A stretch of DNA of 64,000 nt from the NCBI RefSeq assembly GCF_030623445.1, contig NZ_CP130613.1, positions 1,922,001 through 1,986,000 of the forward strand, written 5' to 3'. Numbering within the stretch: the first letter of the stretch is position 1; each line of letters begins with the position of its first letter. Source of the stretch: Pseudogemmatithrix spongiicola. Lineage in GTDB: Bacteria; Gemmatimonadota; Gemmatimonadetes; Gemmatimonadales; Gemmatimonadaceae. The notes beneath the pieces are model-generated. The model was not told where the DNA came from. It saw only the letters and a program-made list of their open reading frames with translations, and ran no database searches. The position numbers and the translations under genes are program-made. Shown in pieces: positions 1 through 64,000 of the stretch.

Positions 1-125
1 AGCGACACCTGCGAGCTTCCGGGCCCGATCCCGGCCCCCAGCACTTGGCCGCGCTGCGTGTAGCCCTGCCGCACGATGTGGTGCTGGTAGAACGCCGTGC
101 GCGGCGCCCCGCGAGCGATACCCCA
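1..125 (-). pseudogene. Fragment resembling a Wzi-type capsule assembly outer-membrane protein
   Basis: Read on the minus strand in the frame one base off from the oxidoreductase start to its right, this stretch encodes WGIARGAPRTAFYQHH and continues ...RQGYTQRGQVLGAGIGPGSS to the window edge without a stop. The pattern FYxHHxxRxGYTxxGxxLG followed by IGPGS is what I recall from the C-terminal part of Wzi-family capsule assembly proteins, but this is pattern recognition only. There is no start codon or ribosome site of its own; it is entered by a change of frame from the short-chain dehydrogenase N-terminus around positions 105-135. It could be a real deletion fusion, an assembly join, or a coincidental open frame. 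Confidence 0.35.
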
Positions 126-240
126 CGCACACGTCGGCGCCACACTCGGCGAGGAGCTCCGAGCAGGCCGCGCCGATCCCGCGCGAGCCGCCGGTCACCA
201 CGGCTCGCTTGCCCTGCAACGAAAAGATTGACGCCGTCAT
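105..240 (-). pseudogene. N-terminal stub of a short-chain dehydrogenase/reductase (SDR)
   Basis: The ATG at 240 lies 6 bases after the manA stop, so this was the last gene of the gmhA-manA operon. The first 46 residues are a textbook SDR start: a lead-in beta strand, the NAD(P)-binding glycine motif TGGSRGIG at residues 16-23, then a helix and second strand ending in GADVCVGYRSR. After that, residue use stops looking like an SDR while the neighbouring frame begins to read like an outer-membrane protein. No SDR catalytic Tyr-Lys region is present in the window. I read it as a truncated gene or a chimeric junction; the frame itself stays open to position 1, so a normal protein cannot be fully excluded. 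Confidence 0.5.
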
Positions 241-246
241 CACGAA

Positions 247-1233
247 TTACCGGACTTGAACAGTGAGCAAGGTGCCGTCGCCCTCACGATGAATCGACGC
301 GCCGGCCACCAGCGATGCAGGGACAATCGTCGCGCGTCCCGCCGGCAGCGCATACCGACCACGGCGCGTCTCCAACACCGCGCCGGACTCTCGGACAAAT
401 AACAGACTCGCACCCTCGCCGCCCAATTCCCCAAGCGAAATCCGCCGGCCCACGAGGGCGTGCAGCACGAACGGCTCTGCGGAGAACACCAAACCACCGC
501 CCGCCCTCGCCGACCCGCGGCTCCACTCCGGCGTCAGCGAGAGGTCCGCGGCCGCCGCCGCCTGGGCCAACTGCAGCTCGCGCGAGGCCTGACCCGTTTC
601 CCGCGTCCAGTCGTACAGCCGGAACGTTGCGTCGCTGGCCGTCTGCACCTCGAATACCACCGCGCCTGCCCCCAGCGCGTGCACGGTACCCGACGGAATC
701 ATCACCGCGTCGTCGGCGGCGACTTCGACCGCATCCATCATCGCGCCGATCTCCTCACGCTCCGCCGCCTCGCGCAGCGCCGCAGCCGTCGAGATTCCCC
801 GCGTGCCGACGAGGAACTTCGCACCGGGCCGAGCCGCCAGCGTGTACCAGGCCTCGGTCTTCAGATGCGCCCCGGGATGCGCCGCAGCATACGACGCCGA
901 GGGATGCACCTGCACCGACAGGTTGCGCTCGGCGTCGAGCAGCTTGATGAGCAAGGGAAAGCGATCGACCTCGCGCCCGAGCAGGGCCGGCCCCGCCGCG
1001 CGGACTAGGTCGTTCAAGCTTCGACCTTCCCCCCAGCCGCTCTCGACCTGGCTCACCATCGCCTGCCCGCCTGCCCCCCACGGCGACGTCGCCCCGAGGT
1101 CGGCACAGAGCCAGGCCTCGCCAATCTGACGATCGCTGCTCGGCAGGCCGAGCATGGGCTCGATGGCGCGGCCGCCCCAGGGCTTGGGGACGAGCAACGG
1201 CGCGAGCGTGAACGGTCCGATGTCAGCGGTCAT
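247..1233 (-). CDS. manA: Mannose-6-phosphate isomerase, class I (copy 1)
   Basis: Interconverts mannose 6-phosphate and fructose 6-phosphate, the entry to GDP-mannose and related sugars, in the cytoplasm. The 328-residue protein is a short class I (type I PMI) cupin enzyme. The zinc ligands are all visible: Gln108 and His110 in SVQVHP, Glu127 in KTEAWY and His185 in SGTVHALGAG; the PKPWGG box lies at residues 17-21. It overlaps the gmhA stop by 4 bases, so the two are translationally coupled, and 6 bases separate it from the SDR stub. A second manA with the same layout lies at 25562-26572; the two differ throughout, so they are paralogues rather than a recent duplication. Confidence 0.93.
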   Translation of the reverse strand: MTADIGPFTLAPLLVPKPWGGRAIEPMLGLPSSDRQIGEAWLCADLGATSPWGAGGQAMVSQVESGWGEGRSLNDLVRAAGPALLGREVDRFPLLIKLLDAERNLSVQVHPSASYAAAHPGAHLKTEAWYTLAARPGAKFLVGTRGISTAAALREAAEREEIGAMMDAVEVAADDAVMIPSGTVHALGAGAVVFEVQTASDATFRLYDWTRETGQASRELQLAQAAAAADLSLTPEWSRGSARAGGGLVFSAEPFVLHALVGRRISLGELGGEGASLLFVRESGAVLETRRGRYALPAGRATIVPASLVAGASIHREGDGTLLTVQVR

Positions 1234-1814
1234 GCGTGGGCGACGTCCGCATCGACAGCGTCACAAATCGCATGCTGGATCGCCAGGTGCAACTCCTGCG
1301 CCCGATCTGTGCGCGTCGTCGGCACGATGATAGTCAGGTCCGCCATGCCCTTCACCTTGCCGCCGTCCTTCGCGGTCAGCGCGACGGTCTTCATGCCCAA
1401 GGCCTTCGCCGCCTCGATGGCACGCAGGCAGTTGGGCGAGTTGCCGCTCGTGGTATGCACGAAGAGCAGATCCCCTGCGCGCCCCAAGGCCTCGACCTGA
1501 CGGCTGAAGATCTCGTCGAACGAGAAGTCGTTGCCCGCCGCAGTCAGCGCGCTGGTGTCGGTCGTCAGCGCCACCGCGCGCAGCGCGCGGCGCGTACGCA
1601 GGTAGCGGATGGTGTACTCGGTGGCGATATGCTGGGCATCGGCCGCCGAGCCGCCGTTGCCGGCAAAGAACAGCGTGCCGCCGCCGCGCAGGCATTCGCG
1701 CGTCATCTCCGTCGCCTCGGCGATCTGCCCAGCCAGCGCATCGGCCGCGCGTGCGGCCGTCTCACTCAAGTCGCGCAGATGCTGCACCGCGCTCATCACG
1801 GGATGCTGGCTCAC
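1230..1814 (-). CDS. gmhA: SIS-domain sedoheptulose-7-phosphate isomerase (GmhA-like)
   Basis: Predicted to turn D-sedoheptulose 7-phosphate into D-glycero-D-manno-heptose 7-phosphate, the first step towards nucleotide-activated heptose for lipopolysaccharide or S-layer glycans. The 194-residue length matches GmhA. It has a single SIS fold with the phosphate-binding AGNGGSAADAQH at residues 51-62, the zinc-site helix HIATEY, the TTSGNSPN loop near residue 120 and the C-terminal QELHLAIQHAICD, matching the catalytic Glu/His helix of GmhA. It overlaps the small upstream gene and manA by 4 bases each. No heptose kinase or nucleotidyltransferase is present in the window, so the downstream pathway is inferred to be elsewhere. 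Confidence 0.9.
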   Translation of the reverse strand: MSQHPVMSAVQHLRDLSETAARAADALAGQIAEATEMTRECLRGGGTLFFAGNGGSAADAQHIATEYTIRYLRTRRALRAVALTTDTSALTAAGNDFSFDEIFSRQVEALGRAGDLLFVHTTSGNSPNCLRAIEAAKALGMKTVALTAKDGGKVKGMADLTIIVPTTRTDRAQELHLAIQHAICDAVDADVAHA

Positions 1815-2140
1815 AGGGCCATCTCCGCCACGCGTTGCATGGCCTGCGCGGCCCGCTCCGGCAGCGTGCCAGGCTCGTCGGCCGCGGCCTCGAAGGCCCA
1901 GGTCACGCAGGCGTCGGCAGCCAAGAGGTCCAGCGCCACCGCACGCCCGGCCTCGCCGTCCTTCAGCACATTGGCCAGCAGCGCCTCCCCGGCCCGCAGC
2001 AGCGCCTCCGCGGCCGGTAGGCTGGCCGCGGCCTCGTCAGCGGCCAGTACGGCCTGCACGCGGGCAATCAGCGCCGCTGGCGCGGTGCCGGCGTGCTGCG
2101 CCACGAACTCGGCGGCGGGCGTGGAGACGGATTCGGTCAT
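1811..2140 (-). CDS. Small Ala-rich protein of unknown function, first gene of the gmhA operon
   Basis: A 109-residue, acidic, alanine-rich protein predicted to be all helical and soluble, with no signal peptide, membrane segment or motif I recognise. Its stop overlaps the gmhA start by 4 bases (ATGA type), so it belongs to the gmhA-manA transcription unit. The start ATG at 2140 lies only about 70 bases from the divergent AbrB-type gene, so both promoters share the short gap 2141-2208. It might be a small regulator or chaperone of the heptose enzymes, but nothing in the sequence proves that. Confidence 0.6.
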   Translation of the reverse strand: MTESVSTPAAEFVAQHAGTAPAALIARVQAVLAADEAAASLPAAEALLRAGEALLANVLKDGEAGRAVALDLLAADACVTWAFEAAADEPGTLPERAAQAMQRVAEMAL

Positions 2141-2208
2141 CCTCCAAAGATATTGACTGGGCGGCGCTGGGCGCTATCGTATCGCAGCCCGCGACCGGAG
2201 GAGACACC

Positions 2209-2454
2209 ATGAGCACCGTCACCATTACCACCGATTTCCAGGTCTCCATTCCGGAATCGGTCCGCTCGGTACTTGGGCTCGCGCCGCGCCAGAGGCTGCA
2301 GGCCTTCGCCGTGGACGGGCGCCTGTTGTTTGTGCCCGTGAAGCGCCCCGAAGCACTCAGGGGAATCGCCAGGGGCATCGACACCGCCGTGACTCGTAGC
2401 GACGACTTAGATCGGATGGCCCAATCCAGCGCCCGAGTTCGCTTGACAGAATAG
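2209..2454 (+). CDS. AbrB/MazE-type DNA-binding protein (SpoVT-AbrB domain)
   Basis: An 81-residue protein whose first 50 residues form a swapped-hairpin AbrB fold: VTITTDFQVSIPESVRSVLGL is the typical strand - (V/I)P - helix - LGL pattern, followed by the RLQAF and RLLFVPVK strands. Proteins of this size are usually MazE/VapB-type antitoxins with a C-terminal toxin-binding tail, here residues 50-81. A good Shine-Dalgarno (GGAGGAGA, 2196-2203) lies just before the ATG. No MazF or PIN toxin follows; the next gene is a membrane protein. It is therefore either an orphan antitoxin or a plain transcriptional regulator of the genes downstream. Confidence 0.75.
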   Translation: MSTVTITTDFQVSIPESVRSVLGLAPRQRLQAFAVDGRLLFVPVKRPEALRGIARGIDTAVTRSDDLDRMAQSSARVRLTE

Positions 2455-2503
2455 GCCCGACGCCAGATGCTAGCGGCGTCCCCTCCACCCGGAGCGCGTG
2501 GGC

Positions 2504-2899
2504 ATGGCACTCGATGGTCTCTCGGCGGTCGCTGCCGCCGCACTGGCGGGTAGTCTCGCGACCGAGCGGCTGGTGGTCGTCGTGAAGACGCTGATTCCCT
2601 GGCTCGCCGCCCCCGCGCAGGACACGGCGTTCACCTTCGGCAGCCGCGAGCAGGCCCGACGCCTCGCTGTCAACGCTATCGCGATCGCCGCCGGCCTCAC
2701 GACGGCCTGGCTGATCGCCGGCGATGCCGCCTCCGGCCCGCGCGTGATCAACGTCGCCGAGGGACTGCAGCTCCCCTGGCCCGTCTTCGGCCTAATGATC
2801 AGCGGCGGCTCGGCGTTCTGGACCAGCATCGTGGCCTACGCCAGCGCCGCCAAGGACGTCCAGCGCGATCTGGCGCTGCGCAGCAGCCGGCCGTTATAG
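2504..2899 (+). CDS. Small integral membrane protein of unknown function
   Basis: A 131-residue protein with three hydrophobic stretches (about residues 8-32, 53-75 and 93-112), a short basic segment between the first two (REQARR) and a charged C-terminus. No signal cleavage site is visible. I start it at the ATG at 2504; a GTG two codons earlier is in frame, and GGAG at 2490-2493 is the likely ribosome site. Its stop is 3 bases before the start of the hydrolase-like gene, so the two are surely co-expressed. I recognise no family. The layout is compatible with a holin-like or scaffold protein, but that is a guess. Confidence 0.7.
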   Translation: MALDGLSAVAAAALAGSLATERLVVVVKTLIPWLAAPAQDTAFTFGSREQARRLAVNAIAIAAGLTTAWLIAGDAASGPRVINVAEGLQLPWPVFGLMISGGSAFWTSIVAYASAAKDVQRDLALRSSRPL

Positions 2900-2902
2900 C
2901 CT

Positions 2903-4054
2903 ATGCCGACGATCGTGTACCTCGTCCACGGCATGGGCTGTGGCTCGGCGGACGGCAGCGCGCCGAAGCCGGGCTCGGAGTGGCATGTGCCGGTGAAGGC
3001 CGCCGTCGAGATGATCTGCGACCGCTTCGGCTTGGCCAAGCGCGAATGGCTGGAGCCCAAGACGACCACGCTGCCCAAGCAGCGCGGGCATGATGCGCTG
3101 TGGTTCGTGCCCGTTTCGTACCACCGAGTGTTCGACGACTTCCGCGCCAAGTCCACGGACCGGCAGGCGCTGCTCGATTCGCTGAAGATTCCGAACCTGC
3201 AGTTCTTCGACCCCAGCAACCCGAAGAAGAACGAGTTCCTCTGGAAGAACTGCCTCGACGTGCTGCTCTGGTGGAGCGATCTCGTCGAGACGCGGCCATG
3301 GGTCACGGCCGAGATCCTCGAGAGCATGCGCAGCGTGGATGCGCTCAGCGACCGCTTGCCAAAGAGCACGCGCGTGCGGCGCATCGTGATCGCGCACTCG
3401 CTGGGCACCGCGGCCAGCACCTATGCGCTCCGCAAGGTGGGAAGCACGCCCGAGTATCGCGCGGCCCGCCGCGTCGAGCGCTTCGTCACGCTCGCGAACG
3501 TGGCGCCCTTCCTGCTCGATGAATCCACAGATGTGTATGCGGCACCAATGATCGCCGAGGATGACGATACGCTGCTGCAGGGTATGGTGAATGCGCGGCA
3601 CGAGTGGGATCCCATCCCCTGGCTCATGCCTTGGCGGCATTGGCGCGTCGAGAACGCCGGCGAGTGGCGACCGCGCTGGGAGCAGGCCGTACAGTCGGGG
3701 CAGTTGCTGCAACCGGTCACGCGCGGCATCGTCGCGCCGCCGGGTAGCACGCCGTCCGCATTCGACGTCCACGCATTCTCCAATTACTTGCTGGCCCGCG
3801 AGACCGCGCCGCTGCTGGCCGCGATGTTCCGTGGCGGGGCCTACTCCAGCAGCGAGCTCGCGAAGATCGACTGGGACGGCGCGTGGAACACGCAGGCGGT
3901 GCAGTTCCGCTGCGCTGGCGATCCGCTCTGGGACGAGCATCTTCGTGAGGCCGTGGAGCAGTACGCCGACGAGTCGGACAGTCGCCAGACGCAGCTCGTC
4001 GCGCGGCTACTGCGTGCCGCCGAGATCCTCGTGGCACAGGCGGAGAAGTGCTGA
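2903..4054 (+). CDS. Alpha/beta-hydrolase-like protein (putative serine hydrolase)
   Basis: A 383-residue protein that begins directly with a hydrolase first strand and oxyanion-hole loop (IVYLVHGMG, residues 4-12) and has a nucleophile elbow AHSLGTA with Ser166. A likely catalytic acid-His pair lies in the C-terminal half (for example the DVHAFSNY segment near residue 295), but I cannot assign it firmly. The long insertion rich in Trp and Lys between strand one and the elbow (residues 25-150) is unusual. There is no signal peptide, so it acts in the cytoplasm. It starts 3 bases after the membrane protein and overlaps the secreted-protein gene by 7 bases. Substrate unknown; lipase/esterase-like or a defence-type effector are both possible. 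Confidence 0.7.
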   Translation: MPTIVYLVHGMGCGSADGSAPKPGSEWHVPVKAAVEMICDRFGLAKREWLEPKTTTLPKQRGHDALWFVPVSYHRVFDDFRAKSTDRQALLDSLKIPNLQFFDPSNPKKNEFLWKNCLDVLLWWSDLVETRPWVTAEILESMRSVDALSDRLPKSTRVRRIVIAHSLGTAASTYALRKVGSTPEYRAARRVERFVTLANVAPFLLDESTDVYAAPMIAEDDDTLLQGMVNARHEWDPIPWLMPWRHWRVENAGEWRPRWEQAVQSGQLLQPVTRGIVAPPGSTPSAFDVHAFSNYLLARETAPLLAAMFRGGAYSSSELAKIDWDGAWNTQAVQFRCAGDPLWDEHLREAVEQYADESDSRQTQLVARLLRAAEILVAQAEKC

Positions 4055-5121
4055 GGCGCCGCAGCATCCTTTCGCTACTGCTCGGCGGCGCGGCGCTGCT
4101 CGGCGATGCTGTGTCGCTGGGCGCGCAGGCAGCGTCCGACGCCGCGCGCTGCGTCACCGGCGCCCTCGGCTTCGCGCGCAGCGATCCCGAGCTCCTGCAC
4201 GACTGGGCCGACTCGCTGGCCTGGCCCTCGCCGCGGCTGTACCCGCTCAAGTACGGATCCACCGCTGCCGATGGCCTGCGTGCGCTTGCCCTCGCGGCCG
4301 ATAGCCTCGGCGCACAACTCCAACGCCTCGCGCCGAGCGACAGCGCCAACATCGCCGCCGTGCTGGGCGCGCTCGCAGACGCCGAGCGCGCGCTTGGGAG
4401 CGACGCTTCGGCGCTGAGTGCCGCGACGGCGCGACTCACGCCCATCGCCTCGCTCACGGCATCGGACTCCGTGCGCATCGCCGGCAGGGGGCTCTCGCTC
4501 GCCGAGCCGGCGCGCGTGACGAGCACGGGGCTCTGCATCATCGCCGACGCGGCGTCGCGGTACTTGAAGGAACAGCAGTTGGCCGCGGCGCAGGAGCACG
4601 AGCGCATCATTTCGCGGGCGGCGGCCAATTGGGATCTCTACTCGCAGCAGGCACCGTCCATGACCCTGCTCGAGCGCTGGGGCGCATCCTGCCGCCTGTG
4701 GAAGCTCTCGCTCATTCTGGTGGGCGATCGCTGCGCCGCTGCCCTGCGCAGGGCTGGGCTGGAGTGGGCGATCGCGGCGCCAAGCTGGCGCAGCATGCTG
4801 CTGCACCCCCGCCCCTCCCTGCGGCCGATCTTCAGCGCCGACAGCGCCTACACCGCTGGCGCGCTACTCGAGGTGTACGGCGTCGTGCGCCACAGCTACG
4901 GCAAGAAGCGGCTCTGGACCTGGGGCGCCTCCTGGGCCATCACGCGCCCGCCCGTGGGCCGCGAGCAGTACGCCGGCGCCGTGTTCTACCTCGGCGCCGG
5001 CACGGCCAGCGTGTTCTGGAACGAGGGGCGTCCGCTGTGGATGGTCTCGCCGGATGTGCTGGGATGGTTCACCAGCACGCGCGCCGCGATGCGGCAGCTA
5101 GGAAGCGTGGTGCAGCCGTGA
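4048..5121 (+). CDS. Secreted protein of unknown function
   Basis: The GTG start at 4048 lies within the end of the hydrolase gene. The 357-residue product opens with RRRSILSLLLGGAALLG and an Ala-rich region with a plausible AQA cleavage site near residue 28, so it is exported. The mature part is helical and Ala/Leu-rich with regular ASDS/LAADS spacing, and carries four cysteines that could form disulfides in the periplasm. The C-terminal 100 residues contain many Trp and Tyr. I recognise no family. Its 3' end overlaps, on the other strand, the possible hipA remnant. Confidence 0.65.
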   Translation: MLRRRSILSLLLGGAALLGDAVSLGAQAASDAARCVTGALGFARSDPELLHDWADSLAWPSPRLYPLKYGSTAADGLRALALAADSLGAQLQRLAPSDSANIAAVLGALADAERALGSDASALSAATARLTPIASLTASDSVRIAGRGLSLAEPARVTSTGLCIIADAASRYLKEQQLAAAQEHERIISRAAANWDLYSQQAPSMTLLERWGASCRLWKLSLILVGDRCAAALRRAGLEWAIAAPSWRSMLLHPRPSLRPIFSADSAYTAGALLEVYGVVRHSYGKKRLWTWGASWAITRPPVGREQYAGAVFYLGAGTASVFWNEGRPLWMVSPDVLGWFTSTRAAMRQLGSVVQP

Positions 5122-5227
5122 CGCGGTCTCGCGCCGCGCCGCCGCGGGGACCTCGCTGGCCTCCGCCCAGTCGTTCCAGCGCGCCGTCGGCGAGCAGCAC
5201 GTGCAGGTGCTCGTCCACGGCGCTCAG
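5099..5227 (-). pseudogene. Possible remnant of a hipA-type kinase gene
   Basis: Directly after the HipB-like gene, and overlapping its stop, a GTG at 5227 opens VDEHLHVLLADG, which resembles the first strand of HipA-family kinases. The similarity breaks after about 12 residues. In another frame a second piece, WNDWAEASEVPAAARRETAS, resembles a HipA C-terminal helix and ends at a TAG at 5099-5101. Both pieces together are only about 40 codons, against about 420 for HipA, so if the reading is right nearly the whole toxin has been deleted, leaving an orphan antitoxin. The peptides are short and chance similarity is possible. Confidence 0.3.
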
Positions 5228-5511
5228 CGCCCCCGCTGCCGCCGCGGCGCGGTGGGCTGGAGATCGTCCAAGGACTGCGGCATGGGAGGCGTCGCGAAGA
5301 GACGCTCGAGCTCTTGGTCCACGCCAAGTGCCACGGCGAGCCGCACGAGCCGGGGCAGCGCAATCTGCCCCGTGCGCTCAAATGCGCGCAGCGTTTCCTG
5401 TGCGACCGCCGACCGCTCGGCGAGCGTGCGGCGTGACCAGCCGAGGGCTAGGCGGCGCTCCCGAAGGCGCTGGGCGATGCGGAGCGACAGGGATTCAATG
5501 GAAACGTCCAT
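5224..5511 (-). CDS. XRE-family helix-turn-helix regulator, HipB-like
   Basis: A 95-residue protein with a compact helix-turn-helix of the Cro/CI type: LRERRLALGWSRRTLAERSAV followed by the recognition helix in AQETLRAFERTGQ and LPRLVRLAVALGV. The tail with LERLFATPP, Pro-Gln-Ser-Leu-Asp-Asp and a basic RRQRGR end resembles HipB antitoxins. I start at the ATG at 5511; an upstream TTG (5550) would place coding sequence over the operator. The start is 3 bases from one arm of a strong inverted repeat, so autoregulation is likely. Only fragments of a possible hipA follow, so this looks like an orphan antitoxin. Confidence 0.75.
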   Translation of the reverse strand: MDVSIESLSLRIAQRLRERRLALGWSRRTLAERSAVAQETLRAFERTGQIALPRLVRLAVALGVDQELERLFATPPMPQSLDDLQPTAPRRQRGR

Positions 5512-5513
5512 TA

Positions 5514-5572
5514 GTGGTACACATATACCCTTAACGCCATCAATAAGCAACTAAATGGTATATACACACCAC
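5514..5572. promoter_or_regulatory. Inverted-repeat operator between the two XRE genes
   Basis: GTGGTACACATATACC at 5514-5529 faces GGTATATACACACCAC at 5557-5572; the two 16-base arms match at 12 positions and are 27 bases apart. The gap is AT-rich against a GC-rich background. Each arm contains a near-palindromic GTATATAC-like core, as expected for XRE dimers. The left arm touches the start of the HipB-like gene and the right arm lies 8 bases from the end of the antitoxin gene, so the site should control the HipB-like gene. Confidence 0.65.
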
Positions 5573-5579
5573 TTACAAG

Positions 5580-5921
5580 CTAAACCCTTGTCTTTCTTCC
5601 GCGTACGGGAACCCGTCGACCTGCCGCCTGCGCAGAAACGGCAAGCAGAGCTTCGGGGTGCGTTGCGGCCACACGTAGCAGGACCTTGGCCGGCCCGTCC
5701 GGGACGCGCCGGCCCTGCTCCCAGTTCTGCAGCGTCGCGACGCTGATGCCGATCAACGCCGCGAACTTCCGCTGACTCAAGCCAAAGCTCGCGCGAAGCC
5801 TAGGCACATCATCGATCAAGTCCTCGACATACGTCACACGCGCGGGCTTCATCCGGCCAGCCTCCACCTCCTTCATTTCCCTGACGCTCCGCATCAGTTC
5901 GTCGAACATGTCCTTCCGCAT
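5580..5921 (-). CDS. XRE-family antitoxin of a HigBA-like toxin-antitoxin pair (NadS type)
   Basis: A 113-residue antitoxin. The N-terminal helix (MFDELMRSVREMKEVEAG) and ARVTYVEDLIDDVPRLR resemble the toxin-wrapping part of NadS/HigA2 antitoxins. The helix-turn-helix follows: LRASFGLSQRKFAALIGISVATLQNWEQGRRVP. It lies 15 bases after the toxin gene, in the toxin-first order typical of higBA. The C-terminal tail is basic (RRVPVRGRKTRV). It should neutralise the toxin and repress the operon; the divergent inverted repeat next to its 3' end may belong to the neighbouring regulator instead. Confidence 0.8.
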   Translation of the reverse strand: MRKDMFDELMRSVREMKEVEAGRMKPARVTYVEDLIDDVPRLRASFGLSQRKFAALIGISVATLQNWEQGRRVPDGPAKVLLRVAATHPEALLAVSAQAAGRRVPVRGRKTRV

Positions 5922-5936
5922 CTCGTCTCTCCACGG

Positions 5937-6266
5937 TCACAGGTGGTCGATTTCTTGGCGCAGGGCGCGCAGTTCTTCACGACTGAGGTCGCTGCGATCG
6001 TTCTTCGCATACAGAAACAGCAGATGGACGGTCCCTCGTGCTCCGTGCCAGTAGTAGATCACCCGTGCCCCGCCCCGCTTGCCGCGACCGGTCAGCCTCC
6101 ACCGCAGTTTCCGCAGGCCGCCCGAGCCGGGGATCAGGGCCCCGATCGTCGGCCGCGCCGAGAGTGCGAGCTGCAACAGGCGGTACTCGTCCTCAGGGAG
6201 CGCGAGACGCACCTGGCGCGAAAACACCGCGGACTCGATGATGCTGACCGTTGGAATGTACGTCAA
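5937..6266 (-). CDS. RelE/HigB-family toxin
   Basis: A 109-residue basic protein of the RelE_like HigB-2 type, predicted to be a ribosome-dependent mRNA interferase. The core reads GLRKLRWRLTGRGKRGGARVIYYW, then TVHLLFLYAKNDRSDLS and ELRALRQEIDHL, which matches the strand-strand-strand-helix order of that family. A start at the ATG at 6266 gives a normal length. Toxin and antitoxin are 15 bases apart and co-transcribed. Downstream of the start there is no frameshift or stop, so the pair looks functional. Confidence 0.82.
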   Translation of the reverse strand: MTYIPTVSIIESAVFSRQVRLALPEDEYRLLQLALSARPTIGALIPGSGGLRKLRWRLTGRGKRGGARVIYYWHGARGTVHLLFLYAKNDRSDLSREELRALRQEIDHL

Positions 6267-6307
6267 TGGCGTATATCCGTCAATGACGGACTCTGCGAGT
6301 GGGGACG

Positions 6308-6332
6308 AAAAAGGGGATCCCGGAGGATCCCC
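6308..6332 (-). terminator. Rho-independent terminator of alaS
   Basis: GGGGATCC (6313-6320) and GGATCCCC (6325-6332) form a perfect 8-base stem with a CGGA loop. On the minus strand it is followed by TTTTT (complement of 6308-6312). It lies 76 bases after the alaS stop and before the toxin gene start, so it separates the two. Confidence 0.8.
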
Positions 6333-6407
6333 TATTCGCCCAGCGAGCGCGTCAGCACGGCACTGCAGCAGTCAGCAGTTCTTCGCGAATGAATCTCCGA
6401 GCTGCTC

Positions 6408-9113
<2,706 letters not shown>

Positions 9114-9265
9114 AGATGTTGAAAGCTAGGCTCCCTGTGGGGGCCTGTCATCCGGCACGGCAAAATGTGCAGGTCAAGACTCGTCGGAACTGCAGTGAGT
9201 GATTAGCCTTCCCGAGAGTGCCGTGGCGCAGCGACGGCAGCTTGCGTTCCCCCTGACCCTGGTTA

Positions 9266-9651
9266 ATGCACGAACGCGACGACGATCGGCCGCTGGTCTC
9301 GGTGCTGATTGTAAACTTCAATGGTCGCCACATCTTGGAGGCCTGCCTGCGGAGCGTCTCCCGCCGGCTCTCGGTGCCTCACGAGGTGATTGTCTGCGAT
9401 AACGGATCGGTGGACGGCAGCGTGGGGTTCTTGCACGCCGCCTTTCCATCCGTCCGCGTCATCGCGCGCCCGCAGAACGAGGGATTTTCCGTCGGGAACA
9501 ACGTGGCCGCTGCCGCGGCGCGTGGCGAGTACCTCCTGCTGCTCAACACCGACACGATTCTCGAAGACGACCTTGCGCCGCTCGTCGAGATGCTCGCGGC
9601 GGACCCAAGCGTCGGCGTCGTCGGCTGCCGGCTGACCTACGCGAACGGTGC
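9266..9651 (+). pseudogene. Family 2 glycosyltransferase, N-terminal part, cut by an IS element
   Basis: The first 129 codons of a GT2 (GT-A fold) glycosyltransferase of the rhamnosyltransferase/WbbL type: PLVSVLIVNFNGRHILEACL opens the nucleotide-binding domain, the CDNGSVDGS motif follows, and LLLLNTDTIL (the DXD-like site) and the strand ending VGVVGCRLTYANG complete the donor half. At that point the IS3-family element begins and the frame ends 16 bases later at 9667. The matching C-terminal part resumes at 10848, but the intervening 80-100 residues found in intact relatives are missing, so the gene cannot be restored by excision alone. Confidence 0.85.
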
Positions 9652-9713
9652 GTCAGCTTCCCTCTGAGGTAGACAGTCGGAGTTAGACTTGGGACGGTGC
9701 TCATGGAGGAGAC

Positions 9714-9980
9714 ATGCGCCGTTCGAAGTTTACCGAGTCCCAGATCGTGGCGGCCCTGCAGGAGGTCGAAGGCGGGATGCCCATCGCTGAGGTGATCCGG
9801 AAGCACGGGATCAGCCGGGCGACCTTCTTCACCTGGAAGTCGAAGTACGGCGGGGCGACCGTGGCCGAGCTCAAGCGCCTGCGGGAGCTCGAGGCCGAGA
9901 ACGTGAAGCTCAAGCGGATGTACGCGGAGCTCGCGCTCGAGAACGCGGCCATCAAGGACGTCCTCAGTCGCAAGCTGTAG
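9714..9980 (+). CDS. IS3-family transposase OrfA (helix-turn-helix protein)
   Basis: An 88-residue protein of the IS3 OrfA type. It starts RRSKFTESQIVAALQEVEGG, has the helix-turn-helix segment IAEVIRKHGISRATFFTWKSKYGG, and ends in a leucine-zipper-like coiled coil (ELKRLRELEAENVKLKRMYAELALENA). It binds the inverted repeats and dimerises. The ribosome site GGAGGAG sits at 9704-9710. OrfB is in the -1 frame and open well upstream of the OrfA stop, so a fused OrfAB transposase would arise by -1 frameshifting; I did not find a canonical slippery heptamer in the overlap. Confidence 0.92.
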   Translation: MRRSKFTESQIVAALQEVEGGMPIAEVIRKHGISRATFFTWKSKYGGATVAELKRLRELEAENVKLKRMYAELALENAAIKDVLSRKL

Positions 9981-10000
9981 CGCCGCCCGCGAAGCGGCAG

Positions 10001-10834
10001 GTGATCGCGATCCTGGTAGAGGAGCACGGGCTGTCCGTGCGGCATGCCTGCCAGGTTGCGTCCCTCTCGCGGGCGGCGTACTACCGACCGCCGCCGGACC
10101 GGCTGGACCGCGACGCCGCCGTGATCGCGGCCCTCACCGCGCTCGTCACGGAGACGCCGCAGTGGGGTTTCTGGATGTGCTTCGACGCCCTACGGCTCGC
10201 GGGGCACCGCTGGAACTGGAAGCGCGTGTATCGCGTGTACTGCGCCCTGAAGCTGAACCTCAAGCGCCGGTCGAAGCGCCGGATCCCTCCGCGCGAACGG
10301 CAGCCGCTCGACGCGCCTGCCGTCCTCAACGGGATGTGGGCGGTCGATTTCATGAGCGACATGCTCTACAGCGGGACGCGCTTCCGCACGCTGAACGTGC
10401 TGGACGAAGGCAATCGGGAGGCCCTCGCGGTCGAGGTGGCGCTGTCGCTGCCGGCCGCGCGGGTGACGCAGGTGCTCGACCAGCTCGTCGCGCTGCACGG
10501 GGCGCCGAGCGCGCTGCGCTGTGACAACGGGCCCGATTTCGTCTCGGTCGAGCTGAGCACCTGGTGCCGGCGCCACGGCGTCCGGCTGTTGCACATCCAA
10601 CCGGGGAAGCCCAACCAGAACGCCTACATCGAACGCTTCAACGGGAGCTATCGCAAGGAAGTCCTCGACGCGTACCTTTTCGGCTCGCTCGACGACGTCC
10701 GCGCCGAGACCGAACGCTGGCTCACGATCTACAACACGCGGCGGCCGCACGACAGCCTCGGCCGGGTCCCGCCGCTCACCTTCCTGCCGAGGTCAACTGC
10801 CCCGTCCCAGTCCAGCTTCGAACGGTCTGCCTAG
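10001..10834 (+). CDS. IS3-family transposase OrfB (DDE integrase catalytic subunit)
   Basis: A retroviral-integrase-like DDE transposase. The N-terminal HTH_21 segment has EEHGLSVRHACQVASLSRAAYYR. The first catalytic Asp is in MWAVDFMSD, the second in LRCDNGPDF and the Glu in NQNAYIERFNGSYRKEVLDAY, with the K/R seven residues after Glu. A C-terminal block (YNTRRPHDSLGRVPPLTF) closes the rve domain. The coordinate given is the first GTG; in the -1 frame relative to OrfA the sequence is open further upstream (…AVAPPAKRQ), so the working protein is probably the OrfAB fusion. All catalytic residues are present. Confidence 0.92.
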   Translation: MIAILVEEHGLSVRHACQVASLSRAAYYRPPPDRLDRDAAVIAALTALVTETPQWGFWMCFDALRLAGHRWNWKRVYRVYCALKLNLKRRSKRRIPPRERQPLDAPAVLNGMWAVDFMSDMLYSGTRFRTLNVLDEGNREALAVEVALSLPAARVTQVLDQLVALHGAPSALRCDNGPDFVSVELSTWCRRHGVRLLHIQPGKPNQNAYIERFNGSYRKEVLDAYLFGSLDDVRAETERWLTIYNTRRPHDSLGRVPPLTFLPRSTAPSQSSFERSA

Positions 10835-10847
10835 CGGGGAAGCTGAC

Positions 10848-11245
10848 GGTACTTCATGTACTTCGAGGACGTGGAGTTCTGCGAACGCGTGCGACGCTCG
10901 GGATTGCGCGTGGTGTACACTGGGCGTGTACGCGTCACGCACCTGAAGAGCGGCGGCGAGCCATGGGGAGGGCGCGCCGGACTCCGGCGCCTGCTCACGT
11001 CACACATGCGCTACGCGCGCGACCGATACGGCGCCGTTCCCGCCGCCGGGCTTCGGGTGATGCTACCCATCGCCATCGCTATGCGCAGCGTCGCCTTCGC
11101 GGCGGCCGCGTTGCGCGGTCCGCGCGCACTCCGGGCCGATCAAGCCGCTGCGCACCTTTCCGCCGCCTGCGCGCTCGCGTTGGGGAGGATTAGCGCAGAC
11201 GCCCCAGCAAGCAGACCAGCTCTCCCGTCGCCACCCGCCGACTGA
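10848..11245 (+). pseudogene. Family 2 glycosyltransferase, C-terminal part, downstream of the IS element
   Basis: Immediately after the IS end the reading frame resumes with YFMYFEDVEFCERVRRSGLR, the acceptor-side motif (F/Y)FMYFEDVD(F/L)C typical of the same GT2 subfamily as the fragment at 9266, followed by VVYTGRVRVTHLKSGGEP and a basic C-terminal helix. No start codon with a ribosome site precedes it, except the internal ATG at 10856. Its end overlaps the convergent methyltransferase gene by 56 bases. With the N-terminal piece this makes one inactivated glycosyltransferase at the edge of the polysaccharide locus. Confidence 0.8.
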
Positions 11246-11984
11246 GTCGGGCGAGCGCCGCGTACGGCGCGCGCAACGGACGGGGGAAGTACGGAAGCAC
11301 ATCGCCGTGGTCGAAAAACGCGAACTCCGCCTCCGCGAAGCCGGTGCCGTGCGCGAGGTCGCGGATGGTCGCCACATCGTTCATTCGGTGCACGACGGGA
11401 TAGTGATAGCTCTCCACCTCGGCACGCCCTCGGGCGGCGCGGAGCGCCAACTCATCGACCTTGAGGGCCCGCAGCGCGCGAGTGAGCCTGCTGAACCAAT
11501 GCCGGCCGTTCGGCGTCATGAACACGAAGGCCCCGCCCGGCTTGAGCACGGCACGCACACGGCGCAGGAACGCCACGGGATCCGTCACGTGCTCAACCAC
11601 ATTGTAGGCGTAGGCCACGTCGAAGTACGCTTCCGGCAACTCGGCCCCTTCGAGCGTAGCGTGCTGGAACCGATCGAAGTGTCCGTGCGTGGGCTGGACG
11701 GACGGGTCCGGCTCGATCCCCCACAGCTCCGTCGCCGCCGCGCGCACGCCGGCGAGGAACTCCGGCCCGGCCACACGGTCGTCGCTGATGCCCCAGCCGC
11801 AGCCAATGTCGAGCGCTCGGACCGGCCCGCCGGCCCGCGCCGCCTCGGCGAGACTCTCGCGCACGGCATGCACGAAGACGCGCCGGCGATCGGAGGTACG
11901 ACGGTAGTTCGGGGCGCGGCGCCACGTGGCGAGGCCCTCGGCGTCAGCCGCCACCTGCGGCATCCAAACGGGGTCGGAACTCAT
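11190..11984 (-). CDS. SAM-dependent methyltransferase of the polysaccharide locus
   Basis: A 264-residue class I methyltransferase. SAM-binding motif I is VRALDIGCGWG (about residues 56-66), the acidic post-I residue is in LWGIEPDPSVQP, motif III is FDVAYAYNVVEHV and motif IV-like LKPGGAFVFMTPNG. This matches Methyltransf_11/25-type enzymes that methylate sugars or lipid-linked glycans. It is the last gene of the minus-strand cluster, 31 bases after the Wzy-like polymerase gene. Its 3' end overlaps the glycosyltransferase fragment on the other strand. Substrate not predictable; methyl capping of the glycan is a reasonable idea. Confidence 0.85.
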   Translation of the reverse strand: MSSDPVWMPQVAADAEGLATWRRAPNYRRTSDRRRVFVHAVRESLAEAARAGGPVRALDIGCGWGISDDRVAGPEFLAGVRAAATELWGIEPDPSVQPTHGHFDRFQHATLEGAELPEAYFDVAYAYNVVEHVTDPVAFLRRVRAVLKPGGAFVFMTPNGRHWFSRLTRALRALKVDELALRAARGRAEVESYHYPVVHRMNDVATIRDLAHGTGFAEAEFAFFDHGDVLPYFPRPLRAPYAALARLSRRVATGELVCLLGRLR

Positions 11985-12015
11985 GCGGGCACGCTACTCG
12001 GGTGTGGCACGGGCG

Positions 12016-13410
12016 TCAAGCCAAGCGCGGCAGGCGCCGTCGCATCAACATGCGCGTGCCTTCGACGAGGAGGAACGCCGGTACGAGATTCTTCTCGACC
12101 AGTTGCACGTTGACGAAGATCGAGTACTTGAGCGCGAGGGCACAGGTCGCATAGCAATACGCGTACACGCCCAGCGCCCACCAGCGATCGCGGAAGCGCA
12201 GGAAGGCGCGGACGATCCACGCGAAGAACAGGCCGTTGAGCAGCCCGCGGACGGCGATGTCCCATTCCCCGCCCCACAGGGCGCTCTCCGCGACGGGGCC
12301 GATCGTGAAGGGCGGCACGTCGAGGAAGGGGAAGTATGTCTCCGCGTACCAGTACATCGGCATGTACTTCGTGAAGTCGCCCCAGGTGAACAAGGCGATG
12401 AAGTCGAAGAAGAACATCGGCCACGGCGCCGCAGGCAGGGTGCCGGCGGCGCGCTCGGCGTACAGGTGCAGTGACGGCAGGAACACGGCCAGGAACTCCG
12501 CCGGTGGCCCCAGCCCGCCCTCGAGGAGGCGGTCGCGCGCGTCGCTCACGTCGGTCAGCAGGCGCACGAGCTCGATGGCGGTGAAGGCTGCCACGGCAAG
12601 TCCACCCGCGACGGCGAGCTGACGCATGGTGATCCGGCGCCGCGTGAGATGGTGCAGCACCATCGCCATCAGGAGCACGATGAGGCCTTGGATGCGCGCG
12701 CCGCGGGAATAGCCGATCTCGAAGGCCGCCAGCGCCAGCACCACGAACGGGATGAACCGGCTCCAGCGCCGCGCGTCGAGATAGAGGAACGTCAGCAGCG
12801 CGCAGTAGAGGCCGAAGCTCAGGCGCAGGGACAGCGAGACAAACTTGCGGGTGGTCCACCCGAGGTGGTCGTAACGGGTGTAGTGCTCGTAGTAGCTCTC
12901 GACGGGGGCCGAGAAGGCGATCAAGGCGAAGAGGCAGGCGAACACCAAGGCCCCGGCCACGAGGATTGTGCGGGGACGACGCCAGCCGGGATCGGCCACC
13001 GCGACCGTGGGCAGTTGGGCGGTGCCGCGGGCCGCTAGGTATGCCACGGCGAACATCGCCCCGAAGAGCACCTGCCGCCACAACTGCCGGCCCGTCTCGG
13101 CCGCGCTCGGCAGCAGTTGCTCCAGCGCTCCGGCGATGTCGCTGGACAGCCCGTAGAACACCACCACGCCGGGCACCACCGTGTACAGGACGAGGAAGCC
13201 GAGGTACACGAAGGCCAGGTCGCCGACGAGGCCGTCGCCCACCCGCCGATGGAGCTGCCGGACGAACGCCACATAGCCGACGATGGTCGCCGTCATCGGG
13301 GCGGCGATTGCCCACAGTGGGTTCTCCATGGCGCCCATGCCCAACACCAGCAACAGCACGCCGCCCATGGGCAGCCACGCCCGCGGCGACACGCGGGGCA
13401 AGGGCATCAT
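12016..13410 (-). CDS. Polysaccharide repeat-unit polymerase (Wzy-like), integral membrane
   Basis: About 464 residues with some 10-12 hydrophobic segments, a large mostly extracytoplasmic loop around the ARDRLLEGGLGPP-to-LPAAPW region, and weakly conserved sequence, as expected for Wzy/O-antigen-polymerase-like proteins. It would join undecaprenyl-linked repeat units at the outer face of the inner membrane. The start ATG at 13410 overlaps the stop of the glycosyltransferase upstream (ATGA), and the neighbours are Wzz, Wzx and glycosyltransferases, which is the main argument for the assignment. The GYSRGARIQGL segment in the middle resembles the arginine-bearing periplasmic loops of such enzymes. 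Confidence 0.75.
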   Translation of the reverse strand: MMPLPRVSPRAWLPMGGVLLLVLGMGAMENPLWAIAAPMTATIVGYVAFVRQLHRRVGDGLVGDLAFVYLGFLVLYTVVPGVVVFYGLSSDIAGALEQLLPSAAETGRQLWRQVLFGAMFAVAYLAARGTAQLPTVAVADPGWRRPRTILVAGALVFACLFALIAFSAPVESYYEHYTRYDHLGWTTRKFVSLSLRLSFGLYCALLTFLYLDARRWSRFIPFVVLALAAFEIGYSRGARIQGLIVLLMAMVLHHLTRRRITMRQLAVAGGLAVAAFTAIELVRLLTDVSDARDRLLEGGLGPPAEFLAVFLPSLHLYAERAAGTLPAAPWPMFFFDFIALFTWGDFTKYMPMYWYAETYFPFLDVPPFTIGPVAESALWGGEWDIAVRGLLNGLFFAWIVRAFLRFRDRWWALGVYAYCYATCALALKYSIFVNVQLVEKNLVPAFLLVEGTRMLMRRRLPRLA

Positions 13411-14462
13411 GGAGCCGAGGCCGCGGCGAACGGCCGCCCGAGCAGCGACTCGTACACGGCGCGAGTGCCGTGATAACTGCGCTCCCAGCCGAAGCGCGCA
13501 GCCTGCACCAAGCCTCGGGCCACCAGCTCCGAGCGACGTCTCGCGTCGAACAGGCTTGCCACGGCGGCGCGCAACTCGTCGGGATCTCCCCGCTCCGTGA
13601 GGAGCGCGGCATCGCCGGCCGCCTCCGGTACGCCCCCGGCCCGCACTGCCACCACCGGGCACCCCGCGCGCATGGCCTCGAGCACCGGAATGCCGAACCC
13701 TTCGAAGCACGACGGATACAGCAAGCAGAGCGCAGAATTGTACTCGCTATTCAACTGCTCGTCGGAGAGATGGCCCAGCCAGCGCGCGCGCCCCGGAAGG
13801 CAACGGTCGACGAGCGCCTGTTCCGCCGCGGTGAACGGTCCTCCGCCCACGCAGCGCAAGGCCAAGTCCGGCAGGGCCTCGAGCGCCTGCACGGCCCCGA
13901 CGAAGTTCTTGTAGCCGCCGCGCTGGCCGACGAACAAGACCTGCGGTTGCACCACCGCGTCCACGGACGGGCGAAAACCGTCGGCGACGCCATTGTGCAC
14001 CACGGCCGCGCGCTCGGCGGCGCGGTGCCCAACGTAGTGCGCCAGATCCTGACGGGTACTCTCAGAGACACAGATGATGGCGTCTGCCCGAAGGATCGCG
14101 GCGCGCTTCTGACGTGCGTGTACCGCCGTCCGAAGGCCACCCACGAAGCGCTCGTACACGAAATCGTGGACCGTCGTCACACAGGGCGTGCGGCGGGACG
14201 CGGGCACCCGATAGTACGTCGAGTGGAACAGCGGCACGCGCCCCTCCACGGGGACGTCGCGATACCGCTCGAGCAGCCGTGGTCGGCGTCGTTCAAATGC
14301 CGCCGTCGGCACGAACGCTGGCGGCGACGCTCCATAGCCCAGGAACCGAAAGCTGCCCGGCGGGCAGCGCGTGATGATCTCCCGGAACAAGACGGAGATG
14401 CCTCCCATCGCCTGGAGGTCGAAGACGATGCCGTCGTACAGCACCGAGGGGCCGCGGCTCAC
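13407..14462 (-). CDS. Glycosyltransferase family 4 (GT-B fold)
   Basis: A 351-residue retaining glycosyltransferase. The N-terminal Rossmann half begins VLYDGIVFDLQAMGGISVLF, the GGI loop being typical of GT4. The C-terminal half has VLFVGQRGGYKNF and the nucleotide-sugar signature CFEGFGIPVLEAMRAGCPVV, an E-x7-E motif. CVSESTRQDL sits in the interdomain region. The product would add one sugar to the lipid-linked repeat unit at the cytoplasmic face. It overlaps both neighbours by 4 bases (Wzz upstream, Wzy downstream), so the three are tightly coupled. Confidence 0.88.
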   Translation of the reverse strand: MSRGPSVLYDGIVFDLQAMGGISVLFREIITRCPPGSFRFLGYGASPPAFVPTAAFERRRPRLLERYRDVPVEGRVPLFHSTYYRVPASRRTPCVTTVHDFVYERFVGGLRTAVHARQKRAAILRADAIICVSESTRQDLAHYVGHRAAERAAVVHNGVADGFRPSVDAVVQPQVLFVGQRGGYKNFVGAVQALEALPDLALRCVGGGPFTAAEQALVDRCLPGRARWLGHLSDEQLNSEYNSALCLLYPSCFEGFGIPVLEAMRAGCPVVAVRAGGVPEAAGDAALLTERGDPDELRAAVASLFDARRRSELVARGLVQAARFGWERSYHGTRAVYESLLGRPFAAASAP

Positions 14463-15571
14463 GCCGGCACGTCCCCGCGCAGACGGCCGATTGCGAGCGT
14501 GCCCGAGACCGCCGCGAGACCGAACACCGCGCCGGCGACGGCAAAGAGCGACCGCCTGGGGCTGGACTTCCGCGGGGCCACCACCGGCTGCTGCAGGACC
14601 GAGAAGGCCGGCGTATCCTGGCTCTTCTTCACCTTGAGCTGCTCGTACTGTCGGCTCATCTCGCTGAACATCTCGTACGCCATCTCCGCCTCGCGCTCAA
14701 GCCGCAGCCGCTCGACCGCCGCCGTGGCGCTCATCAGCGTGCGGTTGCGATCGGCAAACGCCGCGAGGGCACGCTGCGCCGCCTCGTACCGGGCTGAGAC
14801 CACCTCTCGCTGGGCGGACGCGAAGCGCAGCTGTTCGTCCGCCTTGCGCGTCTCGATGCCGACGATGGCCGCCATCAGGCGATCAGACACGAGTTGCGCC
14901 AAGTCCGCCGCCGCGACCGCATCTGGAAGCTCCGTCGTGATGGTCACGAGCGAGGTCTTCTTGTCGTACGCGACCGACACGCGTCGCCGCTGCTCGAGGA
15001 TGCGCTTCATGAACGCCCATGACGGCGTGGCGGGACCGCGGGCGGCACTGGAATCCGGGACGACCGCCGTGGCGCCGTCGTCGCCACCACCGAGGAGGAG
15101 CCCCGGCAACCCCAGCGTGTATGTCGAGAGCTTGCCCCGCCACGTGCTGTCGGCCAAGTAGCGCAGGTACTCGCCCACCGGCATCGAGCGCCCGAGGGAT
15201 CCCACCCGGATGGGCGCGCTCGCCAAGGCAACTTGGAAATCCATCGACCGGACGATCTCGGGAAACAGGTCTGCGGTGACGGTCGGCTCGAACATGCCCG
15301 GATCGACACGGATGCCCGCTAGGCCCGCTAGCCCGGACAGACCGCCGGCGGGCGATCCGCCGCGATACGGCAACAGGCGCGACTCCGAACGGAAGGCCGG
15401 CGCAAACGCGAATGACAGGATGACGCCGAGTGTCGCACCGGCGAGCAGGCCGCCAAGAAGGCGCCAACGGGCGTCGAGAATCCGCCGGATGACCTTCTGT
15501 GCCGCCGCGAGCAAGGCACGCGGATCTACCACGTCATCCGGAGGCAGCATTGGATCAGGAGTAGAGGGCAT
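14459..15571 (-). CDS. Chain-length determinant protein (Wzz/polysaccharide co-polymerase)
   Basis: A 370-residue inner-membrane protein with the Wzz layout: a cytoplasmic N-terminus, a first membrane segment at about residues 38-56 (LLGGLLAGATLGVILSFAF), a large periplasmic domain with a long coiled coil (residues 220-320, rich in Glu/Arg/Ala), and a second membrane segment near the C-terminus after a Pro-rich PRKSSPRRS stretch. It would set the modal length of the glycan made by Wzy. There is no C-terminal tyrosine kinase domain, so it is the Wzz/PCP-1 or split-PCP-2a form. It overlaps the glycosyltransferase gene by 4 bases. Confidence 0.88.
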   Translation of the reverse strand: MPSTPDPMLPPDDVVDPRALLAAAQKVIRRILDARWRLLGGLLAGATLGVILSFAFAPAFRSESRLLPYRGGSPAGGLSGLAGLAGIRVDPGMFEPTVTADLFPEIVRSMDFQVALASAPIRVGSLGRSMPVGEYLRYLADSTWRGKLSTYTLGLPGLLLGGGDDGATAVVPDSSAARGPATPSWAFMKRILEQRRRVSVAYDKKTSLVTITTELPDAVAAADLAQLVSDRLMAAIVGIETRKADEQLRFASAQREVVSARYEAAQRALAAFADRNRTLMSATAAVERLRLEREAEMAYEMFSEMSRQYEQLKVKKSQDTPAFSVLQQPVVAPRKSSPRRSLFAVAGAVFGLAAVSGTLAIGRLRGDVPA

Positions 15572-15681
15572 CGCAGGTGAGGAGTCGACGTACGTGTAGG
15601 AGTGGAAAGCGCGGCAGGACAGCCCCCGCCGCCGACAGAATCATATCAGTCCGCGCGCCTGGGAGGCCGCCACGGCACACG

Positions 15682-17001
15682 TCAATTCTCCACGCGCCAT
15701 TCGGCGACGGGCGGGAAGGCATCGCCGGGACGGAACGACAGCGTGCGGTAGCGCAATGAGTTCATGAGCGCGCCGCCCAGCGTGCCCAGCCCTATGCCGG
15801 CCGACATCGCATGCAGCGTATGGGTGGCGTGCGCCGCGTCGTACACCGTGCGCGCGCCGAGGAGCGCGGCATCGAGGTAGAGGCGACGCGGACTCAGCGC
15901 ATTGCCCTCGAGCGGCTTGCGCCGGTTCTTGCGCTGCTTCGCCACGTGCGCGCGGAAGCGCGCGCCAAGTCCGTGATGCTCGGCGATGGCAAGGAGGATC
16001 CCCAGCTCGCGACCCATGCGTTCCACGGCGAACTGTCCGTCCTGCATTTCCGCCACCGACTGCGTGAGCACCTTCCAGATGTCGATCGGCGGCACGCGGC
16101 CAGGCCAACCCGGCAAGTCCTGCGCGGTCTTCAGGAAGTCGGCCGTCATGAGGGCGAGCAACGGCGAGTAGGGCTGGCTGGCCAACCAGGGATGCATCGG
16201 GCGGCCCGCCGCGCTGCGGAAGAACGCCTCACTCTGTTGTTTCGCCTTCTCGCCCGCCGTCTGGTAGTTGAGGCCCTGCGAACTCGGCGACACGCCGTGC
16301 AGCGTGAAGGGCGTCCCGGAGAAGGCGTAGCGCTCGACCTCTCCGGCGAGCACGATGCCACTATACCCGTCGGGCGTCGAGCAGGACCAGAATCGTCCAC
16401 CCGGGGTGCGCGCGCGCACCCGGTCGATCAGCGTCGTCGACGCTACACCCTTCACGTAGATCATGGGCGATTCATTGTCCGCCGCATAGTGCAGCTCCCG
16501 GGCCTGCCGCGCGAGAAACTCCGTCGCGTCGATCTCGCGATCCTGGTGCGCGAGACGAGTGCCTTCGAGCTGCAACACCAGGAGGCCCGTGGGCGCCCGA
16601 CTGCCGGCGTAGAAGAAGATCGGCACCGACCAGGCGAGCAGGCCCTGCCCCGAGGCGCGCAGGCGCTCGTGCATGCCCTCGATGGCGCGCGGCAGCAGCC
16701 CATCGTCCCCGCCCAGCGCAAGGACGTAGCCCGGTTCGGCCTGCCGCAGGGCGAACTCGAAGTTCTCGAGCATGCCGACGTTCCGCCCCTGGCTCGCATA
16801 GCGGATCCGCGGGTCGCGCCGCGCGGCATCCTCGACCACGTCGCGCGTGTGGTCCGTGCTGCCGTCATCGGCCACGACGACGTGCAGGTTGTCGTACTCC
16901 TGCATCGCGCAGGTGCGCAGCGTCTGCGCCAAGTAATCCGCGCGGTCCTTCGTGGGGATGATGACCGTGAACCGCGGCGAGGAATCCGAAGGCTGCGACA
17001 T
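15682..17001 (-). CDS. Glycosyltransferase family 2 with long C-terminal extension
   Basis: A 439-residue inverting GT-A glycosyltransferase. RFTVIIPTKDRADYLAQTL and VVVADDGSTDHTRDVV form the nucleotide-binding motif, and VLALGGDDGLLP is the DXD-like metal site. The domain ends near residue 230; the last 200 residues are helical with no motif I know and may bind the acceptor or the membrane. The gene lies 9 bases after the Wzx gene and 110 bases before the Wzz gene, inside the polysaccharide cluster. Function: addition of one sugar of the repeat unit. Confidence 0.87.
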   Translation of the reverse strand: MSQPSDSSPRFTVIIPTKDRADYLAQTLRTCAMQEYDNLHVVVADDGSTDHTRDVVEDAARRDPRIRYASQGRNVGMLENFEFALRQAEPGYVLALGGDDGLLPRAIEGMHERLRASGQGLLAWSVPIFFYAGSRAPTGLLVLQLEGTRLAHQDREIDATEFLARQARELHYAADNESPMIYVKGVASTTLIDRVRARTPGGRFWSCSTPDGYSGIVLAGEVERYAFSGTPFTLHGVSPSSQGLNYQTAGEKAKQQSEAFFRSAAGRPMHPWLASQPYSPLLALMTADFLKTAQDLPGWPGRVPPIDIWKVLTQSVAEMQDGQFAVERMGRELGILLAIAEHHGLGARFRAHVAKQRKNRRKPLEGNALSPRRLYLDAALLGARTVYDAAHATHTLHAMSAGIGLGTLGGALMNSLRYRTLSFRPGDAFPPVAEWRVEN

Positions 17002-17010
17002 GGACCGAGA

Positions 17011-18504
17011 TTAGGAAGCGGAAGGAGACACGGATGGGACCGGAACGCGGCGCGCGAGCAAGAGCGTCGCCGCCCAGCCGAGCCCCAACGCGAGCGCCGG
17101 CCACAGGGCGGCCGTGACGCGACCCGTGGGATCGGGCCGCAACGCGTACACAAGCGCAACCACCGGCAGCGCCACGAGCAGCGGCGTCAGCAGCACGACA
17201 CGGTACCACCGCAGCAGCCAGCCGCGCAAAATGCGTCGGTGCATGAGTGCCAGCTCAACGCTGAGCCCGAGACCGCCGTGCACCAGCCAGACGAGGGTCG
17301 CCGCTTGCGCGCCGAGACTCGGGAAGGCGGCCCAAGCCGCCAGCGTGCCCAGCCCCAACGCCGCGAGCATCATGCCAAAGTGCAGCTGCGTCCACCCGTG
17401 CGCCTGCTGCAGCGCCGCCGGCAACCAGCCCAGGCCCGCCATCGCCACGCCCACGGTGAGCCAACGCAGCACTCCCACCTGCTCCGGCTCGGCGCGACCC
17501 ACCCAGGCCGTCAGGATGTCCGGCGCGAACCACAGCACCGTGACGCCGATCGGCACGAGCACGTGACTCAGCAGTCGCGAGCCCGCGAAGTACTCCGACA
17601 CGATGCCGGCGGGGTCAGCCGCCGACACCGCGCGCGTGAAGCGCGGGAAGTACGTGCGGTAGAAGGGCTGGATGCCGAGTTGAAGCAGCCCGGCGGCCGT
17701 GAAGGCGATGGCGTAGCCGCCAAAGGCCTCCGCACTCAGCATGCGGCTCGCCAGCAGGCGGTCCGCGTTGCCCAACGCGACGGCCGCCAGCGAGGTGAGG
17801 GCCATGCCGGCCGAGTAACTCCGCACCTCACGCAGCGCCGCCATGTCGACCCAGCCCACGCCCCGCCAGCCCTGGCCGAGCGCGCCACGGAAGGCCAGCC
17901 GCGCCGCCGCCGTCTGGGCGAAGGACACCACCGCCTGCAGCGCGAAGAAGCCCACCAGGCCGCCGCCGCCCAGCACGACGGCCACACCACCGCCGTGCCG
18001 CAGCAGCGCCCCGCCCCCCTGCAGCAGCGACACCGCTTTGTGCCGGTGCAGGCCGAGCAGACCGCTGGTGTACAGCAGCGAGGGAAACTGCAACGCGATG
18101 CTCAGGCCCATGAGCCGCAGGGCCAGCACCAGCGGTGAGTCCGCGGGCACCGACCAGCGCAGCCACTGGTCGAGCAGGGGCCGCGCCCCGAGCAGGAGAG
18201 CCACCGCGATGCCCACCGCCACGAACAGCACCACGCTCTCGAGCGAGCGCGCGGTGGCCACCTGGCGCGCGGTCTCCTCTGGCCCGTCCGCCTGCGCGGC
18301 CAAGCGACGCATCAGCGCAGCGCCGAAGCCGAGGTCAAGGAACCCCACCAGCAGCTGCAGGGTCAGCCAGAGCCCCACGACGCCAAAGCCTTCGAGGCCG
18401 AGCGCGCGGACGTACCACGGCGTCGCGAAGACGATGGACGCACCGGCCGTCGCGCCGGCGATGAGGTTCCAGCTGACACCGGCCAGCGCGCCGCGAGAGG
18501 TCAC
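17011..18504 (-). CDS. wzx: Oligosaccharide flippase (Wzx, MOP/PST family)
   Basis: A 497-residue polytopic membrane protein with about 12-14 hydrophobic segments and the N-terminal motif NLIAGATAGASIVFATPWYVRALG, where Wzx proteins usually have a G..PLLARLLG-like pattern. Arg, Asp and Glu residues lie between segments as in proton-coupled MOP flippases. It would carry the undecaprenyl-diphosphate-linked repeat unit across the inner membrane. It starts 4 bases after the epimerase gene stop and is followed by a glycosyltransferase gene, with Wzy and Wzz further down, giving a complete Wzx/Wzy pathway. Confidence 0.87.
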   Translation of the reverse strand: MTSRGALAGVSWNLIAGATAGASIVFATPWYVRALGLEGFGVVGLWLTLQLLVGFLDLGFGAALMRRLAAQADGPEETARQVATARSLESVVLFVAVGIAVALLLGARPLLDQWLRWSVPADSPLVLALRLMGLSIALQFPSLLYTSGLLGLHRHKAVSLLQGGGALLRHGGGVAVVLGGGGLVGFFALQAVVSFAQTAAARLAFRGALGQGWRGVGWVDMAALREVRSYSAGMALTSLAAVALGNADRLLASRMLSAEAFGGYAIAFTAAGLLQLGIQPFYRTYFPRFTRAVSAADPAGIVSEYFAGSRLLSHVLVPIGVTVLWFAPDILTAWVGRAEPEQVGVLRWLTVGVAMAGLGWLPAALQQAHGWTQLHFGMMLAALGLGTLAAWAAFPSLGAQAATLVWLVHGGLGLSVELALMHRRILRGWLLRWYRVVLLTPLLVALPVVALVYALRPDPTGRVTAALWPALALGLGWAATLLLARRVPVPSVSPSAS

Positions 18505-18508
18505 GGGC

Positions 18509-19642
18509 TCAGCCGCGCCCTTCGGACCACACCGTGCGGCGGACGTAGTCGATGTAGCTCAGCACGATGCGCAGGACCTGCTTCGACACGGGCCGCATCT
18601 CGTAGTCTTCGACCAGCGGGATCACCCGCGTGCCGGACGGCTGCTGCGAGGTCACCACCTGCACGGCGTCCACCACGGCCGCCGGCGCGGTGCCGCACAT
18701 GATCACCGCCCCCACGTCCATGCCTTCCGGGCGCTCGTGCGCGTCCCGCGTCGTCACCGCGGGGAAGCCGAGGATCGACGCCTCTTCGGTGATGGTGCCG
18801 CTGTCCGAGACCACGCAGAAGCTGTCGCGTTGGAGCCGGATGTAGTCGAAGTATCCGAACGGCGGCAGGAAGCGGATCTTGTCATTGCTGATGTCGAGGC
18901 CGGCCGCCTCGAGGCGCTTGCGCGTGCGCGGATGCGTGGACACCACCACCGGGAAGCCCCAGCGCGCGTGCAGTGCCTGCAGCGCCTCGAGAAGCTCGCG
19001 CAGCCGCTCCGGGCGGTCCACCGTCTCCTCGCGATGTGCGCTGACCACGAAGTAGCGCCCCTTGTCCAGCCCCAAGCGCGTGAGGACATCCGAGGCCGCG
19101 ATGCCCGGCATCGCGTGCGCCAGCACCTCGGGCAGGTGCGAGCCGGTCTTCATGACCGTCTCCGGCCGCAGACCCTCGGCGATCAAGTACCGCCGCGCAT
19201 GCTCGCTGAGCACGAGGTTGATGTCGCTCAAGTGGTCCACCACCTTGCGATTCAACTCTTCCGGCACGCGCTGGTCGAAGCAGCGGTTGCCTGCCTCCAT
19301 GTGGAACACGGGGATCTTGCGACGCTTCGCCGCGATGACGCCGATCGTCGTATTGGTGTCGCCGTAGAGCAGCAGCGCCTCCGGGCGCTCCTGCTCGAGG
19401 ATCGCGTCGAGGCGCACGAGCACCTGCGCGATCGTCTCGATCGGCGTCGCGCCGGCGGCCGCGAGGAAGTGGTCGGGCTTGCGCACGCCGAGGTCGCGGA
19501 AGAAGACCTCGTTGAGCTCGAAGTCGAAGTTCTGCCCCGAGTGTACCAACACATGCTGCGTCGCCACATCCAGCTCGGCGATGACGCGGCTCATCTTGAT
19601 CAGCTCGGGCCGCGTCCCGACGAGCGTCAGCACCTTACGCAT
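18509..19642 (-). CDS. UDP-N-acetylsugar 2-epimerase, non-hydrolysing (WecB/FnlC/WbvD-like)
   Basis: A 377-residue GT-B-fold epimerase. TLVGTRPELIKMSRV, LLYGDTNTT, VFHMEAGNRCFDQRVPEE (the Glu/His active-site region), VSAHREETV and SDSGTITEEASILGFPAVT are the family signatures. Plain WecB makes UDP-ManNAc, but this gene overlaps by 8 bases a CapE/FnlA-type dehydratase and sits next to an RmlD-like reductase, which together fit the C-2 epimerase (FnlC, CapG or WbvD) that completes UDP-L-FucNAc or UDP-L-QuiNAc. The IIMCGTAP and MRPVSKQVLR features near the end were also seen by me as typical of that branch, but the choice rests mainly on context. Confidence 0.85.
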   Translation of the reverse strand: MRKVLTLVGTRPELIKMSRVIAELDVATQHVLVHSGQNFDFELNEVFFRDLGVRKPDHFLAAAGATPIETIAQVLVRLDAILEQERPEALLLYGDTNTTIGVIAAKRRKIPVFHMEAGNRCFDQRVPEELNRKVVDHLSDINLVLSEHARRYLIAEGLRPETVMKTGSHLPEVLAHAMPGIAASDVLTRLGLDKGRYFVVSAHREETVDRPERLRELLEALQALHARWGFPVVVSTHPRTRKRLEAAGLDISNDKIRFLPPFGYFDYIRLQRDSFCVVSDSGTITEEASILGFPAVTTRDAHERPEGMDVGAVIMCGTAPAAVVDAVQVVTSQQPSGTRVIPLVEDYEMRPVSKQVLRIVLSYIDYVRRTVWSEGRG

Positions 19643-20645
19643 GGAGTTCGTCCCGCACGTAGTCGAGGCGCATCAACGTGTCCACCACGCCCGCGACGTC
19701 GAGGCGTTCCGTGTTCGCCGAGGTATAGTCGTCGAGCGCCGACACCTCCTGCTGGCCCTCGACGAAGTACTTCTTGTAGTTGAGGTCGCGGTCGTCGGGC
19801 GAGATCCGGAAGTAGCGGCCTTCTTCCACCGAGCGCGAGCGCTCTTCGCGCGAGACGAGCGTCTCGTGCAGCTTCTCGCCGTGCCGCGTGCCGATCGTCC
19901 GCAGGGGCACGCGCTTGCCAAAGATCTGCATCAGCGCCTCGGCGAGGTCGCCCACCGTGCTGGCGGGGGCCTTCTGGACGAAGAGGTCGCCCGAGCGCCC
20001 GTGCTGGAACGCGTGCCCGACCAGCTCCACCGACTCGTCCAACGACATCAGGAAGCGCGTCATCAGCGGGTCGGTCACCGTGATCGGCTCACCGGCCTTG
20101 ATCTGCTTGATGAACAGCGGGATCACCGAGCCGCGCGAGGCCATCACGTTGCCGTAGCGCGTGGCGCAGTACACCGTGCTGCCCTCCGGCACGACGCGCG
20201 ACTTGGCCACGACCAGCTTCTCGGCCATAGCCTTGGAGATGCCCATCGCATTGATCGGGTACACCGCCTTGTCGGTGGAGAGCACCACGACGCGCTTCAC
20301 GCCCGCCGCCAGCGCCGCGTCGAGCACGTTCTCGGTGCCGAGGATGTTCGTGCGCACGGCTTCCATCGGGTAGAACTCGCAGGAGGGCACCTGCTTGAGC
20401 GCGGCGGCGCTGAACACGAGTTCCACGCCGGTCATCGCGCCCGTCAGCGAGCGCGGCTCGCGCACGTCGCCGATGAAGAACCTCACGCGGTCGTCGTTGA
20501 GGGCGAGGCGCATGTCCTCCTGCTTCTTCTCGTCGCGCGAGAAGACACGGACTTCCTTGACGCCGTCGGCCAGCGCCCGGCGCAGCACGGCGTTGCCGAA
20601 CGATCCCGTACCGCCGGTGATGAGAATTCGCTTCGATTCGAACAT
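19635..20645 (-). CDS. UDP-GlcNAc 4,6-dehydratase/5-epimerase (FnlA/CapE/WbvB-like)
   Basis: A 336-residue extended SDR of the polysaccharide biosynthesis protein family. The NAD(P) motif is LITGGTGSFGNAV (residues 8-20). As in FlaA1 and CapE, the catalytic Tyr of YxxxK is replaced by Met in PINAMGISKAM, which marks inverting dehydratases. The C-terminal half carries RTIGTRHGEKLHETLVS, the CapE-type signature. It would convert UDP-GlcNAc to a 4-keto-6-deoxy-L-sugar intermediate. Overlap with the 2-epimerase gene downstream and a 26-base gap to the reductase gene upstream make a three-gene module. Confidence 0.9.
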   Translation of the reverse strand: MFESKRILITGGTGSFGNAVLRRALADGVKEVRVFSRDEKKQEDMRLALNDDRVRFFIGDVREPRSLTGAMTGVELVFSAAALKQVPSCEFYPMEAVRTNILGTENVLDAALAAGVKRVVVLSTDKAVYPINAMGISKAMAEKLVVAKSRVVPEGSTVYCATRYGNVMASRGSVIPLFIKQIKAGEPITVTDPLMTRFLMSLDESVELVGHAFQHGRSGDLFVQKAPASTVGDLAEALMQIFGKRVPLRTIGTRHGEKLHETLVSREERSRSVEEGRYFRISPDDRDLNYKKYFVEGQQEVSALDDYTSANTERLDVAGVVDTLMRLDYVRDELHA

Positions 20646-20671
20646 GGTGTGTGCGGGAAAGGAGGAAACGG

Positions 20672-21529
20672 TCAGCGGTGCTGGGCCATCATCGCGACGA
20701 GCGCCGGCCAGGCCGGCGTGTGGTACCCGGTCGCCGCCGCGAAGCGCGAGCCGTCGAGCGTGCGGTCGAGCACCAGGCCGTCGTCGGGCACGATCTCGAT
20801 CTGCCTGCGGAACTCGGTCGCGACGAGGCGCAGCAGGTCGTACTTGGAGATCGGCGCCGACGCGAGGTGGTAGAGCCCCGAGAGCTCCGGCCGCGGCACC
20901 ACGACGTCACGGATGACGCGGCTGATCTCCACCCACGGCAGGCCCGAGTACATGGCCTTCGTGAAGCCCTTCACGCGGCCCTCGGCGTGCAGGAACCACT
21001 CCACGAGCCCGCGCTGGGTGCCCAGCTCGCGGCCGATACCCGAGGTGCGCAGCGTGAGCACGTGCGGCGCGGCTGTGACCTCGCCCATCGCCTTCGAGCG
21101 CCCGTAGAGGTCCTTGGCGTCGGTGATGTCGGCCTCGGTGTACCCGCCGCGCGTACCGGCGAACACGCAGTCGGTGCTGATGTGCACCATGCGCGCGCCT
21201 GCCGCGGCGCAGAGCTGCGCCAGTTGGTGCGGGAACAGCGAGTTCAGCGGCAGCGCCACCAAGGGGTCATCGGCGCTGGAGAGCTGCTTCACGATGCCGA
21301 CGGCGTTCACCACCAGCGCGGGCCGCGCCTTGGCGAACGCGCGCACGATGGACCCGAAGTCGCCCGCGTCCACGCCGGCGATCAGCCGCGCCCGCGCGGC
21401 CTCGGGAAACTGGGCCCGCGCCCCCTCGGACCGCATGGTGCCCCAAGCCTCGAAGCGCGCATCGCGGGCAAAGGCCTCGAAACACGCGTGCCCGAACATC
21501 CCGGTCGCACCGATCACCAACACTCGCAT
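20672..21529 (-). CDS. RmlD-like 4-keto-sugar reductase (WbvR-like)
   Basis: A 285-residue SDR of the RmlD family. VLVIGATGMFGHACFEAF is the NAD(P) motif, VVNAVGIVKQ and HISTDCVFAGTRGGYTEAD are RmlD signatures, and the catalytic pair is in DLYGRSKAMGE. I start it at the ATG at 21529. The size matters: S. aureus CapF/E. coli FnlB carry an extra C-terminal cupin (about 370 residues), whereas this protein stops after the SDR domain like WbvR of Vibrio, the 4-reductase of the UDP-L-QuiNAc route. It lies between the dehydratase gene and a glycosyltransferase that probably uses the product. Confidence 0.85.
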   Translation of the reverse strand: MRVLVIGATGMFGHACFEAFARDARFEAWGTMRSEGARAQFPEAARARLIAGVDAGDFGSIVRAFAKARPALVVNAVGIVKQLSSADDPLVALPLNSLFPHQLAQLCAAAGARMVHISTDCVFAGTRGGYTEADITDAKDLYGRSKAMGEVTAAPHVLTLRTSGIGRELGTQRGLVEWFLHAEGRVKGFTKAMYSGLPWVEISRVIRDVVVPRPELSGLYHLASAPISKYDLLRLVATEFRRQIEIVPDDGLVLDRTLDGSRFAAATGYHTPAWPALVAMMAQHR

Positions 21530-21567
21530 GTCTTGCGTCTCGTCCAAGGGGTCGTGGGGGAGCTGCG

Positions 21568-22707
21568 TCAGGCGGCGCAGAGGTCGCGGAGGCTTCGCGA
21601 CACGCTGGCCAGCCCCGCAGTATAGCGGTGCTGCGCAGGGACGCGCGGATCGTCGGGATCGCGGGGCCGCCCCTGCTCCGCCAAGCGCCGGCATTCGGCG
21701 CGGATCTCGTCCAGCGACAGCGTGGGCGGCAGGACCAGGCAGCGCTGGCCGGCCAAGCGCGCCGAATCGCTGTCGGCCCGGCCGAGGAAGATCACGTGGG
21801 CGCCCAGGGACGCTGCGGTCACCGCCTTCGACGGCACGCAGAGGTGCGTCCACGCGTCAGCGAGCGACGCCACGTGGAAGTCCACCTGCGCGAGCTCTGC
21901 GTGCGACATCGACGCGCGGAGCTGGATCTCGGGGCGCTGCGCGACGGCGGCGCGCAGCGCGTCCGCCTTCGCCCCCGAGGGCGCGACGGTCACGGCGGCT
22001 CCGGCATCGGCGAAGCCGAAGAGTGCGGCTGCCACGCGATCCACGTCGTGCGCTTGACCGATGTTCCCCGCATAGGTGGCAGACACCCCGCGCGCGTCGT
22101 CCGCCCCAGCCGCCGGCGGCGGGCTGCTGCTCCTTGGCACGCCGCAGGGCAGCACTTCCGTGCGCGCCCCCGCACGCCCGATCTGCACGAGGTAGGCGGA
22201 TTGTCCGTCCCCCAGCGCGATGGTCAGGGTGGGCCGCAGGCGACGCTGCAGCCACTGGATGAGGCGCACCGGCAGCGCGCGCGGGCCGGCCAAGCCGGCC
22301 GCGACGAAGGCGTCCGGATACAGGTCCATCGTCCAGTCGGCCCACGGGCGGCGGCGAAGGGCGCGCAGCAGCCCCACCCAGAGGCCGACGAGCGGCGGGT
22401 CCGTTTGCGCCACGACGACGTCGCAGTGCCGAGACGCCCACGCCAGCCGCATGCCCACGACGACGGAATTCAGCAGGCGCGAGACGCCCGTCTTGGCTGG
22501 GTCGGACGCGTCGAGACGGACCGTCTCGAAGCGCCCAGGCTCAGATTCCTTGGCGTGGGCCCCGTCGTAGCGCCCGCCCGCGCAGTAGAGCAGCACGCGA
22601 AGGCCATCGTCCGAGCGGGCCAGCGCGTCGGCGAGGGCCGCCGCGTCCGTCGCCGTGATCGCCCGCGTGGACGGCGCATAGCGCGTGATGATGCCGATCG
22701 TGGGCAT
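21568..22707 (-). CDS. Glycosyltransferase family 4, WbuB-like
   Basis: A 379-residue GT-B glycosyltransferase. The N-terminal half reads GIITRYAPSTRAI and has DVVVAQTDPPLVGLWV, which resembles WbuB-type aminosugar transferases (L-FucNAc or L-QuiNAc transfer to the undecaprenyl-linked GlcNAc). TMDLYPDAFVAAGL and YAGNIGQAHDVD are further family marks, and KAVTAASLGAHVIFLG replaces the classic E-x7-E motif. It directly precedes (in transcription) the three nucleotide-sugar genes, so transfer of their product is a reasonable inference. Confidence 0.82.
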   Translation of the reverse strand: MPTIGIITRYAPSTRAITATDAAALADALARSDDGLRVLLYCAGGRYDGAHAKESEPGRFETVRLDASDPAKTGVSRLLNSVVVGMRLAWASRHCDVVVAQTDPPLVGLWVGLLRALRRRPWADWTMDLYPDAFVAAGLAGPRALPVRLIQWLQRRLRPTLTIALGDGQSAYLVQIGRAGARTEVLPCGVPRSSSPPPAAGADDARGVSATYAGNIGQAHDVDRVAAALFGFADAGAAVTVAPSGAKADALRAAVAQRPEIQLRASMSHAELAQVDFHVASLADAWTHLCVPSKAVTAASLGAHVIFLGRADSDSARLAGQRCLVLPPTLSLDEIRAECRRLAEQGRPRDPDDPRVPAQHRYTAGLASVSRSLRDLCAA

Positions 22708-22725
22708 GCGAGGACGGCGGGCGGC

Positions 22726-23778
<1,053 letters not shown>

Positions 23779-23846
23779 GGACACAGGAATGCTAAGGGCG
23801 AAAGGTCGGTGGGCCGACAGATGGAACACAGCCGTGGAAATTACCG

Positions 23847-23858
23847 TGACGCGCGTCA
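23847..23858. promoter_or_regulatory. Palindrome TGAC-N4-GTCA, site 1
   Basis: TGACGCGCGTCA is a perfect 12-base palindrome 69 bases upstream of the sugar epimerase start, in the divergent gap between the polysaccharide operon and the wecA-like gene. It is followed by another TGACGC on the same strand. Together with the second palindrome it suggests binding of a dimeric regulator. Confidence 0.5.
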
Positions 23859-23911
23859 GTGACGCAACGCAAATCACCTCAATGTAGCTGGGGTGGGCGC
23901 CGCGCCAAACA

Positions 23912-23923
23912 TGACCTAGGTCA
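23912..23923. promoter_or_regulatory. Palindrome TGAC-N4-GTCA, site 2
   Basis: TGACCTAGGTCA is a perfect 12-base palindrome with the same outer half-sites as site 1. Its centre is 65 bases from the centre of site 1, about six helical turns, and it lies 18 bases before the ATG at 23941 of the wecA-like gene. If the GTG at 24010 is the real start, it lies 87 bases upstream. Confidence 0.5.
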
Positions 23924-23940
23924 CACTCCCGCAACAACCT

Positions 23941-25554
23941 ATGGCGTTTTCCCGCGCGAAGCCCCAAGTTGAGGCGTATCGCGGGTTGTCCTCACGCTGC
24001 ACCCTCTCTGTGACCGTCGCTCCGTCCGTTGGTTTCGCCCAGCTCGCCCTCGTCGTGGTCACGGCGGCGGTCGCGTTCGGCCTATCGACCTTCTTGATCC
24101 CGCCGCTCATCCGGTTGGCGGTCCGCCGCAGCTGGCTGGACGTCCCGACTGAGGCGCGCCGCGTGCACAAGGTGCCGGTGCCGCGGCTGGGCGGCGTGGC
24201 CGTCGTCGCAGCGGCCGGACTGACGTTCGCCGTCACGTGGTTCACCGTCGGGCCGGACACGGTCATCTTCCGCGACGCGGGACTGCTGCCCGGCTTGATC
24301 ATCGCGCTCTCCGTGGTCTTCATCACGGGGCTGGTGGACGACCTCACGGACCTGTCGCCTCGCGTCAAGTTCGGCGCGCAGGTCATCGCGGCGGGCGTGC
24401 TCGTCGCGGCCGGATTCCGCATCGAGGCGATCGCGCTCGCGGCAGGCATGCCCGCGCTCAGCCTCGGTTGGCTGTCCGTCCCGATCACGATGCTGTGGCT
24501 GGTCGGCATCACCAACGCCTTCAATCTCATCGACGGCATCGACGGACTCGCCGGCACGGTGGCCGTGCTCGCGCTGGTCGTGACGATCGTCGCAGACGTC
24601 CTGACGCATGGCTGGTTCCCGCCCTTGCTCAGCATCGCGCTGATCGGCGCGGTGGCCGGCTTCCTGCGGCACAACCTCTCCCCGGCGTCCATCTTCCTCG
24701 GTGACGCCGGCGCGATGACCCTCGGGTTGTTCATCGCCGCGCGCGTGACGATGGCCAGCACCTCGGCCGATGGCGCGACCTATGTCGTGCTGCCGTTGTT
24801 CGTCCTCGTGCTGCCCCTGCTCGACACGGGTCTCGCCATGGGCCGCCGGTGGCTCCGCGGCGATCCCGTCTCGGCGGCCGATGGCCGACACATCCACCAT
24901 CAGCTCCTCGCCCTCGGCCTCACGACGCACCAGACGGTCCGCGTGCTCGGGGCGGCCATGCTGGCGTTCTCCCTCGTAGGACTCGTCGTGGTGTTCGCGC
25001 CGCCGCAACTCGCGCTGGCGCTCTTGGTCTCCACCGGCATCCTGCTCTGCATCGGATTGCTCTACCTGATTCGCTGGTTGGGCTACGCCGAGTTCGGCGA
25101 ACTCGGCTCGAGCGTGGCCGCCGGCGTGCGCGATGTGCGGTCGATCATCCGCGATCGCATCCTGGCCAATGAAGTCGCGGCGCGCATCCGCACGGCGAAC
25201 ACGCTCGAAGAGGTCACGGGCGCGCTCGAGAAGCTGACCGACGAGGTACGGCTGCTCGATGTCCAGATCCTCGAGGGCGACGTGCACCTGCACGGGCCGC
25301 AGCGCCAGCAGATCTCGCCGGTGGACAAACTGCCGGTCCGCTTGGACTATCCCTGCGCCTGGGAGTCCAACGGCAAGGTGCAGGAGGTGATTCTGCGCCT
25401 GTGGAGCACGAGGCCTTCGCCGTCGGGCGCACACGCCATCGAGCGGATCGCCTGCCGCGTCGGACCGGCGCTCGAAGAGTGGCTTCGCACCCACGCCGAG
25501 TCCGCAGCCACGGCGGCGCTGTCGCCTCGCGCGTCGCGCAGCGAGCGCACCTGA
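23941..25554 (+). CDS. wecA: Undecaprenyl-phosphate sugar-1-phosphate transferase (WecA/MraY family) with C-terminal extension
   Basis: Polytopic enzyme that transfers GlcNAc-1-P (or a related sugar phosphate) to undecaprenyl phosphate, starting the lipid-linked repeat unit. About ten membrane segments run from residue 30 to 370. Catalytic loops are visible: [26 protein letters not shown] (the DD motif), [22 protein letters not shown] and the [13 protein letters not shown] (HIHH) loop typical of WecA. The last 160 residues form a soluble domain that ordinary WecA lacks. The start is uncertain: the ATG at 23941 or the in-frame GTG at 24010, which places the first membrane segment nearer the N-terminus. 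It is transcribed divergently from the operon it serves. Confidence 0.9.
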
Positions 25555-25561
25555 GCCTGCG

Positions 25562-26572
25562 CTAGGGCAGCTCCACGCGCGTCACCAGCACCTCGGTGGC
25601 TCCGGCGCGCTGCAACTCCACGCGTTCGAGGGCCGCGGGCACCAGTGCCGCGTGCTGCGCCGGGACAGACACGGACTCTGCGCCCGCTCGCAACGTGACC
25701 GCCCCTCCGATCGGCACCACGACGAGGCAGCGGCGGCCCTGTCCGCCATCGCGCAGCGCGGACAACGGCGGCAGCGACGCTCCGCGCAGCGCGTACAGCG
25801 TGAAGTGCTCCGTCTGCACCACCGGCTCCGCATCGTCCTTCGCGCGTGACCAGCGCGGCTGCTGGTCCAGACGTGCGGCCGCCGCCGACTCCTCGAGGTG
25901 CAGGGCGCGCGAAGGCAGGCCCGTCTCCCGGCTCCAGTCGTAAAGCCGGTACGTCGTATCTGACGCCGTCTGCACCTCGAACACCGTCAGCCCCGCCCCC
26001 AGCGCGTGGACCACGCCCGAGGGAATCATGATCGCGTCGCCGGCGGCTGCGTCGCGCGTCACCAGGTGCGGCAGCAGCGATTCAGCGCGGGCCGCCTCCA
26101 ACAAGGCCGCTCGCGAGGCGATATCCGTCAGGCCTGCATAGCAGCGGCCGCCCCGCGACTCCAGGATGTACCACGCCTCGGATTTCAGAAACGCGCCCGG
26201 ATGTTCCGCCGCGTACTCCGCCGAAGGATGCACCTGCACGGACAGGTTGCGTTCAGCGTCGAGCAGCTTGAACAACAGCGGGAACTGCGGCGCGTCGGCA
26301 TCGGGTTGGGGAGCGCCGAGGATGGCCTCGGCGTGATCGCGCATCACATCCGCCAGCGAGTGGCCCCGCCATGGGCCGTGTGCCACGACGGAGCGAATGG
26401 CGCCACCGCCGGCGCCGGTGGCTGAGGTGGACGCGAGGTCCGCGCAGAGCCAAGCCTCGCCCACGGGCGTGGCGCTCGGCGTCGCGCCGACAAGCGCATG
26501 CAGGCGCGTGCCGCCCCAGGGCTTCTCCAGCAGGAGCGGCTCGAAGGTGATGAGACCGAGCGATGAAGTCAT
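25562..26572 (-). CDS. manA: Mannose-6-phosphate isomerase, class I (copy 2)
   Basis: A 336-residue class I PMI, paralogue of 247-1233. Zinc ligands Gln113 and His115 (SVQVHPS), Glu132 (KSEAWY) and His189 (SGVVHALGAG) are all present, with LEKPWGGTRLH at residues 15-25 and VGEAWLCADL at 37-46. It is convergent with the wecA-like gene, 7 bases apart, so their 3' ends share the gap. It probably supplies mannose 6-phosphate for GDP-mannose in the polysaccharide pathway, while copy 1 is tied to heptose genes; that division of labour is inference from position only. Confidence 0.93.
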   Translation of the reverse strand: MTSSLGLITFEPLLLEKPWGGTRLHALVGATPSATPVGEAWLCADLASTSATGAGGGAIRSVVAHGPWRGHSLADVMRDHAEAILGAPQPDADAPQFPLLFKLLDAERNLSVQVHPSAEYAAEHPGAFLKSEAWYILESRGGRCYAGLTDIASRAALLEAARAESLLPHLVTRDAAAGDAIMIPSGVVHALGAGLTVFEVQTASDTTYRLYDWSRETGLPSRALHLEESAAAARLDQQPRWSRAKDDAEPVVQTEHFTLYALRGASLPPLSALRDGGQGRRCLVVVPIGGAVTLRAGAESVSVPAQHAALVPAALERVELQRAGATEVLVTRVELP

Positions 26573-26650
26573 GGCGCGAATGATCGCCGTCGCGCTCGCG
26601 GGTGTGAAGTGGGGAGTGCGGACTGCAGCGACGCGTCACCGCGCCAACGG

Positions 26651-27322
26651 TCAGTCCCGATGCTTGAGCATTCGCAGCGCCGTGCCGATCTCGGCCCCAC
26701 TGAATCCCCGCCGAGCCAAGAACCCATACAGCCGTCGCTGCTGCACCGCCGGCTCCAACCCCTGAAGACTGCGCAGCTTCTTCGCTGCCGCTACCTCGAC
26801 CGCTGAGCGCAGCGTCTCCCCGCGTGCTGCCGCGTCATCGGCCTGCTCCTCAAGTTCCAACGCCATCTCACCGAGCACACGCTCCGCGATATCACGAGCG
26901 ACCCCCTTCCGCGCCAACTCCGCCGCAACCCGCCGCGGCCCGAACCCCCGACTCGGCGCCAACCGCGCCCGCGCAAAGGTCCGCGCGTACGCCACATCAT
27001 CAAGCAGCCCCAGCGCCGTCAGCCTCTCGATGGCCGGCGTGATCTGCTCGTCCGTGAACTCTTTCGTGCGCAGATAGCGCCGCAAATCCGCCTCGCTGCG
27101 CGCGCGTGCACCGAGGGTGGCGAGCGCCTTGTCGTAACACGCGATGCCCTGGGCGCTGGATTCGAGGCGCCGCTGCTCCGCTTCGTCAAGCACGCGACCG
27201 ACCTTGAGCTTGAGGTCGGCAATCAATTCGAGGCTGATGGTCAGCGTAGTGGCGGCGTCAAGCTCGAGTTCGAAGCGACCGGGCTTTCGCGGGTGCTCAC
27301 GTAGCTTCGTAATCGTCGCCAT
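26651..27322 (-). CDS. recX: Regulatory protein RecX
   Basis: Binds RecA filaments and limits recombinase and coprotease activity. The 223-residue protein has the RecX pattern of repeated three-helix modules: ALATLGARARSEADLRRYLRTKEF, LTALGLLDDVAYARTFARARL, GFGPRRVAAELARKGVARDIA and RRLYGFLARRGFSGAEIGTAL. The N-terminal 75 residues form an additional strand-rich domain (ITKLREHPRKPGRFELEL) often seen in longer RecX proteins. It lies downstream of recA in the same direction with a terminator and a palindromic repeat between them, so readthrough is likely limited. Confidence 0.92.
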   Translation of the reverse strand: MATITKLREHPRKPGRFELELDAATTLTISLELIADLKLKVGRVLDEAEQRRLESSAQGIACYDKALATLGARARSEADLRRYLRTKEFTDEQITPAIERLTALGLLDDVAYARTFARARLAPSRGFGPRRVAAELARKGVARDIAERVLGEMALELEEQADDAAARGETLRSAVEVAAAKKLRSLQGLEPAVQQRRLYGFLARRGFSGAEIGTALRMLKHRD

Positions 27323-27323
27323 G

Positions 27324-27545
27324 AAGGGAGGAGGGAGAGGATGGAGAGATGGAAGGATTGGGAGACGATAACGGGAGATGGGCGGTGATCGTGCGGCGGG
27401 AGAGGGGAGATGAGAGAGGCCCGCCTCTCACAGTCACCGCGGCTTCAACGCCTCACGTTTCTGTTGACTCCTCACGCCTCACCGCGCACGACCGCCGCCC
27501 GTCTCCCGTTCCTGCTCACCCCTCCCCTCTCCCACGACGGGTGAG
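27324..27545. repeat. Diverged copy A of the large palindromic intergenic repeat
   Basis: A purine-rich left half (GGAGGGAGAGGATGGAGAGA...) is followed by a pyrimidine-rich right half. The clearest arms are 27370-27395 and 27485-27510: 26 bases each with three mismatches. An inner GAGAGG/CCTCTC hairpin sits between. It shares the GGGAGAYGGGCGG core and the general layout of copies B-H, but the outer sequence has drifted. It begins at the recX start codon. Confidence 0.55.
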
Positions 27546-27560
27546 CCGAAGCAACCGCCG

Positions 27561-27643
27561 AAAAAAGAGCCGAGGGCGGACCCTCAGTGGAACGGCGGGG
27601 ATTCCGGGCCCCGACGACTCACCGTTGATCACACCCTCGGCTC
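27561..27643 (-). terminator. Probable rho-independent terminator of recA
   Basis: On the minus strand GAGCCGAGGG (complement of 27634-27643) can pair with CCCTCGGCTC (complement of 27567-27576) and is followed by TTTTTT (complement of 27561-27566). The 57-base loop holds its own small hairpins (GAGGG CGGA CCCTC at 27572-27585). It lies 38-120 bases after the recA stop. Confidence 0.6.
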
Positions 27644-27680
27644 ACTTTCAGCTTACAGCTCAGAGCTTACAGCTCCGACG

Positions 27681-28721
27681 TCACTCGTCTCCCTCTGGCT
27701 CGACCTCGGCCTTCGTGATCCCAAGCACCGCCTTCACCTTCTCCTCGATCTCCGCCATCACCTTCGGGTTATCCCGCAGGAACAGCTTCGCGTTCTCACG
27801 CCCCTGCCCGATCCGCTGCGAGCCGTAGCTGTACCAGGCCCCCGACTTCTCGATGATCCCGCTCTCCGCCCCGATATCAACTAGCAGCGACGTGTGCGAG
27901 ATCCCCTCGGCGTACATGATGTCGAACTCCGCCTGACGGAACGGCGGCGCCACCTTGTTCTTCACCACCTTCACCCGGACGTGCGACCCGATCACGTCCT
28001 CCTTCTCCTTCACCGGGCCGATGCGGCGGATGTCGAGCCGCAGCGACGCGTAGAACTTCAGAGCCTTGCCGCCGGTGGTCGTCTCGGGGTTGCCGAACAT
28101 CACCCCGATCTTCTCACGCAGCTGGTTGATGAACACCACCGAGCAGTTCGACCGGGCAATCGCACCCGTGAGCTTCCGGAGTGCCTGACTCATCAGGCGG
28201 GCCTGCAGGCCCACGTGCGAGTCGCCCATCTCCCCCTCGATCTCGGCCTTCGGCACCAGCGCCGCCACCGAGTCAATCACGATCACATCGACTGCCCCGC
28301 TGCGCACCAGGATCTCGCAGATCTCGAGGGCCTGCTCACCGGTGTCCGGCTGCGACACCAGCAACTTCTCGACATCCACGCCCAGCTTCGCCGCGTACTC
28401 CGTATCCAGCGCGTGCTCCGCATCGATGAAGGCTGCGGTGCCGCCAAGCTTCTGTGCATTGGCCACGACGTGCAGACACACCGTCGTCTTGCCGCTGCTT
28501 TCCGGTCCGTAGATCTCGGTGATGCGGCCCTTCGGGAATCCGCCGACGCCAATCGCGGCATCGAGGTTGATCGCTCCCGTCGGAATCGCCTCCACCTTCA
28601 CATGCGCGCCATCCTTACCCATCTGCATGATGGCGCCCTTCCCGAACGACTTCTCGATCTGCGACACCGCGAGCCCAAGCGCCTTCTTGCGATCGTCCTG
28701 CTGTGCCGCCGTCGTAGCCAT
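27681..28721 (-). CDS. recA: Recombinase RecA
   Basis: ATP-dependent strand-exchange protein and LexA coprotease. The 346-residue length is standard. Walker A is GPESSGKTT at residues 72-80, Walker [11 protein letters not shown], loop L1 region [24 protein letters not shown], loop L2 [21 protein letters not shown], and the acidic tail (EVEPEGDE) is present. It starts at the ATG at 28721. Upstream lie a long untranslated leader with a hairpin and a promoter overlapped by phased GAAC-type repeats, which may be the SOS operator. Downstream are a terminator, a palindromic repeat and recX. Confidence 0.98.
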
Positions 28722-28762
28722 CGTTGCCTCGGAGAGGTAAAAGGGAATCTACCCGCATGGGA

Positions 28763-28782
28763 GTTCGGGGCTACCCCCGAAC
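28763..28782 (-). other. Hairpin in the recA leader
   Basis: GTTCGGGG (28763-28770), loop CTAC, CCCCGAAC (28775-28782): a perfect 8-base stem. With the promoter proposed at 28821-28848 it would lie in the 5' untranslated region, about 42 bases before the recA start. Because it reads GTTC...GAAC it could also be a DNA-level regulator site rather than an RNA structure. Confidence 0.45.
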
Positions 28783-28805
28783 GAATAGCGAAAATCTGCG
28801 CCGCC

Positions 28806-28848
28806 GAACTGATACCGAAGAAAGTACGAACCGCGCAGGCGATGTCAA
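28806..28848 (-). promoter_or_regulatory. recA promoter with phased GAAC-type direct repeats (possible SOS operator)
   Basis: On the minus strand TTGACA (complement of 28843-28848) and TACTTT (complement of 28821-28826) are 16 bases apart, a reasonable sigma-70-type promoter. On the plus strand GAAC (28806-28809), GAAG (28817-28820) and GAAC (28828-28831) repeat every 11 bases, covering the -10 region. Direct repeats GTTC-N7-GTTC are the LexA site in Alphaproteobacteria; use here is by analogy only. Confidence 0.5.
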
Positions 28849-29062
28849 TAGGGAATCCCCAGTGAATTTCGCCGCCGTATACTTTCGACACACCGTTTGG
28901 TGATTTTCTGACAAATCATTGTAATACAACAACTTAAACCGTCTCAGCGACGTGGATACTTTGTTGGCAATTTTGTCGCAGAGACCACTTTTCAACACTT
29001 TCCCACATCGGCTTGCTCGCCTTCGCGCATAGCCGAAAGCGCGCGATATCGGGTCGGATTTC
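28849..29062. other. Gap between recA promoter and yraN, no gene recognised
   Basis: The recA-yraN gap as a whole spans 28722-29062. Apart from the hairpin and promoter listed above it holds an AT-richer stretch (about 28860-28990) with short A/T runs, and no convincing reading frame, RNA gene or repeat. Additional upstream promoter elements may lie here. Confidence 0.5.
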
Positions 29063-29431
29063 TCAGCCGTTGCCCACCGAAAACGCATTTGTGACGTGCT
29101 TCACCTGCACCCGGTCGGCGGCGACCAGAATCCCGACCACATCGAACTGATACTGCTCGCCGGAGCGTCCGTGCCGATCGATCCAGACCCGCGCGGATTT
29201 GCTGAGCTCGCGCTGTTTGCGATGATGCACGGCTTCGACCGGGTCGCCGAATTCCTCACCCTTCCGTGCCTTCACTTCGACGAAGGCCACGAGCGCATCG
29301 CGCTGCGCGACGAGATCGATGTCGCGGCGGCCGAAGCGGAAGCGCCGCGCCAGGATCGTGTAGCCATGTTTGCGCAGCCAGCGTTCGGCGATGCGTTCAC
29401 CGAGTTGGCCGAGGCGTTGGTTGTGTGACAT
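29063..29431 (-). CDS. yraN: YraN/UPF0102 family protein, restriction-endonuclease-like fold
   Basis: A 122-residue protein of the UPF0102 family. LGERIAERWLRKHGYTILARRFRFGRRDIDLVAQRD and AFVEVKARKGEEFGDPVEAV carry the PD-(D/E)xK nuclease core: Glu in GERIAE, Asp in DIDLVA and the E-V-K pair in VEVKAR. The usual length is 115-130 residues. Function is not established; a role in DNA processing or repair is often suggested. It lies in the same direction as recA, 341 bases upstream of it, and downstream of palindromic repeat copy B. Confidence 0.88.
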   Translation of the reverse strand: MSHNQRLGQLGERIAERWLRKHGYTILARRFRFGRRDIDLVAQRDALVAFVEVKARKGEEFGDPVEAVHHRKQRELSKSARVWIDRHGRSGEQYQFDVVGILVAADRVQVKHVTNAFSVGNG

Positions 29432-29503
29432 GGCGGGAATGTGCGGACGTCTCCCGCCGACTATGGCATCGGTTCATTGCATGCCGTGGCGCGATTTGCC
29501 GAC

Positions 29504-29656
29504 TGGGAGACGTCGCAGGGGGACAGGGGCGGAGACAGGGAGACGCGAATGGGAGAGAGGGGGGGGCAGACGTCTCACGAACGTCGCACGTCTCCCCACC
29601 CCTCTCCCCCATTCTCTTCTCTCACCCTCCGCCCCTGCCCCGTCCCACGTCTGCCA
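29504..29656. repeat. Large palindromic intergenic repeat, copy B
   Basis: The left arm from TGGGAGACGTCGCAGGGGG (29504) is complementary along most of about 72 bases to the right arm ending CCCACGTCTGCCA (29656). The centre is CAGACGTCTCACGAACGT. The left arm is strongly purine-rich with G runs, and the right arm pyrimidine-rich. Left arm positions GGGGCGGAGA and AATGGGAGAGA are the conserved core. A separate GGACGTCTCCC at 29445-29455 just before it looks like a stray arm end. Confidence 0.9.
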
Positions 29657-29672
29657 CTCGGGGCCCGCGCAG

Positions 29673-29891
29673 TTAACTCGCCGCCGTCTCCAGCACCCCC
29701 GGCATCGCAGAAAGCACCAAGCGTTGAAGCGCGACTTTCTCGCTGGCGCGGTCGATGTCGATCCCGACCAGGTTTCCGTTCGCGTCGTAGTCCAACACCA
29801 CGCCATCCGAGACCTCGACGCTATCTACGCTGGTCGCTTCGGAGAGGTCGATGTACAGCGAATCCGTGTCGCGATGATAACTCAGTCTCAC
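29673..29891 (-). CDS. DUF2283 family protein
   Basis: A 72-residue protein whose first 50 residues match the DUF2283 pattern: SYHRDTDSLYIDLS, then VSDGVVLDYDANGNLVGIDID. The C-terminal 20 residues form a helix. It overlaps the upstream 80-residue gene by 4 bases and is followed, 17 bases on, by palindromic repeat copy B. DUF2283 genes commonly come right after a small DUF4258-like gene, and the pair has been proposed to act as a toxin-antitoxin module; I cannot show that from this sequence. Confidence 0.85.
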   Translation of the reverse strand: MRLSYHRDTDSLYIDLSEATSVDSVEVSDGVVLDYDANGNLVGIDIDRASEKVALQRLVLSAMPGVLETAAS

Positions 29892-30130
29892 GGGCGAAAC
29901 CTCCGGTCGGGAAACGCATTGTGGATTGTCCGCCGATCCTCGAGCGTCACCACTCGGAGGAATCTACCCTCGAGTTCGGGAACTCGGGCCCAGAAGCGCC
30001 ACCGCCCGCTCGGCTCGCGCTCGGCGCGATACGGGTTGGCTACGACGGCGACGCACCACTCTACCCTGAGGTAGGGTCGCTTTCGCAGCACGTCGCGTTC
30101 GAAGTAGGCGGTGAATCGTGGCTCGGGCAC
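29888..30130 (-). CDS. Small DUF4258-like protein paired with DUF2283
   Basis: An 80-residue basic protein: AYFERDVLRKRPYLRVEWC, VVANPYRAEREPSGRWRFWARV, then LEGRFLRVVTLEDRRTIHNAFPDRRF. The strand pattern and the closing R-V-V-T-L-E-D...I-H-N-A-F motif are what I associate with small RelE-like/DUF4258 proteins found with DUF2283. The start ATG is at 30130 and the stop overlaps the DUF2283 start. It would be the toxin-like partner if the pair is a toxin-antitoxin module. A 13-base string CACTCTACCCTGA inside it (about 30058-30070) recurs near the stop of the next gene (30367-30379). Confidence 0.7.
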   Translation of the reverse strand: MPEPRFTAYFERDVLRKRPYLRVEWCVAVVANPYRAEREPSGRWRFWARVPELEGRFLRVVTLEDRRTIHNAFPDRRFRP

Positions 30131-30233
30131 AGCGGGACGCTAGTCGCGCAGCTGGCGAGCTCGAGAAGCCAACCATCGCGGCACGGCTCACTGCCTTGCG
30201 TCCACCTGTGAGACGTCGCACGGGCTCTGACGC

Positions 30234-30272
30234 GAGGAGGGGAAGCGCTCTCGATGAGCGCTTCCCCTCCTC
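30234..30272. other. Perfect 17-base-pair hairpin
   Basis: GAGGAGGGGAAGCGCTC at 30234-30250 faces its exact complement at 30256-30272 with a TCGAT loop. There is no T-run on either side, so it is not a classical terminator, though it is strong enough to stall or protect RNA. Just before it, GTGAGACGTCGCACGGG (30209-30225) matches the outer end of the palindromic repeat family, suggesting a decayed copy nearby. Confidence 0.75.
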
Positions 30273-30365
30273 GGTGACGAACCACAGCCATTGCGCGCGA
30301 CGTGGCATCTGTGTCGCGTCCTTTCGGACGCCTGGCGGTGCGCGTCTTTCCGCCCTTGTGACTCG

Positions 30366-30674
30366 TCACTCTACCCTGAACAAGCTATGCCTTCGCGCGA
30401 GCCGCTGCAACGACCGGCGTGATACGGGGAACGCGGTGCTCACCCACAAGACGCGAGCATCGGCGGAAGGCTCCACGACTTTGACGGCAACCGCATACTG
30501 CTGTCCCGCATCTGCAGGTCCGATGAACAAGAGGCGCTGTCGGCCGCTTCGCTCGAACCCAACGAGGGCGGGAGATGAGATGACTGCGTCGAGTGTGCGG
30601 AGCACGGAGACAGGAAGCGCAGGGACCCCGCGGGCGAGCATCATGCATGATGTCGGCGAGGCGCGAGAGGTCAC
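30366..30674 (-). CDS. Uncertain small protein, possibly frameshifted nuclease-toxin-like gene
   Basis: From about residue 15 the frame reads like a compact strand-rich domain: LRTLDAVISSPALVGFERSGRQRLLFIGPADAGQQYAVAVKVV, ending DARVLWVSTAFPVSRR. This recalls small barnase/EndoU-like prophage toxins (a strand hairpin, hydrophobic VAVKVV strand and a closing T-A-F/Y-x-S-R motif), but I cannot place it in a family. The natural start ATG at 30678 (MSDLSRLADIMHDAR) is in a different frame, so a one-base indel near 30632 may have split it. Palindromic repeat copy C lies directly upstream. It may be a decaying gene. Confidence 0.35.
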   Translation of the reverse strand: MTSRASPTSCMMLARGVPALPVSVLRTLDAVISSPALVGFERSGRQRLLFIGPADAGQQYAVAVKVVEPSADARVLWVSTAFPVSRRSLQRLARRHSLFRVE

Positions 30675-30708
30675 TCATCCTTTTCGCGCATGCCGGCGCA
30701 TGGAATAG

Positions 30709-30860
30709 TGGGAGACGTCGCAGGGGGACAGGGGCGGAGATAGGGAGATGCAAATGGGGGAGATGAGGGGCAGACGTCTCACGAACGTCTCACGTGCTCC
30801 CCCCATCTCCCCCATTCCCGTCTTCCACCCTCCGCCCCTGCCCCCGTCCCGCGTCTGCCA
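30709..30860. repeat. Large palindromic intergenic repeat, copy C
   Basis: It runs from TGGGAGACGTCGCAGGGGG at 30709 to CCCGCGTCTGCCA at 30860, with arms of about 72 bases around the centre CAGACGTCTCACGAACGTC. Its left arm is nearly identical to copy B for the first 30 bases. The right end is 7 bases from the ftsK stop codon, so it lies in the ftsK 3' untranslated region. Confidence 0.9.
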
Positions 30861-30867
30861 GCGACGG

Positions 30868-33453
30868 CTAGGCGGCCCGATCCCCGGCAATGCGATCCAG
30901 ATCTTCGAGCCCCACCAAGACATCACGCGGCTTCGACCCATCCGGCGGCCCCAGCACCCCCGCCAGATGCAACTGATCGATGATCCGCGCCGCACGGCCG
31001 TAGCCGATCTTGAGCCGGCGCTGCAGTAGCGAGGTGCTCCCACCCTGGTGCTGAATGCACACCTCCGCCGCCTCGCGGAACAGCTTGTCGCGGTCGCCCA
31101 CATCCTCGGCGGCTTCTTCGCCGCCGCCGGCCTCGAGGGCCTCCATCGCCTTCACCTTGGCGAGGATGTCGTCCTCAGGCGTGGAGTCGGAGACCATGAG
31201 CCCCTGGGCCTCGAGCGCAGCCTTACGGGCTTCCTTCCGCTCGCGATACCAGCTCACCAAGCGCTCGGTGTCGTCGTTGCTCAGGAACGCGCCCTGCAAG
31301 CGGCTGGGCTCGCTCTTCCCCGGCGGGATGAACAGCATGTCGCCGTTGCCGAGCAGCGACTCGGCGCCCATCCCGTCGAGGATGGTGCGGGAGTCGATCT
31401 GCGAAGCCACGCGGAAGGCGATGCGGCTGGGGAAGTTCGCCTTGATGAGACCGGTGATGACGTTCACCGACGGCCGCTGCGTGGCGAGGATCAGGTGGAT
31501 GCCGATCGCGCGGGCCTTCTGCGCGAGCATGGCCAGCGGCGTCTCGACTTCCGCCGCGACGGTCATCATGAGGTCGGCGAGTTCGTCGATGACGACGACG
31601 ATGTACGGGAGGATGCCGCCCGTGTACGTGCGGTCCTCGAAGCCGACGTTCGGGTCCTTCGGCTTCTTCAGCTCGTGGCCGTCGCGGACCTTCTGATTGA
31701 AATCTTGGATGTTGCGCGCGCCGTTCTCGGCCAGCAGCGCGTAGCGCTCCTGCATCTCGAGCACGGCCCACTTGAGCACCGACGCGGCGTCACGGTTATC
31801 GGTGACGACCTTGTGGCGCAGGTGCGGCAGCACGTTGTAGACGGAGAGCTCGACCATCTTGGGGTCGACCATCAAGAAACGCAGGGTCTTCGGCGTGTGC
31901 CGGTAGATCAGCGAGGTGATGATGGTATTCACGCAGACCGACTTTCCCGAACCCGTCGCACCGGCGATCAGCAGGTGCGGCATCTTCGCCAGGTCGGCGA
32001 TGACGGGACGGCCCTCGAGGTCGCGGCCCAAGCCGATGGGCAGCGCCATCGGCTTGCCCTGATAGTCCTTCGACTCGAGCATCTCGCGGAAGGCGACCAT
32101 CTCCGGCGTGGGATTCGGTACTTCCACGCCGACCGCGCCCTTCCCCGGAATCGGCGCAACGATGCGAATGCTCGGCGCACGCATCGCGAGCGCGAGGTCG
32201 TTGGCGAGATTGGCGAACTGGCGCACCTTCACGCCCGGCGCCGGCTCGATCTCATACTGCGTGACGGTCGGGCCAGACGTACGGCCAGTGAGCGTACCCG
32301 AGACCTTGAAGGTCCCGAGTGACTCGATGAGCTTGGCGCCCATGGCGTCGAGCGCCGCCTTGTTGGCGGCCTCGTTGCGCGGCGGAGGCGGCGTGAGCAG
32401 CTCGATGCTCGGCAGCTCATCCGGATCCGGCACGTTCGTCTTGCCGCGCGCCGCCGGCGCAGCCACCGCGTCCGCGTCGGATTCATCGTCCCGCGACGCC
32501 TTCTTCTTGCCGCCCTTCGCCTTGCTGCCCTTCAGCGCGAGCTGCGGATCGTCCTCGGATTCCTCGACCAGCGTATCGATGGGCGTCTCCACGCGCGGCG
32601 GCTCCGGTTCGCGCGCCACTGGCTTCGGATCCAGCCCCATCAGCGACAGATCGACAGAGGGCATGGCCGCCGCATCCGGCTCAAGCACTTCAGCCTGCGT
32701 GAGCTGGTCCTTCGTGTCCTTCGTGACTTCGTGGTGAACGCCGTTCTTCGAACGCCCGATGTTCAAGAGCGCGCGCACCGGATTCCAGCCGATGGTGACG
32801 GCAGCAAGCGCCGAGAACCCGATCGCGACGACGATCCAGGCTCCGGCGAAGCCAATCACCTGCGTGAGGTAGTAGGCCGCGAAAGAGCCCCAGAGGCCGG
32901 TGAGGATATCGGCCGTGCCCGGCGGCACGGCGTCGAGACGCGCGAGGCCAGCCGCCACGGGGATCAGTGCCGCGAGGCCAATCGTGAAGAAGAGAAAGCG
33001 TTGATCTTCGCTCTCTTCGAGCCGCCCGAGCAGGCGCAGGCCGTGCACGGCGGGAATCAGCGGAACGATGACCGCGGCCAGCGCGCCGACGAGGCCGAGC
33101 ACGGACCAGCGGATGCAGCCGCCCACGGGGCCGAAGGCGCCACCGGCGACCGAGCAGGATTCGGAGTACGCGGGTGTGCGACCGAAGATCAGCGCGCCGG
33201 CAATGAACAGGGAGCCCAGGAGCAGGACGATGCCCGCGACTTCGGACTTGAGGCGCGAGCCCTTGGTCGGCTCGCCTGCGCCCGCGCCCGCGCCGGCATC
33301 GGATCCGGTGGGTACGTCGGCGCCACTACGCGTCGACGGCGAGGCGTCGGCGGTCGCGTCCGCGGCGTCCTTCCGCACGCGCGTGCGGCGCGCCTTGGGG
33401 GCGAGCGGGGAGTCCGCGGGGGGCAGTTCGTCGAGGGCCGGCTTGCGGGGCAT
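30868..33453 (-). CDS. ftsK: DNA translocase FtsK/SpoIIIE
   Basis: Pumps chromosome dimers' DNA through the division septum. 861 residues: an N-terminal membrane part with about four or five hydrophobic segments (residues 75-225), a charged linker of about 120 residues rich in Lys/Asp/Pro, then the motor. Walker A is GATGSGKSVCVN near residue 495 and Walker B VVVIDELADLMM. The C-terminal gamma domain (DKLFREAAEVCIQHQGGSTS ... GYGRAARIIDQL) recognises KOPS sites. It starts at the ATG at 33453 and is followed by repeat copy C. Confidence 0.96.
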   Translation of the reverse strand: MPRKPALDELPPADSPLAPKARRTRVRKDAADATADASPSTRSGADVPTGSDAGAGAGAGEPTKGSRLKSEVAGIVLLLGSLFIAGALIFGRTPAYSESCSVAGGAFGPVGGCIRWSVLGLVGALAAVIVPLIPAVHGLRLLGRLEESEDQRFLFFTIGLAALIPVAAGLARLDAVPPGTADILTGLWGSFAAYYLTQVIGFAGAWIVVAIGFSALAAVTIGWNPVRALLNIGRSKNGVHHEVTKDTKDQLTQAEVLEPDAAAMPSVDLSLMGLDPKPVAREPEPPRVETPIDTLVEESEDDPQLALKGSKAKGGKKKASRDDESDADAVAAPAARGKTNVPDPDELPSIELLTPPPPRNEAANKAALDAMGAKLIESLGTFKVSGTLTGRTSGPTVTQYEIEPAPGVKVRQFANLANDLALAMRAPSIRIVAPIPGKGAVGVEVPNPTPEMVAFREMLESKDYQGKPMALPIGLGRDLEGRPVIADLAKMPHLLIAGATGSGKSVCVNTIITSLIYRHTPKTLRFLMVDPKMVELSVYNVLPHLRHKVVTDNRDAASVLKWAVLEMQERYALLAENGARNIQDFNQKVRDGHELKKPKDPNVGFEDRTYTGGILPYIVVVIDELADLMMTVAAEVETPLAMLAQKARAIGIHLILATQRPSVNVITGLIKANFPSRIAFRVASQIDSRTILDGMGAESLLGNGDMLFIPPGKSEPSRLQGAFLSNDDTERLVSWYRERKEARKAALEAQGLMVSDSTPEDDILAKVKAMEALEAGGGEEAAEDVGDRDKLFREAAEVCIQHQGGSTSLLQRRLKIGYGRAARIIDQLHLAGVLGPPDGSKPRDVLVGLEDLDRIAGDRAA

Positions 33454-33511
33454 CGTCTCTCTGGGTCGGATACCTCAAGACGATTGGGGGTTCGGCTTCG
33501 TTACGGGCGCC

Positions 33512-35323
33512 CTAGCGGCAGCGCAGCGGGCGCATCCCGAGGCGGTGGTTGCTGCCCGCGACGACGGTGAAGGTCGTGTCCCAGCGCGCGCCGGCGACCG
33601 TGCCGACGACGAAGCGCGTCTCTCCCGCCAGAACTTCCAGCGCGACGGTCGTCCCGGGCGGGATTCGCCGCGGCGGGGCGTTCGCGACGACCACGGCGGC
33701 GCCGCGGCAGTTGCTCCCGACGTAAATCTTGCCGTACACCATCGAGCCGGGAATCGTCTGCGGCTCCCGCGGCGCGCGGACCGCCGTGTCGCGCGGCGCG
33801 TTCGCGCCGGCGCCCCGCTGATTCGCCGTCGCCGGTGATGCGCCCTCGCGAGCGGTCGGGACATTCGCCGACGCAGCGCCACTCGCGGCCGCGCCTTGGG
33901 CCTTCGTAGCGAGGCGCGGGTCCGACGCCGCCTTGCGCATGCTGTCGGCGCGGGTGATCGAGTCACGCGCGGCCTGCGCGGCGGATTGTTCGAGACTGTC
34001 GCGCGTGGCCTGTACTCCACGTTCCGCATTGGTCGGCAGCGCGAGCGTGTCCTCCGGCGCCGACTGCCCCGATTGGTTGCGGATAAACGTGGCGGTATCC
34101 GCCGCGTCGCCGCGCGCGCCGGCGAGTTGCTTGCGCCAGCGATTCACGAGATCCGGGCGCAGCAGCGCCGTCGCGGCGATGCCGCCTACGATCAAGGCCA
34201 GCGCCACCAAGAACATCGTGCGGCGCGGATGGGGAGCCGTCGCCGCGCCGGGAGGAGTCTGCGCGAGCTGACCAGAGGCCCCGCCGGATGCCGCCGCGCC
34301 AGATGCCGCAGCACCAAATGCCGCTGCGCCCGACGCCGCCGCGAGGCCCCCCGCCCCCGCGGCCCCACGCGTGTTCCCACGCACGGCCGGTGTGAGTGGC
34401 ACGGAGAGCTGCGGCTGCCGCATGGCGCCGCTCTGCGCGAGATGCACGATCTGCGTGCGCACTTCCTGCTCGAGCGTCGAACTCACCTGCCCGAAGGCCT
34501 CGACTGCCGCCTCGAGCGTCGGGAAGCGATCGCCGGGCTCCTTCGCCAGCATGCGCGTGATGGCCGCGTCGATGTGCTCCGGCACATCGGGCCGCAGCGT
34601 GCGCACCGAGGGAATGGGATCCAGCAGGTGCCCCTTCATCACTTCGCCGATGGTATCGCCGGCGAAGGGCTGCTGCCCCGTCAGCAACTCAAAGGCGACG
34701 ACGCCCAGCGCATACTGGTCCGCGGCGGGCGTGACGCTGCCGCCATTGAACTGCTCGGGCGACATGTAGTACGGCGTGCCGATGATCGAGCCGGTGAGCG
34801 TGAGCCCGTGCGTATCATCGCGCTTGGCGATGCCGAAGTCGGTGACGATGAGCCAGCCGTCGGTGTCGAGCATGAAGTTGGCCGGCTTCACGTCGCGATG
34901 CACGACGCCGCGCGTGTGCGCGTAATGCAGCGCCCGCCCCGCCGCCGCAACCACGCTGCGCACGAACGCCACCGACTGCCGTCCCGTCTCGCGCACGACG
35001 GAGTCGAGCGCGCGCCCTTCCACGTACTTCATCACGAAGTACGCCAGCTCCGGATCGTCCCCGACGGCGTAGATCCCGATGATGTTCGGATGGTTCAGCG
35101 AGGCCGCCACGCGCGCTTCGCGACGGAAGCGTTCGACGTTCTCCGCCGATGTCGCCAGCGCCGGATCCAGCACCTTGATGGCGACCTTGCGATCCAGCGC
35201 GAGGTCCAGGGCGAGGAACACCGTCGCCATGCCACCCTGGCCGAGCTCGGCGTAGATGTCGTAGCGGCCCAGAGTCGCGCTTCGGAGGCGCTCGAAGAGC
35301 GCGGAGGTGTTGGGTTGGCTCAC
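33512..35323 (-). CDS. Membrane-anchored serine/threonine protein kinase
   Basis: A 603-residue Hanks-type kinase. The P-loop is ELGQGGMATVFLA, the invariant Lys in KVAIKVL, the catalytic loop GVVHRDVKPANFM and the DFG motif VTDFGIAKR; the activation and substrate region is GTPYYMSPEQFNGG. After the kinase domain (to about residue 275) come an Ala/Gly linker with four 15-base tandem repeats in the DNA, one membrane segment (TMFLVALALIVGGIAATALL), a long disordered stretch and a C-terminal strand-rich PEGA-like domain (about 525-603), presumably extracytoplasmic. Start is a GTG at 35323; 14 bases upstream lies repeat copy D. Confidence 0.92.
   Translation of the reverse strand: MSQPNTSALFERLRSATLGRYDIYAELGQGGMATVFLALDLALDRKVAIKVLDPALATSAENVERFRREARVAASLNHPNIIGIYAVGDDPELAYFVMKYVEGRALDSVVRETGRQSVAFVRSVVAAAGRALHYAHTRGVVHRDVKPANFMLDTDGWLIVTDFGIAKRDDTHGLTLTGSIIGTPYYMSPEQFNGGSVTPAADQYALGVVAFELLTGQQPFAGDTIGEVMKGHLLDPIPSVRTLRPDVPEHIDAAITRMLAKEPGDRFPTLEAAVEAFGQVSSTLEQEVRTQIVHLAQSGAMRQPQLSVPLTPAVRGNTRGAAGAGGLAAASGAAAFGAAASGAAASGGASGQLAQTPPGAATAPHPRRTMFLVALALIVGGIAATALLRPDLVNRWRKQLAGARGDAADTATFIRNQSGQSAPEDTLALPTNAERGVQATRDSLEQSAAQAARDSITRADSMRKAASDPRLATKAQGAAASGAASANVPTAREGASPATANQRGAGANAPRDTAVRAPREPQTIPGSMVYGKIYVGSNCRGAAVVVANAPPRRIPPGTTVALEVLAGETRFVVGTVAGARWDTTFTVVAGSNHRLGMRPLRCR
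34286..34345. repeat. Four tandem 15-base units inside the kinase linker
   Basis: Units at 34286, 34301, 34316 and 34331 follow the pattern GATGCCGCCGCGCC with a few changes. On the coding strand they encode a repeated Gly/Ala-rich pentapeptide. The region links the kinase domain to the membrane segment and is likely disordered and length-variable. Confidence 0.7.
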
Positions 35324-35337
35324 GTGGTCAAAGATGC

Positions 35338-35478
35338 TGGGAAACGTGGGACGGGGGCAGGGGCGGAGATGGGGAGAGGGGAATGGGGGAGAGGGGGGGC
35401 AGACGTCTCACGAACCTCTCTCCTTTCCCTCCTCCCGCCCCTGGCCCTTCTCACATCTCTCCCCCTGCCACGTCTGCC
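35338..35478. repeat. Large palindromic intergenic repeat, copy D
   Basis: It runs from TGGGAAACGTGGGACGGGGG at 35338 to CACGTCTGCC at 35478. The left arm has five or more runs of four to seven G. The centre reads CAGACGTCTCACGAACC. It fills the gap between the kinase start and comB, and the last codons and stop of comB (ADVAGGEM, stop at 35451-35453) are written in its right arm. Confidence 0.9.
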
Positions 35479-36110
35479 TCGACCCTCCCGTCGCGACAGA
35501 CCGCCACGAGCGGAATCGAATCAAGCGCCGCCGCAAGCTCCACGTCTCTCGTGTACCCCTGAGCCATGAGATGTGCCGCATGCGGCGCACGCCTGAAGAC
35601 CGACAGCGGCGAGACCTCACAGGGTTCTCCACGCAGCAGGGCCGCCAACGCCTCGCCGCAAGCGCTGTCCTCCGGCGACGGCTTCCCTTCACTGCCCGCG
35701 CAGATGATCTCGACGCCGCGCGGCGCGAGCGCGCGAATGGCCTGCGCGGTCGCCGAGAGATTCACGAAGGCGGCGAGAAAGACCTGCGCTGCCCCCTGCG
35801 CCGCGAGCAGCGCGTTGGTGCCATTCGTGGTGGTCGCGCAGATCACGCGGCCCTGCACACGCTCACGCGTGAACTCCGTCGGCGAGTTGCCGAGGTCGAA
35901 GCCCGGGATGCGATGTGCGTTCCGCTCACCCGCCGTCAGGGCGCCGATCTCCTGTGCGCGGATGCGCGCCGCTTCTGGCGTCGCAAAAGCCTCGATGCCA
36001 GCGGCACCGTTCGAGAGGGCGATGATGCTGGTGGTTGTCCAGCGCAGGACGTCGATCACCACCGCCACCTCTTCCGTCGCGCGCTCGGGCGGAACGTGAT
36101 GAACCGACAG
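35451..36110 (-). CDS. comB: 2-phosphosulfolactate phosphatase family protein (ComB), ends overlapped by repeats
   Basis: About 205-220 residues of the ComB family, which hydrolyses 2-phosphosulfolactate. The signature AVVIDVLRWTTTSIIAL, then GFDLGNSPTEF, CATTTNGTNAL, AFVNLSATAQAI and CAGSEGKPSPEDSACGEAL are all ComB marks. The start is unclear: upstream of AVVID the frame reads SVHHVPPERATEE, which looks like a true N-terminus, but the only non-AUG option there is a CTG at 36110, exactly where repeat copy E begins; otherwise a GTG at 36068 or an ATG inside the repeat (36227) must be used. The C-terminus is encoded in repeat copy D. Confidence 0.75.
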   Translation of the reverse strand: MSVHHVPPERATEEVAVVIDVLRWTTTSIIALSNGAAGIEAFATPEAARIRAQEIGALTAGERNAHRIPGFDLGNSPTEFTRERVQGRVICATTTNGTNALLAAQGAAQVFLAAFVNLSATAQAIRALAPRGVEIICAGSEGKPSPEDSACGEALAALLRGEPCEVSPLSVFRRAPHAAHLMAQGYTRDVELAAALDSIPLVAVCRDGRVEADVAGGEM

Positions 36111-36297
36111 TGGGAGACGTCGCACGGGGACAGGGGCGGAGATGGAGAGAGGAGAATGGGAGAGACGGGGGGAAGATGCCAGAGGGGGGAGAAGACCAGT
36201 CGAATGGTCCTCTCCCCCCTCTCTCATCGTCCCACCCTCTCCCCTATCCCCTCTCTCGTCTAGAACCCCCGCCCCTGCCCCCTTCCCACGTCTCTCA
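36111..36297. repeat. Large palindromic intergenic repeat, copy E
   Basis: It runs from TGGGAGACGTCGCACGGGG at 36111 to CCCACGTCTCTCA at 36297, at 187 bp the longest copy because an extra inner hairpin (around GAGAAGACCAG/TGGTCCTCTC, 36190-36215) has been added. It fills the whole space between accC and comB. The accC stop codon is its last three bases. Confidence 0.88.
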
Positions 36298-37647
36298 GCG
36301 TGCGAAAAGGTCTGCTCCTTCCTGCTCCAGGAACTTGGTATGCACATCCCCTTCCACAAACTTCGGATGGCTCATCAGGGTCGACAAAAAGGGAATCGTA
36401 GTAGTGACACCTTCGACGATAAACGTGTCGAGCGCCAGCCGCATCTTGGCCAACGCCTCCTCACGATCACGCCCATGCACGATGAGCTTGGCGATCATCG
36501 AGTCATAGAACGGCGGCACCGTGTACCCGGCATAGACGTGCGTATCGACGCGCACGCCGTTGCCGCCTGGCATGTGGAAGGTCTCCACCTTGCCGGGGCT
36601 GGGCTGGAAGTTGCGCTGCGGATCCTCGGCGTTCACACGGCACTCGATGACGTGGCCGCGCAGTTCGGGCGTCTCCATCACCGACAGCGGCAGGCCCGCG
36701 GCGACGCGGATCTGTTCCTTCACGAGGTCCACGCCGGTGAGCATTTCCGTCACCGGATGCTCCACCTGGATGCGCGTGTTCATCTCCATGAAGTAGAACG
36801 AGCCGTCCTGGTCGAGCAACATCTCCACGGTGCCGGCGCCGACGTAATCGATGGCCTTGGCGCCCTTCACGGCGGCGTCGCCCATCGCCTTGCGCAGCGC
36901 CGGCGTCATCACCGGGCAGGGCGCTTCTTCGACAAGCTTCTGGTGCCGACGCTGCACGGAGCAGTCGCGCTCGCCGAGGTGGATGACGTTGCCGTGCTTG
37001 TCGCCGAAGACCTGGAACTCGACGTGGCGCGGGCGCTGCAGATACTTCTCGACGTACACGCTGCCGTTGCCGAAGGCCCCGAGCGCTTCAGAGCGGGCGA
37101 GCTGGAAGCTGCGCGCAAAGTCGTCGGCATCCTTGGCGACGCGCATGCCCTTGCCGCCGCCACCGGCAGCCGCCTTGATGATCACCGGGAAGCCCATCTT
37201 CTCGGCGATCGCCAGTGCTTCGTCGACGTCTTCCACCGGGCCCGGCGAGCCGGGCACGACGGGCACGTTGTTGGCGATCATCGCGGCACGTGCGGCCGCC
37301 TTGTCGCCCATGGTGCGGATCTGCGTGGGCGTGGGGCCGATGAAGGTGATGTTGCTCGCCGCGCAGGTCTCGGCGAACTCGGCGTTCTCCGCCAAGAAGC
37401 CGTAGCCCGGGTGGATCGCGTCGGCGCCGGTGATCTCGGCGGCGGCGATCAAGCGTGGGATGCGGAGGTACGATTCGCGGGAGTTGGCAGGACCGATGCA
37501 GACGTCGTCGTCGGCGAAGCGCACGTGCAGCGATTCGCGGTCGGCTTCCGAATACACGGCCACCGTCTCGATGCCGAGTTCGCGGCAGGCGCGGATGATG
37601 CGCAGCGCAATCTCGCCGCGGTTGGCGATGAGGACTCGCTTGAACAT
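36295..37647 (-). CDS. accC: Acetyl-CoA carboxylase, biotin carboxylase subunit
   Basis: Carboxylates the biotin of AccB using ATP and bicarbonate, the first half-reaction of fatty-acid synthesis. 450 residues: N-terminal [31 protein letters not shown], the ATP-grasp glycine-rich loop [14 protein letters not shown] (near residue 160), [14 protein letters not shown], and the catalytic [15 protein letters not shown] (near residue 290). C-terminal domain complete. It lies 8 bases after the pilT gene and in the same direction as accB, so accB, pilT and accC form one transcription unit. The stop codon abuts repeat copy E. Confidence 0.97.
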
Positions 37648-37655
37648 ATGTCGGG

Positions 37656-38831
37656 TTACCGCGCGTCTTGGCTGAGGCCGCTGAAGCCAGCGTCAGAGGT
37701 TCCGGCGATGCCCTGCGTGCGCAGCGCGAACTCGGCCGGACTCGTCGATGCCGCCACGGCGGCTTCGTACGAGATGACGCCCTTCTGGTACCAGTTCATC
37801 AAGGATTGGTCGAACGACTGCATCCCGTACTGGACCGTACCTTCGCGGATGAGGTCGGGAATGTTGAGCGACTTGGAAGCGTCGCGGATGTTGTCCTGCA
37901 CGGCCGCCGAGTTCACGAGGATCTCGCAGGCCGGAATGCGCCCGGGACGGTCGATGCGCGGCACGAGGCGCAGCGAAACCACGGCTTGGAGGGCGCTGGA
38001 CAGCTGGAAGCGGATGTCCGCCTGTTCATTCGGCGGATAGAACGAGAGCACGCGGTTGATGGTCTGTGCGGCATCCATCGTGTGCAGCGTGGAGAAGACC
38101 ATGTGGCCCGTGTCTGCGGCCTTGAGCGCGATCTCCAGCGTCTCGAGGTCGCGGATTTCGCCGATCATGATGATGTCGGGGTCCTGGCGCAGCACGCGAC
38201 GCAGCGCCTGCGAGAACGACACAGTGTCCGTGCCGACTTCGCGCTGGTTGATGTGGCAGTTGATGTCGCGGTGCAGGAACTCGATCGGGTCTTCGATCGT
38301 GATGATGTTCGCGTGCTTGTGCTCGTTGACGTAGTGGATCATCGACGCCAACGCCGTGGACTTGCCGGATCCCGTGATGCCGGTGACGAGCACGAGGCCG
38401 CGATTCTTCATCGCGATGTCCTTGAGCACCGGCGGCAGGTTCAGCTCTTCCATCGTCATCGCCTGGAACGCGATGGCGCGGAAGGCGTAGGCGAGCGAGC
38501 CGCGCTGCTGGTACACGTTCACGCGGAAACGCCCGATGCCCGGCACGCCGATGGCGAAGTCGGCGTCCTTGGTCTCGTCGAATTCCTTGCGCTGCTTCGG
38601 CGGGATGATCTGCTCACCGACGGAGCGGAGGTCTTCCGGCTTCAGCGGCGGCAGCTCCATCGGCACCAGCTCGCCGTTGAGGCGCATCGTCGGCGGCCGG
38701 CCGATCTTGAGGTGCAAGTCCGAGCCGCCCTGCTGGACCATGGTCTGCAGGACGAGCTTGAAGTTGTAAGGCGCGGCGGCTGGGGCTGCAGCCGGCGCCG
38801 CAGCCGGGCTAGGCGGCTGCGGATTAGCCAT
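37656..38831 (-). CDS. pilT: Type IV pilus retraction ATPase PilT
   Basis: A hexameric ATPase that powers pilus retraction and twitching. With the start ATG at 38831 (MANPQPPSP) it has 391 residues. After a Pro/Ala leader come the PAS-like N-terminal domain ([19 protein letters not shown]), Walker [10 protein letters not shown], the Asp box [12 protein letters not shown], Walker [14 protein letters not shown] and the His box [18 protein letters not shown]; the AIRNLIRE-type motif near the end reads [17 protein letters not shown]. It overlaps accB by 8 bases. No other pilus gene is nearby, so the motor is separated from the assembly genes. Confidence 0.93.
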
Positions 38832-39309
38832 TGGGATCGACGCGGAAGAGGACCTGGCCGTATTCGACCGGCTGCGCATCCGTCGCGAGGATCTCGACGA
38901 CCTTGCCCGCGACTTCGGACTCGATCTCGTTCATGATCTTCATCGCTTCGATGATGCAGAGCACCTGGCCCTTCTTCACCGTCTGGCCGACCGAGACATA
39001 CGGCTTGGCGCCGGGTTCCGGCGCACCGTAGAACGTGCCGACCATCGGCGACTTCACGTCCTGACCCTTGCTGGCCGGGGCCGCCGCAGCAGCCGGAGCC
39101 GCCGCCGGTGCGGCCGCCGCCACAGGAGCGGCAGGCGCGGGCGCGGGCGCCGGGGCCGCCGCCGGCGCGGCGTACTGCACCGTGCCGCGCGCGACCGGCG
39201 TCTTCTGCAGGCGGATGCGCATGCCCTTATCCGACGAGATCTCCATCGAATCCACCGTGGATTCATCGAGCATCTCGAGAAGCTTCTTGACGTAGCGGAG
39301 GTCAATCAT
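38824..39309 (-). CDS. accB: Acetyl-CoA carboxylase, biotin carboxyl carrier protein
   Basis: Carries the carboxybiotin between AccC and the carboxyltransferase. 161 residues: an N-terminal dimer segment (LRYVKKLLEMLDESTVDSMEI), a long Ala/Pro swinging linker (residues 47-80), and the biotinyl domain with EAMKIMNEI, Lys124 being the biotinylation site. The linker is unusually pure Ala-Pro, as GC-rich species often have. It is first in the accB-pilT-accC unit, with 98 bases to the upstream peptidase gene. Confidence 0.96.
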   Translation of the reverse strand: MIDLRYVKKLLEMLDESTVDSMEISSDKGMRIRLQKTPVARGTVQYAAPAAAPAPAPAPAAPVAAAAPAAAPAAAAAPASKGQDVKSPMVGTFYGAPEPGAKPYVSVGQTVKKGQVLCIIEAMKIMNEIESEVAGKVVEILATDAQPVEYGQVLFRVDPNG

Positions 39310-39407
39310 TGAACGGCAGATGTGAGATGGAAGATGTGAGATGTAAGGGACGACAACGGCACCTTCGTGCGCGCCGCCGCTTACAGCTGATTCTCAACTC
39401 TTGGGCG

Positions 39408-40508
39408 CTATCCGACTTGCAACAGCGTGCGCTCGAACGTCGTGAGTCGCTCCGGACCGTCGGTCGTGAGCACCACGTCGTCCTCGATGCGGACGCCACC
39501 CCAGCCTTCGAGATAGATCCCCGGTTCGATCGTGACGACCGCGCCAGGGGCCAACGGGGCCTCGGCCGTCTTCGCCAACCGGGGAGCTTCGTGGATCTCC
39601 AGACCGATCCCGTGCCCCGTCGAGTGACCAAAGGCGGCGCCGAAGCCGCGGCGCTCAATGTAGTCTCTCGCGAGGGCGTCGGCATCCCTTCCGCGCATTC
39701 CCGCCCGAACAGCGGCCGAAGCGCTCCCGTTTGCCTCCCGAACCACATCGTGGATCTCCTGCTGCCGCGCGTCCGGCGCGCGCCCCACGATGAACGTGCG
39801 CGTGATGTCGCTCACGTAGCCGCCGCTGGTCGCGCCGAAGTCGAAGAGCAGGAGGTCGCCCTTCTCGATGACCTGGGCCGACGCGCGGGCATGCGGGAGC
39901 GCGGAGCGCGGGCCCGCCGCGACGATCGTCTCGAAGGCCGTCCGCTCGCTGCCGGCGAGCCGCATCTCGTACTCGAGTAGGCCGGCGACCGCGAGCTCGG
40001 TCATGCCGGCGCGCAGCTGCGGCAAGGTGCGCGCGAGCGCGTGTTCGGCGATCTGCACCGCGGCGCGGATGTGCGCGAGCTCGCTGGCGTCCTTCGACTC
40101 GCGCAGCACCTCCACGAGGTTGAGCGCGGGCCGCCACTTCCAGCCCGCGCCTTCCCCGCCCTCTGCCACGAAGCGCGCCGCATCCTGATGCGTCACGTGC
40201 GCGCTCTCGAAGGCGAGCACCTCGATCCGCGGCAGCAGCTTCAGCTCCTTCCACAGCCGCGTCCACAGCGACATCTGCTCGATGGCGACCCGCACCTCGG
40301 CGGCCACCTCGTGCTTCACCTGCGTCGCGTAGCGGAAATCCGTGAGCAGCAGCGCGTCATCGGCCGTGACCAGCACCAGCCCGTTCGAACCCGTGAAGCC
40401 GGTGAGGTAGCGCACGTTCGGCAGGGCGCTGACGAGCAGCGCATCGAGCTGACTCTGGGCCAGCGATGCGCGCAACCGCGCGAGACGCTCGGCGTAGGGG
40501 ACGGACAT
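39408..40508 (-). CDS. Xaa-Pro aminopeptidase (M24 family)
   Basis: A 366-residue metallopeptidase that removes N-terminal residues before proline. I start it at the ATG at 40508 (SVPYAERLARLRASL). The creatinase N-domain includes VRYLTGFTGSNGL. The catalytic domain has the metal ligands in LLFDFGATSGGYVSDITRTF (two Asp), AFGHSTGHGIGLEIHE (His), TIEPGIYLEGWGGVRIEDDV (two Glu) and the usual M24 order. It overlaps the HepT-like gene by a single base. It may form a unit with the MntA/HepT genes but is functionally unrelated. Confidence 0.93.
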   Translation of the reverse strand: MSVPYAERLARLRASLAQSQLDALLVSALPNVRYLTGFTGSNGLVLVTADDALLLTDFRYATQVKHEVAAEVRVAIEQMSLWTRLWKELKLLPRIEVLAFESAHVTHQDAARFVAEGGEGAGWKWRPALNLVEVLRESKDASELAHIRAAVQIAEHALARTLPQLRAGMTELAVAGLLEYEMRLAGSERTAFETIVAAGPRSALPHARASAQVIEKGDLLLFDFGATSGGYVSDITRTFIVGRAPDARQQEIHDVVREANGSASAAVRAGMRGRDADALARDYIERRGFGAAFGHSTGHGIGLEIHEAPRLAKTAEAPLAPGAVVTIEPGIYLEGWGGVRIEDDVVLTTDGPERLTTFERTLLQVG

Positions 40509-40864
40509 CAGTCGTCCGACGCCAAGATTCGGCGGAGTTCCACGAGGAGCACCGGATTCTTGTGCTGCAGGACGTCCCACACGATATCGAGATCCACACC
40601 GAAGTAGTCGTGGATGAGACGGTCGCGCATCCCAGCCATGGCGCGCCACTCCACTGACGGATGCTCCTCACGGAGACTCATCGGCACCTTCTTCGTCGCC
40701 TCGCCGATCACCGCCAAGCTGCGAACCACCGCGCGCTGGAGTGTCGGGTCCTCGTCGAGCGTCGCGCGCGTCAGGCGTGGCTGAAGACTCGAGAGATACT
40801 CAACCTCGGCCAGGATGTGCCGCAGGAACTCACGCGGCTCGTACGACATCCACGGCGTCCGCAA
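40508..40864 (-). CDS. hepT: HepT-like toxin (DUF86, HEPN ribonuclease)
   Basis: A 118-residue (or 113 if starting at the ATG at 40849) all-helical HEPN protein. The catalytic RX4-6HxY motif is intact: RDRLIHDYF near residue 80. The segment [25 protein letters not shown] is standard for DUF86. HepT is an RNase that is silenced by oligo-AMPylation of its Tyr by the partner MntA nucleotidyltransferase. The partner gene lies directly upstream and overlaps by 20-35 bases, so the pair is complete. Confidence 0.9.
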
Positions 40865-41147
40865 GTACGTGCGGTCGGAGGTAGGGGGATAATGACTCCA
40901 GCGTCACGAGCTCCACCGGATGGCCGAGCACACGCTCCAACAGCTCCGCGAGCGCCATCAAGTGATCAAGGGACTTCTCTCCCGGCGCGAACTCGACGAG
41001 CAGGTCCACGTCACTGTCGGGCGTTGCCGCGTCCCTCCGAACCGAACCGAACAGCGCTAGACGCTGGACCCCGAACCCGCGAATGGCGGCCTCGACATCG
41101 GCGATTCGCGACTGCACGTCGCGGCGGGTCAGAGTACGGGTGGGCAT
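40830..41147 (-). CDS. mntA: MntA-type minimal nucleotidyltransferase (antitoxin to HepT)
   Basis: A 105-residue nucleotidyltransferase with the GSX10DXD motif: [22 protein letters not shown] at about residues 32-54. It should AMPylate the Tyr of HepT and so neutralise it. The third catalytic Asp expected about 35 residues later is not obvious: the segment there reads [14 protein letters not shown], with Glu rather than Asp in the D/E strand. It starts at the ATG at 41147, 9 bases downstream of the hflX stop, and overlaps hepT. Confidence 0.88.
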
Positions 41148-41156
41148 GATTGAAAT

Positions 41157-42467
41157 CTACCTCCGCACAGCCCCGTCGCGCTCCAAGCGCGCCAGCGCCG
41201 CCGGCTCGAAGCGGCCCGTGATGCGCATGACGCCCTCCTCCTCGTCCGCCTCGCTGGAGAGCACCTCCCCCATGCGATGCACCTCGGCGAGCAGCTTGCC
41301 GTGCGTCATCGGGATCATGAGTGCGACTTCCGGCCGCCGGGCACGCAGGGCGTCCCGCAGAACCGTGCGCATGGGCTCGAGGCCCGCGGCGCCGCGTTCC
41401 TCCTCCCGCGCCGAGACGAAAATGCTTCCGGGCGCGAGGTTCTCGATGCGCGCGCGCAGGGCCTCGCGCTGCTCGAGCGGCAAGGCGTCCATCTTGTTGA
41501 ACACGTAGCGCGTCGGCGTCTCGGCCACGCCGAGGTCGGCGAGCACCTCGTCCACGACCAGGCGCTGCTCCTCCCACGAGGGGTGGGACGCGTCGATGAC
41601 GTGGAACAGGAGGTCGGCCTCGCGCACTTCCTCGAGCGTGGCGCGGAAGCTGGCGACGAGGTGGTGCGGCAGTTTGCGGATGAAGCCGACCGTATCCGTG
41701 AGCAGCACGGACTGGTGCTCGCCGAGGTCGACTTCGCGCGTGAGCGGATCGAGCGTGGCGAAGAGGCGGTCCTCGACGAAGACCTCGCTGGACCGCGAGA
41801 TCGCGCGCAGGATCGAGCTCTTGCCGGCGTTGGTATAGCCGACGAGCGCCGCCTTGAAGGCGCCGGTGCGTCCCCCGCGCTGCACCTCGCGCGACTTCGC
41901 GACGTCGGCGAGCCGCTCCTTCAACAGGCGGATGCGGTGGCCGACCAGCCGGCGGTCCGTCTCGAGCTGCGTTTCGCCCGGGCCGCGCACGCCGATGCCG
42001 CCGCGGAACTTCTCGAGGTGGGTCCACATGCGCACGAGGCGCGGCAGCGAGTACTCCAGCTGCGCCAACTCGACCTGCATGCGGGCTTCCGCCGAGCGCG
42101 CGCGCACGGCGAAGATGTCGAGAATCAGCTCCGCGCGGTCGATGGTGCGCTTGCCGAGCTCGCCTTCGAGGTTCTTGCCCTGCGCCGGCGACAGCTCATC
42201 GTCGAAGATGATGAGCGTCGCTTCCTTCTCCGTGATGAGCTGCTTGAGCTCCTCGACCTTGCCGCGCCCGATGTACGTCGAGGGATCGGGCCGGTCGAGC
42301 TGCTGCGTGAGCGTGCCGACGACCACGGCCCCCGCCGTGTCGGCGAGGCGCGCGAGTTCGTCGAGGTGCTCCTGCACGTGGTGCCGCGCATTGCTGCGCT
42401 TGACCGGCGCGCCGACGAGAATGGCGCGTTCCTGCGGTGGGGCGAGATCGATGAGCGAACGGCTCAC
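41157..42467 (-). CDS. hflX: Ribosome-associated GTPase HflX
   Basis: Splits stalled or hibernating 70S ribosomes under stress. 436 residues: the N-terminal HflX domain with TQQLDRPDPSTYIGRGKVEEL and IIFDDELSPAQGKNLE, the coiled-coil helices, the glycine-rich GGIGVRGPGETQLETDRR, and the G domain with G1 GYTNAGKSS, G3 DTVGFIRKLP and G4 NKMD. The start ATG at 42467 overlaps the upstream gene stop (ATGA). The MntA/HepT pair follows 9 bases after its stop. Confidence 0.95.
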   Translation of the reverse strand: MSRSLIDLAPPQERAILVGAPVKRSNARHHVQEHLDELARLADTAGAVVVGTLTQQLDRPDPSTYIGRGKVEELKQLITEKEATLIIFDDELSPAQGKNLEGELGKRTIDRAELILDIFAVRARSAEARMQVELAQLEYSLPRLVRMWTHLEKFRGGIGVRGPGETQLETDRRLVGHRIRLLKERLADVAKSREVQRGGRTGAFKAALVGYTNAGKSSILRAISRSSEVFVEDRLFATLDPLTREVDLGEHQSVLLTDTVGFIRKLPHHLVASFRATLEEVREADLLFHVIDASHPSWEEQRLVVDEVLADLGVAETPTRYVFNKMDALPLEQREALRARIENLAPGSIFVSAREEERGAAGLEPMRTVLRDALRARRPEVALMIPMTHGKLLAEVHRMGEVLSSEADEEEGVMRITGRFEPAALARLERDGAVRR

Positions 42468-42916
42468 GGCATTCCTTCGACGCGCCCGCGGCCCGAATAG
42501 GGGCGCGTGAGGCGTCCGACTGGTGTGACGAGCGTAAACATCCCTTCCACACGATAGTCGAGCGCGCCCCTCGCGAGGTAGTAGCGCATCGCGGTCTGCA
42601 CGGCCGTGTAGTCGAAGGACACCGGGAGCGTGAGGGAGATGACGCCCTTTTCCTCCATCGTCAGGCGCTGCGTGACCTCGCCGCTGACGATGCGCGTGCT
42701 GTCGACGAAGAAGGTGTAGCTGACCTTCTCCGCGTCGATGCGGTACTCGTTGGGGTTCTGCACGTCGAGGTGGACGTCGAGCGTGGCGCCTTGGAGGCCG
42801 AGGCTTCTCACCTTGACGTCCTTGACTGTGACGATGGGCGATTGGAAGGCGGCTTTGGCGAGGGACGCGCAGGCGGTGAGGGCGAGGAGGGTGGCGAGGG
42901 CGAAGAGTTTTCGCAT
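42464..42916 (-). CDS. LEA14-like lipoprotein (LEA type 2 domain)
   Basis: A 150-residue protein with a lipoprotein signal peptide: MRKLFALATLLALTACASL, with the lipobox Cys at residue 16. The mature part matches LEA type 2/WHy beta-sandwich proteins: TLDVHLDVQNPNEYRIDAEKVSY, then VSGEVTQRLTMEEKGVISLTLPVSFDY. Such proteins are anchored in the cell envelope and tied to desiccation or stress tolerance in plants; the bacterial role is not settled. It overlaps hflX by 4 bases. Repeat copy F begins 10 bases upstream of its start. Confidence 0.85.
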   Translation of the reverse strand: MRKLFALATLLALTACASLAKAAFQSPIVTVKDVKVRSLGLQGATLDVHLDVQNPNEYRIDAEKVSYTFFVDSTRIVSGEVTQRLTMEEKGVISLTLPVSFDYTAVQTAMRYYLARGALDYRVEGMFTLVTPVGRLTRPYSGRGRVEGMP

Positions 42917-42926
42917 GCGATTCGAA

Positions 42927-43080
42927 TGGGAGAGGGGAGAGGGATGTAGGGGCGGAGATGGAGAGAGGGGAATGGGGGAGATGGGGGGAAGAGGGGAGAG
43001 GCTGGGGAGACGTTAGACGTCTTCCCCCCTTCTCTCTGATTCCCGTCTCCCTGCCCCCGCCCGTACCTCCGTCTCCCGTC
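42927..43080. repeat. Large palindromic intergenic repeat, copy F
   Basis: It runs from TGGGAGAGGGGAGAGGGAT at 42927 to CCTCCGTCTCCCGTC at 43080. The core GGGGCGGAGATGGAGAGAGG and AATGGGGGAGATGGGGGG is conserved; the outer end differs from copies B-D and matches G and H, defining a second subtype. The last 20 or so codons of rarA (from TEVRAGAG to the stop at 43013-43015) are written inside its right arm. Confidence 0.88.
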
Positions 43081-44383
43081 GTTCAGCGAGTTCACGCCAC
43101 CACGTCATTCGCCGAGCAATATCCTTCTCGAACCCGAAGTCGGACGGCACGTAGAACGCCCGACCCGCGAGCGAATCCGGAAGGTACTCCTGCGGCACAT
43201 ACGCCTCCGGCGCATCGTGCGCGTACTGATACCCCTCCCCGTAGCCGAGGTCCTTCATCAGCGCCGTGGGTGCGTTGCGGATGTGTAGCGGGACGCCGGC
43301 GGCGGGGGTTTCCTGCGCGGCGGCGAGGGCGGCTTTCCAGGCGACGTAGATGCGATTGCTCTTGGGCGCAGTCGCGCAGTACACGGCCGCCTCGGCGAGG
43401 GCGAGTTCGCCCTCGGGAGACCCGAGGAAGTGATACGCGTCGCGCGCGGCGATGGCGAGCTGCAGGGCGCGCGGGTCCGCGAGGCCGATGTCTTCCGCGG
43501 CGAAGCGCACGGTGCGGCGGGCGATGTAGAGTGGGTCTTCCCCGCCCTCGATCATGCGGGCCAGCCAATACAGTGCGCCCTGCGGATCGCTGCCGCGCAT
43601 CGCCTTGTGATACGCGCTGATCAGATTGAAATGCTGCTCACCCGACTTGTCGTAGCTCGGCATCCGCGTCTGCAGTGCCTGCGCCACGAGCGCGACCGTC
43701 AGCTCCTGCGTGTTGGCCGCGGCGGCGAGGACGGTGCAGGCCTCGAGCACCGTGAGGGCGCGCCGCGCATCGCCGTCGGATTCTGTCACCAGCAACTTGC
43801 GCGCGTCCGGCATCAACGTGAGCTGCTGCGCGCCAAGGCCGCGCTCGCGGTCGACGAGCGCGCGGTCGACGAGCGCGCCCAAGGCGTCGGTGTCGAGCGG
43901 CTGCAGCACGAAGACGCGCAGGCGGGAGAGCAACGCGCCGTTCAGTTCGAAGCTCGGATTCTCCGTCGTCGCGCCGATCAACGTGAGCAAGCCGCTTTCC
44001 ACGTGCGGCAACAGCGCATCCTGCTGCCCCCGATTGAAGCGATGGATCTCGTCCACGAACAGCACGGTGCGCATGCCGAGCACGCGGCGCTTCTCCGCCT
44101 CGGCGACGATCTCGCGCAGGCGCGGCACGCCGTCGGTGACGGCGCTGAACGGCACGAACTCCGCCTTGACGTGGCGCGCGACGAGGCGGGCGATGGTCGT
44201 CTTGCCCGTGCCCGGTGGTCCCCAGAGGAGAATCGACCCCGTCTCGCCGCGCTCGATGGCCACGCGCAGCGGCATCTGCGGGCCGAGCAGGTGCGTCTGC
44301 CCCGCGACTTCGTCGAGCGAGCGCGGGCGCAGGCGCGCCGCGAGGGGCGCGCTCTGCGGCGAGGCGAAGAGGGAATCCTGCAC
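43013..44383 (-). CDS. rarA: Replication-associated recombination protein A (MgsA/WRNIP1 family AAA+ ATPase)
   Basis: Acts at stalled replication forks. 456 residues: PLAARLRPRSLDEVAGQTHLLG at the N-terminus, Walker A LLWGPPGTGKTTIA, Walker B TVLFVDEIHRFNRGQQDALL, sensor 1 LIGATTENPSFE, and the tetramer domain with ISAYHKAMRGSDPQGALYWLARM and PRALQLAIAARDAYHFLG. The usual C-terminus (FYVPSDFGFEKDI...) is followed by an extra basic tail (EVRAGAGRRESERRGEDV) encoded by repeat copy F, so the natural stop has been replaced by one from the repeat. Confidence 0.95.
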   Translation of the reverse strand: MQDSLFASPQSAPLAARLRPRSLDEVAGQTHLLGPQMPLRVAIERGETGSILLWGPPGTGKTTIARLVARHVKAEFVPFSAVTDGVPRLREIVAEAEKRRVLGMRTVLFVDEIHRFNRGQQDALLPHVESGLLTLIGATTENPSFELNGALLSRLRVFVLQPLDTDALGALVDRALVDRERGLGAQQLTLMPDARKLLVTESDGDARRALTVLEACTVLAAAANTQELTVALVAQALQTRMPSYDKSGEQHFNLISAYHKAMRGSDPQGALYWLARMIEGGEDPLYIARRTVRFAAEDIGLADPRALQLAIAARDAYHFLGSPEGELALAEAAVYCATAPKSNRIYVAWKAALAAAQETPAAGVPLHIRNAPTALMKDLGYGEGYQYAHDAPEAYVPQEYLPDSLAGRAFYVPSDFGFEKDIARRMTWWRELAERRETEVRAGAGRRESERRGEDV

Positions 44384-44411
44384 GGGCGGACCGGGGACGC
44401 GAGGCCGACCG

Positions 44412-44897
44412 TCAGCCTTCGATGGCGTCCCCGAGCTCCTCGACCCGCGCGCCCGAACTGCGGCGCACGTGGATCGCCTTCACGAGGCCGCGGAGCGCGA
44501 GCTCGTAGCCATCGGCACCGAAGCCGGCCACGATGGCGATGGCGCCTGGCGCGAGCCAGCTGTGGCGGCGCTCCGGCTCGCGCGCGTAGATGTTGCTCAG
44601 GTGCACTTCCACATACGGGAGCTGCACGCCGGCGAAGGCATCGCGCAGCGCCAGCGAGGTGTGCGTCCACGCGCCCGCATTCACCAAACAGGCATCGACC
44701 ACGCCGCGGCAGTTGTGGATGGCATCGAGCATGCGCCCTTCGTCATTGAACTGCGAGAAGAGCAGCGTGACGCCCAGCTCGGCGCCCACTTCCTCGAGCC
44801 GCGCTTCGATCTCGGCCAAGGTGGTGGTGCCGTAGATCTCCGGTTCGCGGATGCCGAGGAGATTCAGGTTCGGCCCATTGAAGACGGCAACTCTCAT
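44412..44897 (-). CDS. aroQ: 3-dehydroquinate dehydratase, type II
   Basis: Third step of the shikimate pathway. The 161-residue protein has the type II signature: VFNGPNLNLLGIREPEIYGTTTL with the catalytic Arg and Tyr, VNAGAWTHTSLALRDA, VEVHLSNIYAREPERRHSW and AGFGADGYELALRGL. The protein forms dodecamers. The segment QFNDEGRMLDAIH replaces the more common QSNHEGELID, a difference also seen in some actinobacterial enzymes. It overlaps the upstream TPR gene by 4 bases and is followed by rarA after 28 bases. Confidence 0.93.
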   Translation of the reverse strand: MRVAVFNGPNLNLLGIREPEIYGTTTLAEIEARLEEVGAELGVTLLFSQFNDEGRMLDAIHNCRGVVDACLVNAGAWTHTSLALRDAFAGVQLPYVEVHLSNIYAREPERRHSWLAPGAIAIVAGFGADGYELALRGLVKAIHVRRSSGARVEELGDAIEG

Positions 44898-47116
44898 TTC
44901 TTGAGACCCTTGAGCCAGTCTTGGAACTGATCGAGGTCGTCGTCACCAGGCGCGGCGGCGCCGGCCTCGGGTGCCGCCGCGGCGGCCGTGCCCGGCTTCT
45001 GGAAGAACTGGTCGAACTTGAGCGTCTCGGACGCACGCGGAACCGCGCGCTTGGGCGCCGCCGTGGTCGAGAGCAGCTCACCGATGCCCGTGCCGCCATC
45101 AGGGCCCGTGAACGTCCCGAGGCCCGCGATGATCTCGGCGGCGTGCAGGTCGCGCACCTCACTGGCCGCCCCGAAGAGCGCATCCAGCGGCCAGCCCGAG
45201 ACAGCCGCCGACGCGACGGTCGGCGGCTCGCTCGAATCGTCAGCGGGCATCGGCTCCGCCGCAGCCACGGCCACCGGTGCCGCCGCTGCGGCCGCGACGA
45301 CCGCCGCACGACGTGCGAAGCCGCTGAAGAACTCGCGCGCGGTCGGACCCGCCGCGACGATCGGTGTCACGATCGGCGTGGCGCTGCCCTGGCCGCGCAG
45401 CCCAATACCGCCGAACGACACGTCGGCCATCGCGGCGTTCGCCGGCGCGGGCGTCGGTTCCATCTCGACGTCCGGCGCGTCGAACTCCGGCATCTCGTCG
45501 CGCGAGGCAGACGCTGGCTGCGACGCCTGCGCATGCATGCGCTCGAGCTCCGCGAGCTTGCCGCGCAGCGACGTGTCCAACGGCGAGGCCTCGACGAGTT
45601 GCTGGTAGACCCCGATCGCCTCGGCGAGCAGGCCTTGCTGCACGTACAGCGCGGCCATCGTCTCGTTCACGAACGTGGGCGTGGCCTTCGAGGCGCGAGA
45701 CGGCGCCTCGACGGCGGGTGTCGGCACGACCGGCGTCGGCATCGACGAGGCCGGTACGGCAGCCGGCGCCACGGGCTCGGACTTCGAAGCCGGCTCGTCC
45801 TCGAGACCGAAATCGGCGAGCAGCGGCAGCGAGGCGAGATCGGCCTTCGTCATGCGCGGCTTCGGACGTGCGCTCGGCTGCTCCTCGACCGGAATGGTTG
45901 CGCTGGGGTCTTCGAGCAGCGGCAGGTCGGCGAGCCTCGAGAGCCCGGCGGGTTCTTCTTCGGCCGGCACGGCCATCGCCGTGTCGAGGCCCGTCACGGG
46001 CGCGACGTCGTCGAGTGTCACGTCGGGGCGATCGAGGTCCGCCAGCGGCGTGACCGAAGACGCCGACATCGAGACCGAGTCCACCTCGAGCTCCGCCATC
46101 GGCGCGACTTGCTCCGTCGTGAACTCGGTAGCCTCGAGGCCTGCCATCGGCGCGACCTCGCCGCTGTAGTCGGCAAGCTCGAAGTCGGCGGCCGGGAGCG
46201 CCGGCAGCGGCGCGGACGGGGCTTCGGCGATCGTCGGCTCAAGGCCCAGCGGTGCCACGTCGCCGGTGGTCTCGACGATCAGCGTATTGTCGGTGTCGAC
46301 GAATCCATACTCGGCGGCCTCGGCGCCCATGACCGGCGCCTGCGGCACGGCCTTCGGCTCCTCGGCCTCGACGGTCTCGGAGAAATCGAACGCGATGTCG
46401 AGCAGCGACGCCCGCTTGCTCGGACGCGGCGGCGCGGCCTCGGCCACGGGCTCCGGTGGCCGAACCGCCGCCACGGGCTGCGTGACGGACGAGGCCCTCT
46501 CGGCATCCTTGCGATCGCGGTCGGCGAGGGCCTGTGCATTGATGACCACCGTGGCGCCCTTCCCCGCGGGCGGCTTCGGCGCGGCGGGTGCCGGTGCGGG
46601 CTCGCCGAGGTCGATCATGCCGAGATCTGGCCCGCCGCTCACGCTGACCGTCGGCGCGACACTGATGAGGCCCGCAGCGACCGTCGAAGGGCGCGCAGGC
46701 GCTTCGGTGGGCGCTGCATCGCCACCCAACTGCGCCATCAGGTCGAGCACTTCGTCGTTGCGGCGGTCGAGCTCGAGGACGCGCTCATACCAGCCCTTGG
46801 CGGCTGACACGTCCCCGAGGAGGCGGGCGATGTCGCCAAGATGGCGAAGCGCGATGAGGTTCTCGGGATCGAGCTTGAGCGCCTGCTCGAATGGCTCGCG
46901 GGCGGCCTCGGTCTGCTGCAGCTCGAACAGCGTCTGCCCATAGACCACGAGGCCGTTCATGTTCTCCGGCTGCTCGCGGACGTGCTTCTCGCAGAGCTGC
47001 AGCGCGCGGTCGAGCATTCCCGACTTGCGATACTCGTTGGCCAGCGGCGCAAAGAACCGGCGAGGGTTCTCGTGGTAGCGCTTGCGCAGGTCCTCGATCC
47101 GGGAGTTGTCGGCCAT
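44894..47116 (-). CDS. Large TPR protein with disordered acidic repeats (paralogue 1)
   Basis: About 740 residues when started at the ATG at 47116 (MADNSRIEDLRKRYHEN); an upstream in-frame ATG at 47170 gives 18 more. The N-terminal 115 residues hold three tetratricopeptide repeats (for example NGLVVYGQTLFELQQTEAARE). A disordered region follows, with tandem units built on VAPMAGLE, VAPMAELE, VTPLADLD and VAPVTGLD, then LADLPLLEDP. One more TPR-like helix pair (FVNETMAALYVQQGLLAEAIGVYQQL) and a C-terminal FQDWLKGLKK end it. Likely a scaffold; it shares short motifs with the protein at 50874-53240. It overlaps aroQ by 4 bases. Confidence 0.8.
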   Translation of the reverse strand: MADNSRIEDLRKRYHENPRRFFAPLANEYRKSGMLDRALQLCEKHVREQPENMNGLVVYGQTLFELQQTEAAREPFEQALKLDPENLIALRHLGDIARLLGDVSAAKGWYERVLELDRRNDEVLDLMAQLGGDAAPTEAPARPSTVAAGLISVAPTVSVSGGPDLGMIDLGEPAPAPAAPKPPAGKGATVVINAQALADRDRKDAERASSVTQPVAAVRPPEPVAEAAPPRPSKRASLLDIAFDFSETVEAEEPKAVPQAPVMGAEAAEYGFVDTDNTLIVETTGDVAPLGLEPTIAEAPSAPLPALPAADFELADYSGEVAPMAGLEATEFTTEQVAPMAELEVDSVSMSASSVTPLADLDRPDVTLDDVAPVTGLDTAMAVPAEEEPAGLSRLADLPLLEDPSATIPVEEQPSARPKPRMTKADLASLPLLADFGLEDEPASKSEPVAPAAVPASSMPTPVVPTPAVEAPSRASKATPTFVNETMAALYVQQGLLAEAIGVYQQLVEASPLDTSLRGKLAELERMHAQASQPASASRDEMPEFDAPDVEMEPTPAPANAAMADVSFGGIGLRGQGSATPIVTPIVAAGPTAREFFSGFARRAAVVAAAAAAPVAVAAAEPMPADDSSEPPTVASAAVSGWPLDALFGAASEVRDLHAAEIIAGLGTFTGPDGGTGIGELLSTTAAPKRAVPRASETLKFDQFFQKPGTAAAAAPEAGAAAPGDDDLDQFQDWLKGLKK

Positions 47117-47359
47117 CCGAGGGGGTGAAGTGCGTGGAAAATTGACAGGCCTGGGCCCGTTGCTGAACATACCATCCCGCGAGGGACGCGGTCAATCAGA
47201 AGTCAGCGCGTAGCTTGATTTTACGTCTGTTCGGCGGGTAGCTTTCGGGGTTGTGTCGTTCCCCCCTGCGCTGGCTTGCCGCGCCGGACCTGCGGGTCCT
47301 GCGCCGCGCGAGAGCCTCGCCGGTTTCCATCCATCCCGTTTGCGTAAGGATTCTCCGCC
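47117..47359. other. Divergent gap between TPR gene and ppiD-like gene
   Basis: About 240 bases between the two starts hold promoters for both directions. On the plus strand TTGATT (about 47215) and TAGCTT (about 47239), 18 bases apart, are a weak candidate. The last part before the GTG at 47360 contains AAGGA at 47347-47351, a suitable ribosome site. No gene or repeat seen. Confidence 0.4.
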
Positions 47360-49192
47360 GTGCTGCAACAGATGCGGGGCGCTGCCAAGTTCGTCTGGAT
47401 CTTCTTGTTCGTCGCGTTCGTCGGCGGATTCCTGCTCGCCGACATGTCCGGCTTGATCGGGATGACGGGGGTGACCCCGAATACCGTCGTCGGTGAGGTG
47501 AACGGCAAGGAAATCCCGTACCTCACGTGGGAGAACCTGACGCGCCAGCTGGTCCAGCAGCAGGAGCAGCAGAGTGGCCGGCCGGTGACGGCCGACGAGC
47601 GTCTGCAGGCCGAGCAGGCCGCGTTCGACCAGCTCGTCCAGGAAATCCTCCTCCAGCAGGAGTACGACCGCCGCGGCATCCGCGTCACGGACGAGGAAGT
47701 CATCCAGGCCGCCCGCCTCTCGCCGCCGCCGCAGTTCATGCAGGCGCCGGAGCTGCAGACGGACGGCCGCTTCGATCCCGACAAGTACCAGCGCTTCCTC
47801 AGCTCGCCGGTGGCGCGCCAGCAGGGCCTGCTGCGGCAGCTCGAGGACTATTACCGCTCGGAGCTGCCCCGCACCAAGCTGTTCACGCAGGTCGCCGCCG
47901 AGACGTGGGTGAGCGACGACGCGCTGTTCGAGGCGTACAAGGACGAGCGCGATTCGGTGGAAGTGAGCTTCGTGGCGTTCCGCCCGACGCCGGCGCAGGT
48001 CGAGGCCGCCGCCGTGAGCACGGCCGACGCGCGCCGCTACTATCAGCAGTACCGCGACCGCTGGGAGCGTCCCGGCCGTGCCGTGGTGTCGGTGGTGAGT
48101 CTGAGCCGCACGCCGAGCGCGGCGGACACGGCCGCGACGGTGGCCAAGCTCCGCGAGCTGAAGCAGGAGATCCAGAGCGGCACGAGCAGCTTCGAGGACG
48201 TGGCACGCCGCGAGTCGGCCGACACGGTCTCGGGCAGCCAGGGTGGTGACCTCGGACGCGGTCCGCGCGGCCGCTTCGTGGCGGCGTTCGAGAATGCGGC
48301 GTTCGCGCTGCGCCCGAACCAGATCTCGGATCCGGTGCGCACGGACTTCGGCTGGCACCTGATCCAGGTGACGGAGCGCAAGGGCGACACGATTGCCGTG
48401 CGCCACATCCTCCTGCGCGTTCAGCAGGGTGACTCGGCCGCGACCGCGACGGACCGCCAGGCGGACCGGCTTGCCTCGCTCGCCGCGGCCAGCGATGACC
48501 CGACCAAGTTCGACGCGGCCGCCACGGAGCTCTCGCTGCTCATGACGCAGGTGCCGGTGGTCGAAGGCCAAACGGCGGCCTATCAGGGCCGCGGCGTGCG
48601 CGGTATCAGCGGCTTCGCCTTCTCCGGCGTGCGCGTCGGCGAGATCAGCGACCTGATCGACGACGAGGATGGCTACTACCTCGTCCGCCTCGACTCGCTC
48701 ACCGAGGGCGGCATGCAGCCCTTCGAGCGCGTGCAGGAAGACATCGTGCAGGCCCTGAAGGAGCGGAAGGCCGTCGAGGCCATCCTGCCGCAGGCGGAGG
48801 CCTTCCTGGCCGATGCCCGCGCGACGACGCTCGAGGCCGCGGCCCAGAAGGCCGGCCTGGAGCTGCAGACGCCGGCCGCCTTCAACCGCCGCACGTTCGT
48901 CCCCGGCCTCGGCTTCAACAACGAAGCCATCGGCGCGGCCTTCGGCGCCCCGATGAACACGCCGGTGCTCGCCCGGACCTTCGACGCGGTGTTCGTGCTC
49001 CGCGCGAACATGCGCAGCCAGGCGGACCGCGCGGACTTCGAGCTCATCAAGGAGATCCTCCGCGCGCGGGAAGTGCCGGCGGCGCGAGAGGCGAGGATCC
49101 GCAGCTATCTCGAGGAGCTGCGGCGGAATGCGACGGTGAAGGATTTGCGGCGGGAAGTGAACGCGACCCTCCGGCGGCAAGTGATCGAGTAA
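47360..49192 (+). CDS. PpiD-like membrane-anchored peptidyl-prolyl isomerase/chaperone
   Basis: A 610-residue periplasmic folding factor. It starts at a GTG with a single membrane anchor (FVWIFLFVAFVGGFLLADM), then the SurA/PpiD N-terminal chaperone domain (VNGKEIPYLTWENLTRQ to about residue 220). A parvulin-like region carries GGDLGRGPRGRFVAAFENAAFAL and DPVRTDFGWHLIQVTER, and a second rotamase-like region lies near residue 350-460 (AVRHILLRVQQ, YYLVRLDSLTEGG). It would help outer-membrane proteins such as LptD fold. A strong terminator follows. It is the only long plus-strand gene in this half of the window. Confidence 0.9.
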   Translation: MLQQMRGAAKFVWIFLFVAFVGGFLLADMSGLIGMTGVTPNTVVGEVNGKEIPYLTWENLTRQLVQQQEQQSGRPVTADERLQAEQAAFDQLVQEILLQQEYDRRGIRVTDEEVIQAARLSPPPQFMQAPELQTDGRFDPDKYQRFLSSPVARQQGLLRQLEDYYRSELPRTKLFTQVAAETWVSDDALFEAYKDERDSVEVSFVAFRPTPAQVEAAAVSTADARRYYQQYRDRWERPGRAVVSVVSLSRTPSAADTAATVAKLRELKQEIQSGTSSFEDVARRESADTVSGSQGGDLGRGPRGRFVAAFENAAFALRPNQISDPVRTDFGWHLIQVTERKGDTIAVRHILLRVQQGDSAATATDRQADRLASLAAASDDPTKFDAAATELSLLMTQVPVVEGQTAAYQGRGVRGISGFAFSGVRVGEISDLIDDEDGYYLVRLDSLTEGGMQPFERVQEDIVQALKERKAVEAILPQAEAFLADARATTLEAAAQKAGLELQTPAAFNRRTFVPGLGFNNEAIGAAFGAPMNTPVLARTFDAVFVLRANMRSQADRADFELIKEILRAREVPAAREARIRSYLEELRRNATVKDLRREVNATLRRQVIE

Positions 49193-49236
49193 CTGACAAC
49201 TGCAGTTACGAGTTGGGAGTTATAGGTTGAAAGAGA

Positions 49237-49267
49237 GCGGGGGGTGAGCACTGAGCTCACCCCCCGC
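49237..49267. terminator. Bidirectional hairpin terminator between ppiD-like gene and tatA
   Basis: GCGGGGGGTGAGC (49237-49249) and its perfect complement (49255-49267) are separated by ACTGA; ATTCTTTC follows on the plus strand. It is nested in a wider imperfect palindrome from ACAACTGCAGTT (49196) to AACTGCAGTTGT (49308). It lies between convergent genes. Confidence 0.85.
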
Positions 49268-49327
49268 ATTCTTTCGACTCCCAACTCACAACCCACAACT
49301 GCAGTTGTGGGCCGTTGCCGCAACGCA

Positions 49328-49573
49328 TCACAGCAGCCGCTTCGGCTCCTTCGCCTCGCTCTCCTCGCGCTGGGCCGTCCGCTCCTGCGCCGGCGGCAGC
49401 GACTCCCGCTCCGCGGGCTTGGCGATCTCCGCCTGCACTTCATTCATGTTCTTCTTGAATTCCTTGATGCCTTTGCCGAAGGAACCGGCGATCTCAGGGA
49501 TCCGCTTCGCGCCGAAGAGCAGCAGCACGATGACGAGACCGATCATGAGCTCGGTTGGGCCGAGTCCGAACAT
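49328..49573 (-). CDS. tatA: Twin-arginine translocase subunit TatA
   Basis: An 81-residue pore-forming subunit of Tat export. It has the single N-terminal membrane helix ([28 protein letters not shown]) with the Phe-Gly-Ala hinge, the amphipathic helix ([11 protein letters not shown]) and a charged tail. FGLGPTEL at the start is standard. Its partner tatC lies at 62187-62972, 13 kb away rather than in one operon. It is 9 bases downstream of the DUF4321 gene. Confidence 0.95.
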
Positions 49574-49582
49574 AACTGCCTC

Positions 49583-49876
49583 CTAGAACAGCGAACGCGC
49601 GATGAGATAGGCGGCGAGGACCCCGACGAGGCTCAGCAACGACACGTCGAGCGCGATGGGTCCCACAGCGAACTTGATGATGATGAGGTCGATCGGCAAC
49701 GCGCCGATGGACGGCGTGACGCCGGTGGTCAGGAACTCCTTCACCGCTCCCGCCGGCAGGAACATCCGGGCGAACTGCGTGAGGAACCCGCCCACCACGA
49801 ATCCTACGCCCAACACGATGGCGTGATACCCCGGCCGGTGCTTCGCGGAACCCTTGAGCGCCGTCGGCCGCATCAC
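49583..49876 (-). CDS. DUF4321 family membrane protein
   Basis: A 97-residue protein with two membrane segments (about residues 19-40 and 72-95) separated by a loop with PAGAVKEFLTTGVTPSIGALPIDL, which matches the DUF4321 pattern. The function is unknown. The start is either the GTG at 49876, overlapping the stop of the polyprenyl synthase gene, or the ATG directly after it. It sits between the polyprenyl synthase and tatA genes in a likely shared transcription unit. Confidence 0.8.
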   Translation of the reverse strand: MMRPTALKGSAKHRPGYHAIVLGVGFVVGGFLTQFARMFLPAGAVKEFLTTGVTPSIGALPIDLIIIKFAVGPIALDVSLLSLVGVLAAYLIARSLF

Positions 49877-50877
49877 GCCCTCCGGTCCATCACGTAGGCC
49901 AGGGCATCGGCCAACGACTGCTTTACGTCGCTCTCCGGCAGGTCCTTGAGTGCGCCCTCGGCGGCGGCGGCAAAGCGCTCACCTTCCGCCCGCGCGTAAT
50001 CGAGGCCCCCGCACTCCGCCACGATGCCGACGACTTCCGCGATCGCGGCGTCACCGGGCGTGGCGTCGGCGAACAGCCGGTCGACGACCTGACGCTGGGT
50101 CTTGGACATCTTCCCCAGCGCGTGGATGAGCGGCAGCGTGACCTTGTGCTCCTTGAGGTCATTGCCGCTCGGCTTGCCGGTGACGGATTCCAGCTCGGTG
50201 TAGTCGAGGAGGTCGTCGGCGACCTGGAAGGCCATGCCGATGCTCTCCCCGAACGTGCGCATCTGCGCGCGGAAGCGCGGCGCACCGGCCAACGCCCCCA
50301 TCTCGCAGGCGGCGCCAACGAGCGAGGCCGTCTTGGCACGGATCAACTTGTGATAATCGTCTTCGCTGAAGGCGAGCGCATCGAAGCTGGCCAGCTGGCG
50401 CAGCTCACCGACCGTCATCTCGCTGGAGGCCTGCGTGAACACGCGCAGCGGCTCCATGTCGCCCAAGCGCACCAGTTCGCCGACGGCCTTGGCGAAGAGG
50501 AAGTCGCCCATGAGCACGGCGACCTGGTGCGAGAAGACGGCGTTGATCGTCGGCTGGCCACGCCGCAGCACCGAGTGGTCCACCGAATCGTCGTGCACCA
50601 CGCTCGTGAGGTGCACCAGCTCGGCGACGGCCGCGAGCGGCACGGCGCGCGCTTCCGGCTGCCCCTCGATGCTCGAGGCCAGCAGCAACAGCGTCGGGCG
50701 GAACAGCTTGCCGCGCATGCCCTTCAGGTGGGCGTTCGCGGCCTCGATGATCGCCACGTCCGCCTGGATGATGCGCCACATCTCATCCGGGACGCGCTCG
50801 AGGCGGTCCCGGATCGGGGCCTGGATCTCCCGCAGCGCTTCGGCGACGGGCATCTGGAGGCGAGCCTCGAGTGTCAC
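49873..50877 (-). CDS. Trans-polyprenyl diphosphate synthase
   Basis: Condenses isopentenyl diphosphate onto an allylic primer to make the C35-C40-type chain of quinones. 334 residues. The first Asp-rich motif is VHDDSVDHSVLRRGQPT (Asp96-Asp100) and the second QVADDLLDYTELESVTGKPSGNDLKEHKVTLPLI. GKLFRPTLLLL and the KTASLVGAACEMG region match the long-chain enzymes. Product length cannot be read off safely, but the small residues before the first DDxxD suggest a long chain. It overlaps the TPR gene upstream and the DUF4321 gene downstream by 4 bases each. Confidence 0.92.
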   Translation of the reverse strand: MTLEARLQMPVAEALREIQAPIRDRLERVPDEMWRIIQADVAIIEAANAHLKGMRGKLFRPTLLLLASSIEGQPEARAVPLAAVAELVHLTSVVHDDSVDHSVLRRGQPTINAVFSHQVAVLMGDFLFAKAVGELVRLGDMEPLRVFTQASSEMTVGELRQLASFDALAFSEDDYHKLIRAKTASLVGAACEMGALAGAPRFRAQMRTFGESIGMAFQVADDLLDYTELESVTGKPSGNDLKEHKVTLPLIHALGKMSKTQRQVVDRLFADATPGDAAIAEVVGIVAECGGLDYARAEGERFAAAAEGALKDLPESDVKQSLADALAYVMDRRA

Positions 50878-53240
50878 GAGAGTTGCTGCTCCACGGTATT
50901 CAGTCGGTCGCCGATGTCGCGAAACTGGATGTCCACGGCGAACACACGTTCGTAATAACGCTTGGCATCGGCGAACTGTTGCTGCTCCTCGGCAATCGCA
51001 CCGAGCAGGTACAGCACGCCGACCAACGATTCGTCGCGCACGGCGGGTTCAGCCAGGGCGCGCTGCAGGATTGTCGCGGCCACGGGCAATTGGCCCTTCT
51101 CGACAAAGCAGTTGCCGAGGGCCTCGAAGGTCCGCACCCGCTCCTTGGTCCCGCGCAGGGCCTTCTGGAACTCGGCGATGGCTTCGTCCACGAGCCCCAT
51201 CTCCTTGTAGGCGACGCCGAGGTCGTAGTGCGCCTCGTGGTCTTCGTCGTCCACGTTCTCCGCGACGCCCTGCTTGAACTTGCGCAGCATGTCGGAGAAG
51301 TCCGCGGCCTCGTCGCCGGTCGGTTCCTGCTCCTCGACGACCATGCGCGTCGACTTGGGCTCGTCGTCCTCGCGGAGCCAGTCGCCGAGCGAGACATACT
51401 CATCGTCGTCCGACGCAGAGGCCGCGGCGGCGGGCTTCGCCGGCGCCGGTGCGGCAGGCTTGGGCTGCGCGACCGTGCTGCGACGCGGTGGCGGTGGCGG
51501 TGGGGCTTCCTCGGCCGGGATGCTCTCGATGGCCGCCTGCGCGCGCAGGTCGTCCGGCGTGATGTCGAGCACGCGCTGGTACACGGTGCGCGCCTTCGAC
51601 GCCTGCCCGTCCGCCAGGAGCGCGTCGGCCAGCTCGAGATACGCGGTGGCGAGCTTGCTGCGATTGTTCGCGCGGAAGGCGTACTCGACGCGCTTCTGGT
51701 GCGAACGGATCGCGCGCGGGTCAATCCGCACGATTTCGTCCGCGACGCTGCCGGCGCTGTCCAAGTCGCCCGACGCCTCGAAGCCCGCCATCGCCTTCTC
51801 GAACGCAGCCATCGCCTCGTCGCGCTGGCCATGCTCGAGCAACGCCTCGGCAAGGGAGCGATGCGCGCCCCAGTCCTCGGGCGCAGCGGTCACGGCCTCG
51901 CGCAACGTGTCCAGCGAGACGACCTGCATCGCCGGGATCATGACTTCTTCGACTTCGCCGACGTCCATCAGCGGCAGGTCGGCGGCGGGACTCGGGGCGT
52001 CGACCTCGAGGAGGTCGAGTCCGTCCAGCGAGGGCGCCTCGAAGGGTACCGCGTCGGCCGGCATCTCGATGAGCGGCTCTGCGACGGCCGGCATCTCGCG
52101 GAGCGGCTCCGCGACGGTCGGCTCGACGTCGAGCAGCGGCAGGTCGTCGGCCGGCGATGGCTGCGCCGCCAACGTCGGAACCGGCGGCGGCTCGGTTTCG
52201 TCGTCGAGGTCCATCAAGGGCAGATCGGCCGCCGGAGACATGGCGACCGGCTCCTCCTCGACTGGCGCTTCTTCGCCGAGGTTCGTCACCTCGAGCCCGA
52301 TGACCGATCCACGCGGCGGAGGCGGCGTGGCCGCGCCCAGGTCCGTCGTCTCGATCTCGAGGCCCGTGGTCTCGATGATCAACGCCGAATCGTCAGCCGC
52401 GGGCGGTGCGGGCACGTCGGGCGCGCTCGCCGCTGGCGCGGCGGGCGCCTTTGGCGCGACCACGGGCTCCAGCAGCTCGAGACCAGCGACTGCCTTGGAC
52501 GCACGCTTGACATCGGCGGTGCTCACGCGCCCCGACGGACGGCGCGGCGGCGACTCGTCGCCGACGTCGAGGAATACCAAGCCACCGCCACCACCGGACG
52601 AGCTCGTGTCCTTGGCCTCCGGTTCGATGCTCGGGTCGATCTCCTTCATCTTCGACGCGATGCGATCGGCCGACTCATCGTCGCCGTCCGCCTTCGCCTG
52701 CGAGTACCCCAACTGCAACTGCTCGACGGCCTCGTCCTTGCGCTCGGCCTTCACCAACTGGTCCGCCAGCGTGATGCGGACGTCGTGCTGTCCCGGGACC
52801 AGGTCCGCAAACTCCTTCAGCGCGCGGAAGGCCTCATCGAGGTTGCCGGACTTCTGTTGGCGGCTCGCGTACTCGAGGAAGTTCTGTCGCGCGTCGGCCT
52901 TGAAGCCCTTCTCGGCGTGGATCTTCCCGAGCTTGTAGTAGATGACCGTACGCCCGGGCGACTGGCGCAGGATCTTGTTGCAGAGCGCGATGGCCGGGTT
53001 GTAGAACCCACCCTCGGTGTACCGATCGACCGCCTTCTCCCAGATCGAGACGGCCTCCGGCACCCGGCCGGCCTTCTGCAGCATGTCCCCGACGCGGTTG
53101 TACAGCGGGATGTCCGGCTGGTCCTCATCGCCGGCCTCATAGGCATCCACAATCTCGACGTAGACCTCCAAGGCCTTATCGAGCTGCTTCTTGGCCTCGA
53201 GGTCCGACGCCTTCTTCTTGAGCTTGAGGATGTCGGCCAT
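50874..53240 (-). CDS. Large TPR protein with disordered acidic repeats (paralogue 2)
   Basis: 788 residues. The N-terminal 200 residues hold about five tetratricopeptide repeats (DKALEVYVEIVDAYEAG ... YYKLGKIHAEKGFKADARQNFLEYA). The disordered middle (residues 210-440) has repeated AADLPLMD, DDLPLLD and ALIIETTGLE motifs. The C-terminal 330 residues hold more TPRs (AYLELADALLADGQASKARTVYQRVL; HYDLGVAYKEMGLVDEAIAEFQKAL). There is no signal peptide, so it is probably a cytoplasmic scaffold. It overlaps the polyprenyl synthase gene by 4 bases. Repeat copy G lies upstream of its start. Confidence 0.83.
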   Translation of the reverse strand: MADILKLKKKASDLEAKKQLDKALEVYVEIVDAYEAGDEDQPDIPLYNRVGDMLQKAGRVPEAVSIWEKAVDRYTEGGFYNPAIALCNKILRQSPGRTVIYYKLGKIHAEKGFKADARQNFLEYASRQQKSGNLDEAFRALKEFADLVPGQHDVRITLADQLVKAERKDEAVEQLQLGYSQAKADGDDESADRIASKMKEIDPSIEPEAKDTSSSGGGGGLVFLDVGDESPPRRPSGRVSTADVKRASKAVAGLELLEPVVAPKAPAAPAASAPDVPAPPAADDSALIIETTGLEIETTDLGAATPPPPRGSVIGLEVTNLGEEAPVEEEPVAMSPAADLPLMDLDDETEPPPVPTLAAQPSPADDLPLLDVEPTVAEPLREMPAVAEPLIEMPADAVPFEAPSLDGLDLLEVDAPSPAADLPLMDVGEVEEVMIPAMQVVSLDTLREAVTAAPEDWGAHRSLAEALLEHGQRDEAMAAFEKAMAGFEASGDLDSAGSVADEIVRIDPRAIRSHQKRVEYAFRANNRSKLATAYLELADALLADGQASKARTVYQRVLDITPDDLRAQAAIESIPAEEAPPPPPPRRSTVAQPKPAAPAPAKPAAAASASDDDEYVSLGDWLREDDEPKSTRMVVEEQEPTGDEAADFSDMLRKFKQGVAENVDDEDHEAHYDLGVAYKEMGLVDEAIAEFQKALRGTKERVRTFEALGNCFVEKGQLPVAATILQRALAEPAVRDESLVGVLYLLGAIAEEQQQFADAKRYYERVFAVDIQFRDIGDRLNTVEQQLS

Positions 53241-53297
53241 AGATAGGGAAAGCTACGCGGCCAACCTGTGTGGGGACAAGCGTTTGCGTTCGATAGC

Positions 53298-53465
53298 TGG
53301 GAGAGGGGAGAGGGATGTACGGGCGGAGGGGGGACGACGTCTCACGCGAGGGGCGAGATGGTGGGGAGGGGTCGGACGTCCGTCTCCCAACTTCGTCCGT
53401 CTCCCCCCCGTCTCCCCCATTCCCATCTCTCCATCCCCGCCCCTACCGCCGTCTCACGTCTTCCA
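53298..53465. repeat. Large palindromic intergenic repeat, copy G
   Basis: It runs from TGGGAGAGGGGAGAGGGAT at 53298 to CTCACGTCTTCCA at 53465. The right arm holds the conserved pyrimidine core (complement of GGGGATGGAGAGATGGGAAT). The centre has GACGACGTCTCACGCGAG. It separates the TPR gene start from hutI, and the final codons and stop of hutI (QWKT, TGA at 53454-53456) fall inside its right arm. Confidence 0.85.
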
Positions 53466-54725
53466 CTGCCCAGCAGGCAAGACTTTCCGCCCCCTCACCC
53501 ACGTCGCCACGCAACGATGGTCCCCGTACCAGTACGGAATCTCCCGATGGTCCTCGACATCAAAGAGCGCGACATCGGCGCTGAAGCCCGGGGCGAGCTG
53601 GCCGATTTCGTGCGCTAGCCCCAGCGCGGCCGCGCCGTTCACCGTCGCCGCGACAAACGCCTCGGCAACGCTCAGGCGGAGCTGGCTCACGCCCAGCGTG
53701 AGAATGAGCGGGAAGTTGACGGTCGGGCTCGTGCCGGGATTGAAGTCCGAGGCCAGCGCAATCGCGCAGCCGGCATCGAGCATGGCGCGCGCCGGGGCCT
53801 GCTTGCTGCGGCCCAAGAACAGCATCGTGCCGGGCAGCAGCGTGGCAACCGTGCCGGAGGCGGCGAGGGCCTTGATGCCGAGCTCCGAGACGGCGGCCAG
53901 GTGGTCCGCCGATGTCGCGCCGATCTCGGCGGCGAGTTCCGCGGCCCCCGCATGCTCCAGTTCGTCGGCGTGCAGCTTGAGCGCCATGCCGTGGCCGCGC
54001 GCGGCACCCAAGATGCGGCGCGCCTCGGCGGCGCTGTACACACCGGGTTCGCAGAAGATGTCACAGAAACGCGCGAGCGACTCGCGCGCCACGGCGGGCA
54101 GCATCTCCTCGACCAACAGCGCGATGTAGTCCTCGCGGGTGCGCGGCGCCTCGCGGTACTCGAGCGGGATCTCGTGCGCGCCGAGGAACGTGGGCACGAG
54201 GCGCACGGGCAGCTCCGCCGCCAGCCGACGGATGACGCGCAGCGTGCGCAGCTCGCTCTCGAGCGAGAGCCCGTAGCCCGACTTCACCTCGATGGTCGTG
54301 CTGCCGTGGGCCGCGAGCCGCGCGAGGCGCGAGGCGGCGAGGGCGACGAGTTCGTCCTCACTCCGCTCGCGAAGGTCACGCACCGAGGAGTGGATGCCCC
54401 CGCCCCGCTTCGCGATCTCCATGTAGCCGACACCGGCGGCCCGCAGCTCCTGCTCGGCGTGGCGCGAGCGCCCGAAGATGGCGTGCGTGTGCGAGTCGAC
54501 GAAGCCGGGCGTGAGCACGCCGCGCGCGCAGTCGATCTCCGCGCTCCCGGGATACTGGGCGCGCAGCTCGCGGTCGGGCCCCACGGCGAGAATGCGCCCG
54601 TCGTCTCCCATCGCCACGGCTGCGTTGGCGCGCACACCCGCGTCGGTCATCTCCGGCGCGCGGCGGGCGCGCGGCGGGCCCTCGCAGGTGACGACTTCGC
54701 TGGCGTTGAGGAGGAGCGTGGGCAT
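53454..54725 (-). CDS. hutI: Imidazolonepropionase
   Basis: Third step of histidine degradation: opens imidazolone propionate to N-formimino-glutamate. 423 residues from the ATG at 54725. An amidohydrolase TIM barrel with the metal site FVDSHTHAIFGRSR, the conserved GGGIHSSVRDLR, EVKSGYGLSLESELR, FLGAHEIP, FCEPGVYS, LKLHADELEHAGAAELAAE and ALASDFNPGTSP. Its stop codon is provided by repeat copy G, and its whole upstream gap is repeat copy H, with no visible Shine-Dalgarno. Confidence 0.95.
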   Translation of the reverse strand: MPTLLLNASEVVTCEGPPRARRAPEMTDAGVRANAAVAMGDDGRILAVGPDRELRAQYPGSAEIDCARGVLTPGFVDSHTHAIFGRSRHAEQELRAAGVGYMEIAKRGGGIHSSVRDLRERSEDELVALAASRLARLAAHGSTTIEVKSGYGLSLESELRTLRVIRRLAAELPVRLVPTFLGAHEIPLEYREAPRTREDYIALLVEEMLPAVARESLARFCDIFCEPGVYSAAEARRILGAARGHGMALKLHADELEHAGAAELAAEIGATSADHLAAVSELGIKALAASGTVATLLPGTMLFLGRSKQAPARAMLDAGCAIALASDFNPGTSPTVNFPLILTLGVSQLRLSVAEAFVAATVNGAAALGLAHEIGQLAPGFSADVALFDVEDHREIPYWYGDHRCVATWVRGRKVLPAGQWKT

Positions 54726-54731
54726 CCGGAC

Positions 54732-54903
54732 AGGGGGAGACGGGAGAGGGCGGTACGGGCGGGGATGGAGAGAGGGGAATGCGGGAGATGGGGGGAAGAC
54801 GGCACAGGTTTGGGAGATGGACGTGCGACCCCTCCCCACCGTCTCGCGTCTCACGTGAGACGTCGTCCCCCCTCCGCCCGTACCGCCGTCTCCCCTCTCC
54901 CAC
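54732..54903. repeat. Large palindromic intergenic repeat, copy H
   Basis: It runs from about 54732 (AGGGGGAGACGGGAGAGGGC) to CCCCTCTCCCA at 54903. The outer sequence GGCGGTACGGGCGG occurs on the left and, as its complement, on the right, so both arm ends match the subtype of copies F and G. The radical SAM stop codon (TGA, complement of 54904-54906) touches the right end. It fills the complete gap between the radical SAM gene and hutI. Confidence 0.85.
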
Positions 54904-55878
54904 TCACGGCGAGGCAACCAGATCCAAGAACCGATTCGCCCTCAACGGCGCCTGCGCCTCCCCCCGGCAGGCATAGTAGCACAAATCGCACTTGATGGGC
55001 GCGTAGCCCTCGTACGTGCTCCAATGCCCATCCGCCGGAAAGTCCGGGCATCGCCGCACATGCCCGTACGGATCGATGTGAATCGTGTCTTGCCCGCTGA
55101 GACAGGGCTCGGTCATCTCCCCGCGGAGGTAGCGCGGGATATTCGCGATGTAGTGATCGGAATTGGAGATCGTCCCGCGCCGCCGACGCTTGAACGCCAG
55201 CAACTGCTGCACGAGGGCCTCCACGCGCGCCATGTGGTCGGGGCCGAGCAGATGCGCGCGATTGCCGTTCTTGGAGTCGGTGTAGACCGACAGGTTCATC
55301 CCGACGCGCAGGCGTTCGGCGGCCTGTACGAGCGGCAGGATGTCGTCGAGGTTGTCGTCCTTGATGACCGTGTTGAAGCGCACGGTCATGCCCTCCGCAC
55401 GGATGCGCTCGGCAACGGCGAAGATCTTCTGCGTCAGGCCGGGGATGCCGCGCGCCGCATCGTGGCGCGCGTCCGGGTAGTCCAGCGAGATGTTGAACTG
55501 CGAGACACCGGCCTGCCACAGCGCGCGGGCGCGCTCGACGCTGAGCATCGCGCCGTGCGTGATGAGCGTGGTGTACTTGGTGCGCACGGCACGGTCGACG
55601 GCCGCGACGAGATCTTCCAGGTCGCTGCGCAACAGCGGCTCGCCACCGGTCCAGGTGACGAGCATGGGGTCGAAGTGCTTCGCGGCGTCCACGAAGCTCT
55701 TCAGCTCGTGTGCCTTGCGGTCGGCGGGCGTCTTCCAGTAGTCGCAGAAGCTGCACTTCGCGTTGCAGCGCATCGTGACCTCGAAATGCACGAGGACGGG
55801 GCGCTTCGCGAGGCGCAGCTTCGCGTACTTGTACGAAAACGGGACGAGGTCCCAGGGCTTGAAGCGGGTGCTGAGCAC
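54904..55878 (-). CDS. Radical SAM protein inside the hut cluster
   Basis: 324 residues. The SAM-binding [4Fe-4S] motif is EVTMRCNAKCSFC (Cys38, Cys42, Cys45), followed by MLVTWTGGEPLLR (GGE motif) and FNISLDYPD. The C-terminal part has additional cysteines (EPCLSGQDTIHIDPYGHVRRCPDF and CDLCYYACRG), consistent with a SPASM or twitch domain binding auxiliary clusters. Family members of this form modify peptides, proteins or small molecules. It lies 7 bases after the hutU stop and before hutI, so it is probably co-transcribed with histidine degradation genes. Substrate unknown. Confidence 0.85.
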   Translation of the reverse strand: MLSTRFKPWDLVPFSYKYAKLRLAKRPVLVHFEVTMRCNAKCSFCDYWKTPADRKAHELKSFVDAAKHFDPMLVTWTGGEPLLRSDLEDLVAAVDRAVRTKYTTLITHGAMLSVERARALWQAGVSQFNISLDYPDARHDAARGIPGLTQKIFAVAERIRAEGMTVRFNTVIKDDNLDDILPLVQAAERLRVGMNLSVYTDSKNGNRAHLLGPDHMARVEALVQQLLAFKRRRRGTISNSDHYIANIPRYLRGEMTEPCLSGQDTIHIDPYGHVRRCPDFPADGHWSTYEGYAPIKCDLCYYACRGEAQAPLRANRFLDLVASP

Positions 55879-55885
55879 GCGTGGA

Positions 55886-57547
55886 TTAGCCGAGCATCGG
55901 CAGCTTCAGCGCGTTCCGTCGGGCGGCGTCGATGGCGATGTCGTACCCCGCGTCCGCATGGCGCGCCACCCCGATGCCGGGGTCGTTGGTCAGCACGCGC
56001 TCGAGCCGCACCCGCATCTCCGGCGTACCGTCCGCGACGATCACCTGCCCCGCGTGCAGCGAGTTGCCGATGCCCACGCCGCCGCCGTGATGGAAGCTCA
56101 CCCAGCTCGCTCCGCTGGCCACGTTGAGCATCGCGTTGAGGATCGCCCAGTCGGCGACGGCGTCCGTGCCGTCCTTCATCGCCTCGGTCTCGCGGAACGG
56201 CGAGGCCACGCTGCCGGTGTCGAGATGGTCGCGGCCGATGGCGATTGGCGCGCTCAGTTCGCCCTTCGCCACGAGGTCGTTCAGCGCCACGCCGAAGCGC
56301 GCGCGATCGCCTTGCCCCAGCCAGCAGATGCGCGCCGGCAAGCCTTGGAAGTGGATACGCTCACGCGCCATCGTGATCCAGCGCTTCAGGTGCGCGTCGT
56401 TCGGAAACATCTCGAGCACGAGGTCGTCGGTCCGCGCGATGTCCTGGGGATCGCCGCTGAGGGCCGCCCAACGGAAGGGGCCCTTTCCCTCGCAGAACAG
56501 CGGTCGGATGTACTCCGGCACGAATCCCGGGATGCGGAACGCGTCCTGCACGCCCGCGTCGAGGGCGACGGTGCGGATGTTGTTGCCGTAGTCGAAGGCG
56601 ATCGCGCCCTTGTCCTGCATGGCGCGCATCGCCTTGACGTGTACCACGGCGCTGGCGGTGGAGCGCTTCACATACTCCTGCGGATCGCGCGTCCGCAGCG
56701 CAGCCGCCTCGGCGAGCGACATACCGTGCGGCACGTAGCCGTTGAGCATGTCGTGCGCGCTGGTCTGGTCGGTGACGACATCGGGGATGATGCCCTGCGC
56801 CACCATGCGCGGCAGGACGTCGGCGGCGTTGCCGACGAGCCCCACGCTCAAGCCGCGCTTGGCCGCCTGCGCCTCGCGGATCCAGCGCATCGCCTCGTCG
56901 AGGTCGGCGGTCATCTTGTCGCAGTAGCCCGTATCGAGCCGCTTCTGGATGCGCGTGGGATCCACGTCCACCCCGAGGATCGCCGCATCATTCATGGTCG
57001 CCGCCAGCGGCTGCGCGCCGCCCATGCCGCCGAGTCCGGCGGTGAGCACGAAGCGACCGGCCAGCGTGCCGCCGAAGTGCTTGCGCGCCACCGCCCCGAA
57101 GGTCTCGTAGGTGCCCTGCACGATGCCCTGCGAGCCGATGTAGATCCACGAGCCCGCCGTCATCTGGCCGTACATCATGAGCCCCTTCCGCTCCAACTCG
57201 CGGAAGTGATCCCAGGTCGCGAAGCGACCGACCAAGTTGCTGTTCGCAATGAGCACGCGCGGCGCCGTCGTGTGCGTGCGGAACACGGCCACGGGCTTGC
57301 CGCTCTGCACGAGCAGGGTCTCGTCGGCTTCCAGCGCGCGCAGGGCCTTCACGATGGCGTGGAAGGACGGCCAGTCGCGTGCGGCCTTGCCGGTGCCACC
57401 GTAGACCACGAGGTCCTCGGGCCGTTCGGCCACCTCGGGATCGAGGTTGTTCATCAGCATCCGGAGTGCGGCTTCCTGCTGCCAGCCTTTGCAGCTGATC
57501 TGCGCCCCGCGGGGGGCGCGCACGTCGATGGGCGTGGTCACGGTCAT
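55886..57547 (-). CDS. hutU: Urocanate hydratase
   Basis: Second step of histidine degradation: urocanate plus water to imidazolone propionate, using tightly bound NAD as electrophile. 553 residues from the ATG at 57547, the normal length. Signatures: [80 protein letters not shown] (NAD site), and HNGGG-like [18 protein letters not shown] near the end. It lies 31 bases after hutH, same direction. Confidence 0.97.
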
Positions 57548-57578
57548 GGAGAGGACGGGGGGCGGAAAGCTGCGATGA

Positions 57579-59075
57579 CTAGGCGAACTCGCCGAGCCGC
57601 AGGCCTTCGGCCAGCGACTCGATGTCGGGTCCGAGGACGCGGTCGTCGGACAATGCAGGCACGCGGGCACGCACGGCACCGAACACGCGCTCGACACCCG
57701 GACCGGACTTGAGTGGACGGCGGTACTCGAGGCCCTGCGCGGCGCACATCAGTTCCACAGCAAGCACGTGCCGCACGTTGTGCAGGATGCGGCGCAGCTT
57801 GAGCGCCGCCCCCATTGCCATCGGCACGACGTCCTCCTTGCTGCCGTCGGTGGGAATCGTATCCACGCTCGCCGGATGCGCGAGCACCTTGCACTCGCTC
57901 GTGAGCGCGGCCGCCGTGACCTGCGCCATCATGAAGCCGGAGCTCACGCCCGCCGTCGGGGTGAGGAACGGCGGCAATCCCTCGTTCAAGTCGGGATGCG
58001 TGAGGCGATCGGTCCGCCGTTCGCTCATCACGGCGAGGTTCGTCATCGCGATAGCGAGCACGTCGAGCGCCATCGCGGCCGCCTGTCCGTGGAAGTTGCC
58101 GCCGCTGAGCATCGTCCCGTCGTCGAACACCAGCGGGTTATCGGTCGCCGCGTTCAACTCCGGCGCAATCAGCGACTCGGCGAACTCGATCGCCTGCAGC
58201 ACCGGGCCGTGCACCTGCGGCATGCAGCGCAGACCGTAGGCATCCTGCACGCGCGGGTCGTCCGAGCGATGCGACTCGCGGATCTCGCTGCCCTCCAGCA
58301 GGCCAAGGAAGCGCCGCGCACTCTCCTGCTGGCCGCGCTGGCCACGCACGTCGTGGATGCGCGCATCGAAGGCCGTCGGCGTGCCCAACAACGCCTCGAG
58401 CGTCATGGCGCCCGCGGTGTGCGCGGTCTCCCAGATGCGACGTGCCTCGAGGACGGCCAAGGCGGCGATCGCGCTATGGGCCTGCGTCCCGTTGATCAAC
58501 GCGAGACCTTCCTTGGGCCCGAGCGCCACCGGCGCGAGGCCGTACTGGGCGAGCACCGCCTTCGCCTCGCCACGCCCCCCGGGGTGGTTCAGCATGCCTT
58601 CGCCGACCAACGCGAGCGCGAGGTGCGCCAGCGGCGCAAGGTCGCCGCTGGCGCCGACGCTGCCCTGCTCCGGCACATCGGGCCAGAGGCGCGCGTTGAG
58701 CATCGCGCAGAGCAACTCGACCAACTCAGGCCGTGCGCCGCTGAACCCCTTGGCGAGGCAGTTCGCGCGCAGCAGCATCATCGCGCGCACGAAGCGCTCC
58801 TCCAGCCGCGGCCCGACTCCCGCCGCGTGCGAGCGCACCAGGTTCAGCTGCAGCTGCGCCAGGCGTTCGGCAGGAATCGCGATGTCGCTCAGCTTGCCGA
58901 AGCCCGTGGTGACGCCGTACACGGCCTCACCCTTGGCGGCGAGCGCCTCCACGATCCCGCGGCTCTGCTGCATGCGCGCGCGCGCGGCCGGCGCGAGACT
59001 CACGGGAGCTGCATCATCGGCGACCGCGGCGACGTCGTGGAGCCGCAGCGCGTAGCCATCGAGCGAGACAGACAT
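57579..59075 (-). CDS. hutH: Histidine ammonia-lyase
   Basis: First step of histidine degradation: removal of ammonia from histidine to give urocanate. 498 residues from the ATG at 59075. The Ala-Ser-Gly triad that cyclises to the MIO group is in [86 protein letters not shown] and the [12 protein letters not shown] segment are standard. hutH-hutU-(radical SAM)-hutI run in one direction; hutG/hutF-type genes for the last step are not in the window. Confidence 0.97.
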
Positions 59076-59112
59076 GGAACTCAGGGCAAAGGGGGGTGCC
59101 GCTGAATCTAGT

Positions 59113-62100
59113 TTAGCGGAGCGAGCCCGAGGCCGGCACGCGGTACGACCGCGACTCATACGGCAATCGCAGCTCCGGCTGGGCCTTCAGCGAGAGGAAG
59201 AACGTGAAGGAGAAGGCCCCGTTGGGGATGCGATTGAAGCCGAACACCGCGCGCCAGTCGTGCAGGTCGCGCTGCAAGGTGACCGTCTGAGCGGCGAAGT
59301 CGCGGTTCTCGACGTCGTAGCTGGTGCTCCACGACGCGGACCACTTTGGCGTGAGGTTGAACTGCGTCTGCAGCGCGACGTTCGTGCGCGGCGGATAGTT
59401 CACGACGCTACCGCCTACCGTGCCCGGATTCGTATTGGGATCCGTCGGGCGATTGCGTTCGGCCTGCAGCAAGCAGAAGTCGTAGATGGGCAGGCCGAGG
59501 AACCCTGCACACTCGCGCGCCGGGTCGAACTCGATCACCCGTCCGCCGCGCGCGGGACGGTTCCGCTGCTGGCTGACCGAGAAGTTGGCGCGGAAACCCG
59601 ACCCCGTGATCTCCTGGATGGGGCTGCGGGACCTGGAGCCCGTGACGGCGCCCAACCCCTGTTGCCGCGCATCGCCACTCGAGACGAGGCCGCCGATCGC
59701 CTCCGTCGGCGCACCATCGTCGTCGGCCGGACCGGCGGGCGCGGCGCCCCCACCGAACAGCCGCGACACGCCGCGCACCACCGCGGACTGGTTCGTCAAC
59801 TGGAATCCGAAGCGCACGCTCTCGCGGTACGGCTTGAACTCCGCGGTGTCGCTGAGCACGGAGCCCAAGAAGAGCGAGTAGTCCACGCCGAGGTCAAAGC
59901 CCGGCAACAAGTCCGAGCGGAACGTGTAGCCGAAGCGCTCCGTCGCGAAGCCCGTGCGCCCTGTTGCGCGCGCGAGCTCGAAGTCATAGACCAGCGGCGT
60001 GAACTGCAGCGACGCCAGGCGGACCTTGCGTCCCTCCGCATCGGCGCTCGCCGCACTCGCCGGGCTGGCGCCATCCGTCGAGTCGGCCGGAGCCGTCGAC
60101 GGCGCTGGCGTGCCCAGCTTGGCCTCGAGGTTGGTCGACAGCGACAGCGAGAGCTGGTTCTGGGCCAATCCGCCGAGGTAGCCCTGCGGCGACTTCCCGA
60201 GGGCCTGCAGGAACTCCGGATTCACCCGCGCCGTCGGCGAGTAGCCCCAAGAAAGCGTCGGCGTGACGGCGTGCCGGAAGCGCTGCACCGCGCCCACGCC
60301 CGGGAGCAGCGCGAAGAACGTCGGCGTGACGCCGAGGCCGTAGCGCAGGCGCTTCGACTGCGAGACCCAGGCGCCGTTCGTGCGCTCGGAGCGCACGAAG
60401 GAGCCCGCCGGATCGACGTTCACGAGGGCAACCGTCGGCGCGAGGTTCCAGGACCCCTTCAGGAACTGCGGCAGGCCGGCGTTGAGGTTGTAGTCCACCG
60501 TCGTCAGGAAGGTCCGCGCGTACACCCGCTCGAAGAACTGCCCCGGGTTGTTCGGGTCCGGCACCGACTTGATCTCGGGGAAGTCATTCGCCACTTCGTT
60601 GGCGCGGACGTCCGCCTGGACCTGGAAATCGAAGAGCTTGAACGGCAGGCCGAACCCGAGATTGCGCGTGTACGAGTCCCGCCGCAGCCGCGTGGAATCC
60701 AATCCACCGGGCGTCTGCAGGTAGCGCCACGCGAAGTCCCCAGCGGCGTCGATATCCAGCTGCGCATTGCTCCCGTACGACAGGGTCGGCGTGACGACGA
60801 ACCAGTCGCCGAGATTCAGCGGGCGCGACGAGACGTTCAGCGACGGGAAGCTGCGGTCCACCTGCTGGCGTCCGGGATACTGCCGCTGCGTGCCGCCGAG
60901 GTTGATCGTGAACGGCCCCTGCTGTCGCACGAGATTCGCCTGCGAGGCGATGGTCGCGAGCACCGTGTTCGGGTTCAGCGAGGTCTGCCGCTGCACGGTG
61001 GTGTTCGAGACGTAGTTGAGGTTCGTCGTGAACCGCGTGCGCGACGAGAACTCCTGCTGGTGCGACCAGCTTACCGCGAGGTTCCGCGTGCCGGTGGTCA
61101 GTCGGCGTTGCGAGACGCCGATCCCGCCGCTCAGGAAGCGGTCGAGCCAGCGGTAGTTGAGCATGCCCTCGAGGTTCGTCCACCCGGGATCGGCATCGGT
61201 CGCACGGGCGCCGGAGCGCCAGTCCATCGAGACCGACGCGTCCATGTAGTCGTTGATCGCGAAGTAGTAGCCCAGATCCTCGATCGTGCGACGGTACGTG
61301 GGCGAGTTGCGCACGACCTCGGCGACGCCGAGCCGAGGCGTCAGGATGCCCGAACGCCGCCCAGTGCGGATGTCCTGGAAGATGAACGGCAACCAGAACA
61401 CGGGAACGTCGGCCACATACAGGATTGCCGGCCGCGCCACGAGCACGCTATTGGAGATCCGCTTGAGCTCGCGCGCCTGGAAATGGAAATGCGGCACGGA
61501 GTCCAAGCAGCTCGTGATGATGCCGTCGCGCCCCCAGAACGTGTTGCGGTCGCTCTCGGCGTCGCTGGCGAACGTCGCGCGGTGCGCCTCGACGCGCCAC
61601 TGCGCGCCCGAGCTCGCGATCGTCGAGACGTCCTGCGTGCGGCCCACCTTGCGCTCGACGTCATAGGTCATCTCGCCCAGACCGATGATGTCCTCGCCAC
61701 GGGCCGGGTCACGCAGGATGATGGTATCGCCGACCGCCGACAAGACGCTCGTGGAGTCGTTGTACGTCAGGCGACGCGAGACCATCACCGTGCCTTCGCG
61801 CTCCACGGCCGCGCGGCTGGAGTCGCGAGTGCCGAGCGTCATGGTGCGCGTGCGGGCGTCGAAGCCGACGGTGTCCGCTTGGTACCGCGTCGCGCGGTAG
61901 CCCTGGCGCTTGAGCAATGCGTCGATCGTCGAGTCGTTCGGGATCCAGGTGATCAGGTCGCGCTGCTGCGCCGTGGAATCGCGGCCGGCGCGGCCGGCCC
62001 GCGAGCTGTCCCGCGGGCTGCGGCGCAGCGTGTCGGCGCTGGCCGGGCGCTCGATGCGGCGTCCGCCGTCGCCACGCCCGGTCGGCGGCGCTTGCTGCGC

Positions 62101-62187
62101 CGCGGCGGCGGTCGGCCGCGCGAACAGCAGCGCCGCCGCAAGCGCGGCTCCCGTCGCCGCGGCGAGTCCACGCCACGGCCGTCGCAT
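59113..62187 (-). CDS. lptD: LPS-assembly outer-membrane protein LptD homologue
   Basis: Inserts lipopolysaccharide into the outer leaflet. About 1024 residues from the ATG at 62187, which follows a basic stretch and a signal peptide (LAAATGAALAAALLFARPTAAAAQ, cleavage near residue 33). An OstA-like beta-jellyroll segment follows (DSSRAAVEREGTVMVSRRLTYNDST ... VGDTIILRDPARGEDIIGLGEMTYDVERK). A very long beta-barrel domain comes next: PVFWLPFIFQDIRTGRRSGILTPRLG is the LptD mark; many alternating-residue strands follow up to the C-terminal YRVPASGSLR. It overlaps the tatC stop (ATGA). Confidence 0.9.
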   Translation of the reverse strand: MRRPWRGLAAATGAALAAALLFARPTAAAAQQAPPTGRGDGGRRIERPASADTLRRSPRDSSRAGRAGRDSTAQQRDLITWIPNDSTIDALLKRQGYRATRYQADTVGFDARTRTMTLGTRDSSRAAVEREGTVMVSRRLTYNDSTSVLSAVGDTIILRDPARGEDIIGLGEMTYDVERKVGRTQDVSTIASSGAQWRVEAHRATFASDAESDRNTFWGRDGIITSCLDSVPHFHFQARELKRISNSVLVARPAILYVADVPVFWLPFIFQDIRTGRRSGILTPRLGVAEVVRNSPTYRRTIEDLGYYFAINDYMDASVSMDWRSGARATDADPGWTNLEGMLNYRWLDRFLSGGIGVSQRRLTTGTRNLAVSWSHQQEFSSRTRFTTNLNYVSNTTVQRQTSLNPNTVLATIASQANLVRQQGPFTINLGGTQRQYPGRQQVDRSFPSLNVSSRPLNLGDWFVVTPTLSYGSNAQLDIDAAGDFAWRYLQTPGGLDSTRLRRDSYTRNLGFGLPFKLFDFQVQADVRANEVANDFPEIKSVPDPNNPGQFFERVYARTFLTTVDYNLNAGLPQFLKGSWNLAPTVALVNVDPAGSFVRSERTNGAWVSQSKRLRYGLGVTPTFFALLPGVGAVQRFRHAVTPTLSWGYSPTARVNPEFLQALGKSPQGYLGGLAQNQLSLSLSTNLEAKLGTPAPSTAPADSTDGASPASAASADAEGRKVRLASLQFTPLVYDFELARATGRTGFATERFGYTFRSDLLPGFDLGVDYSLFLGSVLSDTAEFKPYRESVRFGFQLTNQSAVVRGVSRLFGGGAAPAGPADDDGAPTEAIGGLVSSGDARQQGLGAVTGSRSRSPIQEITGSGFRANFSVSQQRNRPARGGRVIEFDPARECAGFLGLPIYDFCLLQAERNRPTDPNTNPGTVGGSVVNYPPRTNVALQTQFNLTPKWSASWSTSYDVENRDFAAQTVTLQRDLHDWRAVFGFNRIPNGAFSFTFFLSLKAQPELRLPYESRSYRVPASGSLR

Positions 62188-62972
62188 CAGGCCTGCGCCT
62201 TGCCGATGCGCGGTTCGTCTGTTCGTGCCCGTCGCTGCCGGGCCCGGTGCACGATCCAACTCAGCACGATGCTGACCTCGTACAGGCCGTAGAGCGGCAC
62301 ACCGAGCCACAGCGTCATGATGATCAGGTCACCCGGCGTGATCACCGACGCGACGATGAAGCTCAGCACCGCCGCATGCTTCCGGAACTTCGCCAGGGAC
62401 GAGGGCGTGACGAGCCCGAGCATCGTGAGCGCGAGAATGACGATGGGCAGCTGGAAGGTGCCGCCGAATGCGAGGCACATCGTCACGGCGAAGCCCACGT
62501 ACTCGCGCGCCGAGATCATCGGCGTGAGCGAGGCGCTCTGGAAACTGTAGAGCACGTCGAACATCGCCGGCATGGCGAAGCGCACCGCGAGGTACGCGCC
62601 CGTGAGGAAGAGCGCGAAGGCGCCGCCGATCACCGGCAGCACGACGCGCTTCTCGTGCGGGTGCAGCGCCGGCGACAGGAACGCCCAGAGCTGGTACACG
62701 ATCACCGGCGACGCCGCCGCGAGGCCGAGCCCGAAGGCGACCTTCAGGACGATGGCGATCGGATCCGCCGGGTGCGTGAAGATCAGCTTCCCGTCGGGCA
62801 GGTAGGGCTTGATCGGCGTCGCGATGACGTCGACGACCGGATAGTTCCACACGATGGCGAACGCGAGCATCGTGCAGAGGCCGAGCGCGCCCACGCTCCA
62901 GAAGAGCCGCATACGCAGCTCTTCGAGGTGATCGAGGAATGGCATCTCCCCCGCGGGGGACTTGGTCGCCAT
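62187..62972 (-). CDS. tatC: Twin-arginine translocase subunit TatC
   Basis: The Tat signal-peptide receptor. 261 residues from the ATG at 62972 (MATKSPAGEMPFLDHLEELRMRLFWS), with the six membrane segments and conserved PFLDHLEELR (the Glu in HLEELR contacts the twin arginines), FALFLTGAYLAVRFAMP, SAREYVGFAVTMCLAFGGTFQLPIVI and the final MTLWLGVPLYGLYEVSIVL. Longer upstream frames are non-coding. The stop overlaps the lptD start. It is followed by cpoB upstream in the same direction. Confidence 0.95.
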   Translation of the reverse strand: MATKSPAGEMPFLDHLEELRMRLFWSVGALGLCTMLAFAIVWNYPVVDVIATPIKPYLPDGKLIFTHPADPIAIVLKVAFGLGLAAASPVIVYQLWAFLSPALHPHEKRVVLPVIGGAFALFLTGAYLAVRFAMPAMFDVLYSFQSASLTPMISAREYVGFAVTMCLAFGGTFQLPIVILALTMLGLVTPSSLAKFRKHAAVLSFIVASVITPGDLIIMTLWLGVPLYGLYEVSIVLSWIVHRARQRRARTDEPRIGKAQA

Positions 62973-63000
62973 TGTCGCGTCGGGCCCGACGGGCCCTCGC

Positions 63001-63876
63001 TTAGGGTCGACCGCGCAGGTATTCCTGCGCGAGCAGCGCCGCGTCGGAGCGCGGGTACTGCGCCACGATCTGCCGGTACAATGCGTTGGCCTGCTGCGTC
63101 TGGCCCGTGGCACGCGCGGCGCTGGCGCGCTTGTAGAGCGCGTTCGGCGCCTGGTCCGAGCGCGGGTAGCGCTCGACGACGAGCGCGTACACGGAGTCGG
63201 CGGCGCGGCCGTTGCCCTCGTCCGCCCAGGTCTCCGCCACGCCATACAGCGCCTGCGGCGCGAGATCGGAGTCCGGGTAGCGATCGAGCAACTGCGCGAA
63301 GACGGCCCGGGCGGCGCTGATGCTCCCGCGGCGGAGCTGGTCCTGGCCCATCTGGTAGAGCTGTGCCGGTCCCGGCGCCGGTGCGGCGGCGGGCGTCGAC
63401 GCGGCCGTGGACGGCGGACGACGCGTCGTATCGGCCCCCGGACGCGGGCCCTGCCGCAGCGAATCGGCGGGCGGCAGCGGGGCCGGCACGGCGAGTTCGG
63501 CAGCGCGCTGCTCCATCTCGGCGCGCAGCTCCTGGATGCGCCGCTGGCTCTGGCCCGTGAGCTCCTGGATCATGATGAGCTGCTGCCGGATCGCCTGCAG
63601 GTCTTCGCGGGCGTCGTTGCGCAGCCGATTCAGGTTCGCGCCATTGGCACGCGAACTGTCGGCCAGGACCGCGAGGGCATCGCTCACCCGCGCCAGATCC
63701 TGGCTCACCTGCTGGACCATCTGCTGCACCGCCGAATCGGCGGCGATCCGCTCGGCCCGCATCGCCTGCAGATCGCCATGGACGATGCGCAGGTCGTTAC
63801 GGGTCGCGAAGCACGCGCCGGTCGTCAGGATGACGACCGGCGCGAGCGCGAGACGGAAAGTCCGCATCCCGATCAC
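63001..63876 (-). CDS. cpoB: Tol-Pal system protein CpoB (YbgF)
   Basis: A periplasmic coordinator of Tol-Pal and peptidoglycan synthesis. 291 residues from the GTG at 63876, which overlaps the pal stop, or 288 from the ATG at 63867. A signal peptide (RLALAPVVILTTGACFA; the Cys could be lipidated) is followed by a trimerising coiled coil (residues 33-125), a Pro/Ala linker, and three TPR units that match YbgF (AQLYQMGQDQLRRGSISAARAVFAQLLDRYPDSDLAPQALYGVAE). It lies directly after pal, the usual tol-pal-cpoB order. Confidence 0.92.
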   Translation of the reverse strand: MIGMRTFRLALAPVVILTTGACFATRNDLRIVHGDLQAMRAERIAADSAVQQMVQQVSQDLARVSDALAVLADSSRANGANLNRLRNDAREDLQAIRQQLIMIQELTGQSQRRIQELRAEMEQRAAELAVPAPLPPADSLRQGPRPGADTTRRPPSTAASTPAAAPAPGPAQLYQMGQDQLRRGSISAARAVFAQLLDRYPDSDLAPQALYGVAETWADEGNGRAADSVYALVVERYPRSDQAPNALYKRASAARATGQTQQANALYRQIVAQYPRSDAALLAQEYLRGRP

Positions 63877-64000
63877 GGGAGGCGGAGGCTCTCCCCGCCG
63901 ACGATGATCTCGAACTCATCGCGACGGTTCTTCGACCACGCATCCTCGTTGCTGCCCATGGCGGCGGGACGATCCTCGCCGAAGGACACGACGTCGATGC
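63873..64000 (-). CDS. pal: Peptidoglycan-associated lipoprotein Pal (C-terminal end; gene continues past the window)
   Basis: The last 41 residues of an OmpA-family domain: VSFGEDRPAAMGSNEDAWSKNRRDEFEIIVGG, where the N-R-R...E motif binds diaminopimelate in peptidoglycan. FGEDRP and NEDAWxKNRR are the hallmarks of Pal. The stop TGA at 63873-63875 overlaps the cpoB start, so the two genes are coupled. The start lies outside the window. Confidence 0.9.
   Translation of the reverse strand, partial: IDVVSFGEDRPAAMGSNEDAWSKNRRDEFEIIVGGESLRLP

Follow-up and report, generated by a model that had tools for sequence, protein, structure and literature searches.

Short phased repeats lie over the recA promoter of this Gemmatimonadota genome (a single contig of 3.26 Mb), and the question they raise is whether they form the operator through which LexA would control the SOS response and, if so, what kind of operator this is. 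In the stretch that we analysed (64 kb, G000:C1:1922001-1986000, henceforth the window), recA is encoded on the minus strand at 27681..28721, as an open reading frame of 346 aa with a Pfam RecA match at 1.8e-140. Its promoter sequence, on the same strand, consists of a -35 element, TTGACA (28843..28848), a 16-bp spacer and a -10 element, TACTTT (28821..28826); judged by eye, several relatives have TTGA-type hexamers resembling this -35 element 16-17 bp upstream of the -10 element. The initial annotation had pointed to GAAC-N7-GAAG-N7-GAAC with an 11-base period over the -10 element, a pattern that is indeed present at 28806-28831 on the plus strand and reads GTTC-N7-CTTC-N7-GTTC on the sense strand of recA.

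Taken as written, this word makes a poor motif. Allowing at most one mismatch, GAAC-N7-GAAC has 27 matches in the window where 39.9 are expected, and we rejected it for want of enrichment. On this count one might suspect that the repeats are simply what GC-rich DNA throws up by chance, an explanation that we consider barely credible since the same repeats in their TTCGG form are rare, sited at SOS genes and conserved. The form TTCG-N7-TTCGG occurs 28 times in the genome (13 times for the reversed control), and seven of these matches fall at SOS genes: three at recA, two at lexA (1763645 and 1763671), where the annotation had suggested looking for the same spacing, and two (2851253 and 2851288) directly upstream of an imuA-like gene, which the annotation had also singled out along with dnaE2. 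This gene encodes a RecA homologue, has a gene for a DnaE2-type polymerase downstream of it, and owes the name imuA to its RecA-like domain and its neighbourhood. With the direct repeat recurring at lexA and the imuA-like gene, the earlier suggestion of an SOS operator holds up as a candidate. Many of the remaining matches fall within long reading frames and many look like chance occurrences; those at L037 (peptidase-like), L045 (exonuclease), L053 (methyltransferase), L060 and others are unproven as targets.

The three copies upstream of recA keep the 11-bp period, and two of them overlap across the TTGACA-16-TACTTT promoter. Predicted LexA box 1, TTCGTACTTTCTTCGG (28815..28830, minus strand; G000:C1:1950815-1950830), spans the -10 element; predicted box 1b, TTCGGTATCAGTTCGG (28804..28819, minus strand), has one half-site in common with box 1; and predicted box 2, TTCGCTATTCGTTCGG (28777..28792, minus strand), starts 27 bp past box 1b. 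All three are matches to TTCG-N7-TTCGG. A second box is found in nine of the 11 other recA leaders that we compared and is absent from L007 and L008, and a copy of the box 1b type, sharing a half-site with box 1, is found in none of the 11. Scored with a matrix that we trained on sites in the lexA promoters of other records, the three recA boxes rank second to fourth in the window at 12.3-13.8 bits, a ranking that depends on the pattern because the training sites were themselves picked by TTCG-N7-TTCG. These scores lie below the fifth percentile of the lexA sites (17.7 bits; median 22.9), and the top match in the window, at 39704 with 22.7 bits, sits within a long reading frame.

The promoter of lexA itself is where the motif is clearest. 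Among the best 80 LexA matches listed for named records, we considered all loci with upstream DNA (L168, which begins within the gene, was left out), and 79 of 79 have TTCG pairs spaced at period 11, which form two tandem boxes in 77. Letter shuffles of the same upstream regions, which do not keep dinucleotides, yield a period-11 pair in 0.3 of 79 and tandem boxes in 0.0. Seventy-eight of the best 80 matches listed bear Gemmatimonadota names, and a further one carries the label Kuenenia, which is probably wrong. Every other period from 6 to 24 is found in 0 to 33 lexA promoters, the highest count belonging to period 15, consistent with the gap between two tandem boxes. The consensus of the lexA sites is C-TTCGG-N4-T-G-TTCGG, in which the first letters of the half-sites are weak (the first half-site letter being C in 57% and G in 8%) whereas G follows TTCG in 99% and 96%. 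By eye, box 1 lies between the -35 and -10 elements and box 2 directly past the -10 element; in our genome, box 1 fills the spacer of TTGTGC-17-TACCGT and box 2 again lies past the -10 element.

Does the motif hold at other genes and beyond close relatives? Upstream of recA, TTCG-N7-TTCGG is present at all 30 loci read (our own included), which were drawn from 60 genomes with a match; 15 of the 30 are exactly TTCG-TANTTT-N-TTCG, whose half-sites flank a -10-like core, and the other 15 vary in the letters that separate the half-sites. We found the tandem pattern in 57 of the 61 relatives searched and the control pattern in three genomes. These relatives contribute 83 tandem matches, 56 of them upstream of lexA, 12 upstream of recA and 12 upstream of imuA-like genes; the remaining three adjoin no matched gene and resemble recA, lexA and imuA boxes by sequence. 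The motif is thus common to the regions upstream of lexA, recA and the imuA-like gene and is conserved in orthologous promoters. Across the phylum, a search that required TTCGG found the tandem pattern in 218 of 249 genomes and the control in eight; the named records used for lexA and the other genome sets may overlap. None of the six genomes of the single other class sampled (f10) has the TTCGG tandem pattern. We searched 26 of the 31 genomes without a tandem match for LexA and obtained 20 full-length lexA loci, four genomes with distant LexA-like proteins only and two with none; at all 20 full-length loci there is at least one TTCG-N7-TTCG. In the f10 class, five of five lexA promoters read have two copies, for example TTCGCTTTTTGTTCG, four of them with TATAAT. 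Taking the 79 of 79 and 20 of 20 loci together, the direct repeat is present in every lexA promoter read in the phylum, while the letters that follow TTCG differ between the Gemmatimonadota classes sampled. In another genome (G005, L203), genes resembling imuA and imuB (the latter by a weak IMS_C match) are separated by about 3.3 kb; both have a box of their own, the imuB-like gene two.

From these comparisons we infer, with high confidence, that the repeats upstream of recA constitute the LexA operator of Gemmatimonadota, a direct repeat of TTCGG at which LexA would bind and repress, with induction upon damage. One LexA dimer may occupy each direct repeat NTTCGG-N5-NTTCGG, its two DNA-binding domains arranged head to tail at a distance of roughly one helical turn. 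Of the three boxes at recA, two would cover the -10 element and the start region and the third would lie in the early transcribed region, and bound LexA would block RNA polymerase because the boxes fall on just these parts. Once DNA is damaged, RecA filaments would bring LexA to cleave itself, and recA, lexA and imuA would be switched on.

The same positions could be read differently. Since the repeats sit on the -10 element and in the leader, and since a G4-N3/4-C4 stretch and TAGATTCCC are also found repeatedly among leaders of the genus, one might imagine that they serve the promoter or the RNA leader (as start-site context or an attenuator hairpin) and involve no repressor. Three observations argue against this and leave it, in our judgement, very improbable. 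First, the identical word in the same 11-bp phase takes up different positions relative to the -10 element, lying on both sides of it at lexA and across it at recA. Second, 80 of the 83 tandem matches are at lexA, recA or imuA. Third, the perfect hairpin of the recA leader is unconserved. This hairpin, GTTCGGGG-CTAC-CCCCGAAC (28763..28782, no strand assigned), is the palindrome that the annotation had reported; it is real and is the sole copy in the window. One of its arms doubles as the second half-site of box 2. We located the hairpin segment in 11 of 12 recA leaders, our own included (the copy in L007 lacks a full second box), and among these 11 the outer GTTC/GAAC pairing exists in our genome only, and the pairing cannot serve as evidence for an operator; a conserved hairpin was rejected. 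The 64 kb contain 45 perfect inverted repeats of 8 bp with a loop of 3-8, or about 0.06 per 86 bp. We regard the recA leader hairpin as mostly coincidence and as weak evidence for an operator.

Two further features of the leaders deserve mention. The segment TAGATTCCC (28743..28751, minus strand) is conserved at ten of the 12 recA loci L004-L015, our own included, and absent from L007 and L008; it is possibly a second -10 element or a leader RNA element, and by eye we saw no good -35 element for it. The G4-N3/4-C4 stretch, in the region 28743-28782 of the window, recurs in several recA leaders of the genus.

If the repeats are an operator, is LexA the protein that reads them? The genome encodes a LexA with LexA DNA-binding and S24 domains, in which Ala87-Gly88, Ser122 and Lys160, invariant in 14 of 14 sequences, correspond to the cleavage residues of the E. 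coli protein; with Ala-Gly, Ser and Lys kept, this LexA is predicted to be cleavable. It also encodes a second LexA-like protein (L002, G000:C1:1187079-1187588) with the same two kinds of domain, and one may therefore ask whether some other DNA-repair regulator, such as this protein, binds the direct repeat, with LexA acting elsewhere. We think this improbable. Of the 27 genomes that gave one LexA-like match and no more, 23 retain the tandem boxes, which suggests that the boxes can do without a second LexA, although many of these genomes are drafts in which a paralogue may have been missed. Moreover, the 183 bases read upstream of the second LexA-like gene contain no TTCGG box. At lexA itself the box comes as a tandem pair and is conserved best, as expected under LexA autoregulation.

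How, then, does a TTCGG direct repeat read by LexA compare with known LexA operators? Seventeen LexA operator motifs have been reported, and operators differ between bacterial groups (passages of PMC8565304). Titles and abstract openings, in literature that leaves most subscription journals outside, yielded no LexA operator for Gemmatimonadota; the passages of PMC3919608 concern polymerases. The annotation had likened the recA repeats to the alphaproteobacterial LexA box, which passages of PMC9578287 and PMC8565304 give, for Caulobacter, as GTTC-N7-GTTC. The likeness stands as regards the direct repeat, the 11-bp period, the TTC core and the role as a LexA operator of SOS genes, and fails as regards the half-site, which is TTCGG rather than GTTC/GAAC: the first half-site letter in Gemmatimonadota is seldom G, whereas the G after TTCG is near-invariant. 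Exact GTTC-N7-GTTC occurs upstream of three of 79 lexA and four of 30 recA genes, so that Gemmatimonadota lack the alphaproteobacterial consensus, although the control for this comparison is weak, with the exact word present at one of five alphaproteobacterial lexA genes fetched (Sphingomonas). The proteins differ too, the recognition region being SLATVHEHL in Gemmatimonadota and SKSGIHRLI in alphaproteobacteria. In a LexA tree of 26 rows, the 11 Gemmatimonadota sequences form one clade (98/94) and the five alphaproteobacterial sequences another (100/97); a joint clade of the two is not rejected (p-AU 0.066), the deep order of the tree being unresolved. Given the other half-site and the separate LexA clade, we regard the Gemmatimonadota system as alphaproteobacterial-like in its working and not as a member of that group.

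In its half-site, the operator is close to the Gram-positive LexA box, CGAAC-N4-GTTCG (a passage of PMC9578287), with GTTCG resembling NTTCGG and TVH-HL common to the recognition regions; the DNA-binding domain of our LexA is 42% identical to that of Bacillus and 31-34% identical to those of two alphaproteobacteria. Yet the Gram-positive box is an inverted repeat and the Gemmatimonadota one a direct repeat: GAAC-N4-GTTC, exact or relaxed, is found upstream of none of 30 recA and none of 99 lexA genes, and its relaxed form is found in six of six Firmicutes and Actinobacteria controls. A further comparison is with the direct repeat of Balneolaeota, TTACACATATTTTWTACATA, which according to passages of PMC7739468 was found by comparing lexA promoters and validated by gel shift. 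Both are phylum-level direct-repeat LexA operators derived from lexA promoters; they differ in half-site and in that the Balneolaeota operator has gel-shift support whereas ours is known from sequence. Gemmatimonadota thus add a case of direct repeats that bears on how LexA operator geometry changes. One scenario, which we put forward tentatively and consider unlikely as a whole, is that Gemmatimonadota LexA arrived at the direct repeat independently, keeping a Gram-positive-like half-site and turning the arrangement of the dimer, that this was fixed before the sampled classes split, and that the regulon has come to include restriction-modification genes, in view of the boxes at three of 14 C5-cytosine methyltransferase genes and next to a restriction-endonuclease/dprA pair described below.

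With an operator defined, the damage regulon of Gemmatimonadota can be predicted and tested. The usual SOS genes that we checked for a box were recA, lexA, the imuA-like gene and uvrA-type genes. The last of these, which the annotation had named as a further place to look, disappointed: neither of the two uvrA-type genes in our genome has a TTCGG box, and uvrA was rejected as a target there. Control of uvrA varies between phyla.

Some other genes with boxes came to our attention along the way. In eight genomes, five of which have C5-cytosine methyltransferase genes, three of 14 such genes have exact boxes 50-73 bp upstream of the conserved domain: L053 (G000:C1:2373432), L206 and L207 (G005:C1:655662 and 2849221). 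The methyltransferase gene of L206 adjoins a gene with a GIY-YIG domain, and two more methyltransferase loci (L254 and L255) have a near-box, TTCGGTGTTTNCTCGG. Membership of methyltransferase genes in the LexA regulon is suggestive, the pattern having been noticed post hoc. At L051 (G000:C1:2131197) a strong box (24.9 bits) lies beside a dprA-type gene, on the strand opposite to it, and this gene follows one with a restriction-endonuclease domain (RE_endonuc) that is presumably type III. At L045 (G000:C1:1873014) a box that adjoins TAGATT starts 34 bp upstream of an RNase_T-type exonuclease gene. Finally, the window has an imperfect long inverted repeat at 29510-29652, rich in GGGAGA/TCTCCC, to which 35 of the 37 sub-threshold microRNA-family matches from an Rfam search of 27001-30000 fall; CT-rich stretches like those of this repeat recur upstream of imuA.
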